Source: Thiohalobacter sp. IOR34
Lineage (GTDB): Bacteria; Pseudomonadota; Gammaproteobacteria; Thiohalobacterales; Thiohalobacteraceae
Reading direction: 5' to 3'
DNA length: 64,000 nucleotides
Assembly: GCF_030406045.1 (NCBI RefSeq)
Contig: NZ_CP128988.1
Location: 310,001 to 374,000, forward strand
Shown: in pieces, positions 1 through 64,000 of the stretch
Numbering within the stretch: the stretch's first letter is position 1
Layout of the letters: every line of letters begins with the position of its first letter
Notes under the pieces: generated by a model
Seen by the model: the letters and a program-made list of their open reading frames with translations, nothing else
What the model was told of the DNA's origin: nothing
Databases searched by the model: none
Position numbers and translations under genes: made by a program

Positions 1-205
1 CATCTCCAATTCCGCCGCCCAGCAGTCGAAGGCCGCGGACAACATCACCTCGACCATGACTGTCATCCAGGAGATCACCACCCAGACCAATGCTGCGACC
101 AACGAGACGGCGACCTCCATCGGCGAGCTGACCGAGCTGTCGAGCGAGCTGCGTCGCACGGTGGCCGGCTTCAAGCTGCCCGAGGCCGAGGCGGGGGCGG
201 AATAA
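1..205 (+). CDS. pilJ: PilJ-type methyl-accepting chemotaxis protein, C-terminal end (partial)
   Basis: Only the last 67 codons lie in the window; the reading frame is entered at base 2 and ends with TAA at 203-205. The fragment is a heptad-like, Ser/Thr/Gln/Ala-rich helix typical of the end of an MCP signalling bundle (for example NAATNETATSIGELTELSSEL), followed by a short acidic tail ending EAEAGAE. The PilJ assignment rests mainly on order: it is followed by a CheR, a giant CheA, a CheB and a CheW, exactly as in pilJ-pilK-chpA-chpB-chpC of Pseudomonas. PilJ is the inner-membrane receptor that feeds ChpA to control type IV pilus motility. The membrane and sensory parts are outside the window and cannot be judged. 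Confidence 0.8.
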   Translation, partial: ISNSAAQQSKAADNITSTMTVIQEITTQTNAATNETATSIGELTELSSELRRTVAGFKLPEAEAGAE

Positions 206-227
206 GGGACAGGACGGACTGCAGCCG

Positions 228-1118
228 ATGACGCAAGCGGCCCAGAAGCTGGCGCAGCCCAGGCCCTGGGTGTCGCTGCCGGAACTCGATGAGGGACAGT
301 TCCTGCAGTGGCGCCAGCTGCTGGCCACGCGTGGCGGGATCCACATCCCGGCCGAGCGACGGGACTTCCTGGCCAGCGGGCTGCGGGAACGGATGCGGGC
401 CACCGGTTGTGGTGGCTACCAGGCCTACTTCGACTATCTGCAGGAGGGGCGCCGGCTGGCGGAATGGTCGCTGCTGGTGGACAGGATCACCGTTCACGAG
501 ACCCGCTTCTTCCGCCATCCACCCTCCTTTCGACTGCTGCGCGATCGGTTGTTGCCGGACTTTCTGGCCGCGGAGCCGGACCATGGTTTCCATGCCTGGA
601 GCATCGGCTGTGCCACGGGTGAGGAGGCCTATTCCCTCGCCATGTTGCTGGACGAGGCCCTGGCGGAGCGCGACGCGGGGTATGGCGTCACCGCCACGGA
701 TCTCAGCCAGCCGGCCCTGCGCCGGGCACGCGAGGCCCGCTACCCGGTGCGCCGCCTGGAGGATATCGAACCCGGCCTGCGCGACAGCTACTGCGTGGCT
801 GAGGCGGACGGCGGTTTCCGGATCTGCGCGACCCTGCGCCGGCGGGTCTGCTTCGCTCGGCAGAACATCGTCGAGCTCGACGACTTTCCGCTGGAGCGGC
901 TGGACCTGATCTTCTGCCAGAACATGCTGATCTATTTCCCGCGCGAGACGCGATGTTCGCTGCTCGACCGGCTGGTGGGGCGGCTGCGGCCGGGCGGGGT
1001 GATGGTCCTGGGGCCGGCCGATGTGCCGGCCTGGGCACACCCGGAAATGGAAAGAATACGATTTGCCGGCACCCTGGCGTATCGACGCCGCGGGGCGGCC
1101 ACTGACGGAAAGGGATGA
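228..1118 (+). CDS. pilK: CheR-type chemoreceptor glutamate methyltransferase (PilK)
   Basis: 296 residues, the usual CheR size. It transfers methyl groups from S-adenosylmethionine to glutamates on the upstream MCP (PilJ). The N-terminal helical domain (about 20-100) contains the conserved VDRITVHETRFFR segment. The SAM-binding motif reads WSIGCATGEEAYSLAM around residues 124-139, and the N-M-L-I-Y-F motif starts at N232. It starts 22 bases after the pilJ stop and its TGA overlaps the ATG of chpA (ATGA at 1115-1118), indicating translational coupling. It is PilK rather than a flagellar CheR because of the operon context; no flagellar gene is nearby. Confidence 0.93.
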   Translation: MTQAAQKLAQPRPWVSLPELDEGQFLQWRQLLATRGGIHIPAERRDFLASGLRERMRATGCGGYQAYFDYLQEGRRLAEWSLLVDRITVHETRFFRHPPSFRLLRDRLLPDFLAAEPDHGFHAWSIGCATGEEAYSLAMLLDEALAERDAGYGVTATDLSQPALRRAREARYPVRRLEDIEPGLRDSYCVAEADGGFRICATLRRRVCFARQNIVELDDFPLERLDLIFCQNMLIYFPRETRCSLLDRLVGRLRPGGVMVLGPADVPAWAHPEMERIRFAGTLAYRRRGAATDGKG

Positions 1119-4100
1119 AGATGAGCGGAGCCATCGACCACAATACCCTCAGGTGGGTCAAGCAGGAGCTGGACGAGACCCTGAAACAGGCACGCCAGGC
1201 GCTCGAGGCGCACGTCGAGACTCCAGAGGACGAGGCGCAGCTGCGCTTCTGTGCCGTCCATCTGCATCAGGTCTACGGCACCCTGCAGATGGTCGAGCTG
1301 TACGGCGCCGGGATGCTCGCCGAGGAACTGGAGCAGGTGGTCCTGGCCCTCGACGACGGCCGCATTCCCCAGCAGCAGGAGGCCCTGGAACTGCTGATGC
1401 GCGGCATCCTGCAGCTGCCGGACTATCTCGACCGGATCGCTGCGGGGCACGCCGACATCCCCCTGGTGTTGCTGCCGCTGATGAACGACCTGCGGGCCAT
1501 CCGCGGCGAGAAGCTGCTCTCGGAGAATGCCCTGTTCTCGCCCGATCTGCAGCGGCCGCTGCCTGCGGAGATCACCGCCGAGACGGCGGAGGAGCCGCTG
1601 GCCGAGCGCTGCCGGCGCCTGCGCCATCCCTATCAGCTGGCCCTGCTCGGCTGGTTCCGGGACAAGGCGCCGGAGGCGAACCTGAAGCGGATGGGCGAGC
1701 TGCTGGCCGAACTGCGTGCCGCGGCCGTGGAACCGGCGGCGCGGACCCTGTTCTGGGTCGCCGGCGGGGTGACCGAGGCCCTGGCCGGCGGGCGGCTGGA
1801 GACCAGCATGTCGGTGCGCCTGCTGCTTGGCCAGGTCGAACGCCAGGTCAAGCGGCTGATCGACGAGGGCGAGCCGGCCTTCGCCGCCGAGCCGCCACAG
1901 GAACTGATCAAGAACCTGCTTTTCTACGTGGCCCGTTCCGAGCCGGGCAGCACCCTGGTGGACAGCGTTCGCCAGACCTATGGGCTGGCCAGCCTGCTGC
2001 CCGACGAGGAGGAGATCTCCCGGGCACGCGACAGCCTGAGCGGTCACAACCTGGCATTGATCGAAACCGTCTCCGCGGCGGTGCGTGAGGATCTGGCCCA
2101 GGTCAAGGATGCGCTCGATCTGTTCACCCGCGGCGGCCGCCAGGCCGCCGCCGAACTGGCACCGGCCGGTGAGACCCTGAACCGGATCGCCGATACCCTC
2201 GGCATGCTCGGTCTGGGTTCCCTGCGCGAGCAGGTGCTGGCCCAGGCGCGGCAGGCGATGGACATCGTCGAGGGACGCCAGCAGCCGGACGAGGAGGTGC
2301 TGATGGCGATCGCCGGCGCCCTGCTCAGTGTCGAGAGTTCGCTCGACGGCCTGCTCAGCGGTGCTCCGGTGGCGGCCGCCCCGGCGGACGCCGGCGGCGA
2401 GGCGACGGTGGTCCCCGAGGCCGAGTTCAGCCAGGTCTGTGGCGTGCTCGCCGAAGAGGCGATTCGTGACATCGCCCGGGCCAAGGAGGCCATCCTGGCT
2501 TTCATCGAGAACCCGGCCGACGTCACACCGTTGGAGCCGGTCGCCGGCTGGTTCCATCAGATCCAGGGTGGCCTGCTGCTGCTCAACGAGACCCGTGCCG
2601 CAGCCCTGCTGGAGTCGGTGGCGGACTATATCGGCCGGCAGATGCTGGATGGCCGCCAGCTGCCGGGCGAGGCGGCGCTGGATCATCTCGCCGATTCGAT
2701 ATCCAGCCTCGAGTACTACCTGGAGAACCTGCAGCAGCAGAAGGTCTCCGGGGAGAGCATCCTCGAGGTGGCCCAGCGCAGTGTCGAGGCACTGCTGCGG
2801 ACCCTGCCCGCCGTGGCCGAGGTCGAGGCGCTGCCGGCGAGCGACGAGGAGGTGATCGAAGCGCTGCCGGTGGAGGATCTGCAGGAACTGGACATGGCGC
2901 CCGCGGAAGAACTCATCGAGCTGCCCGCAGCCGAGGCGGACGGCGAGATGCTCGATCTGGAGATGCTGACGGCCGATGACGGCGAGGCGACCATCGAGCT
3001 GGTGGATCTGGAGCCGGCGGAGGCGGCCGATGACGCGCCCCCTCCCGAGGTCGTGTCCGAAGAACAACCGCAGGCCGAGGCCGGGGATGCCCCCGCCTTC
3101 GACCTGCCCTATCCGGTCCTGGAGGGCAGCGAGGTCGACGAGGAGATCCTGGAGATCTTCATCGAGGAGGCCGAGGAGGAGCTGGCCAACATCCGCGAGG
3201 CCTTGCCGCGCTGGCAGGCGGATACCGCCGATCAGGAGTCGCTGACCCTGATGCGGCGCTCCTTCCATACCCTGAAGGGAAGCGGCCGGCTGGTGGGTGC
3301 CATGCTGATCGGCGAGTTTGCCTGGGCCTTCGAGAACATGCTGAACCGCGTCATCGACGGCACCATCGACGTCGGTGACGAGATGCCGGGGTTGCTGGAG
3401 CGGGCCGCTGAGGCCCTGCCGCAGCTGATCGGCCAGCTGCAGGGAGGGCAGCCACCACGACTCAACGTGGGTCTGATGATGGAAAAGGCCGAGGCCCTGT
3501 CGCGAGGCGAGGCCATCGATCTGGGTGACCTGGAACCGGTGCCGGCGGCCGTGGCGCCGCTGGCCGAGGTGGTCGAGCTGCCGCAGGCGGCCCGCTCGCC
3601 GGAGGCGATGGCCAGCGAACTGCAGGAGGCGGCGTCCGCTGTCGATCCGCAGCTCTACGAGATCTTCTGCAAGGAGTCGGCGGACCATCTGGCCGTCATC
3701 CGCGAGCATCTGGCGGCCTGTGAACGGTCCAGCGACGACTGTCGCCCCACCGAGGGGCTGATCCGCGCCCTGCACACGCTGCACGGCAGCGCGCGCATGG
3801 CCGGTGCCGATGCCATTGCCGCCATTGCGGCCGGTCTGGAGCGCTATGGCAAGGCCTTGATGGAACATGGTCAGCCGCTGACCGCGGAGCAACGGCCGGT
3901 GATCGGCATGGCGCTGGATATGATCGATGCCTTGCTGCCGCGTCTGATCGAGGGTGAGGCCGAGGTCGGGTCCCCGGCCCTGCAGTCCCTGCTGGAACGT
4001 CTGGCCAGCTTGCCGCAGAGCCTGGAGGCGGCGCAGCAGGCGTCTCTCGACGAGCTGCCGGCTGCGGACGAGCCAGAGGTGATCGAGCTCACCCCGGCAG

Positions 4101-6727
4101 CGGGCGATGAGACTCCGGATGGAGCGCCGGAGGTGGTGGAGATCGAGATCACCGAGGCCGCTGCGGAGCAGGCTGATGAGGTGCTGGATGGGCCGTCCGC
4201 CGAGGATGGCCTGGAGGTGCAGGTCGAGGAGACAGCCGGCAGCGGCGAAGCCGAGGCCGGGGCGCCCGTCCCGGAGGCGCCGGACGAGGTCGAGGAGATC
4301 CCCCTCGAGGAGGTTGCTGTCGAGGTGCCGGCCGCCGAATCGGCCGCTGGCGAACCTGCCGAGGAGGGTCCGGACGCCGAGCTGATCGAGGTCTTCCTGG
4401 AAGAGGGGGACGAGATCCTGGAGAGCAGCGAGCTCACCCTGCAGAAATGGATCCAGTCGCCCGGGGATGCCGGCCTGATCGCCAGCCTGCAGCGTGATCT
4501 GCACACCCTCAAGGGCGGTGCGCGGATGGCCAGCCTGGATGCCATCAGCGACCTCAGCCATCAGCTCGAGTCGCTGCTGATCGCCGTCGACGATGGCCGG
4601 GTGGTGCCGAGCACGGCGCTGTTCGATCTGCTGCTGGCTGCCCAGGACCGCCTGGTGCAGATGATCGAGACGGTGCGGGCCGGGCACACGGCCGAGGCGG
4701 CCGGCGATCTGCTGCAGCGCATCGAGTCACTGCGGCGGGGCGAGGCGGTCGAGATGGCGCCGGTCGAGGATGCAGTTGCTACTGTGGAGACAGAGCCGGT
4801 AGAACCGGCCGAGGCGGTCGAACAGGCGCCTGCGGCGGAGACGGCCGTGGACGCACGTGCCGAGGACGAGGTCGTCACAGGCCGAGGCCAGCAGGAGATG
4901 GTACGCGTCCAGGCCGAGTTGCTCGACAACATGGTCAACTATGCCGGCGAGATCAGCATCTACCGGGCCCGGCTTGAACAGCAGGTGGGTTCCTTCCGCT
5001 TCAATCTGGGCGAGCTGGGTCAGACCGTCGATCGCCTGCGCGAACAGTTGCGCAAGCTGGAGATCGAGACCGAGGCCCAGGTACTCTACCGCTACGAGCG
5101 GGACAGCGGCGACGAGGCGCATCCGGATTTCGATCCGCTGGAGATGGACCGTTACTCGACGCTGCAGACCCTGTCGCGTTCCATGATGGAGAGTATCGGC
5201 GACCTGGTCAGCCTGCAGAACCTGCTGGAGAACGTCACCCGCGAATCCGAGACCCTGCTGGTGCAGCAGTCGCGGGTCAACACCGAGCTGCAGGAGGGCC
5301 TGATGCGCACCCGCATGGTGCCCTTCTCGCGGCTGGCGCCGCGCATGCGCCGGATCGTGCGTCAGGCCTGCCAGGAACTCGGCAAGCGCGCCGAGCTGTC
5401 GCTGGAAGGGGCGGAGGGCGAGATCGACCGCACCGTGATCGATCGCATCGTCGCGCCCCTCGAGCACATGCTGCGCAATGCCGTGGCCCACGGCATCGAA
5501 CCGCCGGCCCAGCGCGAGGCGGCCGGCAAGCGCAGCACCGGCAGCATCCGCATCAAGCTGCAGCGTGATGGTTCCGACGTGGTGATCACCGTTGCCGACG
5601 ATGGTGCGGGCATGGATCTGCAGGCCATCCGCGACAAGGCCCGCGAGCGGGGGCTGATCGCCGAGGATGCCAGCTTCAGCGACAACGAGGTCATGCAGTT
5701 CGTGCTCGAGACCGGCTTCAGTACCGCCACCGAGGTCAGCCAGATCGCCGGCCGCGGGGTGGGCATGGATGTGGTCAACAACGAGGTGAAACAGCTCGGC
5801 GGCACCCTGCACATCGATTCCACGCCGGGCCAGGGAACGACCTTCACCATTCGCCTGCCCTTCACCCTGGCCATCAACCAGGCCCTGCTGGTCCAGGTGC
5901 ACGAGGACGTCTATGCCATCCCGCTGACCGGCATCGAGGGTGTGGTGCGCATGACCCAGGAGCAGCTGCGCAGCTACTACGAGGATCCCTCGCAGCGTTT
6001 CGAATATGCCGGCTATGAATACGAGCTGCGCCATCTCGGTGCCATGCTCGGCCATGGCGAGCCCCATCTTGGCAGCGGCATGCCCAAGCGTCTGCCGGTG
6101 CTGCTGGTGCGGGCCGGTGACCATCACATGGCGCTGCAGGTCGAGGCATTGCTCGGCAGCCGCGAGACGGTGGTGAAATCGGTGGGGCCGCAGATCAGCA
6201 CGGTGCGTGGTATCTCCGGTGCCACCATTCTCGGTGACGGGCGGGTGGTGCTGATCCTCGACCTCGGTGGTCTGGTGCGTGCCGGCGCCGCCATGGCCCC
6301 GGCCGCCGCTCGCGTCGCCCCGCAGGCCGAGCCCGAGCTGCGGGAGAAACCGCTGGTCATGGTGGTCGATGATTCCATCACCGTGCGCAAGGTGACCAGC
6401 CGTCTGCTGGAACGCAACGAGATGCAGGCGCTCACGGCCAAGGACGGGGTGGATGCAGTCGCCAAGCTGCAGGAACATCTGCCGGATCTGATGCTGCTCG
6501 ATATCGAGATGCCGCGCATGGACGGTTTCGAACTGGCCACCCACATCCGCAACGAGCCGCGGCTGCAGCACATCCCCATCATCATGATCACCTCGCGGAC
6601 CGGCGAGAAGCATCGCACCCGGGCGTTGGAGATCGGTGTCAACAGGTACCTGGGCAAGCCCTTCCAGGAGACGGAGCTGCTGGAGAGCATCCAGGAACTG
6701 CTGGAGGAACAGACGGCCCATGCCTGA
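1115..6727 (+). CDS. chpA: ChpA: multi-HPt hybrid CheA histidine kinase of the type IV pilus system
   Basis: 1870 residues. From the N-terminus it has HPt-like helical modules with HQVYGT at His51 and HQIQGG near residue 485. Three canonical HPt domains follow: HTLKGSGR (His718), HTLHGSAR (His887) and HTLKGGAR (His1130), separated by acidic Glu/Pro/Ala linkers. Then come the dimerisation and HATPase domains (N-box with Asn1455, DDGAGMD from Asp1495, GRGVGMD near 1547), a CheW-like domain (about 1580-1720) and a receiver domain (acidic pocket VVDDS, phospho-acceptor Asp1796 in LLDIEMPRMDG, Lys1848 in GKPF). ChpA phosphorylates the PilG/PilH response regulators in Pseudomonas; those genes should lie upstream of the window. 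It overlaps pilK by 4 bases and chpB by 8. The kinase core looks intact. Confidence 0.95.
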   Translation: MKMSGAIDHNTLRWVKQELDETLKQARQALEAHVETPEDEAQLRFCAVHLHQVYGTLQMVELYGAGMLAEELEQVVLALDDGRIPQQQEALELLMRGILQLPDYLDRIAAGHADIPLVLLPLMNDLRAIRGEKLLSENALFSPDLQRPLPAEITAETAEEPLAERCRRLRHPYQLALLGWFRDKAPEANLKRMGELLAELRAAAVEPAARTLFWVAGGVTEALAGGRLETSMSVRLLLGQVERQVKRLIDEGEPAFAAEPPQELIKNLLFYVARSEPGSTLVDSVRQTYGLASLLPDEEEISRARDSLSGHNLALIETVSAAVREDLAQVKDALDLFTRGGRQAAAELAPAGETLNRIADTLGMLGLGSLREQVLAQARQAMDIVEGRQQPDEEVLMAIAGALLSVESSLDGLLSGAPVAAAPADAGGEATVVPEAEFSQVCGVLAEEAIRDIARAKEAILAFIENPADVTPLEPVAGWFHQIQGGLLLLNETRAAALLESVADYIGRQMLDGRQLPGEAALDHLADSISSLEYYLENLQQQKVSGESILEVAQRSVEALLRTLPAVAEVEALPASDEEVIEALPVEDLQELDMAPAEELIELPAAEADGEMLDLEMLTADDGEATIELVDLEPAEAADDAPPPEVVSEEQPQAEAGDAPAFDLPYPVLEGSEVDEEILEIFIEEAEEELANIREALPRWQADTADQESLTLMRRSFHTLKGSGRLVGAMLIGEFAWAFENMLNRVIDGTIDVGDEMPGLLERAAEALPQLIGQLQGGQPPRLNVGLMMEKAEALSRGEAIDLGDLEPVPAAVAPLAEVVELPQAARSPEAMASELQEAASAVDPQLYEIFCKESADHLAVIREHLAACERSSDDCRPTEGLIRALHTLHGSARMAGADAIAAIAAGLERYGKALMEHGQPLTAEQRPVIGMALDMIDALLPRLIEGEAEVGSPALQSLLERLASLPQSLEAAQQASLDELPAADEPEVIELTPAAGDETPDGAPEVVEIEITEAAAEQADEVLDGPSAEDGLEVQVEETAGSGEAEAGAPVPEAPDEVEEIPLEEVAVEVPAAESAAGEPAEEGPDAELIEVFLEEGDEILESSELTLQKWIQSPGDAGLIASLQRDLHTLKGGARMASLDAISDLSHQLESLLIAVDDGRVVPSTALFDLLLAAQDRLVQMIETVRAGHTAEAAGDLLQRIESLRRGEAVEMAPVEDAVATVETEPVEPAEAVEQAPAAETAVDARAEDEVVTGRGQQEMVRVQAELLDNMVNYAGEISIYRARLEQQVGSFRFNLGELGQTVDRLREQLRKLEIETEAQVLYRYERDSGDEAHPDFDPLEMDRYSTLQTLSRSMMESIGDLVSLQNLLENVTRESETLLVQQSRVNTELQEGLMRTRMVPFSRLAPRMRRIVRQACQELGKRAELSLEGAEGEIDRTVIDRIVAPLEHMLRNAVAHGIEPPAQREAAGKRSTGSIRIKLQRDGSDVVITVADDGAGMDLQAIRDKARERGLIAEDASFSDNEVMQFVLETGFSTATEVSQIAGRGVGMDVVNNEVKQLGGTLHIDSTPGQGTTFTIRLPFTLAINQALLVQVHEDVYAIPLTGIEGVVRMTQEQLRSYYEDPSQRFEYAGYEYELRHLGAMLGHGEPHLGSGMPKRLPVLLVRAGDHHMALQVEALLGSRETVVKSVGPQISTVRGISGATILGDGRVVLILDLGGLVRAGAAMAPAAARVAPQAEPELREKPLVMVVDDSITVRKVTSRLLERNEMQALTAKDGVDAVAKLQEHLPDLMLLDIEMPRMDGFELATHIRNEPRLQHIPIIMITSRTGEKHRTRALEIGVNRYLGKPFQETELLESIQELLEEQTAHA

Positions 6728-7682
6728 TGCTGCGTCGGCGCTGCGGGTCGCGCTGATCGTCGAGCCCGGAGCCGAGGGCCGGGCGCTTCGTGAGTTGCTG
6801 GAGACAGCCGGGCTGCGGGTGGTCGGTGAGTCGCGGCTGGCCGATTTCGAACCGGTGCTGCTGGAGCAGGGCGGCGCCGCCCTCCTGCTGGTCAACCTGG
6901 ACGAGACCAGCAGCCGGCAGATCGACCGGCTGGAGCAGCTGATCGACGAGATCGAGCTGCCGATCCTCTTCAACGAAGGGGGCGTGCCGGCGGCGGATGC
7001 GGCCTGGTGCCGGCGTTTCATTACCCGCCTGCACCGCTTGGCGGAGTGGGAGCCGCCGGTCGCCGAGCCGCCGCGGCCGGCGTTGCGCGTGGTGTCCCCC
7101 GCGGCAGCGGGGGTGCGTCGCCTCTGGGTGCTGGGTTCGTCGCTCGGTGGCCCCCAGGCGCTGAAGGAGTTCCTGTCGGCCTTGCCGGCGGACCTGCCGG
7201 CGAGCTTCATTGTCGTCCAGCATATCGGTGCCGCCTTCCTGCCGCTGCTGGCGGAACAGCTGCAACGGGTGACCCCGCTCAAGGTGCGGGTCGCCGAACA
7301 GGGGCAGGCGCTGGAACCTGGCGAGGTCGTCATCGTGCCCGTCGAGCAGCGTTTCACCCTGGGGGGGGAGGGCCGCGTGGAACTTCGCGACGAGCCGATA
7401 CCCGGTGCCTACCGACCGAGTATCGACGACGTGCTGCAGCAGGTTGCCGCGGTCTATGCCACCCAGGCCGCGGCCGTGATCTTCAGCGGCATGGGCAGCG
7501 ACGGTGCCCAGGGGGTGCGGGAACTGCAGGCAAGGGGTGGATTGGTGTTCAGCCAGAGTGCGGACAGTTGCGTGATCAGCAGCATGCCGGAGGCCGCCCA
7601 GGCCCAGGCCGAGGTGGCCTTCAGTGGCACGCCGCAACAGCTGGCTGCGCGGGTGGCCGAACTGGCCGCTGCGGTGGAATGA
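6720..7682 (+). CDS. chpB: ChpB: CheB-type methylesterase with degenerate receiver
   Basis: 320 residues from the ATG at 6720, which overlaps the end of chpA. The C-terminal CheB domain (about 130-320) keeps the Ser-His-Asp triad: GSSLGGP, VQHIG and MGSDGAQG. It removes methyl groups from, or deamidates, receptor glutamates and so opposes PilK. The N-terminal 110 residues have a receiver-like fold (VALIVEPGAEGRAL...LLLVNLDE), but the normal acidic pair and phospho-acceptor pattern are lost. Control by phosphorylation is therefore doubtful, as is typical for ChpB. The codon for Met at 6636 in the same frame lies within chpA and is not the start. Confidence 0.92.
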   Translation: MPDAASALRVALIVEPGAEGRALRELLETAGLRVVGESRLADFEPVLLEQGGAALLLVNLDETSSRQIDRLEQLIDEIELPILFNEGGVPAADAAWCRRFITRLHRLAEWEPPVAEPPRPALRVVSPAAAGVRRLWVLGSSLGGPQALKEFLSALPADLPASFIVVQHIGAAFLPLLAEQLQRVTPLKVRVAEQGQALEPGEVVIVPVEQRFTLGGEGRVELRDEPIPGAYRPSIDDVLQQVAAVYATQAAAVIFSGMGSDGAQGVRELQARGGLVFSQSADSCVISSMPEAAQAQAEVAFSGTPQQLAARVAELAAAVE

Positions 7683-7713
7683 ATCCCGGACAGCGGGAGA
7701 AGGAGAGCAGATC

Positions 7714-8181
7714 ATGAGTGCAGATCTTCAGGACAAGGTGCGCAGTCTGGTGGTCCCGCTGGACGGGCGCAGACTGCTGGTGCCGAACGTCGCGGTGGCA
7801 GAGATCGTTCCCTACCGGGCGCCGCAGCCGGTGGAGGATGCGCCTTCCTGGCTGCTCGGCATGCTGGAATGGCGTGGTCTGGAGCTGGCATTGATCTCCT
7901 ACGAGGCCGCCTGCGGGGCGCCCCGCCCGGTGACGGGGCCGCAAAGCCGGATCGCCGTCTTCAATACCCTGAGCGGTGAGGGTGAGCCGGGTTTCTATGC
8001 CCTGCTCACCGCCGGTATCCCGCATCTGGTCAAGCTGGCCGAAGGCGAGGTGCAGTCGGATCCGGCGCCGGCTGCGGTCCTGGAGCTGGCGCGGGTGCAT
8101 CTGCAGGGCGATGCGGCGGTGATCCCCGATCTCGATGCCCTGGAGCGTCTGGTCGCCGAATTGCCCAGACGGGCGGCTTGA
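7714..8181 (+). CDS. chpC: ChpC: CheW-like adaptor protein
   Basis: 155 residues. The start at 7714 has AGGAGAG 8-14 bases upstream; the in-frame Met at 7624 lies inside chpB and has no such site. A single CheW domain (KVRSLVVPLDGRRLLVPNVAVAEIV ... LLGMLEWRGLELALISYEAACG) spans nearly the whole protein. It couples receptors to ChpA. It is the last gene of the pil-chp operon; beyond it comes the heptamer/REP repeat region and then convergent rsmE. Confidence 0.88.
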   Translation: MSADLQDKVRSLVVPLDGRRLLVPNVAVAEIVPYRAPQPVEDAPSWLLGMLEWRGLELALISYEAACGAPRPVTGPQSRIAVFNTLSGEGEPGFYALLTAGIPHLVKLAEGEVQSDPAPAAVLELARVHLQGDAAVIPDLDALERLVAELPRRAA

Positions 8182-8183
8182 TT

Positions 8184-8218
8184 CAGAAGCCAGAAGCTGG
8201 AAGCTAGAAGCTAGCAGC
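8184..8218 (+). repeat. Five inverted heptamer repeats (GAAGC type)
   Basis: Directly after the chpC stop there are five 7-base units ending in GC: CAGAAGC twice, then TGGAAGC, TAGAAGC and TAGCAGC. Read on the other strand they are GCTTCTA-type units, i.e. the reverse complement of the long array at 8331-8456. Together with that array they flank the REP hairpin. Confidence 0.85.
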
Positions 8219-8235
8219 CTGTTGACACCACGCCA

Positions 8236-8304
8236 ATCGCGGCCTGGAGGCCGCTCCTACCATGGTGCCGCCATGCCCCATAGGAGCGGCCTCCAGGCCG
8301 CGAT
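8236..8304. repeat. REP-like palindrome, copy A
   Basis: Perfect 24-base inverted arms: ATCGCGGCCTGGAGGCCGCT plus CCTA on the left (8236-8259), and its reverse complement at 8281-8304, around a 21-base loop. Nearly identical in reverse orientation to the copy at 21962-22030, including the loop and about 15 flanking bases (CACCACG). A third, looser copy lies at 57244-57315. It sits between convergent chpC and rsmE, so it could act as a bidirectional transcript end. Confidence 0.9.
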
Positions 8305-8330
8305 CCCCGGCGGGTGTCGCCCGCCGTCTC

Positions 8331-8456
8331 AGCTCCCAGCTCCCAGCTCCCAGCTCCCAGCTCCCAGCTCCCAGCTCCCAGCTCCCGGCTTCTAACTTCT
8401 AACTTCTAACTTCTAGCTTCTAGCTTCTAGCTTCTAGCTTCTAGCTTCTAGCTTCT
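8331..8456 (+). repeat. Tandem array of 18 heptamers (AGCTCCC / AACTTCT / AGCTTCT)
   Basis: Exactly 126 bases in strict 7-base phase: eight AGCTCCC, one GGCTTCT, three AACTTCT and six AGCTTCT. The stop codon of rsmE (TAG, minus strand, 8455-8457) is formed by the last unit and its junction. Units change in blocks, as expected from slippage. The reverse-complement array at 8184-8218 lies on the other side of the REP hairpin. Confidence 0.95.
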
Positions 8457-9189
8457 AACCAAGATCCCCATAGCGTTGCTGCAGCACGGCGATCGCCGTC
8501 AGCGCCGCGGTCTCGGTGCGCAGTACCCGTGGGCCAAGCCGCAGGCCGGTGAAGCCGGCCTGCCTGGCCGCTTGCCGTTCTCCCTCCTCCAGGCCCCCTT
8601 CCGGGCCGATCAACAGGCAGAAGGCGGATTCCGCCTTGCCCAGCTGGGCGAGCCCCCCTTCGGCCAGCGGATCGAGCAGCAGGCCGCGGGCGGCGCGGTC
8701 GCGCCGCTCCAGTGCGGTGGCGAGGTCCACCACCTCGGAGAGTTCAGGGATCCGGTTGCGGCCGCATTGTTCGCAGGCATGCAGGATCACCCCCTGCCAG
8801 TGCTGCCAGCGCTTGCGGCGGCGTTCCGCGTCCAGCCGCACCGTGGTTCGTGCGCAGGCGATGGGGACGATGCGCTGCACGCCCAGCTCCACGGCCTTCT
8901 GGATGGTGAGGTCCATGCGTTCGCCGCGCGAGACGCCCTGCAGCAGGGTGATGGCCAGGGGGGATTCCCGCTCCTCGTCGTGCCACTCGCCGATCTCGGC
9001 CAGCACCGCCCGCCGCGAGACCGCGTCGAGTCTGGCCTGCCACTCACCCCCCTGGCCGTTGAACAGCCGGATCTCGGCGCCGGGCTTCAGGCGCAGCACG
9101 GTGGCGACATGGCGCCGCGCCCGTTCGTCCAGCTCGATGCGGCGGCCCTGGGCCAGCGGTCCGGGCTGGTAGATGCGGGGGATGCGCAT
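8455..9189 (-). CDS. rsmE: RsmE, 16S rRNA m3U1498 methyltransferase
   Basis: 244 residues, normal for RsmE, a SPOUT-class enzyme that methylates U1498 of 16S rRNA. The N-terminal PUA-like part contains RRHVATVLRLKPG and LFNGQGGEW. The C-terminal knotted domain has QKAVELGVQRIVPI, CEQCGRN, LLIGPEGGLEEGE and LGPRVLRTETA. It starts 9 bases after the metF stop and is the last gene of the metK-ahcY-metF-rsmE run. Its stop codon falls in the heptamer repeat, so the last residues (GDLG) may be shaped by the repeat boundary. Confidence 0.95.
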   Translation of the reverse strand: MRIPRIYQPGPLAQGRRIELDERARRHVATVLRLKPGAEIRLFNGQGGEWQARLDAVSRRAVLAEIGEWHDEERESPLAITLLQGVSRGERMDLTIQKAVELGVQRIVPIACARTTVRLDAERRRKRWQHWQGVILHACEQCGRNRIPELSEVVDLATALERRDRAARGLLLDPLAEGGLAQLGKAESAFCLLIGPEGGLEEGERQAARQAGFTGLRLGPRVLRTETAALTAIAVLQQRYGDLG

Positions 9190-9198
9190 CGTGGTTGC

Positions 9199-10044
9199 TC
9201 AGAGGCGCAGCCGTTTCCAGATGGCCAGGGTCGGTTCCGCGCGGTTCATGGTGTAGAAGTGCAGGCCGGGGGCGCCGGCATCGAGCAGCGTCTGGCACAG
9301 CTCCACCATCACCTCCTCGCCGAAGCCGCGGATCGAATCCAGGTCGTCGGCGTAGGCCTCGAGGCGCTTGCGGATCCAGCGCGGGATCTCGGCCCCGCAG
9401 GCATCCGAGAAGCGGGCCAGCTGGGTGTAGTTGGTGATCGGCATGATGCCGGGGACGATAGGCAGCGCCAGTCCCAGCCGTTCGCAGTCGTCGACGAAGC
9501 GGAAGTAGGCGTAGGGGTTATAGAAGTACTGGGTAATGGCGCCATCGGCGCCGGCCTCCACCTTGTGTCGGAAATGCTCGAGGTCCTGTATGGCGTTCAC
9601 CGCCTGGGGATGGAATTCCGGGTAGGCGGCGACCTCGATGTGGAAATGGTCGCCGGTCTGCTCGCGGATGAAGGCCACCAGCTCGTTGGCGTGCTGGAAC
9701 TCGCCGGCCTCGCGCATCCCGGAAGGCATGTCGCCGCGCAGGGCGACGATGCGGCGGATGCCCTGTTTCCGGTAGCGTTCCAGCAGGGCACGGATGTTGT
9801 CACGGGTCGAGCCGATGCAGGACAGGTGGGGGGCCGCCTCGAAGCCGGCCTGCTGGATTTCGACCACGGTGTCGAAGGTGCCCTCCTGGGTGCTGCCACC
9901 GGCGCCAAAGGTGACAGAAAAATAGGCTGGCCCGATCTGCGCCAGCTGCTCGCGTGCCAGGCGCAGTTTCCTGGCCCCCTCGTCCGTCTTTGGCGGGAAG
10001 AATTCGCAGCTGAAGCCGGGTGTGAACTGTTTCTGTGATTCCAT
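9199..10044 (-). CDS. metF: 5,10-methylenetetrahydrofolate reductase
   Basis: 281 residues from the ATG at 10044 (MESQKQFTPG). The (beta/alpha)8 flavoprotein reduces methylene-THF to methyl-THF for methionine synthesis. Recognisable segments are CEFFPPKTDEG near the start, SVTFGAGGSTQEGT, ALRGDMPSG, AAYPEFHP, TQYFYNP and the C-terminal GLHFYTMNRAEPT. It lies downstream of ahcY and upstream of rsmE on the same strand, consistent with a methyl-cycle operon. An in-frame extension reaches upstream to 10350 but runs through the palindromic repeat at 10055-10151 and into the 3' end of ahcY, so it is rejected. Confidence 0.95.
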   Translation of the reverse strand: MESQKQFTPGFSCEFFPPKTDEGARKLRLAREQLAQIGPAYFSVTFGAGGSTQEGTFDTVVEIQQAGFEAAPHLSCIGSTRDNIRALLERYRKQGIRRIVALRGDMPSGMREAGEFQHANELVAFIREQTGDHFHIEVAAYPEFHPQAVNAIQDLEHFRHKVEAGADGAITQYFYNPYAYFRFVDDCERLGLALPIVPGIMPITNYTQLARFSDACGAEIPRWIRKRLEAYADDLDSIRGFGEEVMVELCQTLLDAGAPGLHFYTMNRAEPTLAIWKRLRL

Positions 10045-10054
10045 GGTGTCGTCA

Positions 10055-10151
10055 GCCACGAAACCCACGAAAGATTTTCCGGGATCCGCAGCGCCGCGCG
10101 AAGCGCATGCGCTGCAATGATCCCTTTCGTGGGTTTGGCGGGTTTCGTGGC
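10055..10151. repeat. Palindromic CCACGAAA-type element, copy a
   Basis: Ends GCCACGAAACCCACGAAA and its inverse (TTTCGTGGGTTT...GGTTTCGTGGC) face each other around a GC-rich core reading CGCCGCGCGAAGCGCATGCG. Related copies lie at 13685-13784, 26598-26694 and 62071-62176; three of the four share the core. It fills the ahcY-metF gap and would form a long hairpin in the operon mRNA. Confidence 0.85.
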
Positions 10152-10166
10152 AATCCTTCTCCGCGA

Positions 10167-11579
<1,413 letters not shown>

Positions 11580-11632
11580 GTTCATCTCTCCTGATATAGC
11601 AAAAGATGAGCGCCGTTGTTTGGTTTCGCTGT

Positions 11633-11680
11633 CTCCCCGAGCCTGACGGGTTGCCCCGCTGCAGCGCCCCTCGGGGGGCA
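11633..11680 (-). ncRNA. SAH riboswitch upstream of ahcY
   Basis: Read on the minus strand, the segment has CCCCCCGAGGGGCGCTGCAG, a GC-rich middle, and CAGGCTCGGGG. This matches the SAH riboswitch core (CCGAGG-GCGCUGC ... CAGGCUCGG). CCCCGAG pairs with CTCGGGG to close P1. It ends about 47 bases before the ahcY Shine-Dalgarno site, the place where these elements occur. In this class SAH binding raises expression of ahcY. The match is by eye; a covariance search would settle exact ends. Confidence 0.88.
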
Positions 11681-11703
11681 GTGTCGTGATCGTCGTAGTT
11701 TAG

Positions 11704-11761
11704 CCGCCAAGGCGCCAAGAGCGCCAAGATTACAAAAATCATTTTCCTGGCGCCTTGGCGG
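11704..11761. repeat. GCCAAGGCGCCA inverted repeat between metK and the SAH riboswitch
   Basis: CCGCCAAGGCGCCA (11704-11717) is perfectly inverted at 11748-11761 (TGGCGCCTTGGCGG) around a 30-base AT-containing loop. It sits 9 bases after the metK stop, before the SAH riboswitch. It resembles the other palindromic elements in the window in size and placement but has different arms. It could stabilise or end the metK message. Confidence 0.8.
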
Positions 11762-11770
11762 TTTTAGCGT

Positions 11771-12937
<1,167 letters not shown>

Positions 12938-12956
12938 GCTGGTCGATGCCTCATAA

Positions 12957-12990
12957 CAAAAAACCCGCCGGCCGGAAGCTCAAGCGGGTT
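12957..12990 (-). terminator. Attenuator (intrinsic terminator) in the metK leader
   Basis: On the minus strand AACCCGC and GCGGGTT form a stem around a 15-base loop, followed by TTTTTTG. It ends about 20 bases before the metK ATG and lies downstream of the SAM-II-like aptamer, so it is placed to act as the expression platform. Confidence 0.85.
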
Positions 12991-13009
12991 CTGGAATTCT
13001 TGTTGCCAT

Positions 13010-13064
13010 CCTCGCTTTAGCCGGATTTCTATAGCGCCCGCAATCTGAATTCAAATCGGCGCTG
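13010..13064 (-). ncRNA. SAM-II-like riboswitch upstream of metK
   Basis: The minus-strand RNA matches the known SAM-II aptamer in order and spacing. P1 arm AGCGCC (13063-13058) is followed by GAUUUGA, then AUUGC, then the closing arm GGCGCU (13038-13033), then GAAAU and GCUAAA, the pseudoknot-forming 3' segment. P1 is a perfect 6-bp stem. The aptamer starts about 3 bases after the predicted transcription start and is followed by an intrinsic terminator and metK. SAM-II is best known from alphaproteobacteria. The call is by eye against the published aptamer pattern. Confidence 0.82.
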
Positions 13065-13073
13065 TGGGCCGGA

Positions 13074-13103
13074 AGTTTAGGCCACCTTTCTTGTTGTTGT
13101 CAA
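13074..13103 (-). promoter_or_regulatory. Sigma-70 promoter of metK operon
   Basis: Minus strand: perfect -35 TTGACA at 13103-13098, an 18-base spacer, and -10 TAAACT at 13079-13074 (4 of 6). The start point would be near 13067, right at the 5' end of the SAM-II-like aptamer. The outer 34-bp inverted repeat of the neighbouring element ends 2 bases upstream of the -35. Confidence 0.7.
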
Positions 13104-13105
13104 AG

Positions 13106-13374
13106 ATACTAAGACAAACGATAACAAAGCCTCATTCAGAGCTTGCCAGGCGCCCCGGATCAAGGCGTGCTCCGCAGGGAATGGCCCGCCCTTGCCAAGG
13201 GGCACAACGCAGAGCCGGGGCGCCTGGCAAGCTCCCTGCGGGCGGGCCTCTGGACGGCCATCCGCAACGTTGCAATGGCTTGACAGGGAATCACCCTGCC
13301 GGCGCCATTGCGCCTTGCGGGCTGATCGTCCAGAGACCCGCTGAATGAGGCTTTGTTATCGTTTGTCTTAGTAT
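13106..13374. mobile_element. 269-bp MITE-like element with 34-bp perfect terminal inverted repeats
   Basis: The left end ATACTAAGACAAACGATAAC and following bases (13106-13139) are the exact inverse of 13341-13374. Inside are two further inverted pairs: GAGCTTGCCAGGCGCCCCGG against its inverse near 13216-13235, and CCTCTGGACG against CGTCCAGAGA. No open reading frame for a transposase fits. The outer TTGTTATCGTTTGT motif recurs alone at 21888-21901 after fba. It ends next to the metK promoter. Confidence 0.85.
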
Positions 13375-13626
13375 AGCCCGGATATTGCACCAAGGATTCG
13401 ATTCTCAGGGCGGAGCTGGCAAAGCAGCTTGGTCGATCACCCGCAGAAGCATAGCCGTAGCTATGGTTCAAGGGGGATCGGCCAGGATGCGCAGCCAGAT
13501 GCGTTCTGAGATCGAATAGGCACAAAGTGTACCCCGCCACGAGAGCCTATTTGCGAGCCTCCTGGCCTTGTATGCCAGCCTGCACTCCGATCATAGGGGC
13601 CGCCTTGGTGCAATATCCGGGGTAGC
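13375..13626. mobile_element. GATATTGCACC-type MITE, copy 1 (about 251 bp)
   Basis: Ends AGCCCGGATATTGCACCAAG and CTTGGTGCAATATCCGG are inverse. The left interior (GATTCGATTCTCAGGGCG ... AGCATAGCCGTAGCTATGG ... TCAAGGGGGATCGG) is shared with the full copy at 36490-36740 and partly with 57154-57436. There is no coding capacity. It abuts the 269-bp element on its left. Confidence 0.85.
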
Positions 13627-13684
13627 CACCAAACCCACGAAAAGGCTTATTGTGGGGTGCGTCCCCTGGCCGAAGAAACAACAA

Positions 13685-13784
13685 TGGCCACGGAAAACAC
13701 GAAAATATCTTCTGGTTACCAGGCGCCGCGCGAAGTGCCTGCGCCGCAATAATCCCGTCCGTGTGTTCCGTGTTTTTCGTGGCT
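13685..13784. repeat. Palindromic CCACGAAA-type element, copy b
   Basis: Arms GGCCACGGAAAACACGAAAA and TCCGTGTTTTTCGTGGC face each other. The core GGCGCCGCGCGAAGTGCCTG is shared with the copies at 10055-10151 and, in reverse, 62071-62176. A loose additional arm (CCAAACCCACGAAAAGG) sits just before it at 13629-13645. Confidence 0.8.
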
Positions 13785-13845
13785 ATTTCAAGGTATTCCG
13801 CACATGGTAAACTGCGCGCCTCGATCTGGAACGGAGGAACGGACC

Positions 13846-14403
13846 ATGGTTTCGCTTGAGACGCCCGTCTGTGAGTTCGGCAAGCCGGCGGTGGGTTTCG
13901 CCCTGCCGGGCGTGGACGGCAGGATCTGGACGCTGGACGACTGCCGCGGCGAGAAGGGTCTGCTGGTGATGTTCATCTGCAATCACTGCCCCTACGTGAA
14001 GGCGATCCGCGAGCGCCTGGTGCGCGACACCCGGGAACTGATGGACTACGGCATCAACTCGGTGGCCATCATGTCCAACGATCCCAGCGACTACCCGGAG
14101 GATTCCTTCGACAACATGAAGCGGGTGGCGGAGCAGTATCGATTCCCCTTCCCCTACCTGCTGGACGAGACCCAGGAGGTGGCGCGGGCCTATGGTGCCG
14201 TCTGCACGCCGGATTTCTTCGGCTACAACGCCGATCTGGAGCTGCAGTATCGCGGCCGCTTCGATGCCAGCCGCAAGGAGACCGCGTCGGGGGATGTGCG
14301 CCGCGACCTGTTCGAGGCCATGAAGCAGGTCGCGGAAACCGGCCGCGGGCCGGCCGAGCAGATTCCCAGTATCGGTTGTTCCATCAAGTGGATAGGCGAG
14401 TGA
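13846..14403 (+). CDS. Thioredoxin-fold protein with CNHC motif (AhpC/TSA-like family)
   Basis: 185 residues from the ATG at 13846, which has GGAGGA 8-13 bases upstream; the in-frame Met at 13804 lacks a site. The thioredoxin fold spans most of the protein, with the redox motif C45-N-H-C48 in MFICNHCPYVKA, a known signature of small thioredoxin-like proteins. A later PYLLDETQEVARAYGAVCTPDFF contains the cis-Pro region. No signal peptide is seen, so it is probably cytoplasmic. Likely a thiol-disulfide oxidoreductase or peroxiredoxin-like protein; the exact substrate is unknown. Stands alone between the repeat cluster and tkt. Confidence 0.85.
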   Translation: MVSLETPVCEFGKPAVGFALPGVDGRIWTLDDCRGEKGLLVMFICNHCPYVKAIRERLVRDTRELMDYGINSVAIMSNDPSDYPEDSFDNMKRVAEQYRFPFPYLLDETQEVARAYGAVCTPDFFGYNADLELQYRGRFDASRKETASGDVRRDLFEAMKQVAETGRGPAEQIPSIGCSIKWIGE

Positions 14404-14791
14404 AGGCAGTGGCCGCTCCAGTATGATAAGCGCCGCCTATCTGCAAATAGAAAAAATGTATCGGTCAGGTCCTGCCGGACTGGCAGAAGGCGGCAGCGCT
14501 CGCTGCTATTGCTCCGCGTCAGCATCTAGGGGAAAATACGCCGCTCGACCCGCCCCGGCAGGTGCTCGGCCGGAGGCGGGCCGTCGACGGCGCGAACAGA
14601 ATTTTTGAGTGTTTCGCCCTGCAGCAGGCGGGCCTTGGCGGAACACCGCTTTCAAGAAGAACCCGATACCTGGCACGTCAACAGGAGTCCGGGAGAGGCT
14701 TTTGTTTCAGCGATGCCGCGGGCCGTTTCGGCCCAAGATCCGCGGCCGGCCAGGTGGCACAGCATTTACAAGCATATATAGGAGAGAACCC
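14404..14791. other. Intergenic leader region before tkt
   Basis: 388 bases with no convincing gene. It contains a strong hairpin, GCCGCGGGCC paired with GGCC...CCGCGGC, around 14713-14747, and a Shine-Dalgarno site GGAGAG at 14781-14786 for tkt. In-frame upstream Met codons of tkt here lack homology to transketolase and are not used. A regulator site for the cbb-type operon would be expected here but none could be called by eye. Confidence 0.5.
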
Positions 14792-16780
14792 ATGCCCTCG
14801 CGCAAAGAACTCGCTAACGCCATTCGCGCCCTCAGTATGGACGCCGTTCAGAAGGCAAATTCCGGCCACCCCGGTGCGCCGATGGGGATGGCTGACATCG
14901 CCGAGGTGCTGTGGAACGATTTCCTCAAGCACAATCCGTCCAACCCGGCATGGTGGGACCGCGACCGTTTCGTGCTGTCCAACGGCCATGGCTCCATGCT
15001 GATCTATTCCTTGCTGCACCTCTCCGGTTACGACCTCAGCATCGAGGACCTGAAGCAGTTCCGCCAGCTGCATTCCAAGACCCCGGGCCATCCCGAATAC
15101 GGCTACACGCCAGGCGTCGAGACCACCACCGGTCCGCTGGGGCAGGGCATCACCAACGCCGTGGGCATGGCACTGGCCGAGCGCACGCTGGCCGGTCAGT
15201 TCAACCGCGACGGCCACCACATCGTCGACCACTACACCTACACCTTCCTTGGCGATGGCTGCATGATGGAAGGCGTCTCCCACGAGTCCTGTGCCCTGGC
15301 CGGCACCCTGGGTCTCGGCAAGCTGATCGCCTTCTGGGACGACAACGGCATCTCCATCGACGGCCATGTCGAGAGCTGGTTCAGCGATGACACGCCCAAG
15401 CGTTTCGAGGCCTATGGCTGGCACGTGATCCGCGATGTCGACGGCCACGATGCCGAGGCCATCAGCCGTGCGATCCACGAGGCCAAGTCTGTCAATGACC
15501 GTCCCTCGCTGATCTGCTGCAAGACCGTGATCGGTTATGGCGCCCCGAATCTCTGCGGCAGCCACGATTGCCACGGCGCGCCGCTGGGCGAGGACGAGAT
15601 CAAGGCCACCCGCGAGAACCTGGGCTGGAAGTACGGTCCGTTCGAGATCCCGGACGAGATCTATGCCGGCTGGGATGCCCGCGACAAGGGCGCCAAGGCC
15701 GAGGCCGAGTGGAACGAGAAGTTCGCTGCCTACAAGGCCGCTTTCCCGGATCTGGCCGCCGAATTCGAGCGCCGCATGAAGGGCGAGCTGCCCGCCAACT
15801 GGGAAGAGCATGCTGCCGCCTTCATCAAGGAGATCGATGCCAAGGCCGAGAGTCCGGCCACCCGCAAGGCCTCGCAGAACGCCATCAACGGCTATGCCCC
15901 GGTGCTGCCCGAATTCTTCGGCGGCTCGGCGGACCTGACCCCGTCCAACCTGACGTCCTGGTCCGGCTCGGTGTCCGTCAACAAGACCGTGACCGATGGC
16001 AACTATCTGTCCTATGGCGTGCGCGAGTTCGGCATGTCGGCGATGATGAACGGCATGTCGCTGCACGGCGGCTTCGTGCCCTTCGGCGGCACCTTCCTGA
16101 TGTTCTCCGAATACGCCCGCAATGCCCTGCGCATGGCGGCGCTGATGAAGATCCAGAGCATCTTCGTCTACACCCATGACTCCATCGGTCTCGGCGAGGA
16201 CGGCCCGACCCACCAGCCGATCGAGCAGATCGCCACCCTGCGGCTGGTACCCAACATGACCCTGTGGCGGCCCTGCGATGCAGTGGAGACCGCGGTGGCC
16301 TGGAAGGCGGCGATCGAGAAGAAGGACGGCCCGACCTGCCTGATCTTCTCCCGCCAGGGTCTGCCGCACCAGACGCGCAGCGAGGCGCAGATCGCCGATA
16401 TCGCCAAGGGCGGTTACATCCTCAAGGACTGCGACGGCGCACCGGACGCCATCATCATTGCCACCGGTTCCGAGGTGGCGCTGGCCATGGGTGCGGCCGA
16501 GGCCATGAGCGACAAGAAGATCCGCGTCGTCTCCATGCCGGCCACCGATGTGTTCGACGCCCAGGACGAGGCCTATCGCGAGTCCGTGCTGCCTTCCAGC
16601 TGCACGGCACGGGTCGCCGTCGAGGCGGGGGTGCGCGACTACTGGCGCAAGTATGTCGGCCTGGGGGGCGCGGTGGTCGGGATCGACCGCTTCGGCGAAT
16701 CGGCGCCGGCCGGCGAACTGTTCAAGGAATTCGGCTTCACCGTGGACAACGTGGTCAAGGCCGTCAACTCTGTCCTGTAA
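14792..16780 (+). CDS. tkt: Transketolase
   Basis: 662 residues from ATG 14792 with GGAGAG 6 bases upstream. Thiamine-diphosphate enzyme moving two-carbon units between sugars in the Calvin and pentose phosphate pathways. Features: [16 protein letters not shown] near the N-terminus, the TPP/Mg loop [18 protein letters not shown], the pyrimidine-domain [12 protein letters not shown], and the C-terminal domain from about 530. First gene of a tkt-gap-pgk-pyk-fba run on one strand, the order of Calvin-cycle operons in autotrophic gammaproteobacteria (where it is called cbbT). RuBisCO itself is not in the window. Confidence 0.97.
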
Positions 16781-17827
<1,047 letters not shown>

Positions 17828-17844
17828 GCAGCCTGACGGACGTC

Positions 17845-17872
17845 ATGCGGGGCGGGTGTTCCCGCCCCGCAT
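17845..17872 (+). other. Strong hairpin between gap and pgk
   Basis: ATGCGGGGCGGG (17845-17856) and its exact inverse at 17861-17872 enclose a TGTT loop. No T-run follows, so it looks more like an mRNA-stabilising or processing hairpin than an intrinsic terminator. It could set a higher level of gap than pgk. Confidence 0.75.
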
Positions 17873-17974
17873 CGACGGCCTTCCCTTTGCCGGCAGAGAA
17901 CCATTCGCCAAGCGCCAGCGGCTTGGCCAATCGTTTTCAAGATATATCAAGCCTTAGAGTTCAAGGAGCAGCAG

Positions 17975-19156
17975 ATGTCCGTGATCAAGATGACCGACCT
18001 CGATCTGGCCGGAAAACGCGTCCTCATCCGTCAGGATCTCAACGTGCCGATCAAGGACGGCAAGGTGACCTCCGACAAGCGGATCCGCGCCTCGCTGCCG
18101 ACCATCGAGCAGGCCATGAAGGCCGGTGCGCGGGTGATGCTGATGTCCCATCTGGGACGGCCTACCGAGGGTGAATACGACGAGCAGTTCTCGCTCAAGC
18201 CGGTGTCCGATCATCTCGGCGGCCTGCTGGGCAAGGAGGTGCGGCTGGTCAAGGATTACCTGGAGACGGCGCCCGAGGTGGCAGAGGGCGAGGTGGTGAT
18301 CCTCGAGAATGTCCGCTTCAACAAGGGCGAGAAGAAGAACGACGACGAACTGTCCAGGAAGTACGCCAGTCTCTGTGACGTCTACGTGATGGACGCCTTC
18401 GGTACCGCGCACCGCGCCCAGGCTTCGACCCACGGTGTCGCCAAGTATGCCCCGGTGGCCTGCGCCGGCCCGCTGCTGGCCGGTGAACTGGAGGCGCTGG
18501 GCAAGGCCCTGCACAACCCCGAGCGGCCGATGGTGGCCATCGTCGGCGGCTCCAAGGTCTCCACCAAGCTGACCGTGCTGGAGTCCCTGTCCCAGGTGGT
18601 GGATCAGCTGATCCCGGGTGGTGGCATCGCCAATACCTTCATCGCTGCCTGCGGTTACAATGTCGGCAAGTCGCTGTACGAGGAGGATCTGATCCCCGAG
18701 GCCAAGCGCTTGATGGAAGCGGCCAAGGCCAAGGGTGGCGAGATCCCGGTGCCGAGTGACGTGGTGGTGGGCAAGGAGTTCTCCGAGACCGCCGAGGCGA
18801 CAGTGAAGAAGGTCGACGAGGTCGCCGACGACGACATGATCTTCGACATCGGACCGGAGACCGCCGCCCGTTTCGCGGAGATGATGAAGGCTGCCGGGAC
18901 CATCGTCTGGAACGGTCCGGTCGGCGTCTTCGAGTTCGATCAGTTCGGTGAGGGCACCAAGACCCTGGGACTGGCCATTGCCGAGTCCAGGGCCTTCTCC
19001 ATCGCCGGCGGTGGCGACACCCTGGCGGCGGTCGACAAATACGGTATCGCCGACCGGATCTCCTACATCTCGACCGGTGGCGGCGCCTTCCTGGAATTCC
19101 TGGAAGGCAAGAAGCTGCCGGCGGTGGAGGTCCTCGAACAGCGCGCCAAGTCCTGA
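17975..19156 (+). CDS. pgk: Phosphoglycerate kinase
   Basis: 393 residues, standard size. N-terminal substrate domain with [13 protein letters not shown] and [10 protein letters not shown]-terminal nucleotide domain with [19 protein letters not shown] and the ATP-loop GGGDTLAAV. Transfers phosphate between 3-phosphoglycerate and ATP. Start supported by AAGGAG 7-12 bases upstream. Third gene of the carbon operon, 147 bases after gap, with the GC-rich hairpin in the gap. Confidence 0.97.
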
Positions 19157-19256
19157 GCCGGGCGTGCGACGAACCGCTGCCGCACGGGTTATTCCCGGGT
19201 GGCGGGCGGGATTCCTACAATCAGGCGCAACAGGCGCCGTCAGGAAAGCGGGCTTT

Positions 19257-20708
19257 ATGCTGAGACGTACCAAGATCATCGCCACCATGGGGCCGGCGAC
19301 CGATGACCCCAAGGCCCTGGATGCACTGATCCAGGCCGGGGTCGACGTGGTGCGCCTGAATTTCTCTCATGGCAGTCACGAGGAACACCGCGAACGGGCG
19401 GAGACGGTACGCAACCGGGCCCGCGCCCACGGTCGCCAGGTCGGTGTGCTCTGCGACCTGCAGGGGCCGAAGATCCGCATCGAACGTTTCAAGGAAGGCA
19501 AGGTGGTGCTCGAGGAAGGGGCGCGCTTCGTGCTCGATGCCTCGCTGGGCAGCGACGACGGTACTGCCGAGCGGGTCGGCATCGCCTACAAGCAGTTGCC
19601 GGAGGACGTCAAGCGCGGCGATACCCTGCTGCTCGACGACGGTCATGTGGTGCTCTGGGTCGAGGACAGCCTGGGTGCGGAGATCGTCTGCCGCGTGGTG
19701 GTCGGAGGCGAGCTGTCCAACAACAAGGGCATCAACCGCCAGGGCGGCGGGCTTTCCGCCAAGGCGCTCACCGACAAGGACCGAGCCGACATCAAGGTTG
19801 CGGCGGATATGCGCTGCGATTACCTGGCCTTGTCCTTCCCGCGCTGTGCCGACGATGTCAACGAGGCGCGCGAGCTGCTGCGCCAGGCGGGTGGCCATGG
19901 CGGCATCATCGCCAAGATCGAACGTGCCGAGGCGATGAACAATCTGGAGGAGATCATCGAGGCCAGCGACGCAGTGATGATCGCCCGCGGCGACCTCGGT
20001 GTGGAGATCGGCGATGCCGAGCTGCCGGCCGTGCAGAAGCGCATCATCCACATCGCGCGTGGCCTGGACCGGGTGGTGATCACCGCCACGCAGATGATGC
20101 AGTCGATGGTCGAGAGCCCGATTCCTACCCGCGCCGAGGTGTTCGACGTGGCCAATGCGGTGATCGACGGCACCGATGCCGTGATGCTCTCGGCCGAGAC
20201 TGCCACCGGCAAGTATCCCGACAAGGTGGTGGCGGCCATGGACCGCATCTGCAAGGGGGCCGAACGGCAGCGCAATGCCATGGTTACGGAACGCCGCCAG
20301 CAGATGCACTTCAACCGCATCGACGAGGCCATCGCCAAGGCCGCCATGTATACCGCCAATCATCTTGGGGTGAAGGCCATCGCCGCGCTGACCGAGTCCG
20401 GTGCCACGCCACTATGGATGTCTCGTATCAGTTCCGGCATACCGATCTATGCCTTGACCCGTCATGTGGAGACGCGTAGAAAGGTAACCCTTTATCGCGG
20501 CGTCTACCCGGTCAGCTTCGACGTCACCTCCACCGACCATGCCGAGGTCAACCGCGAGGCGATCGACGAGCTGGTGCGCCGCGGCGCGGTGCGCGACGGC
20601 GATCTGGTGATCATCACCAAGGGCGATCTGGCCGGCGTGCTGGGCGGGACCAACGCGATGAAGATCCTGCGTGTCGGCGAACACGAACTGCACCAGGACG
20701 AACTCTGA
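19257..20708 (+). CDS. pyk: Pyruvate kinase
   Basis: 483 residues from ATG 19257 ([17 protein letters not shown]), a conserved pyruvate kinase N-terminus, so the in-frame upstream extension into pgk is rejected. Motifs: [27 protein letters not shown], the catalytic [14 protein letters not shown] and [12 protein letters not shown], and TATQMMQSM. It converts phosphoenolpyruvate to pyruvate with ATP formation. It lies 100 bases after pgk and before fba; pyk inside this operon is typical for autotrophic gammaproteobacteria. Confidence 0.96.
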
Positions 20709-20773
20709 AGCGGGCCGCGTGCCCCGCCGGGACCGAATTTCTTAGAACACATACCAACTCCAAGGAGAGACCC

Positions 20774-21838
20774 ATGGCCTTGATATCCTTGCGTCAATTG
20801 CTCGATTACGCTGCCGAGAACAACTTCGGCATGCCTGCCTTCAACGTCAACAACATGGAGCAGGTGCACGCCATCATGCAGGCGGCCGACGAGACCAACA
20901 GCCCGGTCATCATGCAGGGCTCTGCCGGCGCACGTTCCTACGCGGGCGAGCCCTTTCTGCGCCATCTGATCTCCGCGGCCATCGAGATGTATCCGCACAT
21001 CCCGATCGTCATGCACCAGGATCACGGCTCGGCCCCCGGCGTCTGCCTGCGTTCCATCCAGTCCGGCTTCAGCTCGGTGATGATGGATGGCTCGCTGATG
21101 GAAGACATGAAGACCCCTTCCACCTATGAGTACAACGTCGACGTCACCCGCCGGGTGGTGGAGATGGCTCATGCCGGCGGTGTTTCGGTGGAGGGCGAGC
21201 TGGGCTGCCTGGGTTCGCTGGAGACTGGCATGATGGGCGAGGAAGACGGTCATGGCGCCGAGGGCAAGCTGGATCACTCCCAGCTGCTGACCGACCCTGA
21301 AGAGGCCGCTCAGTTCGTCAAGGACACCGGCGTCGATGCCCTGGCCATCGCCATCGGCACCAGCCACGGTGCCTACAAGTTCACCCGCCCGCCGACCGGC
21401 GACATCCTGGCCATCGAGCGCATCAAGGAAATCCATGCCCGCATCCCCGACACCCATCTGGTGATGCACGGTTCCTCCTCGGTGCCGCAGGACTGGCTGG
21501 AGATCATCAACAACTACGGCGGCGACATGGGCCAGACCTATGGCGTGCCGGTGGAGGAGATCCAGGAAGGCATCAAGCACGGTGTGCGCAAGGTCAACAT
21601 CGATACCGACCTGCGCATGGCCTCCACGGGTGCCATTCGCAAGCACCTGGCGGAGAACCCCTCCAACTTCGATCCGCGCAAGTTCCTCAAGGCGTCCACC
21701 GCCGCCATGAAGGAGATCTGCAAGGCGCGCTACGAGGCCTTCGGCGCTGCCGGCCACGCCGACAAGATCAAGCCGATCAGCCTGGAAGACATGTACAAGC
21801 GCTACGAATCCGGTGAGCTCGATCCCAAGGTCAGCTGA
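20774..21838 (+). CDS. fba: Class II fructose-bisphosphate aldolase
   Basis: 354 residues, CbbA type. Metal-dependent aldol condensation/cleavage of fructose (and, in the Calvin cycle, sedoheptulose) bisphosphate. Features: [11 protein letters not shown], zinc-ligand region [52 protein letters not shown] and [19 protein letters not shown] precedes the ATG. Last gene of the operon and followed by an intrinsic terminator. Confidence 0.97.
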
Positions 21839-21862
21839 TCCGGTTGTTGCGAGGTGCAATCG

Positions 21863-21889
21863 AAGGGCGGCCTTGGGCCGCCCTTTTTT
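21863..21889 (+). terminator. Intrinsic terminator of the tkt-fba operon
   Basis: GGGCGGCC and GGCCGCCC form an 8-bp stem with a TTG loop, followed by TTTTTT. It lies 25 bases after the fba stop codon. Confidence 0.92.
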
Positions 21890-21908
21890 GTTATCGTTTG
21901 TATTATTA

Positions 21909-22147
21909 ACCCCGATATTGCATCAGGCCCCCGGATGATGGCGTGGCTGGACCCGCCGGGGATCGCGGCCTGGAGGCCGCTCCTACGGGGCATGGCGGCA
22001 CCATGGTAGGAGCGGCCTCCAGGCCGCGATTGACGTGGTGTTGAACATTACTGTAACCCGCCCAAGGGGCCTTTCATGGCCATATCGTCCCTGTATTACA
22101 GCACGAACCCCCTTCATGCGCGCCGCCTTGGTGCAATATCCGGGTTA
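21909..22147. mobile_element. GATATTGCACC-type MITE, copy with embedded REP
   Basis: Left end CCCCGATATTGCATCAGG and right end CCGCCTTGGTGCAATATCCG mark a diverged copy of the MITE. Its middle is occupied by the REP palindrome at 21962-22030. Preceded by TTGTTATCGTTTGTATTA (21888-21905), which resembles the end of the 269-bp element at 13106-13374, and in both places that motif directly abuts this MITE family. Confidence 0.7.
21962..22030. repeat. REP-like palindrome, copy B
   Basis: ATCGCGGCCTGGAGGCCGCT... and its inverse enclose GGGGCATGGCGGCACCATGG. In reverse orientation this copy is almost identical to the one at 8236-8304, including the loop. Confidence 0.9.
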
Positions 22148-22191
22148 GCCAGATTCGCCCTGAAACTCGAATCCTTGGCGCAATATGCGGA
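22148..22191. mobile_element. Solo left end of the GATATTGCACC-type MITE, inverted
   Basis: AGATTCGCCCTGAAACTCGA and ATCCTTGGCGCAATATGCGG are the reverse complement of the left end of copy 36490-36740. It directly abuts the preceding MITE. The stop codon of the minus-strand porin-like gene (22192-22194) touches its outer edge. Confidence 0.75.
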
Positions 22192-23328
22192 CTAGAAACT
22201 GTAGCCGATGCGCAAGCCAACGATCGTCAAACGGGGATCGACGCTGCGCCCGGAACGGTCGAGGCCGCTGTTTCTCAGCCACTGTAAGGAGGTGGTGATC
22301 TGCAGCCTCCGGCTGGTTTCGCTGCGCAGGTAGAGTTCGGCCTGACTGCTGTCATTCCGCGCCGGGTCATCGAGTTCGCCCGACAGCCAGCTATACGACA
22401 GGCCGGCACCCAGGGTGATCTGCGCTAGCGCTTGTTCCAGGGCGAGTGAGGCAAAGGCCGCCGCCTCGGAGACCGCCGGATTGCTGAACCCGAGGCGCAG
22501 GTTGCCGCGCAAGGCTTTCAGGGCAAAATCGATATTCCCATAGAGGCCGTAATTGGCGGCATCGGCGGCGGTTCCGTCCAGGGTTTCATGGTCGGCCGTG
22601 TTCAGCCACAGGCCTCCGCGCCAGGTCAGGCCGTCAGACTGCCGGTAGACCTCGAACGCGCTGAACAGGCCCTTGTCGTCGTCGTTCACCTTGATCAGTT
22701 CAGCATAGGACAGGCTCGCGTTATCGGCGAGGCCATGGGAGCTCGCCAGCAGCAGGGTGAAGCCGGGTCGTTCTGCAGTCGTGTGATGGTGATAGACCGC
22801 GCCCAGGGTATAGTCCGGGAATTCGATTGCCGGGTTGTTGACCAGGGTCGCGGCGAGGAACTGGCGGGTCTCGTCGTTGGCGACCTCGCTGCTGTCGAGG
22901 AAGGCAGTCGGGTCGATCTGGCCGATCACCAGGGTGCCGCGGGCAAGGCGCCGGCTGTAGTGCAGCTCCGACAGCTGCAGCCGGCCATGGCCCCGGGAGT
23001 TCAATGCTGTGCCGGCATCGGCATTGGCCTCCCCGGCATGACGGGAGAGGCCATTGGCCGGGGGCGTGCTGCTTCCCTCCAGGTAGGCCAGCCACTGGCC
23101 GTGGCGGGTTTGCCATCTGCCGAGCAGATCGAGTGAAGCGATGAGTTCGGCATCGAGTCGAGGGTCGCTGGCGTACTGCCAGCTTGCCGTGATGGCGCCT
23201 TCGATGCCTATTTTCGGCAGGCCATCGAGTATCCGGCCATGGCGCTGGTCGACCTCATCGGCTACGACGGTCTGAACGGCCAGCAGGCCAAGGAGCGGGC
23301 CGGCGAGAAGACGACAGGGAATGCGCAT
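22192..23328 (-). CDS. Outer-membrane carbohydrate-porin-like beta-barrel protein
   Basis: 378 residues with a signal peptide (MRIPCRLLAGPLLGLLAVQTVVADE, cut about residue 23). The mature part is rich in alternating-residue strands (GRLQLSELHYSRRL, YTLGAVYHHHT, GFTLLLASSHGL, GTLVIGQIDPTAFLDSS) and ends in the aromatic GLRIGYSF expected for an outer-membrane barrel. The sequence resembles the OprB/carbohydrate-selective porin family; actual substrate unknown. It is the last gene of the Fur-boxed minus-strand set, 46 bases beyond the P19-like gene, so a role in metal uptake is an inference from context. Its stop codon abuts MITE sequence, so the extreme C-terminus could be affected, though the final Phe argues it is intact. 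Confidence 0.65.
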   Translation of the reverse strand: MRIPCRLLAGPLLGLLAVQTVVADEVDQRHGRILDGLPKIGIEGAITASWQYASDPRLDAELIASLDLLGRWQTRHGQWLAYLEGSSTPPANGLSRHAGEANADAGTALNSRGHGRLQLSELHYSRRLARGTLVIGQIDPTAFLDSSEVANDETRQFLAATLVNNPAIEFPDYTLGAVYHHHTTAERPGFTLLLASSHGLADNASLSYAELIKVNDDDKGLFSAFEVYRQSDGLTWRGGLWLNTADHETLDGTAADAANYGLYGNIDFALKALRGNLRLGFSNPAVSEAAAFASLALEQALAQITLGAGLSYSWLSGELDDPARNDSSQAELYLRSETSRRLQITTSLQWLRNSGLDRSGRSVDPRLTIVGLRIGYSF

Positions 23329-23374
23329 GGATACAACGACGAACCTTGTGCAGTCCAGGAGTCAGGCGATGGGG

Positions 23375-23899
23375 TCAGTAGCCGCCCTTTTTACCGACGC
23401 CGACGTAGATGAAGTCCCACTCCAGGTCGAAGGGTGCCCACCAGGGCGCGACGCCGGTTTCCCTGTCGCTGTGCCGGTGGAAGGCGGCATAGGGTGGTGG
23501 CTTGATGTGGTAGCGCAGGCGATACTTGCCGGCCCCGTCCAGCTTGAGGTTGCTGGCATAGTGGGGGCCGTCGTTGGCGGCCATCGGCATCAGGATCCCG
23601 CTGCGCGTCCAGTCCGAGCCCTGCTTGCTGATCGTGTAGCTGATGCTCAGGTAGGGGATCCAGTCGCCTTCGCGGAAGCCCTGCGGATTGTCCCTGAGGG
23701 CGTGGATGTCGGCCTCCAGGTGGATGTCGGCTGGCTGCGCCATGCCAGGCAGCATGGGTTCCATGGTCACCGGCTGGATGTACACGGCACCCACTTGCAT
23801 GCCGTTTTTTTCCACGCTGCCGATGCGTACGTCGCCGGCGCTGACCGCGGTGGAGGCGCCCAGCAGCAGGCTGGTGAGAAGGGAACGAATCAGGTGCAT
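23375..23899 (-). CDS. ftrA: Periplasmic P19/FtrA-type iron uptake protein
   Basis: 174 residues with a signal peptide (MHLIRSLLTSLLLGASTAVSA). Mature protein shows the P19/Tpd family pattern: Met-rich TMEPMLPGMAQP, DIHLEADIHAL, GDWIPYLSISYTI, GPHYASNLKLDGAGKYRL and a His-containing AAFHRHSDRETG. P19 dimers bind Cu and Fe in the periplasm and help ferrous/ferric iron uptake; in Bordetella it is FtrA of FtrABCD. Its neighbour upstream is the polyferredoxin FtrD, and a Fur box lies before that. The permease (FtrC/Ftr1) and cupredoxin (FtrB) usually beside it are not here. Confidence 0.85.
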   Translation of the reverse strand: MHLIRSLLTSLLLGASTAVSAGDVRIGSVEKNGMQVGAVYIQPVTMEPMLPGMAQPADIHLEADIHALRDNPQGFREGDWIPYLSISYTISKQGSDWTRSGILMPMAANDGPHYASNLKLDGAGKYRLRYHIKPPPYAAFHRHSDRETGVAPWWAPFDLEWDFIYVGVGKKGGY

Positions 23900-23927
23900 C
23901 TCGGACTCCTTGGTTGAAGGGGAGGAT

Positions 23928-25373
23928 TCACAGGCCGAAGATGGCCGGCCACCAGGCGAGGCCGACCGCCAGGCTGCCGGCGGTGCTCGGCAGCAGCGGC
24001 AGCCACCGGCGCGGGCCGGCCACGCCCTGGCGCTGCAGGATGCGGTTGCCGAGCTGGATGCTCCACAGCAGGCTGAGCACGAACAGGACGCCCTTGGCGT
24101 AGCCGATACTGAGGCCGCCGGGATCGACGAGGCGCAGTGCCTCGAACAGTTCGCCGCCCAGGCCGATCACCAGCGAGACCATGGCCACCGGGGCGTAGGC
24201 ATATCCCAGTTCGATGAAGCGTCGGCGCAGGTCCAGATCGGCGCCGCTGCGGCCGGCGAGCCAGGCGCTGAGGCCGGTGGTGAGGGACAGCAGCAGGGTC
24301 AACAGCAGGGTGCAGGCCAGCATGAAGCCGACGATCATCATGAAGTCCAGCCAGTTGAACACCTCACGGCGGTCCGGGTGGACGCTCATCAGCCAGGCGG
24401 GGCCTGCCTCGCCGATCCAGTAGTGGCCGTGTTCGATGAACCATTCGCCGACCGCCTGACGCAGGCGGTTGTAGGCGGGCAGGACCAGCCACAGGAAGCC
24501 GCCGAGCGCGGCGCCGGTGCCGAGGAACAGGAACCACACCTCCGCGGCATTGGGATTGTGGTCGCGGATGGCCTCCACTTCACGCCCTGGTCGGCGCAGG
24601 CGCAGCATCAGTCCCCCCTTGGACTGCGGATGCACACAGCGGAAGCATTCGATGCAGTGGCGGGATTCCTCCTTGCGGTTGATGTCGATCAGTGTCGGGC
24701 ACAGGCCGCGCTCGGTATAGGCGTCGCCACCCGGTCGTTTGCGCTTGGGCCAGAACTGCACGGCACCGAGACGTGAGAAGACGCCCAGCAGCAGGCCGAT
24801 GGGACACATGTGGCGGCACCAGGCGCGTTTGTTGCGGCCATAGAGGAAGCCGAGCACGATGGCCGCCAGCAGGGTGCCGCCGAACACCTCGGCGACCGCC
24901 TCGGGGTGGTCGCGCACCCCGAGCGTCTGGCCGAGGATGGTGATCAGCAGGAAGCTGAGGATCGGCGTCCCTTCCCAGCGGACCCAGGCCGGGATTGGGC
25001 GTTGCAGACCGCGCCGGTTGGCCCATTCCGAGGCTGCCCCCATGGGGCAGAGCAGGCCGCACCAGCTGCGGCCGGTGAAGATCACGGAGAGGAAGACCAG
25101 CGGGAACCAGAGTCCCCAGAGAAGGTAGTTGGCGAAGGTCGTGGGGTGGTCGAGGGGGCCGGCGTTCTCGGCGGGCGACGGCAGGAACAGCGGGCCGAAC
25201 AGCAGGGCCAGGAACAGGACGAACATGCCGAGATGCAGCCAGGCGAGGCGGTCCCGATGACGGACGAAGAAGGCCTCCAGGGCCCGGGTCAGGGCATGTC
25301 GCTGCCGCTCGGAGCGGGCGACCACGGGGATCTCGTGGAGCTTGAGGCTGGCCTCGCTGGTGGTGGGGGGCAT
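23928..25373 (-). CDS. ftrD: Membrane polyferredoxin of the FtrD/NapH/NosR type
   Basis: 481 residues with about nine membrane helices. Cysteine sets: CGLLCPMG after the second helix pair, CRHMCPIG further on, and CIECFRCVHP in a loop near residue 245, the pattern of FtrD/YccM-like 4Fe-4S membrane proteins. FtrD is thought to supply or remove electrons for P19-linked iron transport. The C-terminal 220 residues add further helices. First gene of the minus-strand set and preceded by Fur-box-like sequences. It could instead serve another periplasmic redox process, but the adjacent P19 gene favours iron. Confidence 0.8.
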   Translation of the reverse strand: MPPTTSEASLKLHEIPVVARSERQRHALTRALEAFFVRHRDRLAWLHLGMFVLFLALLFGPLFLPSPAENAGPLDHPTTFANYLLWGLWFPLVFLSVIFTGRSWCGLLCPMGAASEWANRRGLQRPIPAWVRWEGTPILSFLLITILGQTLGVRDHPEAVAEVFGGTLLAAIVLGFLYGRNKRAWCRHMCPIGLLLGVFSRLGAVQFWPKRKRPGGDAYTERGLCPTLIDINRKEESRHCIECFRCVHPQSKGGLMLRLRRPGREVEAIRDHNPNAAEVWFLFLGTGAALGGFLWLVLPAYNRLRQAVGEWFIEHGHYWIGEAGPAWLMSVHPDRREVFNWLDFMMIVGFMLACTLLLTLLLSLTTGLSAWLAGRSGADLDLRRRFIELGYAYAPVAMVSLVIGLGGELFEALRLVDPGGLSIGYAKGVLFVLSLLWSIQLGNRILQRQGVAGPRRWLPLLPSTAGSLAVGLAWWPAIFGL

Positions 25374-25398
25374 GGGTCGAAGTCTGTCCGGCCAATAG

Positions 25399-25440
25399 TT
25401 GAGAATATTTCTCGATTGTAAATACGAATGATTCTCATGT
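25399..25440 (-). promoter_or_regulatory. Fur box-like operator upstream of the ftrD gene set
   Basis: Two overlapping Fur-type sites lie 26-67 bases before ftrD: TTGAGAATATTTCTCGA and, on the minus strand, ATGAGAATCATTCGTATTT. Each matches about 10-11 positions of the TGATAATNATTATCA core. The stretch is far more AT-rich than its surroundings. It suggests repression by Fur when iron is plentiful. Confidence 0.7.
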
Positions 25441-25442
25441 CA

Positions 25443-25475
25443 ATTGGGCCGCTTTGGTGCAATATCCGGGATAGC
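25443..25475. mobile_element. Right-end fragment of the GATATTGCACC-type MITE
   Basis: GCCGCTTTGGTGCAATATCC followed by GGGATAGC matches the right end of the full copies. No left end is found nearby. It lies between the Fur box and the 3' end of srkA. Confidence 0.7.
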
Positions 25476-25479
25476 TGGG

Positions 25480-26466
25480 TCAGACGTTCAGCGGCGGCTC
25501 ATTCAGCGCCGCCGCCTGCTCGCGCAGGGCGAGGATGTGTTCCTCCCAGTAGCGGTCGCTGCCGAACCAGGGAAAGGCCTGCTGGAAAGCCGGGTCGTCG
25601 CGGCGCCGCGCCAGCCAGGCGGCGTAGTGGATCATGCGCAGGGTGCGCAGGGCCTCGATCAGCTGCAGCTCGCGGTAGTCGAAATCGTGGAATTCCTGGT
25701 AGCCCTCCAGCAGTTCGCTGAGCGCGGCGGCCATCTCGCGCCGCTCACCCGAGAGCAGCATCCACAGGTCCTGTATGGCCGGTCCGCTGCGGCAGTCGTC
25801 GAGATCGACGAAGTGCGGCCCGTCGTCGGTCCAGAGGATGTTGCCGGGATGGCAGTCGCCATGGAGGCGGATCAGGCGGATCTCCCCGGCCCGGGCATAG
25901 GCCGACTCGATCTGCTGCAGCAGGTCGGCGGTCAGGGTGCGGTAGGCGAGTTCGATATGGGCCGGCAGCAGGCCTTCACCCAGCAGGTAGTCGACTGACG
26001 CGACACCAAAGCTTTCCGGGTCCAGCCGCGGGCGATGGCTGAAGGGGCGCATGGCGCCCACGGCGTGGATGCGGCCGAGCAGGCGCCCGAGTCGCAGCAG
26101 GTTGTCCAGATCGTCGAGATTCGGCCAGCGTCCGCCCTGGCGGGGGTAGAGGGCGAAGCGGAATCCCTGATGCCGGAACAGGGTGACGCCGGCCGCATCG
26201 GTCAGCGGCTGCACGACCGGGATGTCGCGTTCGGCCAGTTCGCGGCTGAAGGCGTGTTCCTCGAGGATCGCCGCGTCGCTCCAGCGCCCCGGGCGGTAGA
26301 ACTTGGCAACCAGGAAGCCGCCCGCCTCCAGGCCGATCTGGTAGACCCGGTTCTCGTAGCTGTTCAGGGCCAGCAGATGGCCGCTGCAGCGCTGCCCCTG
26401 GGCCTCCACGGCGTCGAGGATGAGGTCCGGGGTGAGGCCGGCGTAGACATGCGAGGCGTCGTCCAT
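25480..26466 (-). CDS. srkA: Stress response kinase A (SrkA/YihE/RdoA family)
   Basis: 328 residues from the ATG at 26466 (MDDASHVYAGLTPD), the same length as E. coli SrkA. Aminoglycoside-phosphotransferase-like kinase fold: NSYENRVYQIGLE, VAKFYRPGRWS, catalytic loop RLIRLHGDCHPGNILW and metal-binding HFVDLDDCRSGPAIQD. SrkA is a Ser/Thr kinase that protects from envelope and oxidative stress. In-frame codons further upstream run into the palindromic repeat and are rejected. Stands alone between the iron locus and the hdr operon. Confidence 0.93.
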   Translation of the reverse strand: MDDASHVYAGLTPDLILDAVEAQGQRCSGHLLALNSYENRVYQIGLEAGGFLVAKFYRPGRWSDAAILEEHAFSRELAERDIPVVQPLTDAAGVTLFRHQGFRFALYPRQGGRWPNLDDLDNLLRLGRLLGRIHAVGAMRPFSHRPRLDPESFGVASVDYLLGEGLLPAHIELAYRTLTADLLQQIESAYARAGEIRLIRLHGDCHPGNILWTDDGPHFVDLDDCRSGPAIQDLWMLLSGERREMAAALSELLEGYQEFHDFDYRELQLIEALRTLRMIHYAAWLARRRDDPAFQQAFPWFGSDRYWEEHILALREQAAALNEPPLNV

Positions 26467-26597
26467 GGCCCATGATAGCAAGTCCGGGCCGGGCGGGGTT
26501 GCCCGCCCTGTCACGGCAGGCCGGAGCGGCGGGATTCTTCCATCACGAGAGTCAGCAAAGATGTGAGTTGATGACCATGGTAAACACGGATGGGATA

Positions 26598-26694
26598 TGG
26601 CCACGAAAGCCGCGAAATCCACGGAAAGGGATGGTGTCTTTCAGGGGTCGGTGTGGCTCCTGCTATCGAGATTTTTTCGCGGCTTTCGTGGTCA
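26598..26694. repeat. Palindromic CCACGAAA-type element, copy c (diverged core)
   Basis: Arms GGCCACGAAAGCCGCGAAAT and TTTTTCGCGGCTTTCGTGG face each other. The core differs from the other three copies. Located between srkA and the hdr terminator. Confidence 0.8.
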
Positions 26695-26702
26695 TGAACC
26701 AC

Positions 26703-26730
26703 AAAAAAAGGCCCCTCACTGAGGGGCCTT
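26703..26730 (-). terminator. Intrinsic terminator of the qmo-hdr operon
   Basis: On the minus strand AAGGCCCCTCA and TGAGGGGCCTT form an 11-bp stem with a one-base loop, followed by a run of T. It lies 26 bases after the hdrB stop codon. Confidence 0.92.
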
Positions 26731-26755
26731 GATGATTTGCACCTGAATCTGCGGG

Positions 26756-27655
26756 CTACTTGTTGGCGATATCCTCCAGCTTCTTGGCCGGGATCACCTG
26801 GCCGTCGAGACCGGCCTCCTTGGCCGAGGCGCCGTAGGCGACGCTGAGCAGCTGGGAGTAGTAGACCACGGGGATCTTGAACTTGGTGCCATACTTCTGG
26901 TTGATCTGGTCCTGATAGACCTCGGTGTTCATCTGGCACACCGGGCAGGGCGTGACGATCATCTCGGCGCCGTTGTCGTAGGCCGACTCGATGATGTCCT
27001 TGATCAGGGCCTGGCTCTTTTCCGGCTCGGAGAAGGCCAGGGCGCCACCGCAGCAGGACACCTTCTTCTCGTAGTCGTTGCATGGCTCGGCGCCGACCGT
27101 CTCGATCATCTTGTCCAGGTACTTCGGGTTCTCGAAGGATTCGCCGGCGATGCCGAACGGGCGGTTGGTCTGGCAGCCGACGTAGCCGGCGATCTTGATG
27201 CCTTCCAGCGGCTTCTTGACCGGTTGGCCGAGGCCCTCGTAGCCGAAGTCCTCGATCAGCACCTCGACCATGTGGCGGACCTTCTTGTTGGCCTCGATCT
27301 TGAGGCCGGCAGCGGCCAGCGCCTCGTTGGTTTCCTTCATCAGGTCGTCGTCCTCGCGCAGCCGCTCCTGGGTCTCGCGGGTGGCCAGCCAGCAGGCGGC
27401 GCAGGTGGCGACGATGTCCTGATCCGGATGGGCCTGCTCGGAGAGGGCGATGTTGCGTGCCGACAGGGCCAGGCGAGGCAGCTCGCCGCCACCGGCATAG
27501 CCGATCGAGGCGGAGCAGCAGTTCCAGTCCGGAATCTCGTTCAGCTCGATGTCCAGGGTCTTGCACATGCTCTCGACCGAGACCTGGTAGTTGGACGCGG
27601 AAGCCGCCTTCTGGGAAGAGCAGCCCGGATAGAAAGAATAGGTTTTCTTAGCCAT
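26756..27655 (-). CDS. hdrB: HdrB-like heterodisulfide reductase subunit
   Basis: 299 residues. Two CCG-type cysteine motifs: the N-terminal set begins at YPGCSSQ and continues DWNCCSAS and CAACW; the C-terminal set is GCQTNRP, SCCGGALAFSEP and CPVCQMN. These bind the noncubane 4Fe-4S clusters of HdrB. It is the last gene of qmoA-qmoB-hdrC-hdrB. In organisms where QmoC is absent, an HdrC/HdrB pair takes its place next to QmoAB, which is how I read this locus. Likely role: electron transfer between APS reductase and the quinone or another carrier. The substrate is not proven by sequence. Confidence 0.85.
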   Translation of the reverse strand: MAKKTYSFYPGCSSQKAASASNYQVSVESMCKTLDIELNEIPDWNCCSASIGYAGGGELPRLALSARNIALSEQAHPDQDIVATCAACWLATRETQERLREDDDLMKETNEALAAAGLKIEANKKVRHMVEVLIEDFGYEGLGQPVKKPLEGIKIAGYVGCQTNRPFGIAGESFENPKYLDKMIETVGAEPCNDYEKKVSCCGGALAFSEPEKSQALIKDIIESAYDNGAEMIVTPCPVCQMNTEVYQDQINQKYGTKFKIPVVYYSQLLSVAYGASAKEAGLDGQVIPAKKLEDIANK

Positions 27656-27665
27656 TGTCTTCTCC

Positions 27666-28292
27666 TTAGGCGCCGGTCTTGCCGATCTTGGCGTCTTCGA
27701 TTTCCTGGGCCTTGGCGAGCATGGCGTGCAGGCCCTTGGTGTCCTTGCACTTGTGTCCGCCGAACAGCTCCATGGGGCTCATGCGCTTGGTTTTGAGCAT
27801 CCCCAGGCCGATGTCCTTCATTTTCAGCGAGGTCTTGATGCCTTCGGAGAAGCCGTTCATGAAGTACAGCTGCAGGCCGAGCTTCAGCTCGTTGACGCGG
27901 CCGGTCTTGGTCAGGTTGTCCCAGAACAGCTGGGCGAACTTGGCCGTCGGCTGCTGCTGGGGCACCAGCCCGAGGCGCTTCGAGTAGGTGGCCAGGCCAT
28001 GCATGATGTGGGTGATGGGCAGGCCGCGCGGGCAGCGGGCGATGCAGTTGTAGCAGGAGGTGCACATCCACATCGAATCCGACTGCAGAACTTCATCGCG
28101 CTTGCCGGCGCGAATCATCATGAAGATTTCCTGCGGTGGATGTTCCCAGTGCGGACCGAAGGGGCAGGAGCCCGAGCAGACGCCGCACTGCATGCACATC
28201 TTCACCCAGTCCCCTTCCTCGACGTTGGCCTCGACTTCCTTGAGGAAGTTGCCGCGGTACTTTTCGATCATCTGTTGGTTATAGTCGCTCAT
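27666..28292 (-). CDS. hdrC: HdrC-like 4Fe-4S protein
   Basis: 208 residues with two ferredoxin motifs, CMQCGVCSGSCPFG (about residues 35-48) and CTSCYNCIARCPRG (about 77-90), and a C-terminal extension. No membrane helix, so it is HdrC and not the QmoC fusion, whose C-terminal half is a membrane HdrE-like domain. An AGGAGCG site precedes the ATG, which lies 9 bases after the qmoB stop. It links HdrB with the flavoprotein subunits. Confidence 0.87.
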   Translation of the reverse strand: MSDYNQQMIEKYRGNFLKEVEANVEEGDWVKMCMQCGVCSGSCPFGPHWEHPPQEIFMMIRAGKRDEVLQSDSMWMCTSCYNCIARCPRGLPITHIMHGLATYSKRLGLVPQQQPTAKFAQLFWDNLTKTGRVNELKLGLQLYFMNGFSEGIKTSLKMKDIGLGMLKTKRMSPMELFGGHKCKDTKGLHAMLAKAQEIEDAKIGKTGA

Positions 28293-28301
28293 GAATCGCT
28301 C

Positions 28302-30545
28302 CTAGAACTTGAAGGGGCTCATGCCGATCTGTTCGATCGTCTCGGCCATGTCGTCAATCAGCTTCGGTGCGCGGTCGATGTCGGTGATGGCGACCTCGTA
28401 GGTGGCCACGCGCTCCTTCTCCAGATTGAGCTGGGACAGCGTGTCATCGATCTTGCTCATCCGGTAATGGGCCATTTCCGAGCCCTTCACGAAGTGGCAC
28501 TGGTAGTTCTCGCCCTTCTGGCAGCCCATCAGGATGGTGCCGTCATAACCGCTGTTCAGGGCATCGGTGAGCCAGATGGTGTTGACCGAGCCCAGGCAGC
28601 GTACCGGGATGACGCGGGCCCACTGGCTGTACAGGTTGCCCTGCATGGCGGCCATGTCCAGCGCCGGGTAGGCGTCGTTCTCGCAGGCCAGCACCAGGAT
28701 GCGCGGCTTCTCCTCGAACTCGTCCGGGATGTCGACGTTCTTCAGCTGCTGGCCGACGGTATCCACCGAGTAGTTCTCGAAGGAGATGACGCGCACCGGG
28801 CAGGCGCCCATGCAGGTGCCGCAGCGACGGCAGCGCGACTCGTTGTACTGCGGATAACCCTCCTCGTCCTCGTCGATGGCACCGAACGGACACTCCACGG
28901 TGCAGCGCTTGCACTGGGTGCAGCCGTCCTTGCGGAAGGAGGGGAAGGACAGGTCGCCGGAGCGCGGATGCAGGGCACGGCCGAGGTGGGCGTTCTCCAC
29001 CGCCTGGATGGCCTTCAGGGCCGCGCCGGTGGCGTCCTCGATCGCCTGGGCGGTATCCATCGGCCGGCGCACCGGGCCGCAGGTGTAGATGCCGGTGCGG
29101 CGGGTCTCGTAGGGGAAGCAGATGAAGTGCGAGTCACTGAAGCCGTACTTCAGCTGCGGCACGTCCGGTCCCTGGCGGTAGGTGAGGTTGAGGATCGATT
29201 CCACCGGCACATTGACTTCGGCGCTGGCTTCCTCGTTCTCGTCCTTGCTCTCTTCGTCCTCGGTGACCGGCAGTTCGATATTGACGCCGGCGTTGGGCAC
29301 CATGCCGGTGGCCAGCACCACCAGGTCGACCTCCTCGCTCATCTCCTCGTCGAGGATCAGATCCTTGAACTTGACGGTCAGGCCATTGCCGCCGGCCGTC
29401 ACCTCGGAGGCGATGCCCTTGCGGAAGGTGACCTCCTTGTCCTGGCCGGCGCGGTAGAAGTCCTCGCCGGGCGCACCCGGGGTGCGCAGATCGGTGAACA
29501 GCACCGTGGCCTCGATGTCCGGGTTCTGGTCCTTGAAGTACATGGCCTGCTTGATGGAGGTCAGGCAGCAGTGGCCGGAGCAGTAGGGCAGGTGGCCCTC
29601 CTTGTCACTGCGCTGGCCGGCGCACTGCAGGAACATGACCCGCGTCACCTCCTTGCCGTCGGAGGGGCGCTTGATGGGGCCGCCGTTGGCCGCCTTGGCC
29701 AGTTCCTCCAGGCCGAGCTGGTCGACCACGTCCGGGTTGCCGGCGCCGAGCTCGGGGAGCTGGCTCATGTCATAGGGCTTGAAGCCGGAGGCCTGGATGA
29801 TGGCGCCGAAGTTCTCGGTGCTGGTGCTGCCGGACTCGGAGGTGATGTCAGCCGAGAAACGGCCCGGTGCGCCCGAGGTCTTGGTGATGGTCGAGTTGAG
29901 GTGCACGGTGATGTTCGACTGCGCCTCGATCTCGGCCGCCAGGGCGGCCACCGGTGGGTCGATCAGCTCGCCGAAGGGGGCCTTCTGCGGAATGTCCTTC
30001 CAGGCGTGGCCCAGGGCGCCACCCAGCTGGCCGGTCTTCTCGACCAGGTGCACGGGATAGCCGGCCTTGGCGGCTTCCAGCGCGGCGGTCATGCCGGACA
30101 CGCCGCCACCGACCACCAGGATGGCGTTTTCCTGGCCGCGGTTCTCGGACGGCTGGGGCGGGGTCATGAACTTGGCCTCGGCACAGCCCATACGCACGTA
30201 GTCGTCGGCCATCTCCTGGGTGGTTTCCTGCATCTCGTCCTCGTCGGGACGCACCCAGATGACACCCTCGCGCAGGTTGACGCGGCTGATGGCGACACCG
30301 TCGAAGTCGAAGGCTTCGGTCTTGGCGCGACGCGAGCAGGCGGCGATGACCACGCGGTTGACACCCTCGTTGTCGATGTCGTCCTGGATCAGCTTCACGC
30401 CTTCGGCGTTACACAGGAAGTCATGCTGCTTGACCACCTGGGCCTTGCCGTCGCGCTGGGCGATGGTGGCCAGCTGGTCGCAGTCCAGGCGTTCGCCCAG
30501 GCCGCAGCCCTTGCAGATATATGCTCCAATCTTGATGTCAGCCAT
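28302..30545 (-). CDS. qmoB: QmoB: HdrA-like flavoprotein with ferredoxin and MvhD domains
   Basis: 747 residues. N-terminal part with CKGCGLGERLDC and CSRRAK; FAD domain from ILVVGGGVSGMTAALEAA (about residue 143); CAGQRSDKEGHLPYCSGHCC; two 4Fe-4S motifs CTQCKRCTVECP and CRRCGTCMGACP (about 560-605). The C-terminal MvhD-like domain has ILVLACENDAYPALDMA and LMGCQKGENYQCHF. This order is that of QmoB, the large subunit of the quinone-interacting oxidoreductase partner of APS reductase. An acidic insert (EDEESKDENEEAS) sits in the FAD region. It is 3 bases from the qmoA stop. The large antisense frame on the opposite strand is a shadow. Confidence 0.9.
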   Translation of the reverse strand: MADIKIGAYICKGCGLGERLDCDQLATIAQRDGKAQVVKQHDFLCNAEGVKLIQDDIDNEGVNRVVIAACSRRAKTEAFDFDGVAISRVNLREGVIWVRPDEDEMQETTQEMADDYVRMGCAEAKFMTPPQPSENRGQENAILVVGGGVSGMTAALEAAKAGYPVHLVEKTGQLGGALGHAWKDIPQKAPFGELIDPPVAALAAEIEAQSNITVHLNSTITKTSGAPGRFSADITSESGSTSTENFGAIIQASGFKPYDMSQLPELGAGNPDVVDQLGLEELAKAANGGPIKRPSDGKEVTRVMFLQCAGQRSDKEGHLPYCSGHCCLTSIKQAMYFKDQNPDIEATVLFTDLRTPGAPGEDFYRAGQDKEVTFRKGIASEVTAGGNGLTVKFKDLILDEEMSEEVDLVVLATGMVPNAGVNIELPVTEDEESKDENEEASAEVNVPVESILNLTYRQGPDVPQLKYGFSDSHFICFPYETRRTGIYTCGPVRRPMDTAQAIEDATGAALKAIQAVENAHLGRALHPRSGDLSFPSFRKDGCTQCKRCTVECPFGAIDEDEEGYPQYNESRCRRCGTCMGACPVRVISFENYSVDTVGQQLKNVDIPDEFEEKPRILVLACENDAYPALDMAAMQGNLYSQWARVIPVRCLGSVNTIWLTDALNSGYDGTILMGCQKGENYQCHFVKGSEMAHYRMSKIDDTLSQLNLEKERVATYEVAITDIDRAPKLIDDMAETIEQIGMSPFKF

Positions 30546-30548
30546 GGA

Positions 30549-31835
30549 TTAACCCTCCGTCCCGGCAACTCGATTCACGACCTGGATGGCGCGCAGCGCG
30601 CCGGCGGTGGCGCTCTGCACCGCCCGGTTCACGTCCAGGGCATCGGCCGAACAGCCGGCCGCAAAGATGGCGCCATTGGCCTCGTCGGGCACGATGAAGC
30701 CTTCCTCGTTGATGGTGATGTCCATCGGCATGCTGTCGGCCGGCACGCTCGGCTCCATGCCGACGGCCAGTACCACCAGGTCGTGCGGGTTGCTGTAGCG
30801 GTGGTAGCCCTCGGTGTCGACACCATGCAGCACCGGGTTGCCCGTCTCCTTGTCCTCGGTGATGGAGGCGACCTTGGACTTGATGAAGGTGACGTTCTCG
30901 TCGGCCTTCACCTTCTGATAGAAGTCGTCGATGCGGTCGATGGCACGGATGTCGATGTAGTAGACGGACGCCTTGAAGTCGTCACCGTACTTGTCGCGCA
31001 GATAGGTGGTCTGCTTCAGGCTGGCCATGCAGCAGATGCGCGAACAGTGCTTGAGGTGGTTGCGGTCACGCGAACCGGCGCACTGGATGAAGGCGACGTT
31101 CTTCGCCTCCTTGCCGTCGGATGGGCGCAGGATCTTGCCCCCGGTGGGTCCGAAGGGGTCGGACATGCGCTCGTATTCGACGCTGGTGATGACGTTGGCG
31201 AAGCGGTCGTAGCCGTAGGGCTGGATCTTGTTGGCATCGTACGGCTGCCAGCCGGTGGCCCAGATGATGGCGCCGACGGTCAGCGTGGTCTCCTCGTCCT
31301 GCATGTCGAGGTCGATGGCGCCGTACTTGCAGGCCTCCCTGGCCTTGTCGGCGTCGGCGGTGCCGATGATGCGCGGGTCCAGCACATAGCGCTGCGGATA
31401 GGCCAGGCTGTTGGCGATGTAGGCGCCCTTGCGCTTGCCCAGGCCGTAGTCGTATTCGCTGTCGAATTCGGCCTCCACCGCATCGGCGCAGGCGCCGCAG
31501 GCGGTGCAGTTCTCGTTCACGTAGCGCGGCGCCGTCTTCAGGGTCACCTGATAGTTGCCGGGCTCACCCTCGACCTTGGTGACCTCGGTGAGGGTCATCA
31601 GGCGCAGGTTCTTGTTGGCCTTCATGCGGCGAATGTTGATTTCCAGTCCGCACTTGGGGTGGCACAGCTTGGGGAAGTACTTGTAGAGCTGACTTACCCG
31701 GCCACCGACGGACGGATTCTTTTCGACCAGGATCACCTGTTTGCCGCATTCCGCGGCCTCCAGTGCTGCGGACATGCCGCTGATCCCGCCGCCCACCACC
31801 AGGATGGTCTGGTTGGTCGCGATTACCTCCGACAT
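30549..31835 (-). CDS. qmoA: QmoA: HdrA-like FAD protein
   Basis: 428 residues. FAD-binding ILVVGGGISGMSAALEAAECG at the N-terminus, the HdrA cysteine region YFPKLCHPKCGLEIN, a single ferredoxin-like CTACGACADAV, FIQCAGSRDRNHLKHCSRICC and the C-terminal FAD segment FAAGCSADALDVNRAVQSATAGA. Size and motifs fit QmoA. GGAGGA precedes the ATG. First gene of the operon; aprBA, which often precedes qmo, is absent and a divergent cbbQ gene is found instead. Confidence 0.9.
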   Translation of the reverse strand: MSEVIATNQTILVVGGGISGMSAALEAAECGKQVILVEKNPSVGGRVSQLYKYFPKLCHPKCGLEINIRRMKANKNLRLMTLTEVTKVEGEPGNYQVTLKTAPRYVNENCTACGACADAVEAEFDSEYDYGLGKRKGAYIANSLAYPQRYVLDPRIIGTADADKAREACKYGAIDLDMQDEETTLTVGAIIWATGWQPYDANKIQPYGYDRFANVITSVEYERMSDPFGPTGGKILRPSDGKEAKNVAFIQCAGSRDRNHLKHCSRICCMASLKQTTYLRDKYGDDFKASVYYIDIRAIDRIDDFYQKVKADENVTFIKSKVASITEDKETGNPVLHGVDTEGYHRYSNPHDLVVLAVGMEPSVPADSMPMDITINEEGFIVPDEANGAIFAAGCSADALDVNRAVQSATAGALRAIQVVNRVAGTEG

Positions 31836-32267
31836 GGATAGTCCTCCTCGGATACCGACTTATCTGAAAACTGCCTGCGTCCTGGCGTGCACCGGGGCGC
31901 GCGAAGCTCATACGTGCAAATGAGAAAAGGCTGGGTGCGTAACTTGGGGCAAGTCGCACACCGTTGCCTTGCCTTGGGTCAAGAAACCGGCGTGTCCTGC
32001 GGCCGGCCGGGCAAGCTGCCGCCGGGCCCGGGCATCAGGATGTGCAAAGATACTCTCTCTCCCTCGGCGGTGCCATACGATCCGTGCCGGAAATGCATCG
32101 AAATTTCGAATGCGGAAATAGAAACGACATATGTGCCCGCTGCCGGCTGGCGCCGCATCCGGACCACCTATATAAAAGGTATCCCACCTTTTTCCTGGGA
32201 CATTTGTTGCCGTGGCCCGGACATCGCGCTAACGTGCCGGCCTGGAATAGCCGTCGAGGAGTCCGTC
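31836..32267. other. Divergent control region between qmoA and cbbQ
   Basis: 432 bases without a convincing gene. Contains an imperfect 19-base palindrome GCATCGAAATTTCGAATGC (32095-32113), an AT-rich TATATAAAAGG stretch (32168-32178) that could serve as a -10 for cbbQ, and a short inverted AAAAGGT/ACCTTTTT next to it. An in-frame extension of cbbQ through this region shows no CbbQ-like sequence and is rejected. Confidence 0.5.
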
Positions 32268-33080
32268 GTGACCATGCGCGCCGTCAAGCTGGAAGAATAT
32301 TTCATAGAAGATGAGCCCTATTACGAGCCTGTTGGCGACGAGATCGAGGTTTTTGAGGCAGCCTATCGCAATGGCCTGCCGCTCCTGCTGAAGGGGCCGA
32401 CCGGCTGCGGCAAGACCCGTTTCATGGAGCACATGGCCTGGCGGCTGAAGCGGCCGCTGATCACCGTCTCCTGCCACGACGACCTGACTGCCTCCGACCT
32501 GGTCGGCCGCTTCCTGGTCAGCGGTGGCGATACCGAATGGATCGACGGGCCGTTGGCGCGGGCGGTGCGGGCCGGCGGCATCTGCTACCTGGACGAGATC
32601 GTCGAGGCGCGCAAGGACACCACGGTGGTCATCCACCCGCTGGCCGACGACCGGCGGGTGCTGCCGATGGAGAAGCGTGGCGAACTGCTGGAGGCCGCCG
32701 CCGACTTCTGCCTTGCGATTTCCTACAACCCCGGCTATCAGAGCGTGCTCAAGGATCTGAAACAGAGCACCCGGCAGCGTTTCGTGGCGCTCAACTTCGA
32801 CTATCCCTCGGCGCAGCTGGAGGCGCAGATCATCCAGCGCGAGACCGGCATCGACGAGGCGCTGGCCCAGAAGCTGGTCAAGTTCGCGCGCATGACCCGC
32901 AACCTGAAGGGCAGTGGCCTGGAGGAGGGCGCCAGCACCCGGCTGCTGGTGCATGCCGCCAAGCTGATGCGCAGCGGCATCGCCCCGGTGGCCGCCTGCC
33001 GGGCCGCGCTCTCCGAGGCGCTGACCGACGATCCGGAGATGCGGGTCGCGGTCAACGAGCTGAGCGCGTCGGTCTTCTAG
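32268..33080 (+). CDS. cbbQ: CbbQ/NorQ-type MoxR AAA+ ATPase
   Basis: 270 residues from GTG 32268, which lies 6 bases after GAGGAG; an ATG two codons later (32274) is the alternative. Starts KLEEYFIEDEPYYEPVGDE, as usual in CbbQ. Walker A GPTGCGKTR (Lys near 49), Walker B ICYLDEIVEAR, sensor region AISYNPGYQS and arginine-finger segment STRQRFVALNFDYPS. CbbQ hexamers with CbbO remodel inhibited RuBisCO; NorQ does the same job for nitric oxide reductase. The partner here is the fused cbbO 379 bases downstream. No RuBisCO or nor gene is in the window. The stop codon is formed by the first bases of a MITE. Confidence 0.9.
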   Translation: MTMRAVKLEEYFIEDEPYYEPVGDEIEVFEAAYRNGLPLLLKGPTGCGKTRFMEHMAWRLKRPLITVSCHDDLTASDLVGRFLVSGGDTEWIDGPLARAVRAGGICYLDEIVEARKDTTVVIHPLADDRRVLPMEKRGELLEAAADFCLAISYNPGYQSVLKDLKQSTRQRFVALNFDYPSAQLEAQIIQRETGIDEALAQKLVKFARMTRNLKGSGLEEGASTRLLVHAAKLMRSGIAPVAACRAALSEALTDDPEMRVAVNELSASVF

Positions 33081-33224
33081 CAGGCTGTTGAAAAACCCTC
33101 TGACGGCACGATACGGCGTTAAAAAATGGCTCAAAATGCTCATTTACGGCCATGTAAACTGCGCTTTTTCGCCATTTTTTGCCTTGTCTCGCACTCGCCA
33201 GAGACTTTTTCAACAGCCTGCTAG
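33077..33224. mobile_element. 148-bp MITE with CTAGCAGGCTGTTGAAAAA ends
   Basis: CTAGCAGGCTGTTGAAAAA (33077-33095) is exactly inverted at 33206-33224. The interior has inner inverted pieces (AAAAAATGGC...GCCATTTTTT). No coding capacity. It supplies the cbbQ stop codon (TAG at 33078-33080) and separates cbbQ from cbbO. Confidence 0.88.
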
Positions 33225-33226
33225 GG

Positions 33227-33394
33227 TTACTCAGGCAGCTCCCTGCCCCGCCTCTTGTCGTCAGTGACAGGCTTTTCCGCATGCCTTTCCGGCCGTTGCC
33301 GCTGGCGCCAGGCGAGGAGCAGTGGCACCACGAGGCAGCAGAAGACAACCAGAGCGATGATAAGCGTATTGAGCAAACTGTGGTCCGTTTCCAT
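33227..33394 (-). CDS. Small single-span membrane protein (uncertain)
   Basis: 55 residues: METDHSLLNT, one hydrophobic helix (LIIALVVFCCLVVPLLLAW, about 11-29) and a basic tail (RQRQRPERHAEKPVTDDKRRGRE). The pattern of a short N-terminus, one helix and a basic cytoplasmic tail looks real. However, no Shine-Dalgarno site precedes the ATG, and it lies on the opposite strand between cbbQ and cbbO. An upstream in-frame Met at 33448 gives 73 residues. Function unknown. Confidence 0.4.
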   Translation of the reverse strand: METDHSLLNTLIIALVVFCCLVVPLLLAWRQRQRPERHAEKPVTDDKRRGRELPE

Positions 33395-33459
33395 GAGGGG
33401 GGAGGTTAGAACCTGTCTCGGCCGGCTGTCAGTGACCGGGGTCACCATGGACGGCGGCC

Positions 33460-36456
33460 GTGGCTGAGCTTCGCCTGGACAGCCCTTGCGGCGACTATGC
33501 CCTGCTCGACGTCGGCCGCGGCCGGGTGCTGGAACGCTGGGGCGAGTACCGGGTCGAGCGGCCGGAGCGCCTGGCCGATGCCGAGCCGCGGCTGGACCAC
33601 TGGCAGGCGGACTGGTGCTTCCGGCCCGGCGCCATCGGTCAGCCGGGCGACTGGCAGGCCGCCCGCCCGGGGCTGGCGCGGGAATGGCCGCTGGAGTTCG
33701 AGGGCCAGCGGCTGCACTGCCGGCTGCTGGAGGAGGGGCGGCTGAGTCTCCAACCGCGACAGCTGCTCTGCCGGCAGTGGATCGCCGCGCGCCTGGCGGG
33801 CTGCTATCACCTGCGGCGGCTGCGGGTGCTCAATCTCTTCGCCGGCGCCGGCGCGCTGACTGCGGCGGCCTTGGCCGCGGGAGCCGAGGTGGTGCATGTC
33901 GACGCCAGTGCCGCGCGCCTGGCCGAGGCCCGGGCGGCGCTGGGTGAGGACGGCATCGAGTACGTCGAGGCCGAGGTCCTGGCCTTCCTCGAGGGGGCGC
34001 TGCGTCGCCGCGAGCGTTTCGAGCTGATCCTGGTCAATGCCCCGCGCACCGCCTTCGGCGGCACGGTCCAGGCCTGGGACAGCGACATCGACCTGCCGCG
34101 GCTGATCAAGCTGCTGCCCCCCCTGGTCGGCGAAGACTGCCGCGGCATCTGGCTGGCCAGCAGCGATAGCGGATGGCAGGGGGAGGCCCTGGCCCAGCTG
34201 CTCGGCGAGGTGTTGCCCGGGCGCCGTATCGAGGCCGGCCCCCTGGAGGTGCGCGAGGCGGCGGCCGGCTGCCGCTTGCCGCTCGGCTCGGCGGTGCGCT
34301 GGAGCGACGACCACGACTTTCCGCAGGCTGCCGACCGGCCGCTGGATGCCGCCCAGCTGGAGGCGAGGATCGAGCCCTTCATGATCGCCAGCGGGGCCGC
34401 GGAGGCGCCGGCGACGGCACTGGCGCAGTTGCCGCGGTCGCAGCAGGATTTCGTGCTGCACTGGGTGGAGGTGGTCGCCAAGACCAGTTCCGGCATGGCC
34501 TTCCAGTTCGTCTGTCATGCGGTCCCTGCCCTGCGGCTGATGGACGAGGCGGGCGTGGAGGCCTGGCTGCTGCAATGCATGGATGCCTACGACACCGCCG
34601 GCCTGCAGGCCGCGGTGGCCGCCTTCCAGCAGGTGGAGGACTTTGCCCGCGAGCGGCGCTCGCGCAGCACGGGGGTCGCCTTCGACGAGGTGGCGGTTGT
34701 CCTGGAGGCCTTCGTCCAGGGCCTGAACGGCCGGCGTCTGAAGCTGCAGGCCGGCGAGGTCTGTTATACCGACAGCGAGACCCTCTACCTGCCGCAGAGC
34801 CTGGTCCGGTTGCCCGCCCGGCAGGACAACTTCCGGCTCTACAAGGCGCTGGCCGTGCACCAGTGGGCGCAGACCTGGTACGGCAGCTGGCGGCTGAGCC
34901 TGGTCCAGGCCTGCCGCCACTTCGCCGATGCCGAGCGGGCCATGGCCCTGTTTCATGCACTGGAGTCGCTGCGCCTGGACGCCTGCATCGCCCGTGACTT
35001 GCCCGGCGTGGCGCGGGAGATGGCCGCCCTGCGCGAGCAGGTGGGGCATCCCGGCCCCCCGCCCCACTGGATGCAGGCCGTCGAACGCCTGTCCCGTCCC
35101 GGGGCGCGGGTCGAGGACAGCTATGCGCTGCTGCCCGATCTGTATGCGCTGCCGTTGCCCGAGCCCTTGCCCTACCAGGGCAGCCTGCGGCCGTCGGAGG
35201 TGGAGGCGGTGCGGGCGGAGCGCCTGGCGCGTGACCGCGAGGCCCTGCGCCTCGGCCTGCTGCGCATGGAGGAGTCCGTGCGCCGGCGTCTGGAGGCGGC
35301 CGGTCTGCAGAGCGCGGAGCAGGATGCGGCCGGGCGGGCCTCGCGGCTGGGGCTGCGGAAGACGCCCGATGAGACCATGCCGGAGGGTTGCCGCTACGAG
35401 GTGACGCTGGACGGCAAGCCGCTGGCGCCACCGGACGAGGTGCGCGCGAGCATGGACTCCATCCTCCAGGATCTGGGCGAGATCCCGGACGACTATCTGT
35501 TCGCGGCCGGCGACGGCGGCTATGCGCCGGCCGCCGACAGGACGCGCGACCCGGGCGAGGTGTGGAAGGGGACCTATCACGAGGAGGGGGCCTTCCATTA
35601 CAACGAGTGGGATCACGAGCGTCAGCACTATCGCAAGAACTGGGCGGTGCTGCGTGAGTTGGAGGTGACGCCGCAGCACGACGGATTCGTCGAGCGCACC
35701 CTGCACAAGCACGCTGGTCTGGTGAAAAGTCTGCGTCGTACCTTCGAGGCGCTGCGCGGTGAGGACAAGCTGCTGAAGAAGCAGGTCAACGGTGATGATG
35801 TCGACATCGATGCCCTGGTCGAGGCCTGGGCCGACAGCAAGTCCGGTCTGGAGATGAGCGACCGGCTGTTCACCAAGATGCACAAGCTGGAGCGTGACAT
35901 CGCGGTGATGTTCATGGTCGACATGAGTGGTTCGACCAAGGGCTGGATCAACGAGGCCGAACGCGAGGCGCTGGTGCTGCTCTGCGAATCGCTGGAGACT
36001 CTGGGCGACCGCTATGCCATCTATGGCTTCTCCGGCATGACCCGCAAGCGCTGCGAGGTGTACCGGGTGAAGACCTTCGACGATCCCTACGACGAGACGG
36101 TCAAGGCACGGATCAGCAGCATCCAGCCGCGTGACTACACGCGCATGGGTGTCGCCATCCGCCACCTCAGTGCGCTGCTCAATCGCGTCGAGGCCCGTAC
36201 CCGGTTGCTGATCACTCTCTCCGATGGCAAGCCTGACGACTACGATACCTACCGTGGTGCCTACGGCATCGAGGACACGCGCATGGCCTTGATCGAGGCC
36301 AAGCGCGACGGCATCCATCCCTACTGCATCACCATCGACAGCGAGGCGCGTGACTATCTGCCGCACATGTATGGCGCGGTGAATTACACGGTGATCGACG
36401 AGGTGCGCAAGCTGCCGCTCAAGGTCTCCGACATCTACCGCCGTCTGACCAGCTGA
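33460..36456 (+). CDS. cbbO: CbbO/NorD-type vWA protein fused to an N-terminal RlmI-like methyltransferase domain
   Basis: 998 residues, about 200-300 longer than usual CbbO. Residues 1 to about 285 look like the class I rRNA-type methyltransferases of the RlmI kind: LLDVGRGRVLERWGEYRVERP, then SAM motif I LNLFAGAGALTAAALAAGAE (124-143) and HVDAS, then LILVNAPRTAFGG followed by DIDLPRLIKLLPPL. The catalytic LDPPSFGRG of that family has become VNAPRTAFGG (192-201), and the HTGLFPEQ segment has become LSLQPRQ. The SAM pocket may be kept but catalysis is doubtful. From about 300 on it is CbbO/NorD: LPRSQQDFVLHWVEVVAKTS ... LPLPEPLPYQG ... and a vWA domain with complete MIDAS D821-M-S823-G-S825. 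Partner of the CbbQ ATPase upstream. The frame is open throughout with no break at the junction. Confidence 0.88.
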   Translation: MAELRLDSPCGDYALLDVGRGRVLERWGEYRVERPERLADAEPRLDHWQADWCFRPGAIGQPGDWQAARPGLAREWPLEFEGQRLHCRLLEEGRLSLQPRQLLCRQWIAARLAGCYHLRRLRVLNLFAGAGALTAAALAAGAEVVHVDASAARLAEARAALGEDGIEYVEAEVLAFLEGALRRRERFELILVNAPRTAFGGTVQAWDSDIDLPRLIKLLPPLVGEDCRGIWLASSDSGWQGEALAQLLGEVLPGRRIEAGPLEVREAAAGCRLPLGSAVRWSDDHDFPQAADRPLDAAQLEARIEPFMIASGAAEAPATALAQLPRSQQDFVLHWVEVVAKTSSGMAFQFVCHAVPALRLMDEAGVEAWLLQCMDAYDTAGLQAAVAAFQQVEDFARERRSRSTGVAFDEVAVVLEAFVQGLNGRRLKLQAGEVCYTDSETLYLPQSLVRLPARQDNFRLYKALAVHQWAQTWYGSWRLSLVQACRHFADAERAMALFHALESLRLDACIARDLPGVAREMAALREQVGHPGPPPHWMQAVERLSRPGARVEDSYALLPDLYALPLPEPLPYQGSLRPSEVEAVRAERLARDREALRLGLLRMEESVRRRLEAAGLQSAEQDAAGRASRLGLRKTPDETMPEGCRYEVTLDGKPLAPPDEVRASMDSILQDLGEIPDDYLFAAGDGGYAPAADRTRDPGEVWKGTYHEEGAFHYNEWDHERQHYRKNWAVLRELEVTPQHDGFVERTLHKHAGLVKSLRRTFEALRGEDKLLKKQVNGDDVDIDALVEAWADSKSGLEMSDRLFTKMHKLERDIAVMFMVDMSGSTKGWINEAEREALVLLCESLETLGDRYAIYGFSGMTRKRCEVYRVKTFDDPYDETVKARISSIQPRDYTRMGVAIRHLSALLNRVEARTRLLITLSDGKPDDYDTYRGAYGIEDTRMALIEAKRDGIHPYCITIDSEARDYLPHMYGAVNYTVIDEVRKLPLKVSDIYRRLTS

Positions 36457-36489
36457 ATCTTGCCCCTGTCCGCCGCAGGGTATAGGGTT

Positions 36490-36740
36490 AGCCCGGATAT
36501 TGCACGAAGGATTCGAGTTTCAGGGCGAATCTGGCCAAGCAGTTTGTTCGATCGCCCGCCGAAGCATAGCCGTCGCTATGGTTCAAGGGGGATCGGGCAA
36601 AATGCGACGCCAGATTTGGTCTGAACTCGAATAGGCACAAACCGTAGCAGGGCACAATTGCTCGCAGAGGGAATTACTGCCTTGAGAAACACCGGCTGAA
36701 TTACGCATTCAAGGCCGCCTTGGTGCAATATGCGGGTCAG
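36490..36740. mobile_element. GATATTGCACC-type MITE, copy 2 (251 bp)
   Basis: Left end AGCCCGGATATTGCACGAAG, right end CTTGGTGCAATATGCGGG. The interior shares GAAGCATAGCCGTCGCTATG and GGTTCAAGGGGGATCGGG with copy 1. Occupies most of the cbbO to radical-SAM gap. Confidence 0.85.
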
Positions 36741-36812
36741 CCGATTCCGGGGGGATGAGAAGCGGGCCACGTCGGTTACGGAGGTCCGCCACAACATGTG
36801 GAGGAGGTGGGG

Positions 36813-38498
36813 ATGAAGCACTACAGCGACTGTTTCAACAAGCGGTCCAGGTTCATCGAGGCGCCGTCGCTGCGCGAGGTCGAGGCGGCTGCGATGCCAA
36901 ATGCCGGCGGGGCCGTGGACGGCCTGGCGGCACGTCTCGGCGAGCTGCTCCAGGTGCAGAACGATTTCTTCCCCTGTTTCGACTGGACCTTCCCGCCACC
37001 GCTGCTCAGCAAGTCCGAGCCGCCGGCCGATGCCGCGGCGCTCTTTGCCCGGCCCTCGGTGGTCCCCGGTCGCTATTCGATCTATCTGCACAGTCCCTTC
37101 TGCAAGAGCCTGTGCAGCTTCTGCTACTACGCGGTGATTCCCGGTCGCGGCAGCCGCATGGCAGAAGACTACATCGACCGGCTGCTGGGCGAGATGGCGA
37201 TGTACCGGGAGGCCATGGCCGGCCAGGTCTGCGAATCGATCTATTTCGGCGGTGGCACGCCCAGTTTCCTCGACGGCGTGCTGTTGCGCCGGGTGTTCGA
37301 GGGCCTGCATGCCAATTTCGACATCGAGGCTGATGCCGAGATCACCGTCGAGGCCTCGCCCGGCACCCTGCCACGGGTCAAGCTGGAACTGCTCAGGTCG
37401 CTGGGGGTCAACCGGCTGAGCTATGGCATCCAGTCGCTGGACGAGGCGCTGCTGGCCGGCATGAATCGCAGCTATTCGATCGACGAGGCGGTCAGGGAGC
37501 TCACCGATGCGGTGGAGCGCATCGGCAACGTCAACGTCGACACCATGTACGGTTTCGACGGCGAGCACGAGGATGCCCTGCTGGAGAGCCTCGGCCGGCT
37601 GCACGAGATCGGTGTGCCCAGCCTGTCGATCTATGCACTGGACAAGCAGCGCAGCCAGAGCCTGCAGCATTTCGAACCGCCCAAGGATTCGCTTTACGAG
37701 TACAAGATCCGTCAGTTCGCGCGTGCCGAGGCCCTGCTCGATTCCTTCGGCTTCCAGCCGGTTCTGCAGAACGTGTTCGTCGATCCGCGGCGTGCCTCCT
37801 ACCGCCACCAGGTACGGCGCTGGGACAATCTGCCGCTGCTCGCCCTGGGCATGAACGCCCAGGGCTATGCCCCGCGTCGGCCCTACCAGAACATCGCCAG
37901 CATCAAGTCCTATTGCCAGGCCATCGACGAGGGGCGGCTGCCGGTGGCGACCTGTGACGAGCTCGACCGGGAGCTGGAATTCTGTCGCGAGCTGACCAGC
38001 AAGCTGCGCTTCACCTGGGTCAGTATCGGCCAGATGCGCTACAAGTATGGCGTCGATCTGCAGGCGGTGTTCGGTGAACTGATCGATGCGCTCGGTGAGC
38101 TGGGTTACCTGGAATGCGATGGCGACATCCTGCGCATGACACCCAAGGCGGCCTACTACAACAACATCATCCCCATGCTGTTCGCGCCGGATGCCTTCAA
38201 GGAAAAGCTGCTCGGCCTGCCGGAGGAATACATCGAGGCCTTCCCGGTGCCCTACATCATGACCCGTCTGGGACGGATCCAGTCGGCGTCCTTCGATTTC
38301 TCCCGCGGGCGTCCGGAACGGCGCCACCACACCGAGCGCCGCAGCGGCGAGCGGCGCCGGGTCAGGGCCGGGCAGGGTGCGGACGGGGAACGGCGCTGTC
38401 AGGCGGAGCGCCGCCGGCAGGCCGGGCGGCGCAGCAGCGACCGGATGCGCGGCTGGTCGATCACCGCCGGGGAGCAGGCGGCTGCGGCCCTGCCCTGA
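36813..38498 (+). CDS. HemN/HemW-like radical SAM protein with Arg-rich tail
   Basis: 561 residues from ATG 36813; GAGGAGGTGG lies just upstream. Radical SAM cluster C97-x3-C101-x2-C104 in SPFCKSLCSFCYY, followed by IYFGGGTPSFLD, ITVEASPGTL, GVNRLSYGIQSLDEALL and NVDTMYGFDGEHED, which is the HemN/HemW order. An N-terminal region of about 80 residues precedes the barrel, and a HemN C-terminal-like domain follows (about 370-460). The last 60 residues contain repeated ERR and GRR motifs (499-545), unusual for this family. It could be a coproporphyrinogen dehydrogenase-like or heme-handling enzyme; the true substrate is unclear. It follows cbbO on the same strand after a MITE. Confidence 0.8.
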   Translation: MKHYSDCFNKRSRFIEAPSLREVEAAAMPNAGGAVDGLAARLGELLQVQNDFFPCFDWTFPPPLLSKSEPPADAAALFARPSVVPGRYSIYLHSPFCKSLCSFCYYAVIPGRGSRMAEDYIDRLLGEMAMYREAMAGQVCESIYFGGGTPSFLDGVLLRRVFEGLHANFDIEADAEITVEASPGTLPRVKLELLRSLGVNRLSYGIQSLDEALLAGMNRSYSIDEAVRELTDAVERIGNVNVDTMYGFDGEHEDALLESLGRLHEIGVPSLSIYALDKQRSQSLQHFEPPKDSLYEYKIRQFARAEALLDSFGFQPVLQNVFVDPRRASYRHQVRRWDNLPLLALGMNAQGYAPRRPYQNIASIKSYCQAIDEGRLPVATCDELDRELEFCRELTSKLRFTWVSIGQMRYKYGVDLQAVFGELIDALGELGYLECDGDILRMTPKAAYYNNIIPMLFAPDAFKEKLLGLPEEYIEAFPVPYIMTRLGRIQSASFDFSRGRPERRHHTERRSGERRRVRAGQGADGERRCQAERRRQAGRRSSDRMRGWSITAGEQAAAALP

Positions 38499-38567
38499 AC
38501 GGCGGGCGCAGAGGGGGAAGGCGGTGTCGAAGCAGCCGCCGGTCGTTTCCGGCCGGCGGGTGCAGGG

Positions 38568-39068
38568 TCAGCTTTCGATGGTGATCCGCCGGCTGCGTGA
38601 TGTGGCCGTCTTGGGCAGGGTCACGGTGAGGATGCCGCGCCGGTAGCGGGCACGGGCCTTGCTGTCGTCGACCTCGGCCGGCAGCGGAATGGCCCGTTCG
38701 AAGCTGCCGTAGGCGCATTCCAGCAGGTGGTAGCGCCCCTCCTGCTGCTCGCGCTGGTGCCGCTTCTCGCCGCGCACCAGCAGGTAGCCGTCGAGGACGC
38801 TGACGTCGAACTGGTCCGCCTCCATGCCCGGGACCTCCAGCCGTACCTTCACCTCATCGCTCGATTCGTGGATCTCGGCCGGCAGCAGACCCCACTGGGG
38901 CACGAGCTGCAGGAACTGTTCGTCGCGCGTCTCCAGCTCGCCGCCACGCAGGCGGGGCTGGAAGCGGGTCAGGGCCTGGCCGGCGCGTTCGCGCAGGCGG
39001 TGCCAGCCCTCGGCCAGGTTTTCCCAGGCCTGGCCCAGGCCTTCCTTCAGTTGCTCCAGTCTGCTCAT
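38568..39068 (-). CDS. Hsp20/alpha-crystallin family small heat shock protein
   Basis: 166 residues from the ATG at 39068 (MSRLEQLKEG), with AGGAGG 8 bases before it. N-terminal helical arm of about 65 residues, then an alpha-crystallin domain: AEIHESSDEVKVRLEVPGMEADQFDVSV, GYLLVRGEKRHQREQQEG, GSFERAIPLP and the signature RYRRGILTVTLPK. The C-terminal tail carries RITIES. ATP-independent holdase. Last of four minus-strand chaperone genes. Confidence 0.9.
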   Translation of the reverse strand: MSRLEQLKEGLGQAWENLAEGWHRLRERAGQALTRFQPRLRGGELETRDEQFLQLVPQWGLLPAEIHESSDEVKVRLEVPGMEADQFDVSVLDGYLLVRGEKRHQREQQEGRYHLLECAYGSFERAIPLPAEVDDSKARARYRRGILTVTLPKTATSRSRRITIES

Positions 39069-39072
39069 CGTC

Positions 39073-39414
39073 TCACCTCCTTGGTTTGCTGATGCCGAGT
39101 CGCTGCTCCAGGCTCCGTACCCGGCGGCGCAGCTGCTGCACCTCGTCCAGCAGTTCGATGGCCAGGGCGACGCCGGCCAGGTTGATGTCCAGGTCCTGTT
39201 GCAGACGCAGGGCGGTTCGGGCGCGCTGCAGTTCCGCGGCGCGGAAGCGCCAGCGACCGGGGCGACCGCCACAGGGGCGCAGCACACCTTCCTCCACCAT
39301 CTCCAGCAGACGCTCGGCGTGGATCTGGCAAGCCTCTGCCAGTTCGCCGATGGACAGTTCCTGCTCCTCGTCCAGCAGCACGGCCGTGATTATCTGTTCC
39401 TCATGCCTCACCAC
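39073..39414 (-). CDS. cbpM: CbpM chaperone modulator (MerR-like)
   Basis: 113 residues. MerR-like helix-turn-helix fold ([26 protein letters not shown]) followed by a coiled segment ([21 protein letters not shown]). CbpM binds the J-domain of CbpA and inhibits it. Its start overlaps the 3' end of cbpA by 14 bases and it ends 4 bases before the hsp20 start codon, so the genes are translationally coupled. Confidence 0.9.
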
Positions 39415-40375
39415 GGTACGCCTCCATTTCCTGCCTGGGGTTGTACGGCATCGTCTCGGCCATCTGCCGGTAGAGTTCGCGGCTCTTCTCGTCCCGCGCC
39501 GGCGGGGTGACGATCTTCAGTTCCACATACTGGTCACCGGGCGGCTTGCCGGGCAGGCCGCGGCCCTTGAGGCGCAGCTTCTGGCCGCTCTGGGCGCCAG
39601 GCGGGATCTTCAGGTCGACCTTGCCGCCCAGGGTCGGTACCTGGACCTTGGCACCGAGCGCCGCCTCCCAGGGTGTGACCGGCAGGCTCAGGTAGATGTC
39701 GCGGCCGTCGGGGGCGAACAGCGGATGGGGCTCGAACTCGATCTCCAGGTAGAGGTCGCCATTCGGGCCGCCGCTGCTGCCGGGGCCGCCCTGGCCGGCC
39801 AGGCGAATGCGCTGCCCGGCGGTGATGCCGCGGGGAATCTTCACCTTCAGGGTGCGCGGTCGGACCACCACATGGCCACTGCTGTCCAGTTCGGGGGCCT
39901 TGAGGGTGATGTTGCGCGTGCTGCCGTAGTAGGCATCCTCCAGGCGGATCAAGATCTTGGCATGGTGATCCTCGCCGCGCAGCGGTCCCTGGCGGTGATA
40001 GCTGTAACGGCTGCCGCGGCTGCCAAAGGGGCCCCCGCCGCCGAACAGGGATTCGAAGAAGTCGCTGAAATGGGCGGCGTCCGCCTCGGTGTAGCCGCCG
40101 CCGCTGAATTCGAAGCCGGCGTCCCAGTCGGGGGGCGGGTTGAATTCCTGCCCGGCCTGCCAGTTGGCGCCCAGCTGGTCGTAGGCGGCGCGCTTCTCCG
40201 GATCCTTGAGGACCTCATTGGCCTCGTTGATCACCTTGAAGCGCTCCTCCGCATCCGGTTCCTTGCTGACGTCCGGATGGTACTTGCGTGCCAGCTTGCG
40301 ATAGGCGCGCTTGATCTCATCCTGGCTGGCATCCTTGGGGACGCCGAGAATCTCGTAATAATCCTTGAATTTCAT
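39401..40375 (-). CDS. cbpA: CbpA/DnaJ-like class II J-protein
   Basis: 324 residues. J-domain (1-70) with H33-P34-D35, a Gly/Phe-rich linker ([17 protein letters not shown]), no zinc-finger cysteines, then two DnaJ C-terminal domains ([54 protein letters not shown]). It matches CbpA, a DnaK co-chaperone that also binds DNA in E. coli. Followed by cbpM, its inhibitor. Confidence 0.93.
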
Positions 40376-40464
40376 ATTGTTGTTTGCCCGTTGTCGCGTC
40401 GATCAGCCGCCTGCCGCCCCCTGGGGGCGGCAGCCTGGCTCGGTTGTGTGCCGCGCGGGCCGGT

Positions 40465-40911
40465 TCAGCCCTCGACCTGGATGCGGCGCGGCTGCACCTT
40501 CTCGTGCTTGGGAATCACGATCTCGAGAACGCCGTTCCTGGCCTTGGCGCTGATGTGTTCCGCGTCGGCGGTATCAGGCAGGGTGAAACGGCGGAAGAAG
40601 CTGCCGCGGACGCGCTCGATGCGCTTGTAGCCCTCGCGTTCCTCCTTCTTCTCCTCCTCGCGCTTGCCGCTGATGGTCAGCACACCGTTCTCCATGCTCA
40701 CCTCGATGGCGTCCGGGTCGACGCCGGGCACGTCGGCATGGATGACGAAGCGCTCCGGTTCTTCCTTGATGTCGACGGCAGGCACCCAGTCGGCGGTGCT
40801 CACCGGCGAGGTCTCGCTCGACAGCTTGCGGTTGCGCGGATCGAACAGCTGATCGATCTCGCTGTGCAGCTGGTTCAACAGGCTCCAGGGTTCGTAACGT
40901 ACCAGGCTCAT
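40465..40911 (-). CDS. Hsp20/alpha-crystallin family small heat shock protein
   Basis: 148 residues from the ATG at 40911 (MSLVRYEPWSLLNQ), with GAGGAGA 8-14 bases upstream; the Met at 40980 lacks a site. Alpha-crystallin domain: WVPAVDIKEEPERFVIHADVPGVDPDAIEVSMENGVLTI, SGKREEEKKEEREGYKRIER, GSFFRRFTLP and ARNGVLEIVIPK. The C-terminal I-x-V motif is RIQVEG. First gene of the chaperone set; the 457-base region upstream is shared with divergent nrdJ. No convincing heat-shock sigma promoter could be called by eye. Confidence 0.93.
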   Translation of the reverse strand: MSLVRYEPWSLLNQLHSEIDQLFDPRNRKLSSETSPVSTADWVPAVDIKEEPERFVIHADVPGVDPDAIEVSMENGVLTISGKREEEKKEEREGYKRIERVRGSFFRRFTLPDTADAEHISAKARNGVLEIVIPKHEKVQPRRIQVEG

Positions 40912-41071
40912 GATGTGTTCTCCTCTTTCGCAAATATCTGACTCTGGCGCATATATGGGAACGATGGCCGCCGGCCACAAGGGGCCGGCCGCTGTCGCCC
41001 GCCCGCTTGGCAGGGGCCGCGGCGGGCGTCCGTAGGGGGCTGGCGGTGGCTGGAAGTGGCGTATATTAGGA

Positions 41072-41087
41072 ACACAATATATAGTGG
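41072..41087 (+). promoter_or_regulatory. NrdR box
   Basis: ACACAATATATAGTGG matches the NrdR operator pattern ACACWATATMTWGTGT except at the last two positions. It lies 282 bases before nrdJ, in the region shared with divergent hsp20. Usually two boxes occur about 31 bases apart; only this one is clear. NrdR represses ribonucleotide reductase genes when dATP is high. Confidence 0.75.
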
Positions 41088-41200
41088 TTCGTCATTGCTC
41101 GTCCGCCTCCTCTGGATAAGCTGTTGATAACCTGTTGGCATCCGATGGATAAAATAACTTGTTGAAAAATAAAAATAAAACCTTGCAAAGGAAAACGGTT

Positions 41201-41229
41201 GACAGTCCGGAGGAAGCGAAATACCCTAT
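41201..41229 (+). promoter_or_regulatory. Possible sigma-70 promoter of nrdJab
   Basis: Perfect -35 TTGACA at 41201-41206, a 17-base spacer and a weak -10 TACCCT at 41224-41229. Directly upstream is an A-rich stretch that could act as an UP element. A 30-base palindrome starts 4 bases after the -10. Confidence 0.5.
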
Positions 41230-41232
41230 CCC

Positions 41233-41262
41233 CCTCACCACAAGATCTTGTGGTGAGGGGTG
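41233..41262. promoter_or_regulatory. 30-base perfect palindrome in the nrdJ leader
   Basis: CCCCTCACCACAAGA is followed directly by its reverse complement TCTTGTGGTGAGGGG with no loop. A loopless palindrome is more likely a protein operator than a terminator hairpin. It overlaps the expected start point of the candidate nrdJ promoter. The binding protein is unknown. Confidence 0.6.
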
Positions 41263-41368
41263 ATCCGCAACTCGCTGAATCGGGGCGCTATTTGCGGCGG
41301 ATCGGCCAATTCGGCCCAGATAACAAACCGGCTTTTGCCACGTCATACAAGGGAATTCAGGAGGTTCG

Positions 41369-43522
41369 ATGAAGACCGCACAGCTTACGGCCGTGACCCA
41401 TGCGACGACGGACATCGCCCTGCAGGAGGCCTCGCAGGACATCTGGGACAAGAAATACCGGCTGAAGACCAAGGAGGGCGTGGCCGTCGACCGGGACATC
41501 GATGCGACCTACCAGCGCGTGGCCCAGGCCCTGGCCGAGGTCGAGCAGACGCCGGAGGCCCGCGAGCACTGGCGCGAGCAGTTCCTCTGGGCGCTGCGCC
41601 ACGGCGCCATCCCGGCCGGCCGCATCATCTCCAACGCCGGTGCCTGGGAGCACAAGCCGGCCACCTCCACCATCAACTGCACGGTGTCCGGTACCATCCG
41701 CGACTCCATGAACGACATCCTGGAGAAGGTGCACGAGGCCGGCTTGACCCTGAAGGCCGGCTGCGGCATCGGCTACGAGTTTTCCACCCTGCGCCCCAAG
41801 GGGGCCTACGTGGCCGGCGCCGGTGCCTACACCTCCGGCCCGCTGTCCTTCATGGACATCTACGACAAGATGTGCTTCACCGTCTCCTCCGCCGGCGGCC
41901 GGCGTGGCGCGCAGATGGCCACCTTCGACATCGGCCACCCGGACGTGATGGATTTCATTCGTGCCAAGCGCGAGGACGGCCGCTTGCGCCAGTTCAACCT
42001 CTCGCTGCTCATCACCCGCGACTTCATGGAGGCGGTCAAGGTCGATGCCGACTGGAAGCTGTCCTTTCCCCTGACCGAGGCCGAACTGGAGACCGAACGT
42101 CTCGATCTGGATGATCCACAGCAGGTGGTGTGGCGCAGCTGGCCCTCGACCGAGGGCTACATCAGCAACGAGGCCGGCAAGGTCGCCTGCAAGGTGTACC
42201 GCAGCATCCGCGCGCGGCGTCTGTGGGACATGATCATGGCCTCCACCTACGACTTCGCCGAACCGGGCTTCATCCTGATCGACAAGGTCAACGAGATGAA
42301 CAACAACTGGTTCTGCGAGAACGTGCGGGCGACCAATCCCTGCGGCGAGCAGCCGTTGCCACCCTACGGCTCCTGCCTGCTGGGTTCGGTAAACCTGACC
42401 AAGTTCGTGCGCGACCCCTTCACCGAGAATGCCCGCTTCGACTGGGAGGCCTTCCGCAAGGTGGTCGGCGTCTTCACCCGCATGCTGGACAACGTGGTGG
42501 AGATCAATGGCCTGCCACTCGACGGCCAGCGCGACGAGATCCTGCGCAAGCGCCGCCACGGCATGGGCTTCCTTGGTCTCGGTTCCACGGTCACCATGCT
42601 GCGCATGAAGTACGGATCCGAGGATTCGGTGGCGTTCACCGAGCAGGTGGCGCGCGAGCTGGCGCTGGAGGGCTGGCGCACGGCGCTGGATCTGGCCAAG
42701 GAAAAGGGGCCGGCGCCGATCATGGAGGAGGAGTTTACGGTAACCGAGGCCATGCTCGAACAGCGGCCGGAGATGCGCCGCGATGGCTGGCAGGTCGGTG
42801 ACCAGGTGCAGGGCAAGCTGCTGCATGCCAAGTACAGCCGCTACATGCAGGAGGTGGCGCGGCTGGAGCCGGAACTGGTGCAGGAACTGGCGCTGGTGGG
42901 GGCGCGCTTCACCCATCACAGTTCGATCGCGCCCACCGGCACCATCTCCCTGTCGCTGGCCAACAATGCCAGCAACGGCATCGAGCCGTCCTTCGCCCAC
43001 CACTATTTCCGCAATGTGATCCGCGAGGGCCGCAAGACCAAGGAGAAGGTGGCCGTCTACTCCTTCGAACTGCTCGCCTACCGCGAGCTGATCAATCCCC
43101 AGGCCATGCCCTACAGCGAGGACGAGGCGGCCCGGCTGCCGGAGTACTTCATCACCGCCGAGGACATCACTCCCAAGGCGCATGTCGACATCCAGGCGGC
43201 TGCCCAGAAGTGGGTCGACTCCAGTATCTCCAAGACCGCCAACGTGCCAACCGATTACCCGTATGAGGATTTCAAGGACATCTATCTCTACGCCTATGAG
43301 CAGGGTTTGAAGGGGTGTACCACCTTCCGCTTCAACCCGGAGGCCTTCCAGGGGGTGCTGGTCAAGGAACAGGATCTGGAAAACACCACCTATGTCTTCA
43401 CCCTGGAGGACGGCAGCACACTGGAGGTGAAGGGCAACGAGGAGGTCGAGTACGACGGCGAGGTGCATACCGCGGCCAATCTCTACGATGCACTGAAAGA
43501 AGGCTATTACGGCAAGTTCTGA
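41369..43522 (+). CDS. nrdJ: Class II (B12-dependent) ribonucleotide reductase, main part (NrdJa)
   Basis: 717 residues. Makes deoxyribonucleotides using an adenosylcobalamin radical, with or without oxygen. Active-site cysteines: C104 in STINCTVSG and C336 in GSCLLGSVNL as the redox pair, C325 in NPCGEQ as the radical-carrying Cys. Other blocks: RIISNAGAWEH, AGCGIGYEFSTLRPKG, FTHHSSIAPTGTISL and the barrel end GLKGCTTFRF. The C-terminal redox tail is not in this protein but in the gene 26 bases downstream, the split nrdJa-nrdJb arrangement known in Pseudomonas. No cobalamin riboswitch was recognised in the leader. Confidence 0.95.
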   Translation: MKTAQLTAVTHATTDIALQEASQDIWDKKYRLKTKEGVAVDRDIDATYQRVAQALAEVEQTPEAREHWREQFLWALRHGAIPAGRIISNAGAWEHKPATSTINCTVSGTIRDSMNDILEKVHEAGLTLKAGCGIGYEFSTLRPKGAYVAGAGAYTSGPLSFMDIYDKMCFTVSSAGGRRGAQMATFDIGHPDVMDFIRAKREDGRLRQFNLSLLITRDFMEAVKVDADWKLSFPLTEAELETERLDLDDPQQVVWRSWPSTEGYISNEAGKVACKVYRSIRARRLWDMIMASTYDFAEPGFILIDKVNEMNNNWFCENVRATNPCGEQPLPPYGSCLLGSVNLTKFVRDPFTENARFDWEAFRKVVGVFTRMLDNVVEINGLPLDGQRDEILRKRRHGMGFLGLGSTVTMLRMKYGSEDSVAFTEQVARELALEGWRTALDLAKEKGPAPIMEEEFTVTEAMLEQRPEMRRDGWQVGDQVQGKLLHAKYSRYMQEVARLEPELVQELALVGARFTHHSSIAPTGTISLSLANNASNGIEPSFAHHYFRNVIREGRKTKEKVAVYSFELLAYRELINPQAMPYSEDEAARLPEYFITAEDITPKAHVDIQAAAQKWVDSSISKTANVPTDYPYEDFKDIYLYAYEQGLKGCTTFRFNPEAFQGVLVKEQDLENTTYVFTLEDGSTLEVKGNEEVEYDGEVHTAANLYDALKEGYYGKF

Positions 43523-43548
43523 GAGGGACGCCAGCAGAGGGTTTCTAG

Positions 43549-44235
43549 ATGATGATCAAGATCGACCAGAAGATTGTGGATTACGGTGTCCTCAAGGATG
43601 AGCCGGAAACCGAGGCCGCCGAGGCGGTGGAGGAGGAGAAGGTCGTCCATCTGCACGAGAAGCTGGAGCGGCCCGAGATGCTGCTCGGTTCGACCTACAA
43701 GATCAAGACGCCACTTTCCGAACATGCCCTGTATGTCACCATCAACGACATCATTCTCAATCCGGGCACCGAACATGAACTGCGGCGCCCCTTCGAGATC
43801 TTCATCAACTCGAAGAACATGGATCACTTCCAGTGGATCGTCGCCCTGACCCGTATCATCTCGGCGGTGTTCCGCAAGGGCGGCGACGTCACCTTCCTGG
43901 TGGAGGAGCTGCGTTCGGTGTTCGATCCGCGCGGCGGTTACTTCAAGCGCGGAGGCAAGTACATGCCCTCGCTGGTGGCCGAGATCGGCGATGCCATCGA
44001 ATGTCACCTGCGGATGATCGGCATGCTCAGGGACGAGGGGCTGGACGAGCACCAGCGCAAGCTGGTGGAGGAGAAGCGCGCCCAGTTCGAGGCGGCGGCG
44101 AACAGCGCCGGGCAGGCCGCAGCCCAGGACTTCCCCGAGGGGGCGCAGTTGTGCCTCAAGTGCAATACCAAGGCCGCGATCCAGATGGACGGCTGCCTGA
44201 CGTGCTTGAACTGCGGCGATTCGAAATGCGGCTGA
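43549..44235 (+). CDS. NrdJb: C-terminal part of split class II ribonucleotide reductase
   Basis: 228 residues, close to the size of Pseudomonas NrdJb. TSCPD-like domain (TYKIKTPLSEHALYVTINDI ... HFQWIVALTRIISAVFRKGGD ... LRSVFDPRGGYFKRGGKYMPSLVAEIGDAIE). It ends in a cysteine-rich tail (CLKCNTKAAIQMDGCLTC, LNCGDSKCG), which should re-reduce the NrdJa active-site disulfide. Follows nrdJa by 26 bases on the same strand. Confidence 0.9.
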   Translation: MMIKIDQKIVDYGVLKDEPETEAAEAVEEEKVVHLHEKLERPEMLLGSTYKIKTPLSEHALYVTINDIILNPGTEHELRRPFEIFINSKNMDHFQWIVALTRIISAVFRKGGDVTFLVEELRSVFDPRGGYFKRGGKYMPSLVAEIGDAIECHLRMIGMLRDEGLDEHQRKLVEEKRAQFEAAANSAGQAAAQDFPEGAQLCLKCNTKAAIQMDGCLTCLNCGDSKCG

Positions 44236-44255
44236 GCGAGGGACGGACAAGGATC

Positions 44256-44480
44256 ATGTTGTTGCAGCAGATGCCGATACCGGGCTACTGGTATACCAAT
44301 ATCGTGGGCCAGCTGGTACAGGTGCGCGCGGTGCTCTACGCGGGCAGCCAGGTGCGCCGCGTGGTGCTGGAATACGCCAATGGCAAGCGCGACTTCCTCG
44401 ATCTCGATGGCTGGTACTACCTGGATCTCGCCCTGCATGCGCCGCGTCTCGAGCGCCGCGGGCAGGTGCGCGATCTCTGA
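44256..44480 (+). CDS. Small conserved-looking protein of unknown function after nrdJab
   Basis: 74 residues from ATG 44256, preceded by GGACAAGG; an in-frame ATG at 44226 inside nrdJb is the alternative. The sequence MLLQQMPIPGYWYTNIVGQL ... VRRVVLEYANGKRDFLDLDG ... LDLALHAPRLERR reads as a compact beta-rich domain. It lies 20 bases after nrdJb. I do not recognise the family. Confidence 0.65.
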   Translation: MLLQQMPIPGYWYTNIVGQLVQVRAVLYAGSQVRRVVLEYANGKRDFLDLDGWYYLDLALHAPRLERRGQVRDL

Positions 44481-44579
44481 AATCACGGTGCAACGGGGTT
44501 CCCCCCGGCCGCTGGCTTCGCGTCCGCCTGAGTGGGGCAGGCCGCTGCGGGCGGGCTTTCCACTCCCCACAGAGCGCAG

Positions 44580-45218
44580 ATGAACTGCAGCACGGGCAAG
44601 ACCCGTTTCGACGGTCCGGTCGGCCCCCTGCAGGGGCGGATCGACTGCCCGCCGGATGAACCCTCGGCGCTGGCGGTGATCGCCCATCCCCATCCCCTGT
44701 ATGGCGGCAGCCTCGACAACAAGGTGGTGCATACCCTGGCCCAGACCCTGAGCGCTGCCGGGGCGCTTGCCCTGCGTTTCAACTTCCGCGGGGTCGGAGA
44801 GAGTGCCGGTCACTATGCCGAGGGCAGGGGAGAGCAGGCGGATCTGCTGGCGGTGATCGAGCAGGGCCGGCAGCGCTGGCCGGGTCTGCCGCTCTGGCTG
44901 GCCGGTTTCTCGTTTGGCGCCTATGTCGGCCTGGCGGCGGCCGAGCAGGCTGCGCCGGCACGACTGATCAGCATTGCACCGCCGGTCAATCTGTTTCCCT
45001 TCGCAGGCCTACAGGCGCCTGAGGGGGCGGCCTGGCTGGTGCTGCAGGGGGCGGAGGACGAGATCGTGCCGGCCGTGCAACTGCGTGCCTGGCTGGAGGG
45101 GCTGGCGGTACGGCCGGCCTATGTCGAGCTGCCCGGCGCCGGCCACTTCTTTCACGGCCAGATCAACCGGCTGCGCGAGGCGCTGTCGGCCTGGCTGGCG
45201 TCGCCCGCCTTGGTGTAA
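44580..45218 (+). CDS. Alpha/beta hydrolase family protein
   Basis: 212 residues from ATG 44580 (MNCSTGKTRF). Alpha/beta hydrolase signs: oxyanion HPHPLYGGSLDNKVV, FNFRGVGESAGHYAEGRGE, nucleophile GFSFGAYVG, acid in LQGAEDEIVP and His in GAGHFFHGQ. This is the short dienelactone-hydrolase-like family found widely in proteobacteria; substrate unknown. No strong Shine-Dalgarno site; 99 bases after the previous gene. Probably cytoplasmic. Confidence 0.85.
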   Translation: MNCSTGKTRFDGPVGPLQGRIDCPPDEPSALAVIAHPHPLYGGSLDNKVVHTLAQTLSAAGALALRFNFRGVGESAGHYAEGRGEQADLLAVIEQGRQRWPGLPLWLAGFSFGAYVGLAAAEQAAPARLISIAPPVNLFPFAGLQAPEGAAWLVLQGAEDEIVPAVQLRAWLEGLAVRPAYVELPGAGHFFHGQINRLREALSAWLASPALV

Positions 45219-45233
45219 TAGGCGGGTCAGGGG

Positions 45234-45479
45234 TCAGCCGGCGTCTTGCTGGGGAATGCGCTCGGCGCGGATGGTGTGCTGGGCCAGCCATTTGAGGATG
45301 TCGCGGCCGCTGAGCAGAAAGGGGTTGAACTGGACCCGCAGCTGGGAGGCGCCATCCAGCTGCACGGCATGGACGCCGTCCATGTTCGCCAGCCCTTCGG
45401 AGAGTCTGGTCGTTTCCTGATCCGACAGGCGATTGGCAATCCGCAGCCGGATATCCACCCGGATATCTGTGTCGTCCAT
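45234..45479 (-). CDS. Small ferredoxin-fold (HMA-like) protein
   Basis: 81 residues from the ATG at 45479 (MDDTDIRVDIRLRIANRLSD); an in-frame Met at 45536 is possible. The beta-alpha-beta pattern RVDIRLRIANRLSDQETTRL, GLANMDGVHAVQLDGA, QLRVQFNPFLLSGRDILKWL resembles heavy-metal-associated folds, but the CxxC metal site is absent. Convergent with the hydrolase gene. Function unknown. Confidence 0.55.
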   Translation of the reverse strand: MDDTDIRVDIRLRIANRLSDQETTRLSEGLANMDGVHAVQLDGASQLRVQFNPFLLSGRDILKWLAQHTIRAERIPQQDAG

Positions 45480-45665
45480 GTCTGCCCGTATTGTTGGTTG
45501 GTGTTTTTCGGGGCCTGGCCAGGCGGTCGTCATCAATGGCCCTCTGCCGACGCCGTCTGTTGGCCGGGCGACATTGTGGCGAAGCCGCGCCGTGATGTAC
45601 AGCCTGTTGCGCCAGGGATTTCGCTCCGCAGGGTGGATCCCGGGTGCAACAGGTGGGTTGATCCC

Positions 45666-45845
45666 TCAGTGGCGGTACGCCTGTGACGAGGCAAAGCGGA
45701 ACAGGGCGTCGACCGAGTCGAAGGTCTTGGGCAGGGTGTGGCCGTTGATGATGGCGGTCCAGTAGGCCGGCAGGCTGCCCCCCTTGTAGACCGGGCGGGC
45801 ATAGACGCTCTGTCCGGCGATGATGCGGTGTACCATTGCATTCAT
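45666..45845 (-). CDS. 59-residue protein of unknown function
   Basis: Minus-strand frame from ATG 45845 to TGA 45666-45668, giving MNAMVHRIIAGQSVYARPVY, a middle with GGSLPAYWTAIINGHTLPKT, and FDSVDALFRFASSQAYRH. GAGGAGG lies 6-12 bases before the ATG, an excellent site. Balanced amino-acid content and hydrophobic spacing support a real gene. No family recognised. Confidence 0.65.
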   Translation of the reverse strand: MNAMVHRIIAGQSVYARPVYKGGSLPAYWTAIINGHTLPKTFDSVDALFRFASSQAYRH

Positions 45846-46228
45846 GGTGTCCTCCTCAGCGTTTATTCGGTTCTTGTGTGCTGACGGGCGTTACCTGGAA
45901 AGGTCGCAAACTTTGTGCCTGCCCGAAAAATTGCCTTCAATTTCAGACTGATATTGCGGGTCTGGGGCCTGTCTGGCGGTCCCGGGCCGGCAAAATTGTA
46001 AGCTATGCTGACAGTTCAGGGAAAGGGTAGGGCCGCTCTCGATCCCAAGTTGTTGAAATTCATTTGGTTTCGTTCGCGCGCTTCAAAACGTGGGGTGTCG
46101 GTCCTCTTTACGTTCGCCGCCCTCCCCGTGCTGTCTGCCCTGCTACGGTTGTCTTTGCCGGCGGATGCCATCAACATGCCGCAGTGGCCTGTTCCATGAG
46201 ACGGCGCCTGACGCCAGCGGAAGCCTAG
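45846..46228. other. Intergenic region before gspA
   Basis: 383 bases, no gene seen. A TATGCT (46004-46009) behind an AT-rich GCAAAATTGTAAGC could be a -10 for gspA, but no good -35 is present. The gspA ATG at 46229 has only a weak upstream purine stretch (GCGGAAG). Confidence 0.35.
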
Positions 46229-47896
46229 ATGTATGCAGACTATTTCGGCCTGACCGGTCGGCCCTTCTCCATTGCCCCGGACCCGCGCTACCTGTATCTG
46301 AGCGAGCGCCACCGCGAGGCGCTGGCCCACCTGTTGTACGGCATCGGTGAGGGCGGCGGTTTCGTCCAGCTGACCGGCGAAGTGGGGACCGGCAAGACCA
46401 CGCTGTGCCGGGCCCTGCTGGAGCAGATTCCGGACCACGTCGACGTGGCCCTGATCCTCAATCCGCGGGTCAATGCCCTGGAGCTGGTGGCCACGGTCTG
46501 CGACGAGCTGGGCATCGACTATCCGCAGGACGGCGACAGCCTGAAGCGGCTGATCGATGCGCTCAACGCGCATCTGCTGGAGACCCATGCCGCCGGACGG
46601 CGCACCGTGCTGATTGTCGACGAGGCTCAGAACCTCAGCACCGAGGTGCTGGAACAGCTGCGCCTGCTGACCAACCTGGAGACAGCCGAGGCCAAGCTGT
46701 TGCAGATCATCCTCATCGGCCAGCCGGAGCTGAAGCAGTTGCTGGAGCGCAACGAGCTGCGCCAGCTCGCCCAGCGCATCACCGCCCGCTATCACCTGGA
46801 GCCGCTGAGCCGTGACGAACTGCGTGCCTACGTCCGCCACCGCTTGCGGGTCAGCGGCAATGCCACGGAGCTGTTCAGCCCGGCCGCTCTCGACGAGTTG
46901 CAGCGGCTGAGCGGCGGCATCCCGCGGCTGATCAACATCCTCTGTGACCGTGCCCTGCTCGGTGCCTATGTCGAGGAACGGCCGAAGGTCGATCGGCGCA
47001 TCCTGCGCCGGGCGGCCGCCGAGGTTCTGACCGAGCAGCCGCTGGGCGAGGGCCGCTCGCGGCTCTGGTGGCTGGCCGCGCCCCTGATGCTGCTGCTGGT
47101 CGGTGCCGCCGCGCTCTGGCAGGGTGGTTCCGAGGCACCGGCGGTCGCCACCGGGCCGCCGCTCGAGGCAGCGAACGATGTCGCACCGGCCCCCGGGCGG
47201 CCGGTCACGGAAGCGCCCGTCGTGGCCGCTGTGGACGAGCCGGGCCAGGCCGCCGGCGGCGCGCCGGCCGCTGCCCTGCAGACGCGGCTTGCCGCCCTCG
47301 ACGACAGTGCCGGGCTGCAGGCCTGGGCCGCCCTGTTCCGGCGCTGGCAGCTTCCCCTGCGTCTCGACGGCCCCGCGCCCTGCGAACAGGCCGAGGCGCT
47401 CGGCATGCGTTGCCTGCAGCGCAGCGGCAGCTGGTCGCAACTGCTCAGCTATGACCGGCCGGCCATCCTGCAGCTGGTCGACGCGGCCGGCCGACGGGTG
47501 CCGGCGCTGCTGCTGACGGTCGACGGCGAGCGGGTCGAGCTGCAGATCGGTGCCGAGCGCCTGTGGCTTCCCCTGCAGGTCCTGCAGGCCCACTGGTATG
47601 GCGGCTACACCCTGTTGTGGCGTCCGCCGGTCAAGAGCGAGGTGCTGCAGCCTGGCAGCCGCTCGCCGGACGTGCTCTGGTTGCGCCGCCAGCTGCAGCG
47701 CATCGAGGGCGAGGCACCGCCCGCCGAGCGTCCCGAGGCGTTCGATGCCGCGCTGGCGGAGCAGGTGAAGCGTTTCCAGGCCAGCCGGGGACTGCTGCAG
47801 GATGGTGTGGTCGGTGCCCAGACCCTGATCCATCTCAATGCCGCCGATCCGGACCAGTCACCGCCGCGGCTGCAACCCGTCACGGAGGCCGGTTGA
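46229..47896 (+). CDS. gspA: GspA/ExeA-type AAA ATPase with peptidoglycan-binding domain
   Basis: 555 residues. Begins MYADYFGLTGRPFSIAPDPRYLYLS, the ExeA signature. Walker A GEVGTGKTT (Lys56), Walker B LIVDEAQN (Asp131), then a membrane helix (about 279-298, LWWLAAPLMLLLVGAAALW), a periplasmic region, and a C-terminal peptidoglycan-binding domain (about 465-545). ExeA with ExeB remodels peptidoglycan to let the type II secretin assemble. Its stop overlaps the gspB start by one base. No other gsp genes are in the window. Confidence 0.92.
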   Translation: MYADYFGLTGRPFSIAPDPRYLYLSERHREALAHLLYGIGEGGGFVQLTGEVGTGKTTLCRALLEQIPDHVDVALILNPRVNALELVATVCDELGIDYPQDGDSLKRLIDALNAHLLETHAAGRRTVLIVDEAQNLSTEVLEQLRLLTNLETAEAKLLQIILIGQPELKQLLERNELRQLAQRITARYHLEPLSRDELRAYVRHRLRVSGNATELFSPAALDELQRLSGGIPRLINILCDRALLGAYVEERPKVDRRILRRAAAEVLTEQPLGEGRSRLWWLAAPLMLLLVGAAALWQGGSEAPAVATGPPLEAANDVAPAPGRPVTEAPVVAAVDEPGQAAGGAPAAALQTRLAALDDSAGLQAWAALFRRWQLPLRLDGPAPCEQAEALGMRCLQRSGSWSQLLSYDRPAILQLVDAAGRRVPALLLTVDGERVELQIGAERLWLPLQVLQAHWYGGYTLLWRPPVKSEVLQPGSRSPDVLWLRRQLQRIEGEAPPAERPEAFDAALAEQVKRFQASRGLLQDGVVGAQTLIHLNAADPDQSPPRLQPVTEAG

Positions 47897-48576
47897 TGTC
47901 CTACATCCTGGAAGCGCTGAAGAAATCGGAACGCGAGCGCCGCCTGGGTCAGGTTCCCCAGCTGGATACACCCCAGCAGTCGCTGCCCGCGGCGCCGGCC
48001 CGGGCGCGCTGGCCCTGGCTGGTCGGCGGCCTGTTGCTGGTGAATGCCGCCGCCTTCACCTGGCTGCTGCTGCGGCCGGTACCGCCGGCCGTGGAGGAGC
48101 CGCAGTTGCCGCTGGCGGCTGCGCCCACCGCCGCCGCGCCTCCGTCCAGGGTGCGGCCCATGCCGCCTGAGCCCATCGAGAGCCCGGCGCCCGCGCCGCA
48201 GGCGCGAGCGGCAGAACCGGCGGTTCCCGAACCCGCGCCTTCCTCGCCGCCGCGCGGCCAGGTCACCTTTGCCACGGCGCCGCTGGACAAGCCGCCGGGA
48301 CAGCCCGGGTCCGCCCCTCTGCCCGAAGAGCCACGCGCCAGCGCCGAGCCGCCGCTGTGGCGGGAGATGCCGGAGGCCTTTCGTCGGCGGGTGCCGCGAC
48401 CAGCGCCCGAGGTGCATGTCTACGCCGAGGCAGCGGAGCGGCGTTTCGTGATGATCGGTCTGCACAAGTACCGGGAGGGCGAGCGGCTGCCGGGCGGGCT
48501 GCGGCTGGAGACGATCACCCCCACCGGCATGGTGTTGCAGGCCGAGGGCCGGCGTTTCCGCGTCGAGCGTCAGTAG
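47896..48576 (+). CDS. gspB: GspB/ExeB-like membrane protein
   Basis: 226 residues. Short cytoplasmic MSYILEALKKSERERRLGQVP, a typical GspB start, then one membrane helix (39-59), a Pro/Ala-rich periplasmic linker and a C-terminal GspB domain (RRFVMIGLHKYREGERLPGG, LETITPTGMVLQAEGRRFRV). It partners with GspA in secretin assembly. Overlaps gspA by one base and ends 1 base before the terB-like gene. Confidence 0.9.
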   Translation: MSYILEALKKSERERRLGQVPQLDTPQQSLPAAPARARWPWLVGGLLLVNAAAFTWLLLRPVPPAVEEPQLPLAAAPTAAAPPSRVRPMPPEPIESPAPAPQARAAEPAVPEPAPSSPPRGQVTFATAPLDKPPGQPGSAPLPEEPRASAEPPLWREMPEAFRRRVPRPAPEVHVYAEAAERRFVMIGLHKYREGERLPGGLRLETITPTGMVLQAEGRRFRVERQ

Positions 48577-48577
48577 C

Positions 48578-49048
48578 ATGCTGAACGTCATCCGCCAGTT
48601 CTTCGAGCGCAGTATGCGTCCCGGCCTGGACGGTGGCGGCGAGGCGGGCGGGCATGCCCTGCGGCTGGCGACCGCGGCGCTGCTGATGGAGGTGTTGCAC
48701 GCCGATTTCGAGGAGCAGCCCGTCGAGCGGGAAACCGTGGCCCGGTTGCTGCGCCAGCACTTCGGGCTGAGCACTGCCGAGGCGGAGGAGCTGCTGCGGC
48801 TGGGTGAGCAGGAGGCCCGGGAGGCCAGTTCGCTGTTCCAGTTCACCGCTCTGATCGACAAGACGTTCAGCGTCGAACAGAAGACGGCCGTGGTGGAGCT
48901 GATGTGGCGGGTGGCCTTCGCCGACCGGCGGCTGGACAAGCATGAGGAATATCTGGTGCGCAAGGTGGCCGATCTGCTGCACGTGCCGCATCGCGCCTTT
49001 CTGCAGGCCAAGCTGCGTGTCCAGGAGGCGCTGGATTCCGCGGGCTGA
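48578..49048 (+). CDS. TerB-family protein
   Basis: 156 residues, all-helical TerB fold: ALRLATAALLMEVLHADFEEQPVERETV, LFQFTALIDKTFSVEQKTAVVELMWRVAFADRRLDKHEEYLVRKVADLL. The ALLMEV..AD and VAFAD..LD pairs are the paired acidic motifs of TerB/DjlA-like domains. The ATG comes two bases after the gspB stop, so it is in the same operon. Often called tellurite-resistance TerB, but its role here is unknown. Confidence 0.88.
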   Translation: MLNVIRQFFERSMRPGLDGGGEAGGHALRLATAALLMEVLHADFEEQPVERETVARLLRQHFGLSTAEAEELLRLGEQEAREASSLFQFTALIDKTFSVEQKTAVVELMWRVAFADRRLDKHEEYLVRKVADLLHVPHRAFLQAKLRVQEALDSAG

Positions 49049-49071
49049 GGCGTCGTCCGTGGTGGGCCGCA

Positions 49072-49111
49072 GAAAAAAACGGCCGGCAGCGGTATCCCGG
49101 CTGCCGGCCGT
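49072..49111 (-). terminator. Intrinsic terminator of the HU-like gene
   Basis: ACGGCCGGCAGC and GCTGCCGGCCGT form a 12-bp stem with a 9-base loop; on the minus strand a run of seven T follows. Located 21 bases after the HU-like stop. It also lies 23 bases after the plus-strand terB stop and could work both ways, though no T-run follows on the plus strand. Confidence 0.9.
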
Positions 49112-49132
49112 CGTTTCTGGCGAGGGCGTCTG

Positions 49133-49528
49133 TCAGACCATATCCTTGAGGCCCTTCAGCGGCGTCACCTTGACCACGTTGCGGGCCGGTTTCGCCTTGA
49201 ATACCGTCTCTTCACCGGTGAAGGGATTGATGCCCTTGCGTGCCTTGGTGGCGGGCTTGCGCACCACCTTGATCTTGAGCAGGCCCGGGACCGAGTAGAA
49301 GCCGGGGCCGCTGCGCTTGCTGAGGTCGCGCTTGATCAGCACGTTCAGGGCCTCGAACACGGCACCGACGTCTTTCTTGGTCAGGCCGGTCTTGTCGGCG
49401 ATGAAGGCGAGGGTTTCGGATTTGGTAGTGGGTTTCTTGACCGCCGTTGCAGCCGTCTTCTTCTTCGCGACCTTCTTCTTGGCCGTCTTCTTAGCAGTTT
49501 TCTTCGCAACTTTCTTTTTCGCAGCCAT
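49133..49528 (-). CDS. HU-like DNA-binding protein with Lys-rich N-terminal extension
   Basis: 131 residues from the ATG at 49528, with GGAG 8 bases upstream. Residues 1-35 are a histone-H1-like tail of AKK repeats (AAKKKVAKKTAKKTAKKKVA). The rest is an HU/IHF fold: ETLAFIADKTGLTKKDVGAVFEALNVLIKRDL, YSVPGLLKIKVVRKPATKARKGINPFTGEET. The usual RNP motif of the HU arm appears as the KGINPFTGE segment. This fused form is known in several gamma- and betaproteobacteria as a nucleoid protein. Divergent from the long coiled-coil gene. Confidence 0.92.
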   Translation of the reverse strand: MAAKKKVAKKTAKKTAKKKVAKKKTAATAVKKPTTKSETLAFIADKTGLTKKDVGAVFEALNVLIKRDLSKRSGPGFYSVPGLLKIKVVRKPATKARKGINPFTGEETVFKAKPARNVVKVTPLKGLKDMV

Positions 49529-49927
49529 CAAAAATGCTCCTCTGTAGCAGCCTGAGTGGGTGAACTGGCGCTGGATAAGATAGCATAATAATCCCGCAGG
49601 GGAAGCGTTTTACGCTTTTATAGCAGTCTTTTCCCGCGTTTCGTGTTCTCGCTGACGGTTCCCCTGGAGTGGGCTGCGATCCACGTCCCGCCGCTCCCGT
49701 TACCCAGTTGCGAAGCGACACCACCGGCTGTCCACGCCGGCGGTCCCTGCGAGGTCGTCCGTTCGAGCCTCCTGCCGGCACTTCCGCGGGTGGTCCGGGG
49801 GCTTTCACACACGGCGGGACGCATCTCAAGCAAAGCCGGATCCTGGCCGATACCCCGGCATGGCAAACGCCGATCCCCTGTGCGGGGCGAGGGGTCAATT
49901 GTGCTGATTCTGGGTGGTTAGGTCTGC
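49529..49927. other. Divergent intergenic region between the HU-like gene and the giant coiled-coil gene
   Basis: 399 bases, no gene seen. AT-rich stretches at about 49575-49630 (including TTTTACGCTTTTATAGC) probably hold the HU-like promoter on the minus strand. A short inverted GAAGCGTTTTACGCTT lies there. Nothing clear was found close to the plus-strand start at 49928; its ATG lacks a strong Shine-Dalgarno site. Confidence 0.4.
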
Positions 49928-52900
49928 ATGACTGCGGCAAAAAAAATCTTGGATAAAAAGACGTTACAGAACCTTGTTCCCTTCAATGCCCTGTCGCCCA
50001 TGCACTTCAACGAGGTGGCGCAGAAGACGGTAGTGGAGGAGGTCGCGGCAGGTCGCTACCTGTTCAAGGAAGGGGATCGCGACAATCAGTCGGTCTATGT
50101 TCTCAAGGGTGAGGTCAGCCTGCTGTCCGGCGGCGAGGTGGTGGGCAGCGTCAGCGGCGGCACCGAGGCCAGTCTGCACCCCATTGCCCACAAGCAGCCG
50201 CGTCAGGTGTCGGCACGCGCCGTCGGCAAGGTCACGGTGGCGCGTATCGACTCCAGCTTCCTCGACATCTTCCTGACCTGGGACCAGTCCTCCGGCTACG
50301 AGGTCGCCGAGATCGACGACGACGACGACGACGACTGGATGACCAAGATGCTCCAGTCGCAGGCCTTCCTCAAGCTGCCACCGAGCAACATCCAGCGCCT
50401 GCTGATGAGTGTCGAGTCCTGCCCGGTCAAGGCCGGTGACGTGATCATCGAGCAGGGCAGCGAAGGCGACTACTTCTATATCGTCAAGACCGGGCGCTGT
50501 GTCGTCACCCGCCGGCCCTCGGCCCGGGCACGCGAGGTGAAGCTGGCAGAACTGTCAGACGGTGACGCCTTCGGTGAGGATGCGCTGGTCTCGAATGCCA
50601 AGCGCAATGCCAGTGTCACCATGATGACCGATGGCATGCTGATGCGTCTGGCGAAGAAGGATTTCATCGAGCTGCTCAAGGAGCCGCTGGTCAACCGGCT
50701 CGATTTCGCCGCTGCCGAGCGCCTGGTCAAGGACGGCGAGGGCGAGTGGCTGGACGTGCGCCTGCCGGGCGAATTCGCAAATTCCCATATCGAGGGCGCG
50801 CGCAACATCCCCCTCTCCGCACTGCGTCTCGAGCTGGAGCAGCTCGACAACAGCCGCAAGTACATCGTCTGCTGCGACACCGGTGGGCGCAGTGCCAACG
50901 CCGCCTTCCTGCTCAGCCAGCGCGATTTCGACGTCTATGTACTGGACGGCGGCCTGGGCGGGGTGCCGGCCGAGGCGCTGAGCGGTGACGCCATCGCCGG
51001 AGCCGCGGCCCCTCAGCCGGCGCCTGCCGCGAAACCCGCCACCGCCGAGGTGGTCGAGCTGGTCCCCCCGGAGGACAGGGACGAGGCGGCGGCCGCGCCG
51101 CCAGGCGCGGACCTCAAGGCCAGGATCGAGACCCTGCAGGCACGTGAAGGTGAGCTGCAGGCGGCGGTCGAGGAACTCAGGAGCCGCAATCAGACGCTGG
51201 AAGGCGAGATCGAGAAGCTGCAGGCGGCGGCGGGCGAACAGCAGCAACTGCTGGAACAGCGGTTGCAAGACCTGGAGACGGCCACCGAGCTGGCCGGCCA
51301 GCGGGAGCAGGAGATCGAGCTGCTGCAGCAGAAACTGCAGGCGCTGCGTGCCAGCAGCGAGGCCGCGGTCGAAGGCCAGGCCGGGCGGGTGGCCGAGCTG
51401 GAGGCCGCCCTGGCCGAGGCACGGGCGGCCCAGCAGGACGCCCTGCAGGCACTGCAGGCAGAGGGCGAGGAGCAGGCCGCCAGCCTGCAGGCGGAGATCG
51501 AGGGGCTCAGGACCGAGCTGGCCGCTGTCGCCGAGACGCGTGATGGCCTGCAGGCCAGCCTTGCCGAAGAGCGCAAGGCCTTCGAGAGCCGTCTGGGCGG
51601 CCTGCAGAGCGCCCTGGACGAGGCGGCCGCCGAACGCGAGCGGCTGGAGGCCGACCTGGCGGCAGCCCGTGAGGCGGCCGAGGAGGAACGTGACCAGCTG
51701 CAGACCCGGGAGGCGGAGGCGCGGGCCGAGATCGAGGCCCTGCAGCAGCAGCTGACGGCAGTGGCCGAGGACCATGCCACTCGGTTGGCCGAACTGGAGG
51801 AGCAGCGCACCGAGGCCGACCAGGCCGCGGCCGCTCTGCAGGCGCGGATCGATGAGCTGCAGGCTGCCCGGCAGCAGGCGGAGGAACGCGCCGCGGGCCT
51901 GGCCGGTGAACTGGAGGCGGCCCAAAGCCGCATCCAGGCCCTGGAAGCCGACGTCGGTACCCAGGTGAACCGCCTGCAGTCGGAACTCGATGCCCTTGGC
52001 GAGGCCCTGGAGGCGTCCCGCAGGGCACGTGACGAGATCGAAGCCGAGCGCGATGCCCTGCAGGCACGGGCCGGCGAACTCGAAGAGCGACTGGCCGAGG
52101 CGGAGGGTTCCAGCCGAGCCCTGGGCGAGGAACGCCAGGCCCTGCAGAGCCGCCTGGACGAGCTGGAACAGCGCCAGGCCGATGAGGCGGCGCAGCGTGC
52201 GGCGCTGGAGCAGAAGCTGCAGGCCGCGGGGGAGACCCTGGAGGCGACGCGGTCCGCCCTGCAGGCGGAGACCGCTACCCTGCAGCAACGCCTCGCCGAG
52301 AGCGAAGCTGAACGCAGTCGGCAGGACAGCGAACTGGAGACCCTGCAGACCCGGATCGAGGCGCTGGACCAACAGCGCGCCGAGTCCGAGGCAGGCCGGC
52401 AGGAACTGGAACAGCAGCTCGGTGAGCTGCAGGCCCGGCTGGCGGAGGCCGATGCGGCACGTCAGGCGGCCGAGAGCGAAGGCCGCACGCTGCTGGCCGA
52501 GGTGGAGCGGCTGCAGCTGCAGCTGGCCGAAACCGGCAAGACCGGCAGCACCCTGTCTGCCGAGCTGGCCGAGCTGCGCAGCCGGCTGGCCGAGAGCGAA
52601 GAGCGCCATGCAGCGGCCGAGGCAAAGGCCGGCGAGCTGGCGTCCCGGCTGGGTGCTTCCGAGTCTGCGCGGGACGAGGCGCGGGCCGCGCGCAACGAAG
52701 CCGCGGCGCAGCTCGAATCCCTGCAGGCGGAGATCGAGGGCCTGCAGCAGGCGCTGACGGCGAAGGACGAGGCCGAGGAGGAATTGGGCCGCCGCCTCGA
52801 GACCCTGCAGGCCGAGCTGGAAGCCAGTCGGCAGGCACGGGACGAGGCCGAGGCCCGGCATGAGGAACTGCAGCAGGCGAAGGCGTCACTGGCGGCACGC

Positions 52901-55573
52901 CTGGCCGAGTTCGAAGAGGCGCAGCAGGGGCTGACGGCCGAACTCGAGAGCCTGCGTGAACGGTTGCTGACGGCCGAGGAGCTCGCCGAGAGCCGGGGCC
53001 GGGAACTGGACGAGGCGCAGCGCCGGGTACAGGCCCTGGAGGCGCAGCGAACGGAGGCGGAGGTGGCCAGGGCCGAGCTCGGCGCGCAGCTGGAGACGCT
53101 GCAGGCGAGCCATGCCGATCTGGAACGGCAGGCCGCCGACGACGCCCGGGCCGCGCAGGCCCGGATCGAGGATCTTCAGCTCCGCCTGACGGCGGCCGAG
53201 CAGCAGGCCGCGGCGGTCGAGGCGCGGCATGAGACGCTGCAGGCGGAACTGGACGAGGCCCGCCGGCAGGCCGAGGCCCTCGAGGCCCGCCTGGAGGCAG
53301 GCGAGCAGCAGCGCGTCGAGGCCGAGAGCCGGGGAGAGACATTGCAGGCCGAGCTGGCCGAGGCACGCCGGCAGATCGAGGCCCTGACGGCCCGGCTGGA
53401 GGGGGTCGAGCAGCAGCGTGACGAGCTCGAGGCCGGTCGGCAGGCGCTGCAGGCCGAACTGGCCGACGTCCAGCAGCAGGCCGAGACGCTGCAGGGCCAG
53501 CAGGCGGAAGAACTGGCCCGGCTGCAGGCGGCGCTGGAGGTGGCGGCCGGCCGCGAGCAGGCCCTCGAGGCCCGCCTGGAGGCGCTGCAGCAGGAATCCG
53601 AGGCGGCACTCGAGAACGCGGACCGTGAGCGCCAGGCCCTGGAGCAGGCCCATGCCGAGGCGCAGGCCCGCTGGACGGCCGAGACCGCGGCGCAGCGCCA
53701 GGATCTGGAGGCCACCCTCGAGCAGCTGCAGGCGTCCCTGGAGGACAGCGAACGACGCCTGGCCGGGTTGCAGCAACAGCTCGATGAGCTGCAGACGGAA
53801 CGTGATGCGGCGCGTCAGGCCCGGGACGAGGCCGAGGCCGCGCTGGAACAGCAGCGGCAGGAACTGGAGGAGGTGCGATCCCTTTCCGCCCGTGAGCGAG
53901 AGGCCACCGAGGCCACCGAACAGGCGCTGCGCAAGGAGCTGGAGGTGGTGCGCGCCTCCCTGGCCCGCGAGCAGGCCGCACGCGAGGGGCATCCGGACGG
54001 CGAGGGGGAGGTGCTGGAGGCGCGGCGGGCCGAGGCCGAGGCCCGGGTTGCCACCCTGGAGGCAGAACTCGAGGCGCTGCGTGCCGCCAGCGAGGAGCAG
54101 GAACACGGGTTGCAACGGGCCCGTCAGCAGGCCGAGGACGCTGAGGAGGAGCGCGACCAGTTGCGTGAGCGCCTGGCCCAGGCCGAGGCCGAGGCCGCCG
54201 AACAGCAGCGTCAGCAGGCGAGTGAGCTGGAGGCGCTGCGGGCCGCCACCCTGGCGGACGTTGAGGCGCTGCGTGCCGAGATGACGCGTCTGCAGGGCGA
54301 ACTGGAGACGGCCCGTGCCGGCGAGGCCGACGAAGCCGAGCTGGAACGGTTGCGCCTGCTGCTGGACGAGGCGCGCGACGAGGCGGCGCGCTATCAGGAT
54401 GAACTGGAGCGGCTGCGCCGCGAGGCGGCGGCGCCACCCCCGGCATCGCCGGGCGACGAGCTGCAGGTGCTGCGCCAGGAACTGGAGCTGATCCGCAACC
54501 AGGTCGGTGAGGCGGTGCAGAGCCGGGATCAGGCGTTGAGCGAGGCGGAGCAGCTGCGCCGGCAGCTGGCGGCCGGCCAGCCGGTGGCCGCCGTGACCGA
54601 GGCCGAACCCCGGACCGACGCCGGGTCCGCCGCGCCGCGGCGGGGCGGGCTGTTGCTGGGGTTGCTCGGCGGCCTGCTGCTCGGTGCCCTCGCTGCCGGT
54701 GGTTTCCTCTGGTACGACCAGCAGTCGGCTGCGGTCGATGCCGCCACGCCGGCGCCGGCGGCTGTGCCCCGGAAAGAGGCTGCGCCGGTCCCGCGGCCTC
54801 CCCAGCCGCGTCCCAGCCTGCCGGCGGTGGAGCGGCCGCCGCTCGGCAAGGTCTTCCGTGACAGCCTGTCCGACGGCTCCGCCGGGCCGGAGATGATCAC
54901 CATCGCCGCCGGCCGCTTCACCATGGGCAGCGGCAGCAACTCGCTCGAATTCGACGAGCGTCCGCGGCACGAGGTCGAGATCGGCGCCTTCGCCATGGGG
55001 CGGCACGAGGTGAGTTTCGAGGAATACGACGCCTTCGCCAGGGCCACCGGACGACCGCTGCCGGTGGACAATGGCTGGGGGCGTGGCCGGCGTCCGGTGA
55101 TCAATGTCAGTTGGGAGGACGCCGTGGCCTACACCCGCTGGCTGAGCGAGCAGACCGGTCACGAATACCGGCTGCCGACCGAGGCCGAATGGGAATACGC
55201 CGCCGGCCACGGGGCGCGGACCCTCTATTGGTGGGGCAATTCCCTCGGCGAGGGGCAGGCCAACTGCTTCAACTGTGGCAGTGAGTGGGACGGCCGGATG
55301 ACGGCACCGGTGGGCAGTTTCGCCGCCAACGACTTCGGCCTGTTCGACGTGGCGGGCAACGTCTCCGAGTGGGTGCAGGATTGCTACCACCCTTCCTACG
55401 AGGGGGCGCCGGTCGACGGCAGCGCCTGGACGGAGAGCGGTTGCATGCGCCGGGTGGTACGCGGCGGTGGTTTCAACAGCGCCGGCAACACCCTGCGCCT
55501 CAGCAAGCGCGGCCAGCAACACGTCGGAAGCCGGATGGACGATCTGGGGTTCCGCGTGGTGAGCGTCCGCTGA
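49928..55573 (+). CDS. Giant fusion: two cNMP-binding domains, rhodanese, long coiled coil, TM helix, SUMF1/FGE-like domain
   Basis: 1881 residues. First cNMP-type domain about 12-120 (GRYLFKEGDRDNQSVYVLKGEVSLL), a run of seven Asp near 130, second cNMP domain about 140-255 (GDVIIEQGSEGDYFYIVKTG, GDAFGEDALVSNAKRNASV). Rhodanese about 265-345 with active loop C316-D-T-G-G-R-S. Then about 1170 residues of Glu/Gln/Ala/Leu/Arg coiled coil (390-1560). One membrane helix about 1573-1595 behind PRRGG, so by the positive-inside rule the C-terminus should be periplasmic. A Pro-rich stretch follows. A SUMF1/FGE-like domain (1654-1881) has FTMGS, EVSFEEYDAFARATG, LPTEAEWEYAA, VAGNVSEWVQD and VRGGGFNS. 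The C-terminal FGE cysteine pair is absent, so sulfatase activation is unlikely. Function unknown; it could join cyclic-nucleotide or sulfur signals to the envelope. Confidence 0.88.
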   Translation: MTAAKKILDKKTLQNLVPFNALSPMHFNEVAQKTVVEEVAAGRYLFKEGDRDNQSVYVLKGEVSLLSGGEVVGSVSGGTEASLHPIAHKQPRQVSARAVGKVTVARIDSSFLDIFLTWDQSSGYEVAEIDDDDDDDWMTKMLQSQAFLKLPPSNIQRLLMSVESCPVKAGDVIIEQGSEGDYFYIVKTGRCVVTRRPSARAREVKLAELSDGDAFGEDALVSNAKRNASVTMMTDGMLMRLAKKDFIELLKEPLVNRLDFAAAERLVKDGEGEWLDVRLPGEFANSHIEGARNIPLSALRLELEQLDNSRKYIVCCDTGGRSANAAFLLSQRDFDVYVLDGGLGGVPAEALSGDAIAGAAAPQPAPAAKPATAEVVELVPPEDRDEAAAAPPGADLKARIETLQAREGELQAAVEELRSRNQTLEGEIEKLQAAAGEQQQLLEQRLQDLETATELAGQREQEIELLQQKLQALRASSEAAVEGQAGRVAELEAALAEARAAQQDALQALQAEGEEQAASLQAEIEGLRTELAAVAETRDGLQASLAEERKAFESRLGGLQSALDEAAAERERLEADLAAAREAAEEERDQLQTREAEARAEIEALQQQLTAVAEDHATRLAELEEQRTEADQAAAALQARIDELQAARQQAEERAAGLAGELEAAQSRIQALEADVGTQVNRLQSELDALGEALEASRRARDEIEAERDALQARAGELEERLAEAEGSSRALGEERQALQSRLDELEQRQADEAAQRAALEQKLQAAGETLEATRSALQAETATLQQRLAESEAERSRQDSELETLQTRIEALDQQRAESEAGRQELEQQLGELQARLAEADAARQAAESEGRTLLAEVERLQLQLAETGKTGSTLSAELAELRSRLAESEERHAAAEAKAGELASRLGASESARDEARAARNEAAAQLESLQAEIEGLQQALTAKDEAEEELGRRLETLQAELEASRQARDEAEARHEELQQAKASLAARLAEFEEAQQGLTAELESLRERLLTAEELAESRGRELDEAQRRVQALEAQRTEAEVARAELGAQLETLQASHADLERQAADDARAAQARIEDLQLRLTAAEQQAAAVEARHETLQAELDEARRQAEALEARLEAGEQQRVEAESRGETLQAELAEARRQIEALTARLEGVEQQRDELEAGRQALQAELADVQQQAETLQGQQAEELARLQAALEVAAGREQALEARLEALQQESEAALENADRERQALEQAHAEAQARWTAETAAQRQDLEATLEQLQASLEDSERRLAGLQQQLDELQTERDAARQARDEAEAALEQQRQELEEVRSLSAREREATEATEQALRKELEVVRASLAREQAAREGHPDGEGEVLEARRAEAEARVATLEAELEALRAASEEQEHGLQRARQQAEDAEEERDQLRERLAQAEAEAAEQQRQQASELEALRAATLADVEALRAEMTRLQGELETARAGEADEAELERLRLLLDEARDEAARYQDELERLRREAAAPPPASPGDELQVLRQELELIRNQVGEAVQSRDQALSEAEQLRRQLAAGQPVAAVTEAEPRTDAGSAAPRRGGLLLGLLGGLLLGALAAGGFLWYDQQSAAVDAATPAPAAVPRKEAAPVPRPPQPRPSLPAVERPPLGKVFRDSLSDGSAGPEMITIAAGRFTMGSGSNSLEFDERPRHEVEIGAFAMGRHEVSFEEYDAFARATGRPLPVDNGWGRGRRPVINVSWEDAVAYTRWLSEQTGHEYRLPTEAEWEYAAGHGARTLYWWGNSLGEGQANCFNCGSEWDGRMTAPVGSFAANDFGLFDVAGNVSEWVQDCYHPSYEGAPVDGSAWTESGCMRRVVRGGGFNSAGNTLRLSKRGQQHVGSRMDDLGFRVVSVR

Positions 55574-55604
55574 GGCCGCCGCAGCCTCTGCTACACTGCG
55601 GGCC

Positions 55605-56480
55605 ATGGCCTGCATCCTCGCCGTCGGCATCGCCACCCTGGATATCGTCAACCGGGTTCCGGCCTATCCGCCGGAGGACAGCGAGCTGCGTGCCCTGGAC
55701 CAGCGCCTGGCGCGCGGCGGCAATGCCACCAACAGCCTGGTGGTGCTCGCCCGGCTGGGTCACCGCTGTCGCTGGGCCGGGGTGCTTGGCGATGGCCCGG
55801 AGGCGGGGCTGATCGAGGCCGATCTGGCCGCCCATGGTGTCGAGACCCGCGACTGCCGGCGTCTGGCCGGGCGGCGCATGCCCACCTCCTGCATCCTGCT
55901 CAGTGCCGCCAGCGGTTCGCGCAGCATCGTCCATTATCGCGACCTGCCGGAATACCGCAGCGAGGATTTCGCGCGGATCGATCTGGCGGGCTGCGACTGG
56001 TTGCACTTCGAGGGCCGGGCGCCGGAGGAGACGGGCGCCATGCTGGCCGATGCCCGGCGCCGCGCGCCTTCGGTGCCGCGTTCGCTGGAGATCGAGAAGC
56101 CGCGGCCGGGCATCGAGGCCCTGTTTGGCGAGGCCGAGTTGCTGATCGTCTCCCGGGCCTTCGCCGAGGCCCGTGGCCTCGGCTCGGCGCGAGCCCTGCT
56201 GCAGAGACTGCGGGAAGGTTGTCCTTCTGCAGATCTGGTCTGTGCCTGGGGGGCGGCGGGGGCGGCCGCCTGGCCGCGGGGCGGCGACTACCTCTGGGTG
56301 GATGCCTGCCGGCCGCCGCGCGTCCTCGATACCCTCGGCGCCGGGGATGTCTTCAACGCCGGCCTGATCGACGCACGGCTGCGTGGCCTGGACTGGCCGG
56401 CGGCCCTGGCGGCCGCCACCCGGCTGGCCGGCGAGAAGTGCGGACGCATCGGCTTCGACGGCCTGGGGCGGGGTGCATGA
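55605..56480 (+). CDS. PfkB-family sugar kinase (ketohexokinase-like)
   Basis: 291 residues. Starts ACILAVGIATLDIVNRVPAYPPEDSE and has RGGNATNSLVVLARLGH, then the C-terminal PfkB motif DTLGAGDVFNAG with catalytic Asp248. The N-terminal pattern matches ketohexokinase-like members of the ribokinase family; substrate unknown. It lies 31 bases after the giant gene and its stop overlaps the ATG of the Rieske gene. Confidence 0.88.
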   Translation: MACILAVGIATLDIVNRVPAYPPEDSELRALDQRLARGGNATNSLVVLARLGHRCRWAGVLGDGPEAGLIEADLAAHGVETRDCRRLAGRRMPTSCILLSAASGSRSIVHYRDLPEYRSEDFARIDLAGCDWLHFEGRAPEETGAMLADARRRAPSVPRSLEIEKPRPGIEALFGEAELLIVSRAFAEARGLGSARALLQRLREGCPSADLVCAWGAAGAAAWPRGGDYLWVDACRPPRVLDTLGAGDVFNAGLIDARLRGLDWPAALAAATRLAGEKCGRIGFDGLGRGA

Positions 56481-56818
56481 TCGCCTGGCGCCGTCTGTGC
56501 CGGCTGGATGCGCTGGACGATCCCGGTGCCCGGGGGTTCACCATCCGCCGCGACGGCCGGCCGACCGACATCTTCGTGGCGCGCCGCGGGACCTCGGTCT
56601 ACGGCTATGTCAATCACTGCCCGCATGCCGGCAGCCCGCTGGATTGGGTGCCCGAGCAGTTCCTGAGCCTCGACCGCCGTCACATCCAGTGCGCCACCCA
56701 TCATGCCCTGTTCGAGATCGACAGCGGCGAGTGCCTGGCCGGACCCTGCGCCGGGCGTGGCCTGGAACCGGTATCGCTCTCCCTGGAGGATGGCTGGGTG
56801 CTGGTGGAGGAAGACTGA
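56477..56818 (+). CDS. Rieske 2Fe-2S ferredoxin-like protein
   Basis: 113 residues from ATG 56477, overlapping the kinase stop (ATGA). Rieske ligands C48-x-H50 in NHCPHAGSP and C72-x2-H75 in QCATHHALF. Small soluble Rieske proteins of this type pass electrons to oxygenases or act in repair; no oxygenase gene is adjacent. Coupled to the PfkB-type kinase. Confidence 0.9.
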   Translation: MIAWRRLCRLDALDDPGARGFTIRRDGRPTDIFVARRGTSVYGYVNHCPHAGSPLDWVPEQFLSLDRRHIQCATHHALFEIDSGECLAGPCAGRGLEPVSLSLEDGWVLVEED

Positions 56819-56879
56819 GGCCATTCCGGCCGCAGGCCGGCTGCGGCATTCATGCGCGGCACACGTCCTGCTCGGCGAG

Positions 56880-57083
56880 TCAGTCCTCCGCCTGGGCGTC
56901 GACGAAGGCGCCGGCGTCCACCGCGGCGAGGGAGGGCGGAAGGCCGGGGCGGTCCGCCGGGGCCGCCAACTCGATCGGCTGGAGCTGCAGTTCCAGACCC
57001 CTTCTTTCCTGCCGCGGCGGCGTCTGCCGAGGATCCTCGCCCGCGGCCGGGCTGCCCGTCGTCATGTCGAGTACCAGAATCAT
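56880..57083 (-). CDS. Small Pro/Ala-rich protein of unknown function
   Basis: 67 residues from the ATG at 57083, with a perfect AGGAGGT 7-13 bases upstream. Sequence starts MILVLDMTTGSPAAGEDPRQ and ends AVDAGAFVDAQAED; low in aromatic residues and probably flexible. The ribosome site is the main support. No family recognised. Confidence 0.5.
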   Translation of the reverse strand: MILVLDMTTGSPAAGEDPRQTPPRQERRGLELQLQPIELAAPADRPGLPPSLAAVDAGAFVDAQAED

Positions 57084-57153
57084 GTGGCACCTCCTGTCGG
57101 CGGGGCGCGGTGGCGCCCTCTGATGAGCTTAACGGCGTCCTGGGATAGAGGTT

Positions 57154-57436
57154 TAGCCCCGATATTGCACCAAGGATTCGATGCTCAGGGCGAATCCGGC
57201 AAAGCAGGCTGGCCGATCATGCGCGCCCGCGGATATTGCCCAGTCGCGGCCTGGAGGCCGCTCCTACCGGGCGTGGCGGCACAATATGTTGTAGGAGCGG
57301 CCTCCAGGCCGCGATACCCGGGGTCAATCGAACAGGCACAAGCCGTACCCCGCTGCGAGAACCCGTTTGCGAGCCGCCCGGGATGCGCAGCCAGAGTCGG
57401 CCTGACCTCGAATCCTTGGTGCAATACCCGGGTTAG
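57154..57436. mobile_element. GATATTGCACC-type MITE, copy 3 with embedded REP (283 bp)
   Basis: Left end AGCCCCGATATTGCACCAAG then GATTCGATGCTCAGGGCGAA; right end CCTTGGTGCAATACCCGGG. The middle holds the REP copy at 57244-57315. Both ends match the full copies at 13375 and 36490. Confidence 0.85.
57244..57315. repeat. REP-like palindrome, copy C
   Basis: TCGCGGCCTGGAGGCCGCTC and its inverse GAGCGGCCTCCAGGCCGCGA enclose a loop that differs from copies A and B but keeps GTGGCGGCAC. Confidence 0.88.
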
Positions 57437-57478
57437 TCGCGCCGGCCGTTTTTCAATGCCGGAAGCCCGGTCCGGGAT

Positions 57479-58147
57479 TCAGAGGCGGGCGACCGAGGCC
57501 AGGTGGTGGGCGCGGCGGGTGGTCTCCGGCAGCCGGTAGCGCGGGGTGCAGGCGAGCACATAGTGGATGGCGGTCGGCAGGCTGATGCGGTGACCGATGG
57601 AGACGAACAGTGGACGGGTGCCCGGGCGGGTGCGCAGCACGGCGCCGATCAGCTCGCCACGGTCGGTCAGCGGGCTCCAGGCACCGCGTTCCTGGGCGGG
57701 TGGCTCGTAGTCGCCGATCAGCCGGCTCTTGGCGACGCCGATGGTGGGCAGGTTGGTGACCACGCCGAGGTGGCAGGCGAGGCCGAAACGTCGCGGGTGG
57801 GCGATCCCCTGGCCGTCGCAGAGGATCAGGTCCGGTGGCGTCTGCAGCCGGTTGAGGGCGTCGAGCAGGGCCGGTACCTCGCGGAAGGACAGCAGCCCCG
57901 GGACATAAGGGAACTCGGTGGGGCGGCGGATGATGCTCTGTTCGAATGGCTCGAGGCCGGGGAAGTCCAGCACGGCCACGGCGGCGCGGGTGATCCGGTT
58001 GCGGTCCTCGAAGCCGATGTCGGCGCCGGCCACCCGCCGCACCGGCCCCAGCCGGTCCTCGCGAATCACCTCGCGGGCCAGTTCGTCCTGGATGCGGCGG
58101 GCGTGGCCGGGACTGACCTTCCAGGGATGGGGGGCGATGAACGGCAT
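57479..58147 (-). CDS. nfi: Endonuclease V
   Basis: 222 residues, standard. Cuts DNA next to deaminated bases such as inosine. Motifs: [10 protein letters not shown] (catalytic Asp), [20 protein letters not shown] with Tyr wedge and Glu, [22 protein letters not shown] and [11 protein letters not shown]. Stands alone; the MITE lies just beyond its stop codon. Confidence 0.96.
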
Positions 58148-58204
58148 GCTGTTGTGGCGGCGCCCCCTCTCCGCCGGGGGTGGCCGTCTGGCGGGGCTCG
58201 GTCC

Positions 58205-58492
58205 TCAGTCGAAGCTGTCCAGCGGGTTGCCGCGGGCGTCGTTGCTGTGCAGATCCAGGTCGACGCCGTAGTCGTCACGTTCGATGTCCAGCGAGCCGGA
58301 CCAGTCCTCGGGCGGTTCGATGGCGTCGATGTCGAGTTCCCGCCAGCTGTCCATGTCCAGCTCCTCGACGGTGCCGTCGAAGTACTGGATCTCCAGCGTT
58401 TCGTCGTCCTCGTCGTAGGCGACGATCTCGAAGTTGTCGCCGCTGGGCGTACGGTACCAGTCGCCGATGCGCGGTTCGTATTCAGTAGCCAT
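58205..58492 (-). CDS. Small acidic protein (DUF6763-like)
   Basis: 95 residues, very acidic. MATEYEPRIGDWYRTPSGDNFEIVAYDEDDETLEIQYFDG is a small beta-domain start, with VEELDMDSWRELDIDAIEPPEDW after it. I associate this pattern with a small gammaproteobacterial family of unknown function. A GAGG lies about 8 bases before the ATG. Confidence 0.75.
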   Translation of the reverse strand: MATEYEPRIGDWYRTPSGDNFEIVAYDEDDETLEIQYFDGTVEELDMDSWRELDIDAIEPPEDWSGSLDIERDDYGVDLDLHSNDARGNPLDSFD

Positions 58493-58635
58493 GCCCGTTA
58501 CCTCCGAGATGGCAGTGGGTTACCATGTCGCAAGGAGCCTGCCCCGTGGGGCCTGACTATGGTTATAGGAGCTTGTCGGGGGCAGCGCAAGTCAAGCAAG
58601 ACCCGCGCCACGCAGCGGCGAGCCGGAGGGACTGA

Positions 58636-58998
58636 ATGAAGGTTGTCGTCGTCGATGCCGCCCATCTGCCGGGGGCGGTCGATTTTCCCATGTTGGACAT
58701 GGACAGATTCGGCTGGGAGCAGTATCCGCAGCTGGAGGGTGAGGCCCTGCGCGAACGCTGCTGGCGGGCCGATGTGGTGGTGTCCCTGGCCACGCCGCTG
58801 ACCGCGGCCGATCTCGAGGCCATGTTCAAGCTGCGGCTGGTCCTGGTCGCGGGTGAACTCCCGGTCGATGACGAGGCTGCCGCGGCGCGCGGCATCGAGC
58901 TGGTGCGCCTGGCAGGGGTCGACTGGGCCAGGCCGGACCAGGCGGCGGTCTTCTGCCGGGACGTGGTGCAGGCCATCGAGGCGCGTCTGCGCGGCTGA
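58636..58998 (+). CDS. Stand-alone N-terminal domain of a D-2-hydroxyacid dehydrogenase-like protein
   Basis: 120 residues. MKVVVVDAAHLPGAVDFPML, YPQLEGEALRERCWRADVVVSLATPLTAADLEAMFKLRLVLVAGE and DDEAAAARGIELV follow the substrate-binding half of D-isomer 2-hydroxyacid dehydrogenases. The NAD-binding half and catalytic Arg/Glu/His are missing, and the frame ends cleanly after a helix (AVFCRDVVQAIEARLRG) that resembles the C-terminal return helix of such enzymes. GGAGG precedes the start. Either a degenerate short paralogue or a regulatory domain. Confidence 0.7.
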   Translation: MKVVVVDAAHLPGAVDFPMLDMDRFGWEQYPQLEGEALRERCWRADVVVSLATPLTAADLEAMFKLRLVLVAGELPVDDEAAAARGIELVRLAGVDWARPDQAAVFCRDVVQAIEARLRG

Positions 58999-59020
58999 GC
59001 GCGATGGGAGGCGGCGGATC

Positions 59021-59818
59021 ATGAACTGGTGGGGGAAACTGGTCGGTGGCGCCTTCGGTTATCTGCTCGGCGGGCCGCTGGGCGCGTTGCTGGGGGCGGC
59101 CCTCGGGCATCGCTTCGACCAGGGGCTGAGCGGCCTGGAGGCGGCCGGGCCGGGTGACCAGGAGCGGGTGCAGACCGCCTTCTTCACCGCCAGCTTCGCG
59201 GTCATGGGGCATATCGCCAAGGCCGATGGCCGGGTCTCCTCCGACGAGGTGGCCATGGCCGAGCAGATCATGCGCCGCATGAACCTCTCGGCCGAGATGC
59301 GGCGCACCGCCATCCGCCTGTTCAACGAGGGCAAGGCGGCCGACTTCCCGCTCGACGAGGTGCTGGAACAGTTCCGCCGCGAGTGCCATCGGCGGCGCAA
59401 TCTGCTGCGCATGTTCCTCGAGATCCAGCTGCATGCCGCCTATGCCGACGGCCGGCTGGAGGCCAGGGAGGCCGAGTTGCTGGCCCATATCTGCCAGCGA
59501 CTCGGCATATCCCAGCTGGAGTTCCGGCAGATCGAGGCGCTGGTGCGCGCCGCCCACGAGTTTGCCGGCGGGGCACGCCAGCCCGCGGGGCCGCCGCCGG
59601 CTGACCGCCTGCAGCAGGCCTATGCCGTGCTCGGCGTCTCGCCCGGGGCGAGCGATGCCGAGGTGAAGAAGGCCTACCGCCGGCTGATGAACCAGCACCA
59701 CCCGGACAAGCTGGTGGCCAAGGGGCTGCCGGAGGAGATGATCGAACTGGCCACGGAGAAGACCCAGGAGATCAAGGCGGCCTACGACACGGTACGCGCC
59801 GCACGCAATCAGAAATAG
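59021..59818 (+). CDS. djlA: DjlA, membrane-anchored DnaJ-like co-chaperone
   Basis: 265 residues from ATG 59021. Gly-rich N-terminal membrane segment (GKLVGGAFGYLLGGPLGALLGAALG), TerB-like helical domain (about 48-170, MGHIAKADGRVSSDEV...) and C-terminal J-domain with H227-P228-D229. Typical DjlA order. DjlA works with DnaK and can trigger the Rcs envelope response in enterics. It ends overlapping the convergent CopD-like gene by 10 bases. Confidence 0.95.
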   Translation: MNWWGKLVGGAFGYLLGGPLGALLGAALGHRFDQGLSGLEAAGPGDQERVQTAFFTASFAVMGHIAKADGRVSSDEVAMAEQIMRRMNLSAEMRRTAIRLFNEGKAADFPLDEVLEQFRRECHRRRNLLRMFLEIQLHAAYADGRLEAREAELLAHICQRLGISQLEFRQIEALVRAAHEFAGGARQPAGPPPADRLQQAYAVLGVSPGASDAEVKKAYRRLMNQHHPDKLVAKGLPEEMIELATEKTQEIKAAYDTVRAARNQK

Positions 59819-60276
59819 CGCCCGCCGCTGCCGATGACCACCACCAGCAGACCGAGCAGCAGGTTGGTGCCGACCACCTTGCGGATGGTGGCCAGTTCTG
59901 CGGCCGCCGCCGGCCAGTCGCCCTCGATCACCCGTCGCTTCATCTGCCGGAAGGGCAGGAAATAGATATAGACATAGAGGACGATCATCAGCCAGCCGAT
60001 GCCCTGCATCAGGTGCACGTGCAGACCGACGGCGCCCATGCCGCCGAACACCGCGAAAACCATCCAGTAGCCGGTCGCCGGCAGCAGGATCACCGCCAGC
60101 CATACCCAGGGGAAGAAGCGGCTGAAGACGCCGATCCACAGTGGCAGGCGCTGCGGCGGCTCCAGCCGGGCCACGGCCACCGGGCGCAGCACCTGGTGGG
60201 CGAAGAACATGCCGCCGACCCAGACCAGGGCGGCGAGCAGGTGGAGGCTGATGGCAATCGGCAGAAGATTCGACAT
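59809..60276 (-). CDS. CopD-like four-helix membrane protein
   Basis: 155 residues from the ATG at 60276. About four helices: ISLHLLAALVWVGGMFFAHQVL, VWLAVILLPATGYWMVFAVFG, VHLMQGIGWLMIVLYVYIYF and TNLLLGLLVVVIG. Conserved His in the first and third helices fits the CopD/heme-binding-like family. Function unproven. Convergent overlap with djlA. Confidence 0.75.
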   Translation of the reverse strand: MSNLLPIAISLHLLAALVWVGGMFFAHQVLRPVAVARLEPPQRLPLWIGVFSRFFPWVWLAVILLPATGYWMVFAVFGGMGAVGLHVHLMQGIGWLMIVLYVYIYFLPFRQMKRRVIEGDWPAAAAELATIRKVVGTNLLLGLLVVVIGSGGRYF

Positions 60277-60416
60277 GCTGGACCCTCGGGATTCCGTTGA
60301 AGGGGGAAGCGCTTGCGGCGCTATCCTACCCTTTCCGCGGGCGGAGTCCACCGTGCACGGGCGAGCGGCTGTCCGGCTGGCGCCTGCCGCACGGCTTTGT
60401 TAGGGTTCGAGCCGTC

Positions 60417-61154
60417 ATGATGTTCTATCCCCGCAGCCGGATGACCCGTTTCGTGCTCCTCTTCGAGGGGCGCACCGGAAGCAGCTACCTGATCTCCAGT
60501 CTCAATGCCCATCCCCGGGTGCTGGCCCTCGAGGAGGAACTGCGCCGTTTCAAGGCGGAGGGCCATGCCGCCCAGGCGCGCTGGGTGGAACAGGCGCTGC
60601 GGTTGCCGCTGCTGGGCCGTCGCCTGAGCCGTGGCTTCAAGACCAAGCTGCGGGACATCGCCGAGCCGCAACGCTTCGCCGAGCTGTTGCGGCAGCAACA
60701 GGTGCGCATCCTCTACATGCGTCGGCGCAATCGCATCAAGACCGTCGTTTCCGCCCTGCGCTCGCGCATGCTCAAGGAGAAGACCAATCAGTACAATGCC
60801 TACCGGCCGGAGGAGCGGCTCGGTCCGGTGGAGATCCCCCTTGACCAGTTCGACCGCCTGCTGATCCAGCGCGAACGGCTGGACGCCGAGCTGGATGCCT
60901 TCGTCGAGGGACTGGGACTGCCCACCCTGCCTCTGTTCTACGAGGACATCCTGCTCGACGAGGACGGTCTGCTGCGGAGGCTGTACGCCTTCCTCGGGGT
61001 GCCGCCACGGCGCACCCGGGGGGTCAGCTTCAAGAACACCAGCGACGACCTGCGCCAGTCGGTGCTCAATTTCGATGCCCTGCGGGCGGCCTATGCCGAC
61101 ACCGCCTATGCAGCCATGTTCGACGAGGTGCTGGTGGAGGAGGCCGACGCTTGA
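60417..61154 (+). CDS. Sulfotransferase family protein
   Basis: 245 residues from ATG 60417 (a second ATG follows at 60420). PAPS 5'-phosphosulfate loop FEGRTGSSYLISSLNAHP, and a 3'-phosphate region LYMRRRNRIKTVVSALRS; later LDAFVEGLGLPTLPLFYEDIL, typical for Stf0/NodH-like sulfotransferases. It moves sulfate from PAPS to an unknown acceptor, perhaps a glycan or lipid. Stands between the CopD-like gene and rpe. Confidence 0.82.
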   Translation: MMFYPRSRMTRFVLLFEGRTGSSYLISSLNAHPRVLALEEELRRFKAEGHAAQARWVEQALRLPLLGRRLSRGFKTKLRDIAEPQRFAELLRQQQVRILYMRRRNRIKTVVSALRSRMLKEKTNQYNAYRPEERLGPVEIPLDQFDRLLIQRERLDAELDAFVEGLGLPTLPLFYEDILLDEDGLLRRLYAFLGVPPRRTRGVSFKNTSDDLRQSVLNFDALRAAYADTAYAAMFDEVLVEEADA

Positions 61155-61362
61155 GCCTCCTTGCGCCGCGAATCTGAAGAATATCCTGTTTATTCATCGT
61201 GTTGCGATTCGCTGGCGGGTCGTGCCCGGTGTCTCCCGGTTACGTCCCTGCGCCGCGAGAGGTTAAAAATCCGCGCCTGATAGGGTACAGTGCGCAGCCT
61301 TGAGCCGCGCCGGACGCCTGCTCCGGGCCTTTTTCAGCAACGACTTTCGGGAGTTCCAGACC

Positions 61363-62052
61363 ATGGCGGACAATCTGATCGCACCCTCCATTCTTTCGGC
61401 CGATTTCGCGCGTCTGGGCGAAGAGGTGGACAACGTCCTCAAGGCCGGTGCCGACATCGTGCACTTCGACGTCATGGACAACCACTACGTGCCCAACCTG
61501 ACCATCGGCCCGCTGGTCTGCGAGGCCCTGCGCAAGCATGGCGTTACCGCGCCCATCGACGTGCACCTGATGGTCAAGCCGGTGGACCGCATCATCCCCG
61601 ACTTTGCCAAGGCCGGCGCCACCTACATCACCTTCCACCCGGAGGCCTCCGAGCACATCGACCGCAGCCTGCAGCTGATCCACAACGAGGGCTGCAAGGC
61701 CGGTCTGGTATTCAATCCGGCCACGCCGCTGGACTATCTGGACTATGTCATGGACAAGGTGGACATGATCCTGATCATGTCGGTCAACCCCGGTTTCGGC
61801 GGCCAGAGCTTCATTCCCAGTGCCCTGGACAAGCTGCGCGAGGCGCGCAAGCGCATCGATGCCTCCGGTCGCGACATCCGCCTGGAGATCGACGGCGGCG
61901 TCAAGGTGGACAACATCCGCGAGATCGCCGAGGCCGGTGCCGACACCTTTGTCGCCGGTTCCGCCATCTTCGGTGCCGCCAAGGAGAGCGACCCGAATCA
62001 CTACGATTCGGTCATCAAGGCCATGCGCGACGAACTCGCCAAGGCCGGCTGA
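61363..62052 (+). CDS. rpe: Ribulose-phosphate 3-epimerase
   Basis: 229 residues from ATG 61363 ([21 protein letters not shown]). TIM barrel with [51 protein letters not shown] and LEIDGGVK. Interconverts ribulose- and xylulose-5-phosphate in the pentose phosphate and Calvin pathways. The in-frame Met at 61300 lacks family sequence. First gene of rpe-gph-(trpL)-trpE. Confidence 0.96.
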
Positions 62053-62070
62053 AAAAAACCATGAGTCATG

Positions 62071-62176
62071 GCCACGAAATCCGCAAAACCCACGGAAAGG
62101 GTTGTTGCGGCGCACGCGCTTTGCGCGGCGCCGTGAAACAACAAGATATTTTCGTGGGTTTCGCGGATTTCGTGGC
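62071..62176. repeat. Palindromic CCACGAAA-type element, copy d
   Basis: Arms GCCACGAAATCCGCAAAACC and GGGTTTCGCGGATTTCGTGG face each other. On the minus strand the core CGGCGCCGCGCAAAGCGCGT matches the cores of copies a and b. Occupies the rpe-gph gap, and its right edge is 9 bases before the gph ribosome site. Confidence 0.85.
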
Positions 62177-62194
62177 CAATTTTCGGAGGGCAAG

Positions 62195-62869
62195 GTGAAA
62201 AGGCCGGCAATGATATTGATCGACGTGGACGGGACCCTGGTGGATTCGGTGCCGGATCTCGCCTTCTGCGTCGACGAGATGATGCAGCGGCTCGGCCTGC
62301 CGCCGCATGGCGAGGCGAAGGTGCGCGACTGGGTCGGCAACGGCGTGGAGCGGCTGGTGCGCCGGGCGCTGATCGGTCGGCTGGAGGGCGAGCCGGACCC
62401 GGCCCTGTTCGAGAAGGCCTATCCGATCTTCCTCGAGCTCTATGCCGAGAACACCAGCAAGCGCAGCCGGCTCTATCCCGGGGTGAAGGAGGGGCTGGAC
62501 TACCTGAAGGCCGGCGGTTATCCACTGGGTTGCGTGACCAACAAGGCGGCCCGGTTCACCGAGCCGCTGCTGCGCGATCTCGGCATCGCCGACTATTTCC
62601 GTATCGTCATCAGCGGCGACACCCTGCCAAAGAAGAAGCCGGACCCGCTGCCGCTGCTGCACGCCGCCGAGTTCTTCGGCGTGCACCCCGCGGATGCGCT
62701 GATGATCGGCGACTCGGTCAGCGACGTGAAGGCCGCGCGTGCCGCCGGTTTCCAGATCGTCTGCATGAGCTACGGCTACAATCATGGCGCCGATATCCGT
62801 GATTCCAACCCCGATGCTGTGATAGATTCACTGGACCAGATCCAGGGCCTGCTGGAAGCGGCGGCCTGA
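62195..62869 (+). CDS. gph: Phosphoglycolate phosphatase
   Basis: 224 residues from the GTG at 62195, which follows GGAGGG by 4 bases; an ATG at 62210 would cut off the usual N-terminus. HAD motifs: LIDVDGTLVDS, CVTNKAARF, lysine in LPKKKPDP and MIGDSVSDVKAARAAG. Removes phosphoglycolate formed by DNA repair or by RuBisCO oxygenation. Located downstream of rpe as in many gammaproteobacteria. Confidence 0.94.
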   Translation: MKRPAMILIDVDGTLVDSVPDLAFCVDEMMQRLGLPPHGEAKVRDWVGNGVERLVRRALIGRLEGEPDPALFEKAYPIFLELYAENTSKRSRLYPGVKEGLDYLKAGGYPLGCVTNKAARFTEPLLRDLGIADYFRIVISGDTLPKKKPDPLPLLHAAEFFGVHPADALMIGDSVSDVKAARAAGFQIVCMSYGYNHGADIRDSNPDAVIDSLDQIQGLLEAAA

Positions 62870-62891
62870 GAACAGTCCGGATACCGAAGAG

Positions 62892-62939
62892 ATGAGAGAC
62901 CTGCACGTCCATGACACGCGATGGTGGTACTGCTGCTGA
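62892..62939 (+). CDS. trpL: Probable trp leader peptide (MRDLHVHDTRWWYCC)
   Basis: A 15-codon frame between gph and trpE with two tandem Trp codons (TGGTGG at 62921-62926) and then Tyr-Cys-Cys and TGA. Short frames with tandem Trp codons just before trpE are the signs of ribosome-mediated attenuation. Downstream, GACACG within the leader (62913-62918) can pair with CGTGTC (62960-62965) before a TCTTTTCTC stretch. The ribosome site is weak (GAAGAG), and the terminator hairpin is not clear-cut. Confidence 0.6.
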   Translation: MRDLHVHDTRWWYCC

Positions 62940-62989
62940 GCGTCATTGCGCGTACTTTTCGTGTCCGTCTTTTCTCTCCGAGGTGAATC

Positions 62990-64000
62990 ATGGATTCCCC
63001 CCAGTTCCAACAGCTGACTGAGCAGGGCTACAACCGCATCCCCCTGATGCGCGAGGTGCTGGCCGACCTCGATACCCCGCTCTCCACCTATCTCAAGCTG
63101 GCCGACGGCCCCTATTCCTACCTGTTCGAATCGGTGCAGGGCGGCGAGAAGTGGGGCCGCTATTCCATCATCGGTCTGCCGGCGCGCAGCGTGCTGCGGG
63201 TCCGTGGCCGGCGGATCGAGCGTCTGCTGGACGGTGCCGTGGTCGAGCAGCTCGAAGTGGAGGACCCGCTGGCCTGGATCGAGACCTTCCAGCAGGGCTT
63301 CCGGGTGCCCGAGGTCGAGGGTCTGCCGCGTTTCACCGGCGGCCTGGTCGGCTATTTCGGTTACGACACGGTGCGCTACATCGAACCGCGGCTGGCGGTC
63401 TGCGCCAAGCCGGACCCGTTGGACAACCCGGATATCCTGCTGATGGTCTCCGACGAGGTGGTGGTGTTCGACAACCTGAGCGGCAAGCTCTACGTCATCG
63501 TCCATGCCGACCCCGCCGAGGCGGATGCCCGGGCGCGCGCCGAGGCGCGGCTCGACGAACTGGTGGCGCGGCTGCGCCGCGAGACGCCGCGTCCCGCGCC
63601 CCTGCCGCGCAGCGCCGTGGCCGAGGAGGACTTCGTCTCCGGTTTCACCCGAGAGGGCTTCGAGGCCGCCGTGCGGCGCTGCAAGGACTACATCGTCGAG
63701 GGCGACGTGATGCAGGTGGTGATCTCGCAGCGTCTGTCGATACCCTTCCATGCCCGGCCGCTGGATCTGTACCGCGCCCTGCGCAGCCTCAACCCCTCGC
63801 CCTACATGTTCTATCTGAACCTCGACGACTTCCATGTCGTCGGCTCCTCGCCGGAGATCCTTGCCCGGCTGGAGGATGGCGTGGTCACGGTGCGGCCGAT
63901 CGCCGGTACCCGGCCGCGTGGCCGCGACGAGGCCGAGGACCGGGCGCTGGAGGCGGACCTGCTGGCCGATCCCAAGGAACTGGCCGAGCATCTGATGCTG
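62990..64000 (+). CDS. trpE: Anthranilate synthase component I (N-terminal part; cut by window end)
   Basis: 337 codons are visible from ATG 62990. N-terminal regulatory part with [36 protein letters not shown] (tryptophan-binding LLES-like region). Catalytic chorismate-binding domain begins about 215 with [55 protein letters not shown] and [10 protein letters not shown]. Converts chorismate to anthranilate, first step of tryptophan synthesis. Preceded by a probable Trp leader peptide. The 3' end is outside the window. Confidence 0.96.

Follow-up and report, generated by a model that had tools for sequence, protein, structure and literature searches.

A stretch of 64,000 nucleotides from Thiohalobacter sp. 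IOR34 (hereafter the window) carries, on its minus strand and approximately 70-130 nt upstream of metK, an element that sequence comparison identifies as a genuine SAM-II riboswitch followed by a transcription terminator. Most probably it turns metK off via transcription termination, with both the binding of SAM and the termination predicted. MetK makes SAM, the methyl donor, so feedback by SAM at the metK leader is the expected form of control, and with abundant SAM the leader switch would probably cut transcription short. The element is ordinary in its bacterial class. It is a good member of a known riboswitch class that belongs to a poorly annotated subtype, and is somewhat new in target, subtype and prevalence. 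Read along the minus strand from 13103 to 12937, the order is promoter, approximately 11 nt, aptamer, spacer, GC-rich hairpin with six U, and metK; a SAH riboswitch, ahcY and metF lie 3' of metK. An earlier sequence-only reading gave no strand for the element, and the P1 arms and the GAUUUGA, AUUGC and GCUAAA blocks that it named are all present in the minus-strand sequence. The features, in window positions, are as follows.

13074..13103, minus: sigma-70-like promoter (-35 TTGACA 13103-13098, 18 nt, -10 TAAACT 13079-13074; 10/12 matches)
13008..13065, minus: SAM-II aptamer, gammaproteobacterial form (model R1 71.2 bits, E 2.7e-18; RF00521 27.9 bits)
13058..13063, minus: P1 5' strand AGCGCC, by sequence; pairs with GGCGCU 13038-13033
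13051..13057, minus: GAUUUGA, by sequence; putative third strand of the ligand pocket, by analogy with SAM-II/SAM-V structures
13040..13049, minus: P2 5' strand UUCAGAUUGC; outer UUC:GAG 13013-13011, inner GC:GC 13021-13020
13040-13044, minus: AUUGC block, by sequence
13033..13038, minus: P1 3' strand GGCGCU, by sequence and covariation
13011..13022, minus: P2 3' strand GGCUAAAGCGAG, with the predicted ligand-binding GCUAAA (13021-13016) and the GAG of outer P2; doubles as the proposed 5' strand of the antiterminator
12978..12986, minus: CGCUUGAGC in the terminator 5' arm, proposed antiterminator 3' strand
12958..12992, minus: intrinsic terminator, hairpin then U6 (12963-12958); -16.0 kcal/mol, z -1.93
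11771..12937, minus: metK, methionine adenosyltransferase, 388 aa (TIGR01034, 608 bits)
11601..11678, minus: SAH riboswitch RF01057 between metK and ahcY (63.5 bits, above the gathering score of 37)
10167..11585, minus: ahcY, adenosylhomocysteinase, 472 aa (TIGR00936, 634 bits)
9199..10350, minus: ORF holding metF, methylenetetrahydrofolate reductase, at residues 113-381 (TIGR00676, 328.7 bits); the true metF start is probably an internal ATG

Membership in the SAM-II class

An Rfam model search over 801 bases (12600-13400) yields seven matches at E <= 10, among which SAM_alpha (RF00521) is both the top match and the sole relevant family, at 13000-13072 on the minus strand (27.9 bits, E 3.8e-4). 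In the whole-genome search the E-value at the metK leader is 3.3e-4. This is the search that the sequence-only reading proposed; the E-value is significant, the bit score lies under the gathering score of 36, and an Rfam scan at gathering thresholds does not report SAM_alpha here. The gathering score reflects curation and not structure; of the 126 gammaproteobacterial genomes that bear a match, 96 likewise stay below it. The microRNA and other weak Rfam matches on 12600-13400 fall mostly within a palindromic repeat and are taken as chance. Two further RF00521 matches in the genome, with E-values of 0.011 and 0.052, were rejected because both fall within coding sequences.

We built a gammaproteobacterial covariance model, R1, from 69 relatives of at most 90% mutual similarity, drawn from the GTDB family of the window and 369 genomes of its class, with the window's own genome left out. 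Membership required a GATTTG, a T(T/C)GC and a GCTAA-like block, while the P1 sequence, the UCAG block and the spacing were free; conservation of the three pocket blocks is therefore partly built in, because the relatives were chosen by Rfam and a motif filter. Several of the 69 exceed the RF00521 cut-off. R1 matches the window at 13008-13065 on the minus strand with 71.2 bits (E 2.7e-18), and the next match in the window reaches 9.1 bits. Homology of the element to SAM-II is significant with both models.

In the alignment of relatives, P1 is paired in 100% of cells and three of its five pairs show double-sided changes; in the window it forms a hairpin stem of six pairs. Taken over all ten pairs, 92.9% of cells are paired and five pairs display double changes, and none of 500 shuffles reaches the covariation score. 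Sliding the partner strand by 1-3 columns lowers the paired cells from 92.9% to 33-56%. The outer P2 pairs covary (UA, UG, CG and others), and the inner GC/GC pairs are invariant. The P2 pseudoknot of the window has an outer helix of three pairs, one of them U.G, and by sequence all the ligand-pocket nucleotides GAUUU, UUGC and GCUAAA are in place. In the SAM-V crystal structure the core matches SAM-II and the equivalents of these three blocks contact SAM (PMC6061858). By likeness to the SAM-II and SAM-V structures, GAUUUGA may form the third strand of the pocket. The element leads a SAM-metabolism gene, with metK starting at 12937 on the minus strand. Sequence comparison thus agrees with the sequence-only reading on the SAM-II class, on a transcriptional readout (a terminator and a nascent antiterminator are predicted), on the gammaproteobacterial host, and on metK as the target (TIGR01034, 608 bits).

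Promoter, terminator and antiterminator

The aptamer had been placed right at a predicted transcription start and before an intrinsic terminator, and the sequence is consistent with both: the sigma-70-like promoter TTGACA-18-TAAACT abuts the aptamer, and a hairpin of -16.0 kcal/mol with six U after it follows. The promoter-like site has 10/12 matches, as compared to a mean of 0.2 sites in shuffles. A site with at least 9/12 matches stops 1-14 nt short of P1 in 89 of the 134 relatives, compared with 0.7% of upstream control frames, so P1 should lie near the 5' end of the transcript. For the window we infer a start at approximately 13067, a few nucleotides before P1. The terminator hairpin is moderately more stable than its shuffles (z -1.93; 12 of 200 are at least as stable). 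A strict terminator scan does not report it, which we take to result from scan rules that allow only short, simple loops. Among the relatives, 99 of 134 have a U-run preceded by a hairpin of -8 kcal/mol or better 3' of the aptamer.

The terminator 5' arm CGCUUGAGC and the segment GCUAAAGCG (13021-13013) of the aptamer are complementary at eight of nine positions, with one A.G mismatch. When the nascent transcript is folded with the RNA cut just before the 3' arm of the terminator, GCUAAA pairs with the 5' arm with a probability of 0.76 in the window, versus 0.23 with shuffled arms. The 99 leaders average 0.63 (0.14 with shuffled arms), and the probability exceeds 0.5 in 65 of them, but in 0/99 with shuffled arms. 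Three of the 12 metK leaders with a terminator (L103, L116, L142) do not exceed 0.14. Uninterrupted complementarity has a mean of 7.7 in a group of 111 leaders versus 5.3 in shuffles; the window has five uninterrupted pairs, which is not above chance (shuffle fraction 0.77), because the A.G mismatch interrupts the run. In some metK relatives, L182 among them, the terminator 3' arm repeats CUAAAGCG of the aptamer, which gives one arm two possible partners.

Folding of the finished leader at equilibrium displays no switch: the terminator probability in the window is 0.89 free and 0.89 with GCUAAA blocked, and only 19 of 99 leaders gain more than 0.5 upon blocking. Finished-leader folding was rejected as proof of switching, since the terminator prevails whether or not GCUAAA is blocked. 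The proposed mechanism hence depends on which structures fold first as the RNA is being made.

Proposed mechanism and alternatives

Transcription would start just upstream of P1. At low SAM the pseudoknot would be unfolded, its 3' strand, GGCUAAAGCGAGG, would pair with the terminator 5' arm CGCUUGAGC, and the polymerase would read into metK. When SAM is plentiful, it is expected to bind GAUUU, UUGC and GCUAAA in the closed P1/P2 pseudoknot; GCUAAA, locked in the pseudoknot, would then be unavailable as an antiterminator, the terminator hairpin would form, and metK would be off. We infer the termination and the direction of metK control. The computed support consists of membership by sequence and structure, covariation of P1 and outer P2, the conserved position of the promoter, and the conserved complementarity between terminator and antiterminator.

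The same aptamer could be read out mainly through translation or mRNA stability, with the hairpin serving as a constitutive attenuator independent of SAM. Such an arrangement would fit the equal terminator probabilities with and without the GCUAAA block at equilibrium, as well as the three metK loci of family f54 (L154, L211, L224) that have no predicted switchable terminator, and in Sinorhizobium metA no switching is predicted for the terminator 3' of the SAM-II element (PMC9373788). We nevertheless consider it unlikely for the window, where the approximately 70 nt that separate the end of the aptamer from the metK start contain the terminator, and where the pairing of GCUAAA with the terminator arm belongs to a group-wide pattern (65/99 leaders versus 0/99 shuffled).

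An element of the SAM-V or SAM/SAH type in place of SAM-II is very improbable: neither family is among the seven Rfam matches at E <= 10 on 12600-13400, inspection of the sequence shows no sign of a P3 hairpin in the segment that separates P1 from the P2 3' strand, and the readout appears transcriptional, whereas that of SAM-V is translational (PMC6061858). Least credible is a degenerate or chance match with no regulatory function. The RF00521 score under the gathering threshold would suit it, as would the occurrence of the two other genomic matches inside coding genes, but the held-out model assigns 71.2 bits, the promoter, terminator and metK are in register with the aptamer, and the same element precedes metK in 15 genomes of six families. 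The reading as a SAM-II switch that terminates transcription ahead of metK is the one we retain.

Prevalence and target genes

The presence of SAM-II in a gammaproteobacterium, singled out by the sequence-only reading as deserving a look, turns out to be common: RF00521 matches at E <= 0.002 occur in 126 of 369 gammaproteobacterial genomes and in none of 14 control genomes. Only 30 of the 126 exceed the Rfam cut-off, and the other 96 have no match above it. The comparison suggests that, in gammaproteobacteria, a sizeable fraction of the genes for methionine and SAM metabolism bear SAM-II switches that escape default Rfam thresholds. In a sample of the phylum, 84 of 398 genomes match at E <= 0.001, with high scores (up to 88 bits) outside the class of the window, in genomes taken to be alphaproteobacteria.

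We examined 148 loci, of which 139 have the motif at the expected place; five of these fit poorly and were excluded, which gives the 134 elements. Eleven of the 14 omitted loci match R1 at E <= 0.01, with weak scores for L125 (36.7 bits) and L158 (19.2 bits), and L214, L228 and L231 have no R1 match at that threshold. The genes 3' of the 134 elements are of metZ/metY type in 98 instances, metK in 15, metF in three, metN in two and others in 16 (one being metX), so that at least 119 of 134 precede a gene of methionine or SAM metabolism. Representatives of the metZ/metY type were confirmed as O-succinylhomoserine and O-acetylhomoserine sulfhydrylases. The 15 metK-linked elements are spread over six GTDB families. 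Only two of the 80 closest named MetK loci have the element before metK, both from metagenome-assembled genomes (L020, gammaproteobacterial; L025, Thiotrichales); hence even the nearest named relatives by MetK do not generally share the element at this gene.

Much of the wider picture is already in print, including SAM-II in gammaproteobacteria (since 2005-2007), transcriptional SAM-II and tandem SAM-II. Corbino 2005 described occurrences outside alphaproteobacteria (Coxiella is in the alignment), promoters just before P1 and terminators (PMC1273637). Barrick and Breaker 2007 regarded gammaproteobacterial SAM-II as sporadic and possibly transferred (PMC2258182), and a 2009 survey of Pelagibacter RNAs listed the class in Alpha-, Beta- and Gammaproteobacteria (PMC2704228). 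Leyn et al. give SAM_alpha only in Rhizobiales and Rhodobacterales, among approximately 200 proteobacterial genomes (PMC4239095). A transcriptional metZ SAM-II was predicted in Sinorhizobium by Scheuer 2022 (PMC9373788), and a 2022 survey of tandem riboswitches counts 44 tandem SAM-II, some combining a terminator with control of the ribosome site (PMC9481103). In the passages covered of openly accessible main texts we found no report of SAM-II upstream of metK.

Comparison with known SAM-binding riboswitches

The gammaproteobacterial elements share with alphaproteobacterial SAM-II (Sinorhizobium metZ, Agrobacterium metA) the P1 and P2 pseudoknot, the GAUUU/UUGC/GCUAAA pocket, a promoter just before P1, a terminator downstream, and a predicted role as an off-switch of methionine or SAM genes. 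They differ in several respects. Their P1 is nearly fixed as GCGCC/GGGCGC, and their RF00521 scores span 25-48 bits, compared with up to 88 in the phylum sample. An outer P2 of at least five pairs, in any register, occurs in 16 of 134 gammaproteobacterial elements versus all 22 distinct alphaproteobacterial ones, the latter being best-scoring places and thus biased to the Rfam consensus. The predicted nascent antiterminator is centered on GCUAAA in gammaproteobacteria (mean 0.63, versus 0.45 for the next nine bases), whereas in the 16 of 22 alphaproteobacterial leaders with a terminator it is centered on the nine bases after GCUAAA (0.64, versus 0.30 for GCUAAA itself). The target in the window, metK, also sets it apart from the alphaproteobacterial examples.

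The Sargasso Sea metagenome metX SAM-II has the same pocket blocks as the window element. Its crystal structure has a short outer P2 helix as well, but of two pairs and in a translational switch (PMC6061858), whereas the window has a short helix together with a transcription terminator; this combination characterizes the gammaproteobacterial form. According to Huang and Lilley, most SAM-II are transcriptional with a longer outer helix, and the short-helix metX example is translational (PMC6061858). The transcriptional readout, which had seemed noteworthy at first sight, is hence the usual kind for SAM-II. The window element offers a clean test case of whether a SAM-II with a short outer P2 can control transcription. 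SAM-V (RF01826) shares the pseudoknot core and the short outer helix, and differs by its P3 hairpin and translational control (PMC6061858); RF01826 is not among the seven matches at E <= 10 on 12600-13400, and no stem is seen between P1 and GCUAAA. The Rhodobacterales SAM/SAH riboswitch likewise controls metK (PMC4239095), and its aptamers have similar affinity for SAM and SAH, but it is another Rfam family, with no match on 12600-13400.

Taken together, these elements may represent a distinct, widespread and mostly unannotated gammaproteobacterial subtype of SAM-II, with near-fixed P1, a short bistable outer P2 and GCUAAA as the antiterminator. Together with a SAH riboswitch located 1.3 kb further 3', it would make up a two-sensor SAM-cycle locus in at least five families, and a tandem version acting by two mechanisms might also govern non-methionine operons; among these are operons for MoxR-type ATPases, in one instance close to a divergent second SAM synthetase. 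We give this composite picture, as a whole, about an even chance of being right.

The metK-SAH riboswitch-ahcY neighbourhood

In ten of the 15 metK genomes (families f1, f44, f81, f103 and f132), a SAH riboswitch follows on the same contig and strand at a distance of approximately 1.3 kb; in two more it is on another contig of a fragmented assembly. None was found in the three f54 genomes, whose metK leaders have no predicted switchable terminator. SAH riboswitches turn genes on. If the two-sensor arrangement is real, SAM would turn metK off and SAH would turn ahcY on, so that two RNAs on one gene cluster would read the SAM/SAH ratio; the neighbourhood would lend itself naturally to the study of two RNA sensors that act in opposite directions within a single locus. 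According to Leyn et al., SAH riboswitches control ahcY and metF, not metK, for which the protein regulators MetJ, SahR and SamR are listed in gammaproteobacteria (PMC4239095).

Two further observations concern the flanks of this cluster in the window. On its 3' side, metF is followed by a frame at 8455-9189 on the minus strand, which we take from its appearance to encode an RsmE-type rRNA methyltransferase; Leyn et al. place COG1385 in SAH-riboswitch operons of Moraxellaceae (PMC4239095). On its 5' side, the -35 box of the promoter for the metK riboswitch is preceded, at a distance of 2 bp, by a 269-bp element with perfect 34-nt inverted ends (13106-13374). The genome has 21 copies of this element that are 98-100% identical over almost the full query length; it resembles a miniature transposable element and might affect the expression of metK. 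A second palindromic element (13374-13624; 22-nt inverted ends, 95%) adjoins it directly.

Tandem SAM-II elements

Tandem SAM-II elements occur elsewhere in the collection. The proteins encoded 3' of them yielded nothing convincing with PADLOC models. In the window's own genome (G000:C1:47875-48075; L002 and L242), the first copy is followed by a terminator and the second by a hairpin in which the ribosome site appears to be sequestered. Downstream are a 47-aa frame with an apparent one-base frame break, a 221-aa protein of unknown function and a metallophosphatase. In genome G339 a tandem (L248) precedes a MoxR-type AAA ATPase identified by domain scan, and next come a gene for a putative metallopeptidase (DUF2201) and a frame in which all three domains of SAM synthetase are present. 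Tandems in G128 (L249/L199) and G002 (L253) also precede a MoxR-type AAA ATPase, by the look of the sequence. Control of a MoxR-type operon by SAM, as predicted from these placements, looks unusual. Genome G255 has five tandem elements (L243-L247) before small unknown genes, with an HD_4 (SpoT-like) protein near L246. Within the family of the window, one genome (L254 in G007) has a tandem, not a single, SAM-II before a MetK-like frame.

Follow-up and report, generated by a model that had tools for sequence, protein, structure and literature searches.

The closest described relatives of the locus studied here are two-gene machines made of a MoxR-type AAA+ ATPase (Q) and a VWA adaptor protein (O). 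NorQ and NorD act as a chaperone of nitric oxide reductase, and CbbQ and CbbO form a RuBisCO activase. NorQ has been proposed to twist the VWA finger of NorD in its pore while the N-terminal region of NorD, a domain proposed as leverage point, holds the client (PMC13036017). For such adaptors, NorD included, the variable N-terminal domain is a proposed determinant of target specificity (PMC9976466). Also, the RavA/ViaA pair of E. coli acts on fumarate reductase and is a MoxR-VWA pair tied to a respiratory electron-transport complex (PMC10585395).

The window, i.e., the whole stretch of 64,000 nucleotides analyzed here, contains a Q/O pair which shares with NorQ/NorD the two-gene design, the C-terminal profile match to solved NorD (9qhd, E = 6e-62) and an intact MIDAS; however, NorD has no methyltransferase half, and the client-type neighbors are here qmo/apr and not nor. 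With CbbQ/CbbO it has in common a Q family carrying the CbbQ_C domain and a VWA adaptor, whereas the window pair is not beside RuBisCO, the genome has two proper CbbQO pairs, and CbbO lacks the additional half. RavA/ViaA, compared by description, belongs to another subfamily and shows no fusion. The additional half has the full-length fold, N-terminal strands included, of Atu0340 (PDB 2igt), an alphaproteobacterial SAM methyltransferase to which, to our knowledge, no function has been assigned; unlike the half, Atu0340 is a stand-alone protein, and DPPK[FYW] is intact in its relatives. RlmI (YccW, the 23S rRNA m5C1962 methyltransferase) shares the Rossmann core, but the sequence match is confined to this core and motif IV is degenerate in the window protein. 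A search of open-access papers returned no functional paper on 2IGT/Atu0340, and nothing on a VWA-methyltransferase-MoxR fusion or on qmoA together with MoxR.

The fused gene is a single uninterrupted frame at 33460-36456 (+), with a GTG start and 998 codons encoding 998 amino acids (Table 1). The fusion of a methyltransferase fold to a complete CbbO/NorD-like VWA protein, as claimed in the earlier note, thus lies within one frame, and it recurs in other genomes. The match of unfused homologs to the fused protein starts at the linker, around residue 285. In the full-length model the methyltransferase domain is retained, the linker is disordered (285-290) and the helical domain 295-613 is confident; the VWA half has low confidence, and therefore the placement of the halves relative to each other is not claimed. 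The MIDAS, previously read as intact, is so in the family, with D821, S823, S825, T894 and D922 invariant in 20 aligned fusions. A C-terminal VWA domain with intact MIDAS and an adjacent gene for a CbbQ/NorQ-family AAA+ protein identify the product as a MoxR-associated VWA adaptor of the CbbO/NorD kind. An assembly or frameshift artefact was ruled out by an equal single open frame in 29 loci.

Table 1. Features of the fused gene and of its neighbors (positions in the window; residues of the fused protein).
Feature	Positions	Strand	Remarks
Methyltransferase-fold domain, 2IGT type, pseudo-enzyme in most fusions	33460..34311	+	residues ~1-284; HMM against PDB 2igt, Foldseek, predicted model
SAM motif I LNLFAGAG	33829..33852	+	residues 124-131; Gly131 in 29/29 and Gly129 in 28/29 fused
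Motif II HVDAS	33895..33909	+	residues 146-150; residue 148 acidic in 25/29 fused
Degenerate motif IV NAPRT	34036..34050	+	residues 193-197; DPPxF in stand-alone relatives
Short linker joining the halves	34312..34341	+	residues 285-294; pLDDT <50 at 285-290, confident domain on either side
O-protein N-terminal domain, mostly helical	34342..35298	+	residues 295-613; mostly pLDDT 80-94 (full-length model); also in unfused homologs
VWA domain with MIDAS	35905..36228	+	residues 816-923; Pfam VWA_2 E = 1.3e-6; profile match to solved NorD 9qhd E = 6e-62
Partner MoxR AAA+ ATPase Q, CbbQ/NorQ family	32274..33080	+	AAA_5 E = 1e-32, CbbQ_C E = 2e-31
qmoA, HdrA-like flavoprotein, divergent from Q	30549..31835	-	NCBIfam HdrA-type match; linkage
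qmoB	28302..30545	-	NCBIfam HdrA-type match
hdrC-like subunit (putative name)	27666..28292	-	position and homology, conserved in qmo loci
hdrB-like subunit	26756..27655	-	NCBIfam HdrB/SdhE-type match

Downstream, the window encodes a HutW/HemW-like radical SAM protein whose C-terminal tail is repetitive and rich in Arg (36798-38498, +) and an apparently split NrdJ (41369-44235, +), in which the second ORF (43549-44235) aligns with the C-terminal part of the NCBIfam model that the first one matches; this split is conserved at related loci. In genomes G100 and G055, the B12-dependent ribonucleotide reductase near the locus probably contains an intein that has a LAGLIDADG domain (L034:3069-6350 (-) and L036:949-4230 (-)), and the window copy (41369-43522) has no intein.

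Scanned as a single sequence, residues 1-284 gave matches to Pfam PF10672 (E = 1.6e-4) and to NCBIfam RlmC/RlmI-type models (E = 1e-6 to 1e-4), all below the curated cut-offs; for instance, the curated RlmI model scored 19 bits against a cut-off of 712. A profile of nine relatives matched PDB 2igt at E = 8e-43 over profile positions 9-264, the RlmI structure 3c0k coming well behind (E = 4e-11 over 90 positions). The AlphaFold model of the half (pLDDT 85) was matched to 2igt by Foldseek with E = 3e-24 and a TM-score of 0.82. Fold and full-length sequence match place the half in the 2IGT-type (Atu0340) family; in the window protein NAPRT stands in place of the catalytic DPPx[FYW] of that family, and RlmI is a more distant relative. 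Of the "RlmI-like" domain announced in the earlier note, the class I SAM-methyltransferase fold therefore stands, and the nearest relative changes from RlmI to the 2IGT type. PADLOC returned only a weak match of the methyltransferase core to mad2, and no defense context was seen at the locus.

The occurrence of the fusion in other genomes had been predicted, and 28 further fused loci were found, in uncultured Gammaproteobacteria. The fused frame is single and open in 25 loci of the named-genome collection and in G005, and likewise up to the contig end in G077 and L178. With the window included, and with contigs present in both our genome and locus sets counted once, 29 fused sequences were compared. 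The named-genome scan with full-length alignment yielded 80 loci, and its 25 fused ones are all in metagenome-assembled, uncultured genomes (Thiohalobacter, Thiogranum, Ectothiorhodospiraceae, other Gammaproteobacteria). Among 144 relatives, full-length fusions were present in G000, G004, G005, G055, G100 and G109, that of G077 being cut by the contig end, and about 19 other genomes had an unfused homolog, mostly a frame of 700-780 codons matching from about residue 285 or later. In the tree of the O domain the fusions form one group (28 rows, SH-aLRT 88), and the one row of this group that counts as "unfused", L166, is incomplete because its contig starts within the gene. The simplest reading of this tree is that the fusion most likely arose once. 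In a 398-genome sample of the phylum, the same kind of methyltransferase was found in 58 genomes in addition to that of the window, almost all of them from other classes; the frames were always short, so that no further fusion of this kind occurs there. A separate methyltransferase gene directly upstream of an unfused O, which would represent the pre-fusion state, was sought and not found, and the weakly supported methyltransferase tree does not order stand-alone genes and fusion in time. One record titled Halobacteria archaeon (L095) carries a typical gammaproteobacterial fusion and is probably mislabelled or a mixed bin.

The catalytic motif, already noticed to be changed in the window, is degenerate throughout the fused family. 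The Asp of motif IV is kept in 2 of the 29 fusions, six different residues replacing it in the others (P in 13, R and S in 5 each, T in 2, Q and N in 1 each, at this first position of DPPxF), versus all four gammaproteobacterial stand-alone genes. Outside the class, DPPK[FYW] is found in 18 stand-alone genes, which we take to be alphaproteobacterial as 2igt is; the pattern left a nineteenth gene unresolved. Of the 29 fusions, only L101 (SPPYF) and L105 (DPPGF) retain a canonical [DNS]PPx[FYW], and 25/29 have no aromatic residue at position 5. The acid of motif II is replaced by Asn in two related fusions and by Ser and Ala in two others, L105 being among the fusions without it. Many structural residues are invariant in the fusions (Y13, D17, R22, E25, W48, W52, W206, D207, D211), and a 13-member clade has a conserved loop, approximately G[HY]GP[KR]G[QE]xWDREVD, in place of motif IV. 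Between close pairs, dN/dS was 0.08-0.21 for the methyltransferase half and much the same, 0.09-0.26, for the O N-terminal half; the VWA half had lower values (0.04-0.12). These ratios and the kept residues, set against the decayed motif IV, indicate that the half is under constraint, though not for the usual catalysis. From its conserved motifs, the half may bind SAM in the fused proteins.

Several functions could account for this constraint. A still active methyltransferase with relaxed motif IV (S/T/N-PP), whose substrate would be the client or the machine, would agree with the conserved motif I, with purifying selection on the half and with the SPPYF and DPPGF variants, and S, N and D are tolerated at this motif in some N-methyltransferases. 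Such an activity nevertheless appears unlikely, as the catalytic position is mostly R, P or Q, most fusions lack the aromatic residue, and L105, with its DPPGF, lacks the acid of motif II. The half could instead be a SAM/SAH sensor gating the Q/O ATPase by one-carbon or sulfur status. Conservation of Gly131 in every fusion and of the motif II acid in most, while motif IV decays, speaks for a sensor, but the Asn, Ser and Ala substitutions of this acid speak against it, and we give this possibility a small probability, slightly above that of an active enzyme. It is more doubtful still that the half is a structural passenger, kept only for the solubility or stability of the O protein: unfused O homologs of 49-62% identity do manage without it, yet its dN/dS is similar to that of the O N-terminal half and the loop of the 13-member clade is conserved.

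The last alternative, that the fusion is a CbbO, the subunit of RuBisCO activase, extended by one domain, draws on the distant homology of its VWA half to CbbO and NorD. However, the genome holds four CbbQ/NorQ-type genes. Two Q/O pairs adjoin RuBisCO, one of form I and one of form II; a third lies close to nor-like genes, for a cytochrome c and a member of the haem-copper oxidase family; the fourth is that of the window, divergent from qmoAB-hdrCB. The RuBisCO genes are thus elsewhere, with their own Q/O, and the fusion stands apart in the tree from both RuBisCO-linked O proteins. Identity as RuBisCO activase was ruled out by this linkage and by the tree position, which leaves the CbbO reading hardly any credit. 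The name CbbO given in the earlier note has to be withdrawn, as this role belongs to the two other pairs. The same note was right that the half is foreign to normal CbbO, since the other three O proteins of the genome, ordinary CbbO/NorD proteins, are without it. Its suggestion of RuBisCO or the ribosome as target finds nothing that ties the half to either, and neighborhood and co-occurrence point to APS reductase/Qmo.

The divergent layout of Q/O versus qmoA, qmoB and two hdr-like genes recurs at fused and unfused loci. Among loci with at least 8.5 kb upstream, qmo adjoins 8 of 12 fused and 17 of 33 unfused ones, and no qmo is beside four fused loci despite long flanks. In the 144 relatives, QmoA was found in 22/27 genomes with a window-type O (counted from strong matches, contig-cut ones included) versus 8/117 others (Fisher 7e-15, phylogeny ignored; the genomes are related and not independent, and our Fisher tests do not account for shared ancestry). 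AprA fell into two score sets, above ~1040 bits and at ~900-970 bits, which presumably correspond to the two lineages described in the literature, the aprM-linked and the qmo-linked one (PMC2211403), respectively. Q accompanied the lower-scoring set in 22/25 genomes versus 10/119 (Fisher 2e-15, phylogeny ignored), a p-value which is descriptive as the split was drawn after the table was seen. This genomic association with qmo or apr characterizes the Apr/Qmo-associated Q/O class that we propose. In G049, without QmoA match, Q lies ~1 kb downstream of aprM-like and aprB-like genes and aprA; the machine may therefore act on APS reductase itself or on the membrane partner of this enzyme. The Q locus of G049 is L199:5546-10558, its O gene being on a separate contig. 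Among the exceptions, Q and O occur in G101 and G130, where neither AprA nor QmoA was found, and eight genomes, including G120, have QmoA without a full O. In G120, a broken Q remnant (L201, G120:C36, 7913-8199 and 8931 onward) adjoins an intact qmo cluster.

Two other genomes, G141 and G104, have no QmoA match, a higher-scoring AprA and a methyltransferase with intact DPP[ST]F. At the G141 locus, a Q fragment that has lost its ATP-binding half is followed by an intact methyltransferase of 282 codons (DPPSF), then by a stop codon and an in-frame scrap of the O VWA domain. The loss of Q/O where Qmo is absent supports the client link, the in-frame scrap favors a reversion from the fusion in this genome, and the survival of the intact methyltransferase suggests that it had its own substrate. 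G104 and G253, a congener of G141, have the stand-alone gene and no O, and the G104 locus has in common with the fused loci a gene for a DegQ-like protease (name read from sequence) and an Hsp20 gene.

Taking these data together, we lean, by somewhat more than an even chance, towards a MoxR-VWA machine that most likely serves the Apr-Qmo sulfite-oxidation module, and not RuBisCO, and whose adaptor gained a pseudo-methyltransferase, most likely as an anchor binding the client or a partner. In one gammaproteobacterial clade, the O adaptor would have acquired the N-terminal 2IGT-type domain, most likely once, and the catalytic motif would then have been lost along many lines, with the fold and, mostly, the SAM-binding loop retained. 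By analogy with NorQD, the Q hexamer would grip the VWA finger and twist the adaptor while the client is held by its N-terminal side; the pseudo-methyltransferase would be an added client or partner anchor, possibly tuned by bound SAM/SAH. As the pseudo-methyltransferase extends just this client-holding end, a role in anchoring or recognition is favored over SAM sensing and residual catalysis. In a bolder hypothesis, to which we give a little less than an even chance, the APS reductase-Qmo complex of sulfur oxidizers is matured or repaired by a MoxR-VWA machine not described so far, one clade having recruited a catalytically dead methyltransferase as client-recognition or SAM-sensing head.

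Few clients are known for CbbQ/NorQ-type machines (RuBisCO, nitric oxide reductase), and APS reductase-Qmo would be the third. If so, this class of chaperones would gain a link with a reaction central to the sulfur cycle, and the extra "CbbO"-like genes of sulfur oxidizers would be explained. As fused, unfused and reverted forms occur in related genomes, the fusion also constitutes a natural experiment on the client specificity of the adaptor.
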